From a virus: a DNA stretch of 21,798 nt. Where the stretch lies: the IMG/VR virus record IMGVR_UViG_3300042554_000746, positions 1 to 21,798 of that record; one strand, 5' to 3'. Positions 1 through 21,798 of this stretch are shown here, piece by piece. The first letter of the stretch is position 1. Each line of letters begins with the position of its first letter. The notes below the pieces were generated by a model. It was not told the DNA's origin and searched no databases. It was given only the letters and a program-made list of their open reading frames with translations. A program made the translations under genes and the position numbers.

Positions 1-248
1 AAACCTCGCTGCATAGGCTCACTGAAGATTGTCAGTGCATATTGCTCGGGTTGACCTACGGGGATGGTGTACTGCGCGAACGCTTTGTCAAAGCATTCCA
101 TTTCGCCCCGCCGAAAGGCCCGATACCACCATGCTTGTGCAGCTGGTCGTGGCAGTCCAGCCGACTCAAGGATGCGAAGTGTTAGAAGAATGCAGTCTGC
201 GCCAATGCCATCAAGTGGATCTGCTTTGAGTTTGTAGGGCAGCCCCAA
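1..248 (-). CDS. NlpC/P60-like tail assembly protein, truncated by the window edge
   Basis: The minus frame is open from before position 287 to the window edge. It encodes residues such as WHQFLGLPYKL, GIGADCILLTLRILESAGLP and AWWYRAFRRGEMECF. The D-C-x-x-L segment after a G-x-P-Y lead is how the catalytic cysteine region of NlpC/P60 cell-wall peptidases looks; the histidine part would lie beyond position 1. In lambda-type tail clusters an NlpC/P60 protein (gpK) follows the tape measure and tail-tip genes, which is exactly this position. The start is a problem: no ATG or GTG lies in this frame near the upstream stop. The first usable codon is a TTG at 248-246, yet plausible coding residues (PFAWHQF) lie upstream of it. 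Family assignment is by motif and context only, and a frameshifted or non-canonically started gene is possible. Confidence 0.5.
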   Translation of the reverse strand, partial: MGLPYKLKADPLDGIGADCILLTLRILESAGLPRPAAQAWWYRAFRRGEMECFDKAFAQYTIPVGQPEQYALTIFSEPMQRG

Positions 249-283
249 GAATTGATGCCAAGCAAACGGATGCGCGGCTGGCT

Positions 284-721
284 TTAAGAGATCGCAAGGT
301 TGCCCGTGATTGGAAGGCTGCCCACTAGGCGGCTGTTGAGTTGGCGCCGCGGAAACTGTGATCGCACTGCATCCAGCGGAGATGTCAAGCGGATCACAAT
401 TTTGTCGACCTCGACTTCCATGCTGGCAGCCGTCCATATCTCGTCAGTCAATGTGGGGCCTGCTGAAAGGCTAGCGCCTTCTAGCAGCACAGTCTGAATA
501 GAAATTAAGTGGCGGTTCTCCACCGATTCGACCGCAAAATTTAGACTCACCGGATCGTTGCCCAGCACCAGAGAGACGTTGGCCCTGTCGCCACCTTTGC
601 GAGCCCCTCTGCCTGTCAAGGCAAATGGCGCGAAGTCTGCTTGGCCAACAAAAAAGTTCTGAAAACTCCAGCTCGCGCCGCTGCCTGTTGTTGTCAGATA
701 GTTGACAATGGCGTAACTCAT
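284..721 (-). CDS. Minor tail / tail-tip protein (lambda L/M-like position)
   Basis: A 145-residue protein whose ATG overlaps the tape measure stop codon (ATGA), so it is translationally coupled to it. It has no signal peptide or membrane segment. The C-terminal part, with IRLTSPLDAV, a PRR motif and RLVGSLPITG, resembles the SPLDA...P.R.....VG.LP pattern I associate with tail-tip proteins of the lambda L / DUF2163 or DUF1833 kind, but I cannot name the family firmly. Its place directly after the tape measure and before an NlpC/P60-like gene matches the order H-(M/L)-K in lambdoid tails. The expected role is at the distal tail, joining the tube to the tip complex. The general tail assignment is fairly safe and the exact family is not. 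Confidence 0.7.
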   Translation of the reverse strand: MSYAIVNYLTTTGSGASWSFQNFFVGQADFAPFALTGRGARKGGDRANVSLVLGNDPVSLNFAVESVENRHLISIQTVLLEGASLSAGPTLTDEIWTAASMEVEVDKIVIRLTSPLDAVRSQFPRRQLNSRLVGSLPITGNLAIS

Positions 722-3700
722 ATCCCAAGCCTCCGCCTAGCGGTGACACTGTTCTGCATTGTCTGAAATGCCAGCGCTCGTCCGCGTTCCGCTGACTCGT
801 TCATGCTCTTTCTTAGCTGATCAGCGGTTACATATTCGACGTTGTTTATTATTTGGCTTTCGTATTTGATGCTTAGCTTGCTGTTCTTTGCGTATCTATC
901 AGCAATCTGCCGATGCTGATTTGCCTGCAGTGCTTCGCGATTTTCCTTGAATGGGCTCTGACCGGCGGCTACTGCGGCTTGCAGTTTGTTGCTGGCCACA
1001 ATAGTGCCGCTCTGCCCAGGTACAAATAGCTCTGGCCCTTTTTCTCCCACGAGGTAAGTGCGCCCGTAGTCGACCGGGCCGCCAGACGCTCTGGCCTTGG
1101 GCGCGGTCATCCCGCTAATCCCGCCGGCCAGGGAGCCGATGCCTCCAAAAATGCCCGCCAGCCCCATCAGGGTGTTGTAGGTGCCGCCTTTGCCCATCTG
1201 GCTGATGCCTCCCACAATGCCCATGGCTCCCATAGCTAACCCGCCAATGCCGCCCAGCACACTGGCGAATCCCTCGTTGGCCTTACCGGCCTGATCTGGC
1301 ACCTTGTCCATCTTCTCGCCCAGGGATGCAGCCGTTTCCGACAGCGCACCCATGTCCTCGGTGGCGGTGCTCCAAACGGAAGAATCCCACACCTTTGAAG
1401 TGTCAGCCCAGTTGAAGCCACCACTGCTGGCCGGTTCAAACGAGGTGTCGATTTGGCTCATGTCGGCTGGACTTGCTGCGGCCCAATCGCCTAGGCCGGC
1501 GGCATTGGTGAACATCTGCCCACCAGTCGTCTTTGCCCAGTTAGCCATGCCCGCCGCATCAAGCGGCAACACCTCGCCGGAGCCTGGTGCGGTCGGACTG
1601 CCTGTAGCGGCTTGCAGCATTTTGTCGGCAGCAACATTCATGGTTGTGGCCGCCGAAACCATTGTGTTTCCGGCTGTTTGCTCCGGCGAATTGACTTCAC
1701 TGCCGGGCACCGATTGCTGAGCTTCTTGCTCAATCTTTTTCGGATCGAATCCGGTTAAGCCGCCGAACAGGCCCTTGGTCAGAGCCTGCTCGGCGGGCGC
1801 CATGATGAAGTTCAAGGTCGACTCGATGTATCGGTCGGCCATGCTCTCCAGCACGTCAGTCATTAGCTCTCCTAGGTCAAAGCCGCCTTCCTGCCGCGCT
1901 TTTTGAACCGCTTGGCGAACCATGCCGCCAAAACCCTCAACAAATGTCTCGGTGTATTCACCCATCAGCTTGTTCCAGGGCTGCTTTAAGAACTCCGCTG
2001 TCAGCTCATTGCGCTTGTTCTCCACCATTAACTGCCGCAGCTCTAAGGCCTGTCGCTCCTGCAGTGCCTTGGTCTGGCTCTGCAGGATTTCCGTGCTCTT
2101 TGCCTGTTGATCGGCTAATAGCTTCTCGGTTTCAGCGAGATTCGCTGTTTGGCTGTCCAGCTGCTGCGTGACATTGGCCAGATCCTGTTGGGCCAGCGTT
2201 GCTGAGTTGACCGCTGCAGCCGCAGTCGCACCACCGCTTCCCTGCCCCTGTACGCCACCTGGCTGGGCCAGGCTCTGCCTGATGGCATTCAGAGGATCGA
2301 GCAGCTTGCCAAAGCCGTCCCGTAGCTCGTAATGCAGATGGGTGTTTTGCCCGTCGTTGTAAACGGTCGCGAGACGTTGCCCAGCCGCCACAGAATCCCC
2401 GACCCGGACAGCGGGGTTCTGGATGTGGCCATATGTCCCTTGGGTGCCGTCGTCGTAGCGCACGCGCATTCCGGCCCCCATGAACCGGGCGCCGGGGCGG
2501 GTGAAGCTGGGGATGTACTGCACGACCTTGCCGGCCCGGCGGGCGTGGATCGGATCACCCGGATCTATGCCCAAGTCTTGCCCTTGGTGCCCTCTCCCAG
2601 CGCCCAGCCCGTCGTTGTACTTGGGGGCTGGGGCGGTGCCGGGCAGCATGTTGCCAACAGCCCCGCCTGCTCTGCTGCCGGCCGTTGGCGGCGAGGGTAG
2701 ACCGCCCGCAGCAGCGGCCCGCTGGTCCCGCTCGCGGTTCATGCCCTGCGTGGCCTGCTGGAAGGCCACCTTCGCCTTTAACAGTTCAACCTCATGGCGA
2801 ATGACCTTCAGCCGCTCCTGTTGGATCCGCTGCTCAGATAGCTCCCGCTGCTGTTGCACCTCCAGCGCTGCTCTCTGCGCTGCTTGCTCCATCTGCAGTG
2901 ACCGCATCCGGGCATCTGAAACCTGTTTGGTGGCATCCAAGATCGAGACGTATCCCTTCTGTCCCTGGGCCAAGGCTTCGATCTCAGCGCCGATGACACT
3001 CGATACAGAGCGGGGATCTTGGCGTGCCTGCTCTTGGGCCTCAGCCAGTCGCAGCAAGTCGCTTGCCCTTGCCTCCTCGGCCTTGGCCTGGGCCCTGAGT
3101 AGATCCAGCTCGGATTCACGGAGCCTCTGGGCCTGCTCCAGCGTCTGCAGCCGGCGTTGTTCGCTCTCCTGGATGGCCTGCAGCGCTTGCCTGGCGCCTG
3201 CCAGCGCCTTTTCCTGATTGTCCACGGCCTGATTCAGGCTGAGCATTTTCCGCTCGTAGTCGGTGAGCAGCGATTTCTGCTGCAGCTGCTCCATCGTCAT
3301 CTGGCGCTGCGTGTCCAGGGCCGACAGCTTGGTATCTAGGGTTTCACGCTCCAGCTTTCCGGTGTCTTTGATCAGCCTCTCTTCCTCAAATGAGAGCTTC
3401 GTCAGCTCTTTCATAAGTGTCAGCTGTCTTCCGCGAACATCTACCTCTCTTTTGTATTCTTCATAACGACGCTGCGCTGCACGCAGCTCAGCACCTTTGG
3501 CGATATTCAGCTTGTCCCTGGCCTCTGTCATGGCAGCAAAAGCTGCGTCCTTCTGGATTTGCAGCTCTAGCTGTTGAATCTTCAGCTGCTCCTGTTGGAT
3601 CCTCTGCTGCTTCAGTTGGATTTGTAGCTGGACTCTCTGAATATCTTTTTCTGTTTCCAGTAGCTTACCTTGTTCATCAATCCGCGCCATTTCATTGCGG

Positions 3701-5709
3701 TTCTGCACCTCGGCCAGCCTTTGCTGTGCATCTAGCTTCGTTTCGGGCGATACGGCTAGCTGCGTGGCGAAACCAATGCGCTGCTCCTGCAGCTGCCGCT
3801 TAAGGTTGTTGGCATTGTTCTGCTCTTGAACCACAGAACGCTGGGCCTGCATTAGTCGCAGGCCCAGCTCCAGCTGCTTGATCTCATTGCGGTAGGTATC
3901 CTCTTTGACCTTGGCGATGTCGCGGGCGATGGCTAGGTTGCGTTCGCCCTGACTGGCGCCCATCCGCTTGGAGCGCTCATCAAATACACGCTCTGCATTT
4001 GACGAATACTGCAGGCTCTTAAGGCTGATCTCCTGGTCGTCGCCGACCGTCTGGTTGTAACTGGAAACAGCCGTCTCGCCAGCAATCCTGATCCGCTTGC
4101 GTTCGTCATCGGTCAACGGCCCGCTCCTATTGGGCCTAGACGCCATGATCGAGTTGAGTTCCTTTTGCTCTGCCATTCGGCGAGCCATCGCCCGGCCGCC
4201 ATCGGCGAGTTTGGACAGGTTCTCGTCTAGAGCTTCGCCCATGCTGCCGAGGCCCTTGAGCACCCAGTCCAGAAACTGAATGATCGCGCTGTCTTTTGCC
4301 ATGTCAGTGGCGACGCGCAGGATTCCGCTCAGAGGCCGCAAGATTCCGCTGATGCCCTTGGCTGCCAGTTCAAATCCTTTTGCGATCACCATCAAGACTT
4401 TTCCAATGCCCTCAAGCACTGGCCCCAGCGATAGGCCAACCAGATTGGTTGCCACCGCCGCCACATCCATGATTACGGCGAGAATGCTTGAGAAGATCGA
4501 GCCGATGGAGACCAGAACCCCTCCGAGCTGACCAAGCATCTTGAGCAACGGCTCCAGAGCTTCGCTTGTGCCACGCAGCAGCATCATGAAGCTGTCCTGC
4601 AACTTGTCTAGAGGCTCTAGAACGCCTTTTAGGCCTGCCGCTAGTCCTCTCTCAAGCGCTTGACCACCTTCTGATTGGATTGTCTGCGCAACGTCTTGGA
4701 AGTTGCTCTTGACATTTTCTAGTGAGCCAGCCAGAACAGTTTGGCCGTCATAAAGTTTGTTGAGCTTATTGATCAGATCGTCATAAAACTTGCCTTGCGC
4801 TTGGAGTTGTTGAATGTCAGCTGATGAGGTATAGCCGAGCTTCTTGGCCAGCATCGAATCGGGTCCGACGTTGCCCATCATTAGGGCGTTGACCTCAGAT
4901 CTAAGCTGATACCCCGGCACCCCAAGGGTGTTCATGCCGGCCGCAATTCTGGTGCTGAGATTGCGGATCTTGCCAATGTCTTGACCCTCTTTGCCAAGAT
5001 TGCCCGCATTCTGCAAGATGATATTAAAGCCCTCGTAGATTTCGGATGCTGTTGCGCCTGAAATTTGGGCGACTTCTTTTTGGATCTTCTTGTATTCCGA
5101 TGAAATAACACCGCGCACGGCCCGCATTTGGTTCGCCGTTCCCTCTATTACCTCACCGTCTTCCCCCAGGATCGCAAAGCTGTTGGCGGTGAAGATCCCT
5201 GCTTCCGCCACCTGCTTGTTAAAGCGGCCGGCTTCTGCCGCCAGGCGCTCAAGCGGCGCCAGCATCCCTTGGATTGCTGCGGACGCCCCATTGAAAATGG
5301 CGGTCACACCTGCTACTGCAAGTCCGATCTGCCCCATGACAGGGACAAATCGAAGCGCTGTTGCCGCTAACGGGCCAAGGCTGCCCGCCATTCCCCCAAA
5401 ACTCCCACCTGCCGCGCCCGCGGCAGTGCTGGCTGCCTCAAGCCGAGACGCCAGGTTTGTGAATACATCCCCGTTGCCCCTCAGCCCTTGATTGATGGCA
5501 TCAAGGATTGTTTGGAAGCCACCAAGCCTGTTGGTCAGTTGGTCTATTTGCCGCGACGCTTCGCCGGTATCAGCATCAAACTTGACCTGGATGCCCTGCC
5601 GCTCCAGCTTGTCGGTGTAGCGCTTGAGCAGCTCCAGCTCACGGTCAAGGCTGCTGCGGTCTCCGTGAAGCCGCAGCGTGGCCGTCCCCAGGCTGTATTC
5701 GCCGGCCAT
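718..5709 (-). CDS. Tail tape measure protein with embedded M23 (LytM-type) peptidase domain
   Basis: A 1663-residue protein, the longest in the window, starting at ATG 5709, 26 bases after the tail chaperone frame. It runs inside the tail tube, sets tail length and usually helps DNA entry. The N-terminal part has hydrophobic stretches near residues 100-150 and 390-460. A very long Gln/Glu/Arg-rich coiled coil covers about residues 590-1000. A peptidase M23 domain follows: HQGQD with H1041 and D1045, YGH with H1095, and THLHYEL with H1124 and H1126. These match the HxxxD and HxH zinc ligands of lysostaphin/LytM endopeptidases. A second coiled-coil segment, a Gly/Ala/Met-rich hydrophobic tail, and the ASGGPVDYGRTYLVGEKGPELFVPG block (split here by description, about 130 residues from the C-terminus) are typical of tape measure ends. 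The M23 domain probably cuts peptidoglycan during entry. Confidence 0.96.
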   Translation of the reverse strand: MAGEYSLGTATLRLHGDRSSLDRELELLKRYTDKLERQGIQVKFDADTGEASRQIDQLTNRLGGFQTILDAINQGLRGNGDVFTNLASRLEAASTAAGAAGGSFGGMAGSLGPLAATALRFVPVMGQIGLAVAGVTAIFNGASAAIQGMLAPLERLAAEAGRFNKQVAEAGIFTANSFAILGEDGEVIEGTANQMRAVRGVISSEYKKIQKEVAQISGATASEIYEGFNIILQNAGNLGKEGQDIGKIRNLSTRIAAGMNTLGVPGYQLRSEVNALMMGNVGPDSMLAKKLGYTSSADIQQLQAQGKFYDDLINKLNKLYDGQTVLAGSLENVKSNFQDVAQTIQSEGGQALERGLAAGLKGVLEPLDKLQDSFMMLLRGTSEALEPLLKMLGQLGGVLVSIGSIFSSILAVIMDVAAVATNLVGLSLGPVLEGIGKVLMVIAKGFELAAKGISGILRPLSGILRVATDMAKDSAIIQFLDWVLKGLGSMGEALDENLSKLADGGRAMARRMAEQKELNSIMASRPNRSGPLTDDERKRIRIAGETAVSSYNQTVGDDQEISLKSLQYSSNAERVFDERSKRMGASQGERNLAIARDIAKVKEDTYRNEIKQLELGLRLMQAQRSVVQEQNNANNLKRQLQEQRIGFATQLAVSPETKLDAQQRLAEVQNRNEMARIDEQGKLLETEKDIQRVQLQIQLKQQRIQQEQLKIQQLELQIQKDAAFAAMTEARDKLNIAKGAELRAAQRRYEEYKREVDVRGRQLTLMKELTKLSFEEERLIKDTGKLERETLDTKLSALDTQRQMTMEQLQQKSLLTDYERKMLSLNQAVDNQEKALAGARQALQAIQESEQRRLQTLEQAQRLRESELDLLRAQAKAEEARASDLLRLAEAQEQARQDPRSVSSVIGAEIEALAQGQKGYVSILDATKQVSDARMRSLQMEQAAQRAALEVQQQRELSEQRIQQERLKVIRHEVELLKAKVAFQQATQGMNRERDQRAAAAGGLPSPPTAGSRAGGAVGNMLPGTAPAPKYNDGLGAGRGHQGQDLGIDPGDPIHARRAGKVVQYIPSFTRPGARFMGAGMRVRYDDGTQGTYGHIQNPAVRVGDSVAAGQRLATVYNDGQNTHLHYELRDGFGKLLDPLNAIRQSLAQPGGVQGQGSGGATAAAAVNSATLAQQDLANVTQQLDSQTANLAETEKLLADQQAKSTEILQSQTKALQERQALELRQLMVENKRNELTAEFLKQPWNKLMGEYTETFVEGFGGMVRQAVQKARQEGGFDLGELMTDVLESMADRYIESTLNFIMAPAEQALTKGLFGGLTGFDPKKIEQEAQQSVPGSEVNSPEQTAGNTMVSAATTMNVAADKMLQAATGSPTAPGSGEVLPLDAAGMANWAKTTGGQMFTNAAGLGDWAAASPADMSQIDTSFEPASSGGFNWADTSKVWDSSVWSTATEDMGALSETAASLGEKMDKVPDQAGKANEGFASVLGGIGGLAMGAMGIVGGISQMGKGGTYNTLMGLAGIFGGIGSLAGGISGMTAPKARASGGPVDYGRTYLVGEKGPELFVPGQSGTIVASNKLQAAVAAGQSPFKENREALQANQHRQIADRYAKNSKLSIKYESQIINNVEYVTADQLRKSMNESAERGRALAFQTMQNSVTARRRLGI

Positions 5710-5735
5710 CCGCCCGTCATCTTTGGTGCTTCAGG

Positions 5736-6218
5736 CTAGCCACGCAAATCTTCCATCACTAAGCCAAACAGCGAGACGGGCAAGCGCTTTGTCTTGAGTA
5801 GCATCTTTAATGTCTTTTTACCTTCTGCACTTAAACCTGACTGTCTTTTATCGCGGTCAATCGCGTCTGGGTCATAGGGCAGGAAGTCCGTCGCGGTGAC
5901 CTTCCTTGCGTTCCGGCCTGATAGCGCTGCGGTCACCACAGAAGCAAGCCTTGCCGTCGACAGTGAATTAAGGTTGCATTCCATCTGCTGTCGCGTCTCG
6001 ATGTAGTCGAGGGTGCGCGACAGATGGCTCAGAGGAAGCCTTCCAAAATTTTCTGCGTGGTACTTCGGATCTTGTATGTTTGCCGTGGCCACTCTTAGGT
6101 ATAGCCGGTTCCAGTCAGTCTGGGGCTGCTGGATCTGCGCTTTTAGCTGAGAGAGGTGGCGTTCCAGATCTACGTCGTCTTCTGGATCGCCTCCTCGCCT
6201 TTTCCCGGAGCTGGCCAC
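5736..6218 (-). CDS. Tail assembly chaperone, frameshift extension (GT-like)
   Basis: This frame overlaps the end of the preceding chaperone gene by 49 bases and lies in the -1 frame relative to it. Its only likely independent start is a GTG at 6218, which falls after a weak GAGGGG sequence. I infer that most of it is made by -1 frameshifting at the G GGA AAA heptamer (6206-6200). That would give a fusion of about 326 residues: 172 from the upstream frame and 154 from here. In lambda the GT product bridges the tape measure protein and the tail tube subunits and is absent from the finished virion. The extension has a charged N-terminus, is predicted mostly helical (RLYLRVATANIQ, SHLSRTLDYIETRQQ), and ends in a basic stretch. 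The tape measure gene follows at once, as the family predicts. I do not recognise its sequence family. Confidence 0.8.
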   Translation of the reverse strand: MASSGKRRGGDPEDDVDLERHLSQLKAQIQQPQTDWNRLYLRVATANIQDPKYHAENFGRLPLSHLSRTLDYIETRQQMECNLNSLSTARLASVVTAALSGRNARKVTATDFLPYDPDAIDRDKRQSGLSAEGKKTLKMLLKTKRLPVSLFGLVMEDLRG

Positions 6219-6228
6219 CCCTCTTTCT
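6163..6228 (-). promoter_or_regulatory. Programmed -1 ribosomal frameshift site
   Basis: On the minus strand the overlap contains GGGAAAA at 6206-6200, read in the zero frame as G GGA AAA. This fits the X XXY YYZ slippery rule and differs by one base from lambda's G GGA AAG. A Shine-Dalgarno-like GAGGGG lies 11 bases upstream, a spacing like that of the dnaX stimulator. A possible stem, TCCAGA (6186-6181) with TCTGGA (6168-6163), lies downstream, though its 13-base spacer is longer than usual. The zero frame ends at 6170 and the -1 frame stays open to 5736. The heptamer and the frame relation are seen directly; use of the site is inferred. Confidence 0.85.
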
Positions 6229-6715
6229 CGTTGTTGATGAACTCAACGACCCTCAGGCGCAGCTTGTTGGTCAGTCTCATGGTGTCATCCCTCTGCCACT
6301 GCTGAATCGGTTCCCATTTTTTGCCGCGCATGACCTCGCCCCTGGTCTTGAGGAACAGGGTGATCAGCCGCACTTCGTTCATTACTTGCAGCGGCACACC
6401 GACATAGGCCACGGCCATGTCCTCCAGGTAATCCTGCACCAGTGCCGACTTTGCCGGATCCTGCGTTCCCTGCTGCAGCAGATCAAAGGCCTCCTGCACG
6501 GTGATGCCTTTCTCCTGTGAGCAGCGCTTGGCGACCTGTATCAGGTGAATGGTGGCCTGCACTCTGTCGCGGTCTAGCTGCTCCAGTTCTGCTGCCTCCG
6601 CGACCAGCAAATCGTCATGCCGGCGCAGTCTCAGCCTGTCTGTGATGTCGTGATAGGTGGGCTCATTCCCTTCAAACAGAAGGTCGAGATACCCCGACGA
6701 TGCTGATCCTGTCAT
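6170..6715 (-). CDS. Tail assembly chaperone (G-like)
   Basis: A 181-residue, mostly helical, charged soluble protein. Its ATG shares one base with the preceding stop (TGATG). It sits two genes before the tape measure and its last ten codons overlap a -1 frame with a classic slippery heptamer, which defines the G/GT tail chaperone pair in long-tailed phages. The short form would coat the tape measure protein during tail assembly. The sequence (DRLRLRRHDDLL, AEAAELEQLDRDRVQ, EAFDLLQQGTQ) is not similar to lambda G as far as I can tell, so the assignment rests on position and frameshift signal rather than on homology. Confidence 0.8.
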   Translation of the reverse strand: MTGSASSGYLDLLFEGNEPTYHDITDRLRLRRHDDLLVAEAAELEQLDRDRVQATIHLIQVAKRCSQEKGITVQEAFDLLQQGTQDPAKSALVQDYLEDMAVAYVGVPLQVMNEVRLITLFLKTRGEVMRGKKWEPIQQWQRDDTMRLTNKLRLRVVEFINNEKEGWPAPGKGEEAIQKTT

Positions 6716-6966
6716 CAGATTCTGGCGCTGGGTAGTTGAACGTGGTAGGCCTTGTATCTTTCGGGTTGGTCAATCACGGCCATCGGTAACTGGCACTCGT
6801 AGACCACTCCTTCAAGTCTAGGTAGATCAGAGACTTGTATCCAGACCGCGCCGGTGTAGGCCTCGACGACCATCAGTTCGGCGCTAATCCCTCGCTCTGT
6901 TATGTCGCAGTGAATCAGCACCACGGCTGGCTGCGGCTCCTTGCTCTGGAGGATGGGCTGGTGCAT
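6715..6966 (-). CDS. Small hypothetical tail-region protein
   Basis: An 83-residue protein placed between the large tube paralogue and the tail chaperone, with one-base TGATG overlaps at both ends. Both couplings argue that it is real. It looks like a small beta-rich protein (AVVLIHCDITERG, ELMVVEAYTGAVWIQV) without membrane segment, signal peptide or cysteine motif. I do not recognise the family. Position suggests an accessory of tail assembly. Confidence 0.7.
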   Translation of the reverse strand: MHQPILQSKEPQPAVVLIHCDITERGISAELMVVEAYTGAVWIQVSDLPRLEGVVYECQLPMAVIDQPERYKAYHVQLPSARI

Positions 6967-8450
6967 CAGGGCAGTGGCAGCACGGCGGTCCCTCGTGGCT
7001 GCACGTCAGCATTGTTGTAGCTGAGTGTCGCTCCATTGGCATTGCTCAGGACTCCATTCAGCTCCAATGGGCCCACTACTGTCGCCGATCCTCCATTGAT
7101 GTAGTAGTGCTCCATCGGCGAAGCGCCTACGTTGAGCTTCATGGTTGGGCCCAGCTCAATTCGGCCGCCACCTGCATAGGTGTAACTATCGACGCGGGTG
7201 CCCAGGTTGACTGTGATCGTCAGCCCGTTGATTGCGAGCACACGCACCATCGAGTGTGCGGTTTCTTCTGGCAGTAGGCCCTTGATCGGCTGACCATCTA
7301 CCAAGCGTGTAAAGCCTATGTCCTTGACGCCGATGAAATCGCCGACCGCAATGGTCGCGTTCATCTCCAGCTTAAGTGTTGCGACGCCTGTGGTGTTGTT
7401 GTATGTAGCCTCCTTGATCTCGTATTCGCGCACGTCACGCTGGACTGCCTCTAGCACTTCAAAGTCTGTGTCGTCGCCTGGCCTTGGAAAGTAAGTGCTG
7501 CTGTAGTTGTCACCGCTAAAGCACCCAAAGCTGAGCGCATAAAGTCGCACGGTCCGGCCGGCCCCTATGTGATCCAAGCCAGTCATCATCAACCACGCCT
7601 CTCCATTGGTGTGGTTGTAGCTCACATTTAGCACGCCAGCACTAGGGGTTGTATTCGCCTCTATAGCTGTATATTGAGGTCCAAATCGACAGATTGACTC
7701 CTTTGTTACTTCGTCCCTGAAATCGCTGTAGGTCCAGTCATCGCTAAATCTTACCGGCCCATCTGACAGATACTGCCCAACGAAGACCTCGCCAACAGAC
7801 GCTAGCTCGTAGGACACTTCTGTAAGGCCTTCCGCCCCATCTTGTTCGCTGTAGTTGAGCACATTACACTCAAAGGCAACAAAGTCGTAGACCAAGGGAC
7901 TGCTGGCCCCTGATGTCTGCTTTCCTAGTTCTTTGAGGACTTCGACATAGACTCGGTTATTGCGATTGGCAAGCGTGCTGCCAATCCGGCCAATATCTTT
8001 GTTTTGTCGAGCCTCTTTGATGATGCTAAAACCCCTTTCCCATGGCCCGCTCGTTTCGGCTGGCAAGTAGCAGGCAACGCCAGCATTCTGGTACGCATTT
8101 CCGGTTGGAGCCGCCCCGCCTGTGCCCAGGTTGTAGGCATCCATGAACTGCAGGTCACGCATGAAGTAGCTGGTGACCGCGACTCGGACTTTGGAGCCTG
8201 AGATGCTGCCATCGCTCCAGCCGTCATCGCCGATTAGTCTTATGTCTTGAGGCGTATCATCGACTGATATCTGGCAATTACTTATCCCCGCTAGTTGCAC
8301 ATAATAGTCGCCCGGTAATAATGTGGGTGTCTGAATGTAGCCTGCGCCGTCTTTCTCGCATTTATAGCTGTTTGGGTGTGAGAGCTTGATCGCACGAATG
8401 ATAGTCTTTGAGGCCCGGTGAAATGCACCGGATAGCTGGTAGTTAGTCAT
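6966..8450 (-). CDS. Large tail-tube-like protein with C-terminal extension
   Basis: A 494-residue protein. About residues 1-230 are clearly homologous to the whole of the 205-residue protein encoded just upstream. Both have R-L-x-GDDGWSD, a V-R-x(4)-T/S-YFM-x-D segment, an E-x-LKE-x-G segment and YSEQ-x-GAEGLT near the end of the shared part. The remaining 260 residues are Gly/Thr/Asn-rich and predicted beta-stranded (ATLKLEMNATIAVGDFIGV, ELNGVLSNANG), as in surface or Ig-like decorations added to tube proteins such as lambda gpV. The start ATG at 8450 has a GAGG sequence nine bases upstream. It may be a second tube subunit, a tube-cap or initiator subunit, or a decorated tube variant. Tail-tube identity is inferred from position and the paralogue. 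Confidence 0.75.
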   Translation of the reverse strand: MTNYQLSGAFHRASKTIIRAIKLSHPNSYKCEKDGAGYIQTPTLLPGDYYVQLAGISNCQISVDDTPQDIRLIGDDGWSDGSISGSKVRVAVTSYFMRDLQFMDAYNLGTGGAAPTGNAYQNAGVACYLPAETSGPWERGFSIIKEARQNKDIGRIGSTLANRNNRVYVEVLKELGKQTSGASSPLVYDFVAFECNVLNYSEQDGAEGLTEVSYELASVGEVFVGQYLSDGPVRFSDDWTYSDFRDEVTKESICRFGPQYTAIEANTTPSAGVLNVSYNHTNGEAWLMMTGLDHIGAGRTVRLYALSFGCFSGDNYSSTYFPRPGDDTDFEVLEAVQRDVREYEIKEATYNNTTGVATLKLEMNATIAVGDFIGVKDIGFTRLVDGQPIKGLLPEETAHSMVRVLAINGLTITVNLGTRVDSYTYAGGGRIELGPTMKLNVGASPMEHYYINGGSATVVGPLELNGVLSNANGATLSYNNADVQPRGTAVLPLP

Positions 8451-8476
8451 GGATCAAGCCCTCGTAGAGTCGGTGA

Positions 8477-9094
8477 TCAGAACTCGGAGAACCCAAGCGG
8501 GTTGGCTCCGTTGCTGTAAACCCCAAAAACAGCCCGTCCACGACTGGTCAGTTCAAACTGCACCTGAGTAAGGCCCTCGGCGCCAAGTTGCTCGCTGTAG
8601 CCGGTCACCACAGCGTTAAAGCCTGCAAAGTCATACATGTAATTGCCTGTGTTGCCATCCGCACGGCCCATCTCTTTGAGCATCTCGAAGTAGACCTCAA
8701 ACTCTTTATCTCCGCGACTGCGCTGAATCACCTCAAAGCCTTCGTCGTAGCCGCCCTTGAAGGTTGGCGTAACGGAGCCGGCGGCCGGGGCGTCGATGTC
8801 CTTCATGAAATAGGTGGTGCAGCTGGCCCTCACTGATGCACCGGTTATCACAGAGTCGCTCCAGCCGTCATCCCCCAGAAGCCGAAACTCCTGGTTGTTG
8901 TCTTGGATCGAAAAGCTGCAGTCCGTTACGCCCGAAATCACTCGGTAGCTCTCGCCAACCTCTAGGGTCGGGAGAGTAATGACACCGTTTGCATTGCGAC
9001 TGGCGAAATAGCGGTTTGGTGCTGTCAGCGGCACGCAACGTACAAGGGTGCGATGAGCTTTGTGAAAGCTCAAGCCGATTGCATAGTCAGCCAT
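8477..9094 (-). CDS. Major tail tube protein candidate
   Basis: A 205-residue protein with the strongest Shine-Dalgarno sequence in the tail block (AAGGAG, 9106-9101, seven bases before ATG 9094), as expected of an abundant structural subunit. The site overlaps the previous gene's stop. It is predicted beta-rich without membrane segments. It carries GDDGWSD and YSEQLGAEGLTQVQFEL, both shared with the larger downstream paralogue. Position after tail completion and terminator candidates and before the chaperone pair is that of the tail tube gene in siphophages. I do not recall a named Pfam family that fits. Confidence 0.75.
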   Translation of the reverse strand: MADYAIGLSFHKAHRTLVRCVPLTAPNRYFASRNANGVITLPTLEVGESYRVISGVTDCSFSIQDNNQEFRLLGDDGWSDSVITGASVRASCTTYFMKDIDAPAAGSVTPTFKGGYDEGFEVIQRSRGDKEFEVYFEMLKEMGRADGNTGNYMYDFAGFNAVVTGYSEQLGAEGLTQVQFELTSRGRAVFGVYSNGANPLGFSEF

Positions 9095-9105
9095 GGTGAT
9101 CTCCT

Positions 9106-9525
9106 TTAGGGAAGGGTGATGAGGATGTGGTCTGGCAGCTCAACCGTGAGCTGCTCGTAGGTGGTCTCGGTCTGCGGCATGTACCGCTGGATGGCATTCG
9201 GGAAATGCCGGTAGAGGGTCACCTGCACCGCTTCCAGCGAGGAGTCGGTGTCGTAATTGCGGACCTGAAGGGTCCACACCCGTTTCGTCGGCAGCGAGCC
9301 GACGCCGCCCATGAACTCCAGTTCGGGCCGATTAACCAGCACTGCCTCAATGCCGGTCACGCTCCACTGCGGGCGCACCTGATTAGGGCCCACCACATAA
9401 AAGGCGGGTGCCGTTGATGTTCTGCTCAGCTTGTAGGTGCCTAAGTAGGGCTCCAACAGGTCAAACAATTCATCACGCACTGCCCTCAGCGACGGGGCTA
9501 ACTCCTGGCCAGGAATTGTGGTCAT
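9106..9525 (-). CDS. Tail terminator-like protein
   Basis: A 139-residue protein starting at ATG 9525, which overlaps the previous stop as ATGA. The frame is open further upstream but that part runs inside the preceding gene. The mix of an N-terminal helix (SLRAVRDELFDLLEPYLG), a long middle part with WSVTGIEAVLV, and a strand/helix end (WTLQVRNYDTDSSLEAVQVTLY) fits the alpha/beta fold of tail terminators, which cap the tube at the head end. It also sits just before the tube gene. No specific family was recognised, so the function is inferred from gene order. Confidence 0.6.
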   Translation of the reverse strand: MTTIPGQELAPSLRAVRDELFDLLEPYLGTYKLSRTSTAPAFYVVGPNQVRPQWSVTGIEAVLVNRPELEFMGGVGSLPTKRVWTLQVRNYDTDSSLEAVQVTLYRHFPNAIQRYMPQTETTYEQLTVELPDHILITLP

Positions 9526-9929
9526 GGCTGGCCCTCCCTTCTGTTGCGCATCGCCAAGGCAAAACGCATCTGGAAGTATTTGGCGATCTTTTCCCGGTCC
9601 CGGAGCACAGGGCGGGTCCAAGGCCTAGCTGTAAGCGTCCTTGCGTTGCCCTCTTTGTCTGTTGCCCGGAAAACTGCCCCGTCGTGAACCGCCGGCGCAT
9701 AAGGAGCTGTCCACTCAAACGTGGTGTCCAGGCTTTTCTCCTCTGCCGCTTGGGTGATGCGCAGTGAGCGCCGGAGGTTGCCTGTGTCCACAATGTCGCG
9801 AATCACCGGATCGGTAGGCCAGTCCCACTTCTCCGCCGTGATTTCGCCAGTGAACCGCCGGCCTAGGTAGGCCGAAAGGTCGTCCCAGGCCTCCTTCAAT
9901 GCGTCGTCGACCCGAAAATCAAGCCGCAT
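9522..9929 (-). CDS. HK97 gp10-like tail completion protein
   Basis: A 135-residue protein. I choose ATG 9929 because GGAGGT at 9942-9937 precedes it at good distance; a TTG at 9944 is possible but less likely. It overlaps the previous gene by 11 bases. The segments DIVDTGNLRRSLRI, FEWTAPYAPAVHDGAV and the C-terminal RPWTRPVL are the layout of HK97 gp10-type proteins: an S/N-L-R-x-S-L strand, a Y-A-x-x-V-H-x-G turn, and an R-P-W/F-x-x-P-A/V end. These proteins complete the tail or head-tail joint. The pattern match is good although computed only by eye. Confidence 0.72.
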   Translation of the reverse strand: MRLDFRVDDALKEAWDDLSAYLGRRFTGEITAEKWDWPTDPVIRDIVDTGNLRRSLRITQAAEEKSLDTTFEWTAPYAPAVHDGAVFRATDKEGNARTLTARPWTRPVLRDREKIAKYFQMRFALAMRNRREGQP

Positions 9930-10326
9930 TGTCAACACCTCCAATCACGCGAAATGTGCCTCGGATCTCCTGTCGGAGGTCGGCATTGCCAACCCGCAGT
10001 TCGCTTAGGCTGTAAACCAGCTCAAACCGCCCTGTGTAGCCGTTGATGACGGCCTGGGCCCTGCTTCCGTTGGTGATCCGGTGATCGAAGACGGCAGGTG
10101 TCAGCAGCCGCCCAGAGCAGCCGTAGGTGGTCATGTCTGCGCCTTCTTGCTCGCTCCACTGAGGAGCCTGCAAATCAAGCGCTGCCAGATATTCCAGGGT
10201 TTCTTTGCCCTGAACCGGATTACCAGTCGCCGGATCAACCGCCGCGGAGCCGGCGCCCACCTCAAAGGTGAGAACCGCATTGCCCCAAGGGGCGTAGCCA
10301 GCAATGGTCTCCGCGGCGATAGCCAT
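9919..10326 (-). CDS. Head-tail joining / head completion protein candidate
   Basis: A 135-residue protein. Its start is set at ATG 10326 because that codon overlaps the stop of the preceding connector gene (TGATG); the open frame further upstream is only a shadow of that gene. It has an N-terminal hydrophobic turn, then a beta-rich part with VLTFEVGAGSAAV and a C-terminal EIRGTFRVIGG strand. I do not recognise the family. Between a DUF4054-type connector and a gp10-like protein the usual gene is a head-closure or stopper protein. Confidence 0.6.
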   Translation of the reverse strand: MAIAAETIAGYAPWGNAVLTFEVGAGSAAVDPATGNPVQGKETLEYLAALDLQAPQWSEQEGADMTTYGCSGRLLTPAVFDHRITNGSRAQAVINGYTGRFELVYSLSELRVGNADLRQEIRGTFRVIGGVDNAA

Positions 10327-10634
10327 CAGACGACAAACCCCGTAACTGGGAGAGCGACTCTCATCGCCTCGTATTGCTGCCCGTAGTAGGTGGACTTGAT
10401 GCCTTCCCCACTGGGTTGGCCAGATGGCCTCCCCAGTGTTTGCCCCACCTCCCTGACGCGAGATGTGATCAGATGCGCGGCGTAATAGGCCACGCCATCG
10501 CCATGCAGATCGGCCCAGATGGCTTCGCTGCATTGCCGCCCCGCAAGTTGCAGAGCCGGATTGATCACATCTTCCGAGTGAATCGCCAGGTCTGGAAACC
10601 TGCCGAGAAACTCCGCCAGGGTCGGCACCGCCAT
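10326..10634 (-). CDS. DUF4054-type head-tail connector
   Basis: A 102-residue protein with one-base overlaps at both ends (TAATG at the start, TGATG at the end). The motif order fits DUF4054: an N-terminal F-x-x-F/R-FPDL segment, helix VINPALQLAGRQCSEAIW, then the Y-Y-AAHLITSRV helix near residue 53, and a C-terminal Y-G-x-x-Y/E stretch. Proteins of this kind form the adaptor ring below the portal (gp6 of HK97-like fold). They typically follow capsid genes in phages with DUF2184 capsids and DUF2213 proteases, as here. Confidence 0.75.
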   Translation of the reverse strand: MAVPTLAEFLGRFPDLAIHSEDVINPALQLAGRQCSEAIWADLHGDGVAYYAAHLITSRVREVGQTLGRPSGQPSGEGIKSTYYGQQYEAMRVALPVTGFVV

Positions 10635-11050
10635 TAGCCCGCCCCTTTGTTGAGCGCCGCGATCCGGCGGACAGCAGCGTTGCGAATCTCAATCCGCTCG
10701 TCTTCGTCGTGCCAGCTCTTGAGTTGCTTTGCATCACGCGAGTGATGGATCAGCCTCAAGGCCGCCTGCTTTTCCACCTTGGCGATCGAATGAACGCCTG
10801 CAGCTGGTGTCTCCGAGACCTTTTCGGTGGTGGCCTCAATTTCCTCAACCATTCGCATGTCGATCAGCTCCTTCACTGCCGGCAGCGTTTTCACACGCTC
10901 CCACAATTCGGGATCGACGACGTTGTTTCCTGGATTGAGGACCAGCTGCTTGTCTTCCTTAAACAGGCTGACGACAAACGACCCGCCATCAACATTGGCG
11001 AGCGTGAGCGGGTCTGAAAGCTCAGGGGTGTAGGCGACGCAGAGAGTCAT
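10634..11050 (-). CDS. Hypothetical protein between capsid and connector genes
   Basis: A 138-residue protein starting at ATG 11050, two bases after the capsid stop. The N-terminal third looks beta-stranded (DGGSFVVSLFKEDKQLVLNPG), and the rest is helical and charged, ending ALRLIHHSRDAKQLKSWHDE and a basic helix. I see no signal peptide, membrane segment or catalytic motif. Position between the capsid and the DUF4054-type gene is often filled by a small head-assembly protein of unknown role. I do not recognise the family. Confidence 0.65.
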   Translation of the reverse strand: MTLCVAYTPELSDPLTLANVDGGSFVVSLFKEDKQLVLNPGNNVVDPELWERVKTLPAVKELIDMRMVEEIEATTEKVSETPAAGVHSIAKVEKQAALRLIHHSRDAKQLKSWHDEDERIEIRNAAVRRIAALNKGAG

Positions 11051-11052
11051 AT

Positions 11053-11982
11053 TCAGGCCTTGTCGACGTAGGTGATGGATTTGGGGTAGTACAGGGCCAC
11101 GCCAGCAAACTTGGCCTCGGCGGGGACCATGTAGGCCAGATTCCGCTGCTGTGGAGCGTGGAACTTCAACGGCATCGGGACGTGGAACTGCAGCTTCTCT
11201 GGGCTTCGCTTGTAGATCACGATGCGCTCTTTGCTCAGTGCTCCACCACTGTTTGCCGGATCAAGCTCGTTGATCGGCATCACATCCTTGATGTAGCTGT
11301 TGGTGCGGAGGAAATACTCCAGCACAGTGGTGTCAGACACTGTGCTGCGGGGAGTGGTGCTGATCTTGCGATAAACGCTGTAGGGCACCAGCATCGTGTC
11401 CGGCTGCTCTACCTGTCGAGTGCTGTTGATCTGGTAGGTGATGCCTGCGTTGAGGATCTCCAGCATCAGATCAGGTGTCACTGAGGCGGCGTCAAACCAA
11501 CCATCACTGGCGCTCCCGCTGGCCACCACCTTGTCGACGACAGGGTGGTTGAACATGCCCTTCATGCCGGTGCCGGCCTGGCCGAACAGCGCCAGCCTGT
11601 TGGCCAGCTGTTCATAGGCCTTGCGCACCGACTCCACACGCCGCTGTTCCAGGGACACGCCGGCAAACTGGGCTTTGCGCAGCTCTTCGGTGGTGTACTT
11701 GAAGCTGCCGCCAAAACCTCGGATGGTGTTGATGATCTCGCCCCGCAGCACGTCGCTGGTCGGCAGATCATCGGCGTAGTCGGCCAGCAGGCCAAACTCA
11801 CCGACGTGATCGTAGATCTCGTACTTGTAGGTCTCGGCGCCTTCGGGCACTTCCTCGCTGACGGGAACCAGCTTGGCGTAGGGAATTTCTGCGTACTTGG
11901 TTTCCAGTACCTTCGGCAACAGGTACTCAAGCTCGCGCTCCAGGAATGCTCCAGGAGATGCGTTGTCAAGTCTAAAAGTCAT
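11053..11982 (-). CDS. Major capsid protein (DUF2184 type)
   Basis: A 309-residue protein of the right size for an HK97-fold capsid subunit without a long delta domain. Its ATG (11982) follows the cement gene stop by ten bases and has GAGG upstream. The N-terminal arm (FLERELEYLLPKVLETKYAE), the YKYEIYDHVGEF segment, the LALFG turn, RQVEQPDTMLVPYSVY and the near-C-terminal RNLAYMVPAEAKFAGVALYYPKS strand follow the layout I know from DUF2184 capsid proteins. These go with DUF2213 protease genes. It forms the icosahedral shell. Family assignment is from memory, but context supports it strongly. Confidence 0.88.
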   Translation of the reverse strand: MTFRLDNASPGAFLERELEYLLPKVLETKYAEIPYAKLVPVSEEVPEGAETYKYEIYDHVGEFGLLADYADDLPTSDVLRGEIINTIRGFGGSFKYTTEELRKAQFAGVSLEQRRVESVRKAYEQLANRLALFGQAGTGMKGMFNHPVVDKVVASGSASDGWFDAASVTPDLMLEILNAGITYQINSTRQVEQPDTMLVPYSVYRKISTTPRSTVSDTTVLEYFLRTNSYIKDVMPINELDPANSGGALSKERIVIYKRSPEKLQFHVPMPLKFHAPQQRNLAYMVPAEAKFAGVALYYPKSITYVDKA

Positions 11983-11992
11983 GGCGGTGGCC

Positions 11993-12568
11993 TCAGTTGT
12001 CAGCGGTGAACGAGAGTTGCGCGGGAGTGTTGATCTCCAGGGCCAGCACCTTTGAAGTGCTGCCGGACTTGCGGATTACCCAGCCACCAGCTGCCAGCGC
12101 CAGGGTGTTACCGGCAGAAGCGGTTTTGCCCCATTTGCCAGCATTGGCGCCGCTCTTGTGGAACCGCAATGTGTCGCCAGGGGCAACAGCTTCCATGACC
12201 TGCAAGTAGATGGTTCCCTGGGTCAGGACGTTGACGCTCTTGAGATCGGGAATGCCCTCTGAGTAGGAAGGAGCACTGCCGGCAGCTGGGATGCCTTTTT
12301 TCTCGTTGACTGAAGTGCGGACGCTGATCCCAAGGATCTGGCCAGCAGCAGTTGCCAACTTGCAGCTGTTGGGCAGTACGCCAGAGCCATTGGCTGCCAC
12401 CGGAACTCCGTAGGCAATCAGGGCACCTGTTTCGTTGTTGCCAGAGATGATTCGGGTGGCGGTCAGATCAGCGATCTGGCCGGGCACGCCGCGATCCTGC
12501 TCCAGCTTGTAATCGAACTGAGCACCTTCGCCAGAGGTGATTGTGGTTGGCGTGAAAGTGATTGCCAT
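11993..12568 (-). CDS. Head decoration / structural cement-like protein
   Basis: A 191-residue protein with a clear AAGGAG Shine-Dalgarno (12582-12577) before ATG 12568. It has no membrane segment and is Ala/Gly/Thr/Ser-rich. The opening GVPGQIADLTATRI, followed by ETGALIAYGVPV and the late APGDTLRFHK, is the pattern of small decoration proteins described as structural cement (Gp24-like, DUF2190-type), which stabilise the shell from outside. Its position between protease and capsid gene is usual for these. The exact family is uncertain. Confidence 0.78.
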   Translation of the reverse strand: MAITFTPTTITSGEGAQFDYKLEQDRGVPGQIADLTATRIISGNNETGALIAYGVPVAANGSGVLPNSCKLATAAGQILGISVRTSVNEKKGIPAAGSAPSYSEGIPDLKSVNVLTQGTIYLQVMEAVAPGDTLRFHKSGANAGKWGKTASAGNTLALAAGGWVIRKSGSTSKVLALEINTPAQLSFTADN

Positions 12569-12571
12569 TGA

Positions 12572-13906
12572 TCAGGCTCCTTTTTTGTTGGTGAGGGGTT
12601 CACGCCAGGCATTGCGCTGGGCTTCCATCATTCGCTTCCTGGCGGCGTCTTGGCCTCCGTAGGAGCTGCTGACGTGGCCCAATGCGGTCGCTAGCGGGTC
12701 GCTGTCATTTCGGCCGCTGCCAGACAGCGCAAGGGCGTCGAAAGTGGCCGCGATGTAGTCATCACTTTTGCCCTCCAGCCGATCTGGATCAACACCGGCT
12801 TCCACCAATGTGTCGAACATGATCTCTCTGTCTGTGAGACCATCAAATGTGGGGCGCTGACCAAGAATTGCAGTCGCCCGATCAAGCAGTTCAACCCTGG
12901 CTGTAACCAGCTCGTTGATGTCGAAGCCGCTGTCCAGTCGCTCATCCACCTCGGACTCCAGGCTGTCTAGGCGCTCAATCAGTGCGTCCAGACGGCCCAG
13001 GTCGCGCTCATGGGCTGCGATGGCGTCATCGCGATCAGCACAGGCCTTGTCGTACATGGCCTTAGGCACCATGCCGTCTTTCTTGGACACTTTGTAGTGG
13101 CCAAGATTTGCAGCGCCGCCTCCGTCCATCTCATCCTCTTCGTACTCGTCTTCCTCTTCGTAGTCCTCCTCTTCGTACTCTTCTTCTTCCATTTCCTCTT
13201 CTGAGCCTTCCCGTACTTCCATCGCATTCCCTTTTGCGTCGGCGCGGACTTGCGCAGACAGGGCTTCGGCGAGAGATTCGGTGGCTTTGCTAAGCGCGGC
13301 CACTGCTGTCATGGATTCCTCCGTTGTCGTTGGGTGGGTTGTGACTTCTGACGGATCGAAAGGATCAATCGCGCACGCGGCATCCATGTGCAAACGCACT
13401 TCGGGGCCCGCCCGCCCTTTGCGAACAATCGCGACGTGGTTACCGCTGATTTCGCGTTGGATGCCGTCGTATCGCTGGCCGTCAGGCGTGACTCCTGGAG
13501 TCGCGTCGAACTTCACGCGATAGCCGACCGAGACCTCTCGTGCATCACCGGTTTTGATCGCCTTAATGGCGTCAGCGTCAGTGATTGTCACCACCCCGTA
13601 TGCGAACGGAGTGCGGTACTCGACGTTGGATCCGGTATGGCCACGCTGGTATTCCCTGCAGGTCTCAGGGGTAAGCAGCTCGGGCGGATGCTCAAGCGTG
13701 ACCGGCAAATTGGCCAGCGATAGGAGGCTGTCCTTTTTGGATACCTCTTCTTCTGGCCTGTATTCGACCGCCTCCGTTCCGTCCTGCCGGCGATAACGCT
13801 GTAGGCCGGTGCGTGCAAATGTCGCCTTGATCCGTAGATACCCCTCGGGAGTTTCCTCCCAGCTGGGATCTATCGAGGCGCGGTCATAGCGGATTGCTTG
13901 ACCCAC
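12572..13906 (-). CDS. DUF2213-type prohead protease fused to scaffold-like region
   Basis: A 444-residue protein starting at GTG 13906; an in-frame stop lies just upstream. Residues 1-175 look like the DUF2213 prohead protease: IRYDRASI, LPVTLEHPP (H73), DAREVSVGYR (S126) and SGNHVAIVRKGRAGPEV (H157). H73, S126 and H157 sit as in the Ser-His-His arrangement of HK97/herpes-type assemblins; that assignment is mine. Residues 235-261 are almost all Glu, Asp and Tyr, and about 285-345 form a coiled coil. The end (TDREIMFDTLVEAGVDPDRL, SDDYIAATFDAL) is the C-terminal half usual for these proteins. The C-terminal part probably acts as internal scaffold and is cleaved off on maturation. It is the first gene after the break made by the opposite-strand regulator. 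Confidence 0.85.
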   Translation of the reverse strand: MGQAIRYDRASIDPSWEETPEGYLRIKATFARTGLQRYRRQDGTEAVEYRPEEEVSKKDSLLSLANLPVTLEHPPELLTPETCREYQRGHTGSNVEYRTPFAYGVVTITDADAIKAIKTGDAREVSVGYRVKFDATPGVTPDGQRYDGIQREISGNHVAIVRKGRAGPEVRLHMDAACAIDPFDPSEVTTHPTTTEESMTAVAALSKATESLAEALSAQVRADAKGNAMEVREGSEEEMEEEEYEEEDYEEEDEYEEDEMDGGGAANLGHYKVSKKDGMVPKAMYDKACADRDDAIAAHERDLGRLDALIERLDSLESEVDERLDSGFDINELVTARVELLDRATAILGQRPTFDGLTDREIMFDTLVEAGVDPDRLEGKSDDYIAATFDALALSGSGRNDSDPLATALGHVSSSYGGQDAARKRMMEAQRNAWREPLTNKKGA

Positions 13907-13930
13907 AAGCGGTCGAACTCTTCGTCAAGA

Positions 13931-13960
13931 GTGACAACTACTGCGTGCATGTTCTCTAAA
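13931..13960 (+). promoter_or_regulatory. Possible promoter of the HTH gene
   Basis: GTGACA (13931-13936) matches the -35 consensus at five of six bases, and TCTAAA (13955-13960) is a modest -10, with an 18-base spacer. Transcription would start near 13967, just before the palindrome at 13973-13988 and about 40 bases before the ATG. The region is AT-richer than its surroundings. No other good pair was found by eye between 13907 and 14009, and I could not scan systematically. Confidence 0.35.
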
Positions 13961-13972
13961 ATGTCGCCAGTC

Positions 13973-13988
13973 CCGGCATTTATGCCGG
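13973..13988. promoter_or_regulatory. Perfect palindrome, candidate operator
   Basis: CCGGCAT-TT-ATGCCGG is a seven-base perfect inverted repeat with a two-base centre in the spacer before the only plus-strand gene. Neither strand has a run of T after it, so an intrinsic terminator is unlikely. It lies at the start of the presumed transcript of the XRE-type regulator, where binding would block it. Autoregulation is an inference. Confidence 0.4.
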
Positions 13989-14009
13989 TCAGTCCGTCAT
14001 TTGGGAACC

Positions 14010-14243
14010 ATGGGCGTGTTTGTTGCGCAACCTGATCGCTATGTTCGCGTTGTCTTGGGCGGCAGATTGCGCACTTTGCGCAAGCATCGCGGGCTCACCC
14101 AGGGCGACGTGGCCGAGCAGATCAGCGTCAGCCGGCAGTGGGTGTGCGACGTGGAGTGCGGTCGCACGATTCCCAATGCCGGGCGCGTGCGGGCGCTCTG
14201 TCAGCTGTTGAATTGCTCTTCTGACCTGCTGCTCGACCTCTGA
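14010..14243 (+). CDS. XRE/Cro-type helix-turn-helix regulator
   Basis: A 77-residue protein and the only gene on the plus strand. I choose ATG 14010, preceded by a weak GGGA; a TTG at 14001 is an alternative. The segment GGRLRTLRKHRGLTQGDVAEQ, ISVSRQWVCDVECGRTIPN and a C-terminal ALCQLLNC helix is a standard HTH_3 fold covering residues 17-75. It has no partner domain, so it is probably a small dimeric DNA-binding repressor or antitoxin-like regulator. Its last 43 bases overlap, tail to tail, the end of the minus-strand gene at 14201. A palindrome and a possible promoter lie in front of it. It splits the late operon and would run against readthrough from upstream. Confidence 0.85.
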   Translation: MGVFVAQPDRYVRVVLGGRLRTLRKHRGLTQGDVAEQISVSRQWVCDVECGRTIPNAGRVRALCQLLNCSSDLLLDL

Positions 14244-14545
14244 TCACCCTGCTGTTTCTTCCACAAGGCCATGGCCTTGCGGTTCAGCTCGACGCCGATG
14301 GCTGCCTCCCGGTTGACCAGATCCCAGTCGATCGGTGGTTGCCGGTCGCTTGAGTCATCCTCTTTCGGCGCTTTCATTTGCCTGTCAAGTCGGTCTTCCG
14401 ACAGGTCCAATCTAGGCGCATTCTTCCGCTGGCCCAGCTTCTCACCCTGCAGCTCCTGCTCTAGCTCGGCCGCAAGATCCCATTGACCTTGCTTGCGTGC
14501 TTTGCGGGCCTCCACCCACAGCCTGATGCGAGTTGGATGTTTCAT
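14201..14545 (-). CDS. Small hypothetical protein, last gene of the cysteine-module group
   Basis: A 114-residue, very hydrophilic, helical protein. Its ATG overlaps the kinase-like gene's stop as ATGA. The N-terminus (IRLWVEARKARKQGQWDLAAELEQELQ) looks like a short helical hairpin, the middle is basic and acidic by turns, and the end is Gln/Ser-rich. I do not recognise it. The coupling suggests that it serves together with the kinase-like protein. Its 3' end is antisense to the end of the HTH gene. It has no cysteine module. Confidence 0.65.
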   Translation of the reverse strand: MKHPTRIRLWVEARKARKQGQWDLAAELEQELQGEKLGQRKNAPRLDLSEDRLDRQMKAPKEDDSSDRQPPIDWDLVNREAAIGVELNRKAMALWKKQQGDQRSSSRSEEQFNS

Positions 14546-15828
14546 CGCTTTGCCCCTATCACTTGCTGATCAACCCACCGGCGCATTTCGCTTAGGTCGG
14601 CATCGCTGAAGATCGCATCACGGGCACGGTCCGTTGCCATTTTCATCTCTGGTGTCACCTTCGGCAATACACCGGCCTGGCGCTGGGCTTCATCATTGCT
14701 TAGCCCCTGTTTTCGCAACCTGCTCGCCTCCCGCATTCTGGGCATCCATTCATCTGGCGAGAGGTGCTCCTCCTCCCATTCAGTGTCGTATTTCCGCTGC
14801 AGGTCACCTGCGGCCCGCAATGCAGCCGTAGAGCGATCCATTCGTTCGGCAAGGCCTTCTGCCACTCTGTTGCTAGTTGAGCTGTGGCGGTTCAAGGTCT
14901 GCGTGTAGTAGTTCATCTGCAGCAGCAACCTGGCTTCCAGCTGTGCTCGTTCAGCAGCGGAGCCAGGCGCATCTTGGCCGCCAATCCCCCAGTCGATCAG
15001 CATGGGTGAACCATCGGGCTGCACCACAATGTTGGCCCCATGCACGTCGCCGTGATCAAGCCCTGCATCGGCCATCACCCGCGCAATCCGCAGCACCCCG
15101 GCGTCCAACCGTTCCCTTGCTCCAGGCTTTGCCAAGATCGCCGCGGCCTCTGGCGTGTCAGGCTCGGTTGATGTGAAGCTGTCTTTCAGCGGCGCACCTT
15201 CCACCATTCGGTAGGCAATGGCAAAACGGCCGTCAGCCGGCAGTTTCACCACCTCACCGATCGGCTCAGGGCCAACACCGAGCGCTGCCGCACGACGCAG
15301 GTTCGCCAACTCGCGATTGGCCATGTTTAACCGTTGCTGCTCACGGCTTACGTCGGGGTCTTCCTCCTGGGGGTCGCCGCCGTTCAGCCGGTCCACCTTG
15401 ACGAGCACGGGGCCTTCTGGCGTGTCCACTTTGTAGGTGTCGCCATAGTTGCCCTGGCTTAGCCGCTTAGCTGGCTTGCCATTCACCAACAGCTGGCCTT
15501 GGCTGTCCTGCCCCAGCTGCAGGCCGGATGGCGACTTTGCCTTCGCTGCTTTTTCCTGTGCCGCGGCCTCTTTTGCGGCCTCTCTTTCCCGGCGCTCCTT
15601 GGCTTCTTGAAATAGTGGGTTGAGCTGTTTCTTGGGGCTGCCCTTGCCCTTCTGGCAGGTCTTGTCTTTAGAGATCCAGCCCTGGCCGCAGGGCTGACCT
15701 TTGCCGCGGCCCGATAGATCCAGCGAGAGCTGGCCGGGTGCCTGCCGGATTCGGGCATCGAGCCGGGCAATCCGCTCACAGACGTGATCGAGCCGGTGGT
15801 CGTCCATCTGTGGGCCCTTGGCTCTCAT
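14542..15828 (-). CDS. Cysteine-module protein with protein-kinase-like domain
   Basis: A 428-residue protein; GGTGAG precedes its ATG (15828), which overlaps the previous stop as ATGA. Residues 40-60 hold the module GKGQPCGQGWISKDKTCQKG (C47, C58). A Lys/Ala/Glu-rich helix follows to about residue 98. The kinase-like part has a glycine loop LSQGNYGDTYKV (123-134), the presumed ATP lysine in VLVKV (K144), a catalytic loop HGDVHGANIV (H259, D261, N266) and IDWG (D279) in place of DFG. This resembles the APH/lipopolysaccharide-kinase branch and RIO/ABC1-like kinases more than eukaryotic Ser/Thr kinases. All key residues are present, so it may be active. The substrate is unknown: the protein could phosphorylate a host or virion target. 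A kinase inside a late structural operon is unusual. Confidence 0.85.
   Translation of the reverse strand: MRAKGPQMDDHRLDHVCERIARLDARIRQAPGQLSLDLSGRGKGQPCGQGWISKDKTCQKGKGSPKKQLNPLFQEAKERREREAAKEAAAQEKAAKAKSPSGLQLGQDSQGQLLVNGKPAKRLSQGNYGDTYKVDTPEGPVLVKVDRLNGGDPQEEDPDVSREQQRLNMANRELANLRRAAALGVGPEPIGEVVKLPADGRFAIAYRMVEGAPLKDSFTSTEPDTPEAAAILAKPGARERLDAGVLRIARVMADAGLDHGDVHGANIVVQPDGSPMLIDWGIGGQDAPGSAAERAQLEARLLLQMNYYTQTLNRHSSTSNRVAEGLAERMDRSTAALRAAGDLQRKYDTEWEEEHLSPDEWMPRMREASRLRKQGLSNDEAQRQAGVLPKVTPEMKMATDRARDAIFSDADLSEMRRWVDQQVIGAKR
15647..15705 (-). repeat. Cysteine module A, copy 1 (kinase-like gene)
   Basis: Encodes the CGQGWISKDKTCQKG region of the kinase-like protein. By hand alignment it matches 17743-17801 with five mismatches in 59 bases, and all are compatible with the same or similar protein sequence. 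A third, more diverged copy lies at 21484-21540. Confidence 0.75.
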
Positions 15829-17912
15829 CGCTCACCTCGCTCCCGCCGGATCCGCACGGCCCGGAACACGTTGTTGAGGCCCCAGATCCAGTCTCCGTAG
15901 CCAGGGTCTCTGCCGCCATCGCCTTGCTCGCGTGGCCTGCGCTCCGGTGGCCTGCGTCCTTCTTCATCCTCCCCAGCCCTTCGACGCGATACGAGTCGTC
16001 GCTGCGCTGGACTGCTGGAGCCCAGGTAAAGGCTGGCCCTCATGAAGATGATGGCGGCTTTCAGCCGTTCGTCGTCCACCCCGATTAGCTCGTTGCGGGT
16101 GATATAGCGATGGGATTCCAACGCATCCTTTTCGCTGCCGTAAACGCGGATGCCATGTTCAATGTCGTCGGTCAGTTCAGAGCGGTCAATCCCGGTCATT
16201 CGCACGATCTGGTCAGTGGCCCAGTTCAGCTCTTCTGCCGTCATCCGCTGGGCAACGGCCGCCTGGAACGAGGCCCCCGTCAGTGATTGGTCCCCATAAC
16301 GCAGCCTCTCGCTGATGTATCCCCGGTCGTTAAAGAACTCCTGATCGTTTTTCTCTGCAGTCTTCTTGAGACCCTTTGGCCTGGGCAGGCCCTCGCCCTT
16401 CGGTTCGGTCGGTTGCACTCGCGCTGGCTTTTTCTTTGGCCGCACCACCCGCGGTGTTGTGCCTTCGCCGCTGGTGCCGGAGCCCGCGGCCGCGCCCTGG
16501 CCGGCGCCCTGCGCTTGCGCTGGCTTGGCCCCGACGTATTCGCCCTCACTCATCCAAGAGCCGCCGGGATACCAGTGCCCGTCTGGCCCGTATTCGCCGC
16601 CTGGCTTGGCGCGGCGCAGCTTGACCTCCACCGATGGCTTGCGGCCGGTCTTCGCCGCCTCGGCCTTGCGACGCTCGCGCTCCGCCTTGGTCACTGCACG
16701 CTGTTCGGCGGCCTCCGCTCGCAGGGCCTTGGCTTTGGCCTTGGCTTCTGCCGGCTTGAGTGCGCCGATGCCCCTGGGCTTGACCTCGCCGCGGGCCAAC
16801 TGCTCTAGGCGGCTGATGCGCTCCTTGCTGGCCGTGGAGCGGGCCTCCTTGCGGCATTCCTTTTGCACCGAGATGCAGGCTCGGCCGCAGCCGTAGCCGG
16901 TGGAGCATTTGCGTTTGACGGCATCCAGTCGAGCCAGCACCATCGAGATGCGGTCGCTGGCATCCACCCTGCTGGCCGCCTGCAGCTTGGCCTCTGCCCG
17001 CTGCAGCCGTTTGGCCAGGTCACTGCGCTCGTACTGGATCTTGTTGGCCATGGAGGTTTTCCTCTGGCCCGTGTAGCTCCAGCCCTTCTCGCGCATCCGC
17101 TCTGCTTTCCACTGGACGTTGAGCTGGGCATATATGTCCTGCTCGCTGAGCATGGATATGCCATTGCTGTTTTCGATCTGGGCAGCGGTGGCGTCGCCCA
17201 TTCGCCATTCCCGCCTGCGGCCCCAGTCCTCTGTTCGCCACTCGCCAACGCTCACCTCTGGCCGGGGCGCCAGCTCCACCTCGCCCCAGTCGTTCTGCCA
17301 CTTCTGCTCCAGCTCATCGAGCTGGTGCTGGGCCATGCGCAGCCGGGCGACCGTGCGGGCTGTGCTTTGCAGACCCTTGAACTGCTTGCGATCAAGCGGG
17401 TCGGTGTAGCCCATCAGCTTCAGGGCTGATTCGGCGCTCACAACACGGGTCTCGCCCTGGTGCTCAACCTCAAATTGATGCACCACGTTCCGGCCGGTCT
17501 CGACGTTGGCGATGCTTTTCTCCCAGTCGGAGACGCGGCGCTCGACCACCTCACCCCGCTGGTCTTGCACCTCCGCGGTTGTCCACTGCCAGGTGTAGCC
17601 AATAAGCCTGGCGCCACTGGGCCCTGTGATCGGGTTGTCAAACGCCACCCGCTGTCTCGGCCGGCTGCGACGGGCCTCGGAGGGGGCAGACCCTGGAACG
17701 CCGGCATCAGATGAAGTCGCATTAGGGTTTGCGCCTCCGGCGCCCTTCTGGCAGGTCTTGTCCTTAGAGATCCACCCCTGACCGCAGGGTTGACCCTTGC
17801 CTCCACTGCCGCCGCCGAACAGATCCAGCTGGCCTGGGGGCGCCTTGGCCCGAGCGTCAAGTCGCTTCTCCAGTTGGAGCAACCTTTCAGAGAAGGCGAG
17901 GGTGGCCGTCAT
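15825..17912 (-). CDS. Large basic protein with two cysteine modules, function unknown
   Basis: A 695-residue protein starting one base after the previous stop (TGAGATG). Residues 38-57 carry module A (QPCGQGWISKDKTCQK; C43, C54). Residues 90-320 are a mixed-sequence region with LIGYTWQWTTAEVQ and FEVEHQGETRVVSAESALKLMGY. About residues 330-400 carry module B (C336, C342, C346, C353) and the GRACISVQKEC core, followed by an Ala/Lys/Arg-rich linker. A GPDGHWYPGGSWM turn (about residue 450) and a C-terminal helical part follow, with TAEELNWATDQIVRMTG and an Arg-rich tail. I recognise no enzyme motif. It shares module B almost exactly with the metallopeptidase-like protein just upstream. It could be a structural or injected protein. 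Confidence 0.8.
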   Translation of the reverse strand: MTATLAFSERLLQLEKRLDARAKAPPGQLDLFGGGSGGKGQPCGQGWISKDKTCQKGAGGANPNATSSDAGVPGSAPSEARRSRPRQRVAFDNPITGPSGARLIGYTWQWTTAEVQDQRGEVVERRVSDWEKSIANVETGRNVVHQFEVEHQGETRVVSAESALKLMGYTDPLDRKQFKGLQSTARTVARLRMAQHQLDELEQKWQNDWGEVELAPRPEVSVGEWRTEDWGRRREWRMGDATAAQIENSNGISMLSEQDIYAQLNVQWKAERMREKGWSYTGQRKTSMANKIQYERSDLAKRLQRAEAKLQAASRVDASDRISMVLARLDAVKRKCSTGYGCGRACISVQKECRKEARSTASKERISRLEQLARGEVKPRGIGALKPAEAKAKAKALRAEAAEQRAVTKAERERRKAEAAKTGRKPSVEVKLRRAKPGGEYGPDGHWYPGGSWMSEGEYVGAKPAQAQGAGQGAAAGSGTSGEGTTPRVVRPKKKPARVQPTEPKGEGLPRPKGLKKTAEKNDQEFFNDRGYISERLRYGDQSLTGASFQAAVAQRMTAEELNWATDQIVRMTGIDRSELTDDIEHGIRVYGSEKDALESHRYITRNELIGVDDERLKAAIIFMRASLYLGSSSPAQRRLVSRRRAGEDEEGRRPPERRPREQGDGGRDPGYGDWIWGLNNVFRAVRIRRERGER
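16857..16927 (-). repeat. Cysteine module B, copy 1
   Basis: Encodes KRKCSTGYGCGRACISVQKEC in the large basic protein. By hand alignment it matches 19741-19811 at 64 of 71 bases. The likeness goes on in protein downstream (RLEQLARGEVKPRGIGALKP against RLQQLARGEIKPKGIGAIKP), so the duplicated block is about 65-75 codons long. Confidence 0.75.
17743..17801 (-). repeat. Cysteine module A, copy 2
   Basis: Encodes CGQGWISKDKTCQKG near the N-terminus of the large basic protein. It is nearly identical at DNA level to the copy at 15647-15705 (five mismatches in 59 bases by eye). Confidence 0.75.
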
Positions 17913-17913
17913 C

Positions 17914-19866
17914 TCAGCTCAACCAGTAGACGAAGCGCCGCACCCGCTCCTCGCGTGAATCGCGCCGGGTGCCGCCGGGGAAGTCGTCCTGACGGATCTG
18001 GGCCATCAGGGCGTCAAACATCGGCTCCATCGCCTCGGCCTGCTCCCTGGTGGGCCACAACGGATCGCCAGTGGCTTGGGTGAGGTAGCTGTTCTCTCGT
18101 CCGGCCTTGGCCAGCTTCAGTTGGCAGTAGGCCTCAAATGATCGAGCGAACATCTCCTCACGCGACAGCCAGTATTGATCACTGATCAATACTCCCTGCT
18201 GCTTTAGTTCTCTAATTCTTCTGTAGACCTGCTGGGTGTAGCCGGTTGTCTCCCACGACCCGATCACCTTGAACATGGCAGCACGCTTTTCAGGGCTGCC
18301 GACGTTCTGCGTGAGGAACGATTTACCACCTGCGGCGAAGTTGTCCAGGGCGTGGCCCCATTCATGGGCCAGCGTGCCGATTCCTTTCTTGCGGGTCAGA
18401 TTGATGACCTTCATGCCGGGCTCGTAGTGAGCCATGGCCGTGCCCTTGCCACGGGCGCCGATGGCCAGACCCAGCGTGCCGTTCAGGCTGATGGCTTCAT
18501 CGGGCAACTCCAGGATGTCCGCCAGATCCACCATGGCCTCGGCAGCCTTCTGAACGTGGTGCTTGCGCTCGTCGTCCGTGACGGAGTTGCCGTACTGCAG
18601 CCCGCGGAAGCCCGATCGCTTAATGATCTGCTCAGTAGCGGCCTCAACGGAACCGCCGACGCTGCGACCGCCAACCCGCCGGGCGGGCGCCACATACAGA
18701 TCGGCCGCGCTGAAGCGCTGTTTGCCGCTGCCTTCCTTGCCGAACGCCGCGGCCAGGGTTGAGCCTTCCATGATCTTTGTGGCCGCTTCTGCCGCACGCC
18801 CCATGGATTTGGCCGGGTTCTGGCGCCAGTCCGCCCCCACGTCGGCGGCCAGGGCCTTAGCGAACGCATCCATCTGCCCATAGACACTGGTGCTGCCGCG
18901 CTTGGTCAGGCGCTTCTGCATGTCCACCAGGGCATTGGCCACTGGGTTGAACGGGTCCGCGTGGGTGCGCTGGTAACCCTGGCCTTCGGTCTTGCGATAC
19001 CGGCTGATTAGCTCGCTCAGCCGCTTGGTCAGAGCCGAGCGCATCTCACCAGCCGGCATGTCTTTGTTGGCCTCCACAAAGTCGCGAACCGACTGGAAGG
19101 CATCGAAATACTGCTTGCGTAGCGCCTTTTCATCCACCGCCTCCGTCGTGCGACCGCCATAGGTGGTTTGCCCCCGCGCTTGCCTGCGACGCTCCCCTTC
19201 GATGTAGTCCGTGACTGCCTTAGCCGTCAGGCTAGGGAAGGCCTTTAGGCAGTAGTGGCTCTCCAGCCTGGAGAGGCAGTTAGTCGGCTCAGTTCCGGTG
19301 ATCAGATCCACCGGGAAGTTCTTAAGCAGGTTGTCCCGCGTGATCAGCTTCTCGGCTTGCCCCGATGCTTCGGCCTCCTCGATCGTGCGGAAGGCGTTGC
19401 GCTTGTGCCGGGCTGAGTTGGCCAGGTCTTCACCGGCGTTCCCCACCGCTGATTTGCGAGCAAACTCGTAATCGTCGTCCTGGCTGATCGGCGTTGTTGC
19501 CGCCCTGGGCCCCTTGGCTTTGGCAGTAGCCGCCTGAGCCTTGGCGGCCTGAGCCTGCTGCCTACCACTGCGCAGCTCGGCCGCCTTGGCCCCGCGGGCT
19601 TGCGTCAGCTGCTCAGCCTTAGCCGCCGCATCGCCTGGCTTGATTGCGCCAATGCCCTTGGGTTTGATCTCCCCGCGGGCTAGCTGCTGCAGCCTGCCGA
19701 TCCGCTCTTTGCTAACGGCCGAACCAGCCTCTTTCTGGCATTCCTTCTGCACTGAGATGCAGGTGCGGCCACAGCCGTAGCCGGTGTTGCATTTGCGTTT
19801 GACGGCATCCAGCCGGGCCTCAAGTGCATCCAGTAGCGATTGACGTTGCTGGACCGCCGCGGCCAT
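17914..19866 (-). CDS. Metallopeptidase-like protein with cysteine module B
   Basis: A 650-residue protein from ATG 19866, which I prefer; the frame extends to a TTG at 19938 that would overlap the preceding gene by 38 bases. No clear Shine-Dalgarno is seen for either. N-terminal module B: C26, C32, C36, C43 in KRKCNTGYGCGRTCISVQKEC, then an Ala/Lys-rich linker with GIGAIKPGDA. A middle helical region of unknown role follows. The zinc site is LAHEWGHALDNF (HEWGH 501-505), with EEMFARSFEAY at 570-580 giving the likely third ligand, as in gluzincin-like peptidases found in large polyvalent phage proteins (LPD-type). Expected activity is proteolysis, either of host proteins after injection or during maturation. 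The substrate is unknown. HEWGH is intact. Confidence 0.85.
   Translation of the reverse strand: MAAAVQQRQSLLDALEARLDAVKRKCNTGYGCGRTCISVQKECQKEAGSAVSKERIGRLQQLARGEIKPKGIGAIKPGDAAAKAEQLTQARGAKAAELRSGRQQAQAAKAQAATAKAKGPRAATTPISQDDDYEFARKSAVGNAGEDLANSARHKRNAFRTIEEAEASGQAEKLITRDNLLKNFPVDLITGTEPTNCLSRLESHYCLKAFPSLTAKAVTDYIEGERRRQARGQTTYGGRTTEAVDEKALRKQYFDAFQSVRDFVEANKDMPAGEMRSALTKRLSELISRYRKTEGQGYQRTHADPFNPVANALVDMQKRLTKRGSTSVYGQMDAFAKALAADVGADWRQNPAKSMGRAAEAATKIMEGSTLAAAFGKEGSGKQRFSAADLYVAPARRVGGRSVGGSVEAATEQIIKRSGFRGLQYGNSVTDDERKHHVQKAAEAMVDLADILELPDEAISLNGTLGLAIGARGKGTAMAHYEPGMKVINLTRKKGIGTLAHEWGHALDNFAAGGKSFLTQNVGSPEKRAAMFKVIGSWETTGYTQQVYRRIRELKQQGVLISDQYWLSREEMFARSFEAYCQLKLAKAGRENSYLTQATGDPLWPTREQAEAMEPMFDALMAQIRQDDFPGGTRRDSREERVRRFVYWLS
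19741..19811 (-). repeat. Cysteine module B, copy 2
   Basis: Encodes KRKCNTGYGCGRTCISVQKEC at the N-terminus of the metallopeptidase-like protein. It matches 16857-16927 at 64 of 71 bases by hand alignment, more than protein conservation alone would need. This suggests recent duplication or gene conversion. Confidence 0.75.
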
Positions 19867-19900
19867 GAATGCTGCATCTATCTGAGGCAGTATTGCGCCG

Positions 19901-20230
19901 CTACAGAGACGTGGGCGCCGCAGCCCCGCGATGCGCAAGTAGCGCTTCGGTGCTGCGCTTTTCGGCTTCGGCCAGTTGCATCTGGCGGCCGATCTGAGTC
20001 GTTGGCACTGATGCGTCGATCTCCAGCAGGGTTGCGATCCACCACTGATCGTCCGGGCTGGTGGCCGCTGTCACCAGGGCCTCCGACATGTACCCAATCT
20101 GCGCTTTTGCATCTCCCTTCGCCTCGCGATGCAGCAGCTTCCACTGCAGGGCTGCAGAGCGGTCGATCGCGGGCCCGCTTGTGGCTGCCTTGATCAGACC
20201 GATCGCCTTGGACAGCAGCATCTCACTCAT
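19901..20230 (-). CDS. Small hypothetical protein
   Basis: A 109-residue helical protein. Its ATG (20230) overlaps the previous stop as ATGA. It has Ala-rich amphipathic helices (LLSKAIGLIKAATSG, ALVTAATSPDDQWWIATLLEI) and no cysteine module or catalytic motif. I do not recognise it. Being placed between two metallopeptidase-like genes, it might be a chaperone or inhibitor for them, but there is no direct evidence. Confidence 0.65.
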   Translation of the reverse strand: MSEMLLSKAIGLIKAATSGPAIDRSAALQWKLLHREAKGDAKAQIGYMSEALVTAATSPDDQWWIATLLEIDASVPTTQIGRQMQLAEAEKRSTEALLAHRGAAAPTSL

Positions 20231-21654
20231 GTGGCGTAGTTCTTGATGTGCGCGGTGGCGCCCTTGGCCTTAACCGCATTCTTGCGTGCTTTGGTCACCA
20301 TCGCGTCAACCCAGTCATGCAGCTCTCTGTTGTAACGCCTCAGGGCATCAGGCGCCGTGACGTAGGCAACAAACGACTCCGCGAATAATTCTGCCACGTT
20401 GGTGTTGGAATAGCTGGTAGGGCCTGCCGCCGTGCCGGCTGCGATCAGCCTCTCCATGGCCGGCGGCGCAATCCGCGTGCCGTTTGAGGGGTAGATGACT
20501 TGGTTGCCGTTGATCGCCACGCCCGGCTCAACGGTCCTTGAACTGTAATCGTGAATCATGTGGCCCAACTCGTGCAGATGCGTTGTAAGCGCCCGCTCAG
20601 AATCGGACAGCCCAACGGAATTGCTAAACGTAAACTCAATCCGCTTGTCGCGCACATCCAGGGTATTGCGAATACTGGCGCCCATCGCGGCCGGGTTGAC
20701 CGCATCTGGGTCCAGCCGGGCACCTGCCTGGCCAGCCACGGATGCCTTCCAGTAAATGTTGCCCATGCCCCTGTAGAGGCCGTCAGCGTCATTAGGGACA
20801 AGAACCATGGTTAGCGAATGCTTGGCAGCGCCAAGCACCTGCGTGGGGCCGTCCATATAGCTGGCGCCCACGACAGCGCTATATGCCTCGGTCACTTTCC
20901 GCAGGAGGGAAGCATCGCTGAGGTTGCCCTCTGCAGCCTTGATCATCTTCTGCAGATGACTTCTTGCATCCTTATACCACTTCATCTCGCCCTTCTGGCC
21001 CAGTGCGGTGCGCAGGGAATTGGCAAAATCCTGGCTTTCTGGTGACTTGTCACTCTCAAGAGCCTCGATCATCTCCTCAGGCCAGATGTTGAAGCGCTTA
21101 GCAAAGTTCCTGAGCAGTCCAATGCCATTTTCCTGCTCTGTTGTCCATTCGTTTAGCTGCTGCAGGTTCTCCTCAATGCTTTTGTCTGCGTTCCACACGG
21201 GCATTGGCTTGTTCAGCTGCACCACGGGCCCAAACCTGCGCTTGGGCTGAATCATCACGATCGCCCCAGCCTCATCCATAAACGCCATGGCGCTGCGAGC
21301 ATTGATGCCGGCCTCGTTGTTTTGCTCAGCGAGTTTTTGCAGGCTCAGCGCCAAGTCAGTGCCGTTATGGCGAACCGCTGGCGGGTTGAACGTCCGGCTT
21401 TCAATGCCAGAAACGATCTGCTCCATTGTCTTGGCGGAAAACGGAGCAATGGTGTCTCGTGGGTCATTGGCGTCGCCCTCGCCGATCCGGCAATTCTTGT
21501 CCCTGGAGATCCAGCCCCGTCCACACGGCTGACCGTTACCTGAGCCATCACCGAAGAGGTCCAGCTGGCCCTCTGCAGCCTTGGCTTTCCGCCTGGCGTC
21601 AAGGCGAAGCTCCAGGGCGTCAAGGCGCATCAGCAGCGGAATGATGCGGCTCAT
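20227..21654 (-). CDS. Metallopeptidase-like protein with cysteine module A
   Basis: A 475-residue protein starting at ATG 21654, which overlaps the stop of the truncated upstream gene (ATGA). The N-terminus has a short amphipathic helix (LMRLDALELRLDARRKAKA), then module A (GQPCGRGWISRDKNC; C44, C55). A helical middle region follows. The zinc motif is HLHELGHMIHDY (HELGH 361-365) and ELFAESFVAY at 422-431 gives the third ligand. The last pattern is shared with EMFARSFEAY of the other metallopeptidase-like protein, so the two catalytic parts are probably homologous though the rest differs. Fold: zincin, likely active. The substrate is unknown; a virion-borne protease is the likeliest role given the neighbours. 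Confidence 0.85.
   Translation of the reverse strand: MSRIIPLLMRLDALELRLDARRKAKAAEGQLDLFGDGSGNGQPCGRGWISRDKNCRIGEGDANDPRDTIAPFSAKTMEQIVSGIESRTFNPPAVRHNGTDLALSLQKLAEQNNEAGINARSAMAFMDEAGAIVMIQPKRRFGPVVQLNKPMPVWNADKSIEENLQQLNEWTTEQENGIGLLRNFAKRFNIWPEEMIEALESDKSPESQDFANSLRTALGQKGEMKWYKDARSHLQKMIKAAEGNLSDASLLRKVTEAYSAVVGASYMDGPTQVLGAAKHSLTMVLVPNDADGLYRGMGNIYWKASVAGQAGARLDPDAVNPAAMGASIRNTLDVRDKRIEFTFSNSVGLSDSERALTTHLHELGHMIHDYSSRTVEPGVAINGNQVIYPSNGTRIAPPAMERLIAAGTAAGPTSYSNTNVAELFAESFVAYVTAPDALRRYNRELHDWVDAMVTKARKNAVKAKGATAHIKNYAT
21484..21540 (-). repeat. Cysteine module A, copy 3 (diverged)
   Basis: Encodes CGRGWISRDKNC near the N-terminus of the first metallopeptidase-like protein. It is clearly related to the copies at 15647 and 17743 but has many more base changes, so it is older than they are. 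Confidence 0.65.
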
Positions 21655-21798
21655 GCGGCAAAAGCCTCGGTCTTGGCTGCAATCCGCAGCAGCCGCCGCA
21701 CCGCGGCGTCGAAACGATCGTCAGAGTCGAACATGCTCAGCGACTCCGCCTCCCGGCTGGTGTCGTCATCGCCCGCCGGCTTGAGGCCCAAGCGCTGC
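21651..21798 (-). CDS. C-terminus of an upstream gene, truncated by the window edge (perhaps portal)
   Basis: Forty-eight codons and a TGA stop are visible. The residues include LGLKPAGDDDTSREAESLSMF and RFDAAVRRLLRIAAKTEAFAA. The stop overlaps the next start as ATGA, so it belongs to the same operon. An acidic, Ser-rich segment followed by an amphipathic C-terminal helix is common in portal protein ends, and portal is the expected gene before a head-morphogenesis block. However, too little sequence is present to say. Confidence 0.5.
   Translation of the reverse strand, partial: QRLGLKPAGDDDTSREAESLSMFDSDDRFDAAVRRLLRIAAKTEAFAA

What the first reader, a model, noticed from the sequence alone, without database searches (positions are those of the whole stretch)
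14542..21654. Set of four phage proteins sharing exchangeable cysteine modules, two of them metallopeptidase-like and one kinase-like
Four genes in one operon carry a short cysteine module at or near the N-terminus: CGxGWISxDKxC (module A) or the related CGRxCISVQKEC (module B). The two modules themselves align as CGxxxIS(2)(D/Q)KxC(Q/R)K. The bodies behind them are unrelated: a zincin, another zincin with a different middle, a kinase-like domain and a large basic protein. A common short tag on diverse enzymes, encoded next to the presumed portal, suggests a sorting, packaging or crosslinking signal for injected effectors, or a redox or metal-binding handle. I know of no named system with this layout.
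Basis: partly seen in the sequence, partly recalled or inferred. Interest (0 to 1): 0.9.

Follow-up and report, generated by a model that had tools for sequence, protein, structure and literature searches.

The report
Shared address tags on phage cargo
Viruses of water-dwelling cyanobacteria put the same small swappable tag (a short helix plus a hairpin of paired cysteines) on a wide range of unrelated enzymes encoded beside their head genes, which probably marks those enzymes for loading into the virus particle and delivery into the host.

Summary
Module A (CGxGWISxDKxC) and module B (C-x5-CGxxCIS-x4-C) lie where stated; gene 2 carries both. The same "hooks", plus a third (CxxPDGxxYGTxGxC), occur on over 100 proteins in some 80 viral contigs and in cyanophages PaV-LD, CL131 and S-CBWM1. 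The one genome scan found no genuine copy among 84,980 prokaryote genomes. Bodies include zincins, kinases, an Alt-like ADP-ribosyltransferase, NMNAT, DnaJ and lipase-like domains. One body family often sits behind different hooks. B-hook genes flank portal, MuF and DUF2213 head genes.

New here: (1) hooks follow an R-x-D-A motif, otherwise concentrated in major capsid, portal and DUF2213 prohead-protease proteins, so it may be a procapsid recognition or processing signal. (2) Cys1 and Cys3 are lost only together, suggesting Cys1-Cys3 and Cys2-Cys4 disulfides. (3) Every RLDA-type module A from the window's virus group carries a sequence matching the bacterial beta-sliding-clamp peptide (QLDLF/QLxLxL) or a close variant.

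Best reading: an exchangeable address label on virion-packaged, injected effectors, working like T4 capsid-targeting sequences but unrelated to them. Virion packaging, cleavage, disulfides and clamp binding are inferred, not shown.

The parts
14542..15828 (-). gene 1: module A + APH/RIO-type kinase body (428 aa)
   Evidence: Pfam APH 28.2 bits, cut-off 23.2; HGDVHGAN and LIDWG motifs
15655..15690 (-). module A hook CGQGWISKDKTC of gene 1
15715..15732 (-). beta-clamp-type hexapeptide QLSLDL of gene 1
15825..17912 (-). gene 2: module A - body - module B - second body (695 aa), no known domain
   Evidence: PHROG 33618 match at module B
16854..16907 (-). internal module B hook of gene 2 (CSTGYGCGRACISVQKEC); repeat unit spans about 16732-16935
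17751..17786 (-). module A hook of gene 2
17817..17831 (-). beta-clamp-type pentapeptide QLDLF of gene 2
17850..17885 (-). RLDA helix (RLLQLEKRLDAR) of gene 2
17914..19866 (-). gene 3: module B + LPD1 zincin (HEWGH at 18352-18366); likely ATG start at 19866
   Evidence: Pfam LPD1 52.3 bits, cut-off 27
19738..19791 (-). module B hook of gene 3 (CNTGYGCGRTCISVQKEC); repeat unit spans about 19616-19819
19901..20230 (-). small 109-aa gene without hook, conserved beside hook genes
   Evidence: homologues in L006 and L035
20227..21654 (-). gene 4: module A + zincin body (HELGH 20560-20574, ELFAESF 20371-20391)
   Evidence: invariant HExGH and E in family alignment A8; relatives match M90/ATLF
21490..21525 (-). 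module A hook of gene 4 (CGRGWISRDKNC)
21553..21567 (-). beta-clamp-type pentapeptide QLDLF of gene 4, in a segment modelled as disordered
21651..21798 (-). C-terminus of a further polyvalent protein (contains DRFDAAVRRLL); lacks the module-B unit found at this point in L006
12572..13906 (-). DUF2213 prohead protease/scaffold, carries RADA and RLDALIERLDSLE
   Evidence: Pfam PF09979, PHROG 530 head maturation protease
11053..11982 (-). major capsid protein, N-terminus MTFRLDNASPG
   Evidence: Pfam PF09950

Best explanation
These proteins are cargo of the phage head: effector enzymes packaged into the prohead and injected with the DNA. Each carries an exchangeable address label at its front. 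The label has (i) a helix ending in R-x-D-A, a motif shared with the major capsid protein, the portal and the DUF2213 protease; (ii) a small cysteine hairpin ('hook') in one of three interchangeable versions; and (iii) in module A only, a disordered linker with a beta-sliding-clamp-binding peptide. Proposed sequence: the label brings the protein into the prohead; the DUF2213 protease cuts at or near R-x-D-A, also between units of multi-effector polyproteins, so that each mature effector starts with its hook; the disulfide-closed hook acts as a compact docking knob in the particle; after injection, module-A effectors can dock on the host's beta clamp. Shown: sequence, exchange, gene context, motif distribution, paired cysteine loss. 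Inferred: packaging, cleavage, disulfides, docking partner, clamp binding. My confidence by step: virion cargo label about 0.6; R-x-D-A as procapsid or protease signal about 0.4; disulfides about 0.6; clamp binding about 0.35.
For: Exchange: kinase bodies behind A (4) or B (4), gene-4-type zincins behind A (2) or B (6), ART bodies behind B (3) or C (3). Context: TerL-portal-HOOK-MuF and HOOK-DUF2213-MCP recur in most B loci. Phage restriction: 71 stretches in viral contigs, none genuine in 84,980 genomes. Bodies are effector-like, incl. an Alt-like ADP-ribosyltransferase, and match parts of portal, head-morphogenesis and minor-head PHROGs, i.e. the same domains are fused to head proteins elsewhere. 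R-x-D-A: 89/100 hook proteins, 13/15 DUF2213, 31/589 other ORFs, 0 in TerL, MuF and TMP; it precedes 38/42 internal B hooks, 29 at exactly 4 residues; R-x-D starts the MCP N-termini; in PaV-LD 8/8 and in CL131 8/10 sites fall in head or hook proteins, p about 0.001 each. C1/C3 lost only together. Hook proteins are Cys-poor outside hooks, 0.23%. Clamp-type motif in 15/20 module-A proteins vs 18/958 others.
Against: No virion proteomics was available: CL131 has 23 virion proteins by LC-MS/MS (PMC6293099), but the table naming them could not be opened. Mic1 ORF3, a virion protein beside the portal, has no hook, and S-CBS4, whose capsid protein is the closest cultured relative, has none in the stretch read, so the label is not general. 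S-CBWM1 hooks lack R-x-D-A, and PaV-LD ORF080/081 lack it too. CL131's own DUF2213 has no R[x]DA. No cleavage-site data exist for DUF2213 proteases. RLDA-type modules are homologous, so clamp-motif counts are not independent. One bacterial-type lipoprotein (L010) has the same 4-Cys spacing outside a head context.
Confidence: 0.55

Rival explanations
1. Hooks are metal-binding (Zn or Fe-S) mini-domains that give each effector a nucleic-acid or protein-binding surface; location beside head genes is incidental.
For: Four invariant cysteines in module B; small beta-hairpin in the model.
Against: C1 and C3 are lost only as a pair, with C2 and C4 kept (module A, CL131 gp048, L093, L040): expected for two disulfides, not for a four-ligand site. 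C-x5-C-x3-C-x6-C is not a usual Zn spacing (own knowledge). No metal-site family matched in Pfam, NCBIfam or PDB.
Confidence: 0.15
2. The label works in the infected cell, not in the virion: a sorting or tethering signal (for module A, to the replisome via the beta clamp) on late-expressed host-takeover enzymes.
For: Clamp-type peptide invariant in RLDA-type module A of this group; segment disordered as expected for a binding peptide.
Against: Modules B and C lack the clamp motif yet serve the same bodies; genes sit in the head operon; R-x-D-A is shared with MCP, portal and protease.
Confidence: 0.15
3. Modules are mainly recombination cassettes: conserved sequence blocks that let phages shuffle effector domains, with no dedicated molecular function.
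For: Window and L006 differ by presence or absence of a ~290-aa module-B unit at one point; same bodies behind different hooks.
Against: Hook copies are diverged in DNA (76-84% identical) while the protein motif stays nearly unchanged, which points to selection on the protein; cysteine spacing is kept in distantly related phages.
Confidence: 0.1
4. Hooks are inert interdomain spacers of multidomain polyvalent proteins.
For: Many are internal, at domain borders.
Against: Also at the very N-terminus of single-domain kinases in S-CBWM1 and within about 60 residues of the ORF start in many single-hook proteins; far more conserved than a spacer needs.
Confidence: 0.05

Closest known systems
T4 capsid targeting sequence (CTS) on IPI, IPII, IPIII and Alt (PMC9026906)
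   Same: Shared N-terminal signal on unrelated internal proteins and effectors, recognised in the prohead, processed by the prohead protease; Alt is an ADP-ribosyltransferase, as is one hook-body family.
   Different: T4 CTS is about 10 residues with a gp21 (LxE-type) site; here a 25-70 aa helix + cysteine hook in three versions, R-x-D-A, and a clamp peptide. No sequence relation seen.
Polyvalent proteins of phages and conjugative elements (Iyer et al. 2017, PMC5512222)
   Same: Body repertoire (LPD1 and other zincins, kinases, ART, ParB-like), modular layout, context of portal-terminase genes.
   Different: That survey's main text mentions no cysteine module ('cysteine' 0 occurrences), and I found no shared label, R-x-D-A or clamp motif in the passages read; here much of the cargo is short single enzymes with a common label.
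Phage P1 Dar system, DarA and Hdf (PMC12810830)
   Same: Internal anti-restriction proteins; [quoted passage not shown]
   Different: No shared exchangeable module is described in the passages read; DarA binds the capsid inner face through large domains.
MuF (SPP1 gp7 / Mu F) fusions to toxins and enzymes
   Same: Alternative way to bring effector domains into the head; gene-4-type zincin and other bodies match head-morphogenesis and portal PHROGs.
   Different: Hook proteins have no MuF domain; in L007 and many others MuF is a separate neighbouring gene.
Bacterial beta-sliding-clamp binding motif QL[S/D]LF / QLxLGL (PMC9690074, PMC3716654, PMC4549789)
   Same: QLDLF in genes 2 and 4 fits the pentapeptide exactly; QLSLDL, QLALGL and QLELGL in gene 1 and relatives follow the hexapeptide form (Pol IV QLVLGL).
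   Different: Known motifs are usually C-terminal, on replication or repair enzymes; here N-terminal on kinases and peptidases. Binding not tested.

Membership tests
Polyvalent proteins (Iyer 2017) | Effector or LPD domains from the listed repertoire | tested here: met
   LPD1 in gene 3 above cut-off, kinase in gene 1; ART, zincin, DnaJ bodies in relatives
Polyvalent proteins (Iyer 2017) | Two or more disparate domains in one polypeptide | tested here: inconclusive
   Multi-unit proteins in relatives (L006, L036, CL131 gp048); window genes 1, 3 and 4 have one recognised body each
Polyvalent proteins (Iyer 2017) | Delivered with the invading DNA | not testable with these tools
   needs virion proteomics
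T4-type capsid targeting sequence | Same short N-terminal signal on unrelated head-internal proteins | tested here: inconclusive
   Shared label shown; head-internal location not shown
T4-type capsid targeting sequence | T4 CTS sequence with (L/I)xE-type gp21 cleavage site | tested here: not met
   The shared motif is R-x-D-A plus cysteine hook; works-like claim only
MuF fusion cargo | MuF domain in the same protein | tested here: not met
   No MuF-family hit in the window genes; MuF is a separate gene in L007, L041, L050 and others
beta-clamp binding motif | QL[S/D]LF or QLxLxL in an exposed segment | tested here: met
   disordered in the gene 4 model
beta-clamp binding motif | Physical binding to DnaN | not testable with these tools
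   needs a peptide-binding assay
LPD1 (PF18796), gene 3 | Score above the curated cut-off; zincin motif | tested here: met
   52.3 bits vs 27; HEWGH
APH/RIO-like kinase, gene 1 | Score above the curated cut-off; catalytic HxD...N and D[WF]G motifs | tested here: met
   APH 28.2 vs 23.2; HGDVHGAN, LIDWG. RIO1 itself is below its cut-off
Zincin metallopeptidase, gene 4 | HExxH and downstream Glu conserved in the family | tested here: met
   Invariant H361, E362, H365 and NxxE..AE in A8; relatives match M90 above cut-off
Zincin metallopeptidase, gene 4 | Zincin fold in a confident model | tested here: inconclusive
   mean pLDDT 56.5, no Foldseek hit at E<=0.001
Known cysteine or zinc mini-domain | Match to a curated family or solved structure | tested here: not met
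   No Pfam, NCBIfam or PDB match to the hook; only PHROG 33618 (unknown function) and 16619 (minor head protein)

The most novel reading that the evidence does not exclude
A modular three-part delivery label (prohead-protease site R-x-D-A, disulfide hook, beta-clamp peptide) that loads single enzymes or protease-cut effector polyproteins into cyanophage heads and then tethers them to the host replisome after injection, with interchangeable hook versions acting as alternative docking keys.
Probability: 0.2. Interest if true: 0.92.

Novelty: new variant of a known kind. Interest (0 to 1): 0.8.

Why it matters
Outside T4 and P1 it is largely unknown how phages choose which enzymes ride in the head. 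A recognisable label would let injected effectors be read straight from genomes of cyanophages, whose genes are mostly unannotated. If R-x-D-A is the head-protease site, processed virion proteins become predictable. If the clamp peptide works, it would be a new route for steering injected enzymes to the host replisome, and the label could be tried as a handle for loading reporter proteins into cyanophage particles.

Tried and rejected
Hook as part of a known larger domain: no Pfam, NCBIfam or PDB match. Presence in cellular genomes: one scan gave one hit, rejected on reading because no hook-bearing frame was found there. tblastn of the short module-A and full gene-1 queries found nothing in cultured phages; module B and C queries did. 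Broad alignments A2 and A3 gave no searchable stretch; alignment A6, in which I had slightly edited two rows, found one locus only. Mic1 ORF3 (virion protein) examined as possible proof of packaging: no hook. CL131 virion protein list: supplement not readable. Foldseek with the gene 4 and module B models: no significant match. Effector helix resembling the DUF2213 coiled coil (RLDALIERLDSLE): real in 5 of 13 DUF2213 proteins, but variable in others, so kept as a lead only. Recent gene conversion between modules: not supported, DNA is diverged.
Full report
WHAT WAS CLAIMED AND CHECKED. The four genes (14542-15828, 15825-17912, 17914-19938, 20227-21654, minus strand) and the two cysteine modules are there. 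Shuffling the four proteins 20,000 times never gave the motif, against five real copies. The modules are not bare cysteine motifs. Both follow a helix ending in RLDA. Module B is conserved over about 68 aa. Module A is helix, then PGQLxL..., then a Gly-rich linker, then the hook.

WHERE IT LIES. The window is a 21.8-kb IMG/VR contig with tape measure, DUF2213 head protease and a PF09950 capsid protein whose best cultured match is cyanophage S-CBS4, 51% identity. The hooks' cultured relatives are mainly cyanophages: PaV-LD, CL131 and S-CBWM1.

HOW WIDE IT IS. Searches with modules A, B and C found 6, 65 and 18 loci in viral contigs, some of them overlapping; a scan of 84,980 prokaryote genomes gave one hit, which on reading shows no hook. 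A first count gave 107 distinct hook proteins, a few of them chance matches of the loose pattern. PaV-LD carries six (ORF061, 065, 078, 079, 080, 081), CL131 four, S-CBWM1 six, among them RIO-, ChoK- and APH-type kinases and an NMNAT.

EXCHANGE. Clustering the bodies shows the same body behind different hooks: kinase 4 A / 4 B; gene-4-type zincin 2 A / 6 B; ART family 3 C / 3 B; others B and C. Conversely one hook type precedes zincins (LPD1, M90/ATLF-like), kinases, DnaJ and lipase-like bodies, and another ART, NMNAT and kinase-like bodies. L006 has a ~290-aa module-B unit inside a polyvalent protein exactly where the window's homologue (21651-21798) has none.

CONTEXT. B-hook genes sit between portal and MuF, or between MuF and DUF2213-MCP, in most B loci. 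Several bodies match parts of PHROGs named portal (positions 1000-1330 of 1362), head morphogenesis or minor head protein: in other phages these domains are fused to head proteins, which suggests that fusion and hook are alternative ways into the head. One body family matches Alt-like RNA polymerase ADP-ribosyltransferases, the classic injected effector.

R-x-D-A. R[hydrophobic]DA occurs in 89/100 hook proteins and 13/15 DUF2213 proteins, against 31/589 other ORFs and none in TerL, MuF or tape measure. It precedes 38/42 internal B hooks, 29 of them at exactly four residues. MCP N-termini carry R-x-D in nearly every relative examined, including hookless S-CBS4, and most portal N-termini carry it too. 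In PaV-LD all eight sites, and in CL131 eight of ten, fall in portal, MCP, protease or hook proteins. The simplest reading is a procapsid recognition or processing signal of the DUF2213 protease, as gp21 sites mark T4 internal proteins and Pro sites mark P1 MCP and DarA (PMC9026906, PMC12810830). It would also explain why hooks recur at borders within long proteins: these would be polyproteins. Exceptions: S-CBWM1, PaV-LD ORF080/081 and CL131's own DUF2213 lack the motif. No cleavage datum exists, so this is inference.

HOOK CHEMISTRY. Scoring without the cysteine columns, 107 windows have all four Cys and five have only C2 and C4; the remaining patterns are PaV-LD hooks with C1 shifted by one or two residues and one apparently frameshifted frame; shuffles gave no hit. 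Module A is the same C2/C4 state with Trp at C3. Paired loss of C1 and C3 fits C1-C3 and C2-C4 disulfides better than a four-Cys metal site. Hook proteins have 0.23% Cys outside hooks, against about 0.6-1.2% in most neighbouring head proteins; the tape measure, itself ejected, has none. The module B model (mean pLDDT 78) is helix, beta hairpin, two helices, with no structural match.

CLAMP PEPTIDE. Every RLDA-type module A from the window's group has Q[LM]xL(F / xL) or a near variant (QMGLDF, QMGFDF, QLGLDF); a separate RLDAPGRACG family (L108-L118) does not. QLDLF fits the published beta-clamp consensus QL[S/D]LF and the QLxLGL forms match Pol IV's QLVLGL (PMC9690074, PMC3716654). The alternation between penta- and hexapeptide forms at one site is typical of clamp binders (own knowledge). 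In gene 4 the segment is modelled as disordered. Enrichment is 15/20 against 18/958, though the modules are homologous and so not independent.

VERDICT. A new kind of cargo label on otherwise known types of injected phage effectors. It works like a capsid-targeting sequence but is not a member of the T4 family. Virion location, cleavage, disulfides and clamp binding remain to be tested.

Noticed in passing
window 13935-14243 (+): A small XRE/HTH regulator on the opposite strand sits between the cargo genes and DUF2213; homologues in the same place and orientation in more than 20 related loci, with annotated regulators just before the head gene in S-CBS4 gp021 and CL131 gp037.
   Followed up: partly
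L014, L099 (Synechococcus phage S-CBWM1 gp106, gp113, gp161, gp162): Four proteins, three annotated as different kinase types, begin directly with the 4-Cys hook.
   Followed up: partly
L016 5410-13776: Five genes with the third hook (C-type) in a row: ART, NMNAT, APH-like kinase and two unknowns, in a 118-kb phage contig.
   Followed up: partly
L010 9797-10075: Bacterial-type small lipoprotein with the same C-x5-CGxxCIS-x4-C spacing; relation to the phage hook unknown.
   Followed up: no
L108-L118: A separate family of short proteins starting RLDAPGRACGQGFISAGKTC (two-Cys hook without clamp motif) with a Cys-rich conserved C-terminus (PLCLSRAKWKCSGK).
   Followed up: no
L007 6887-8389 and L097 7144-11790: Hook proteins carrying a DnaJ domain, which may recruit host DnaK.
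   Followed up: no
window 718-5709: Tape measure protein contains an M23-like peptidase stretch (HQGQDLGIDPG...HLHYE), read by eye.
   Followed up: no
L006 4433-6058: Protein with two C hooks whose C-terminal half looks RelA/SpoT-like by eye and matches head-morphogenesis PHROGs.
   Followed up: no
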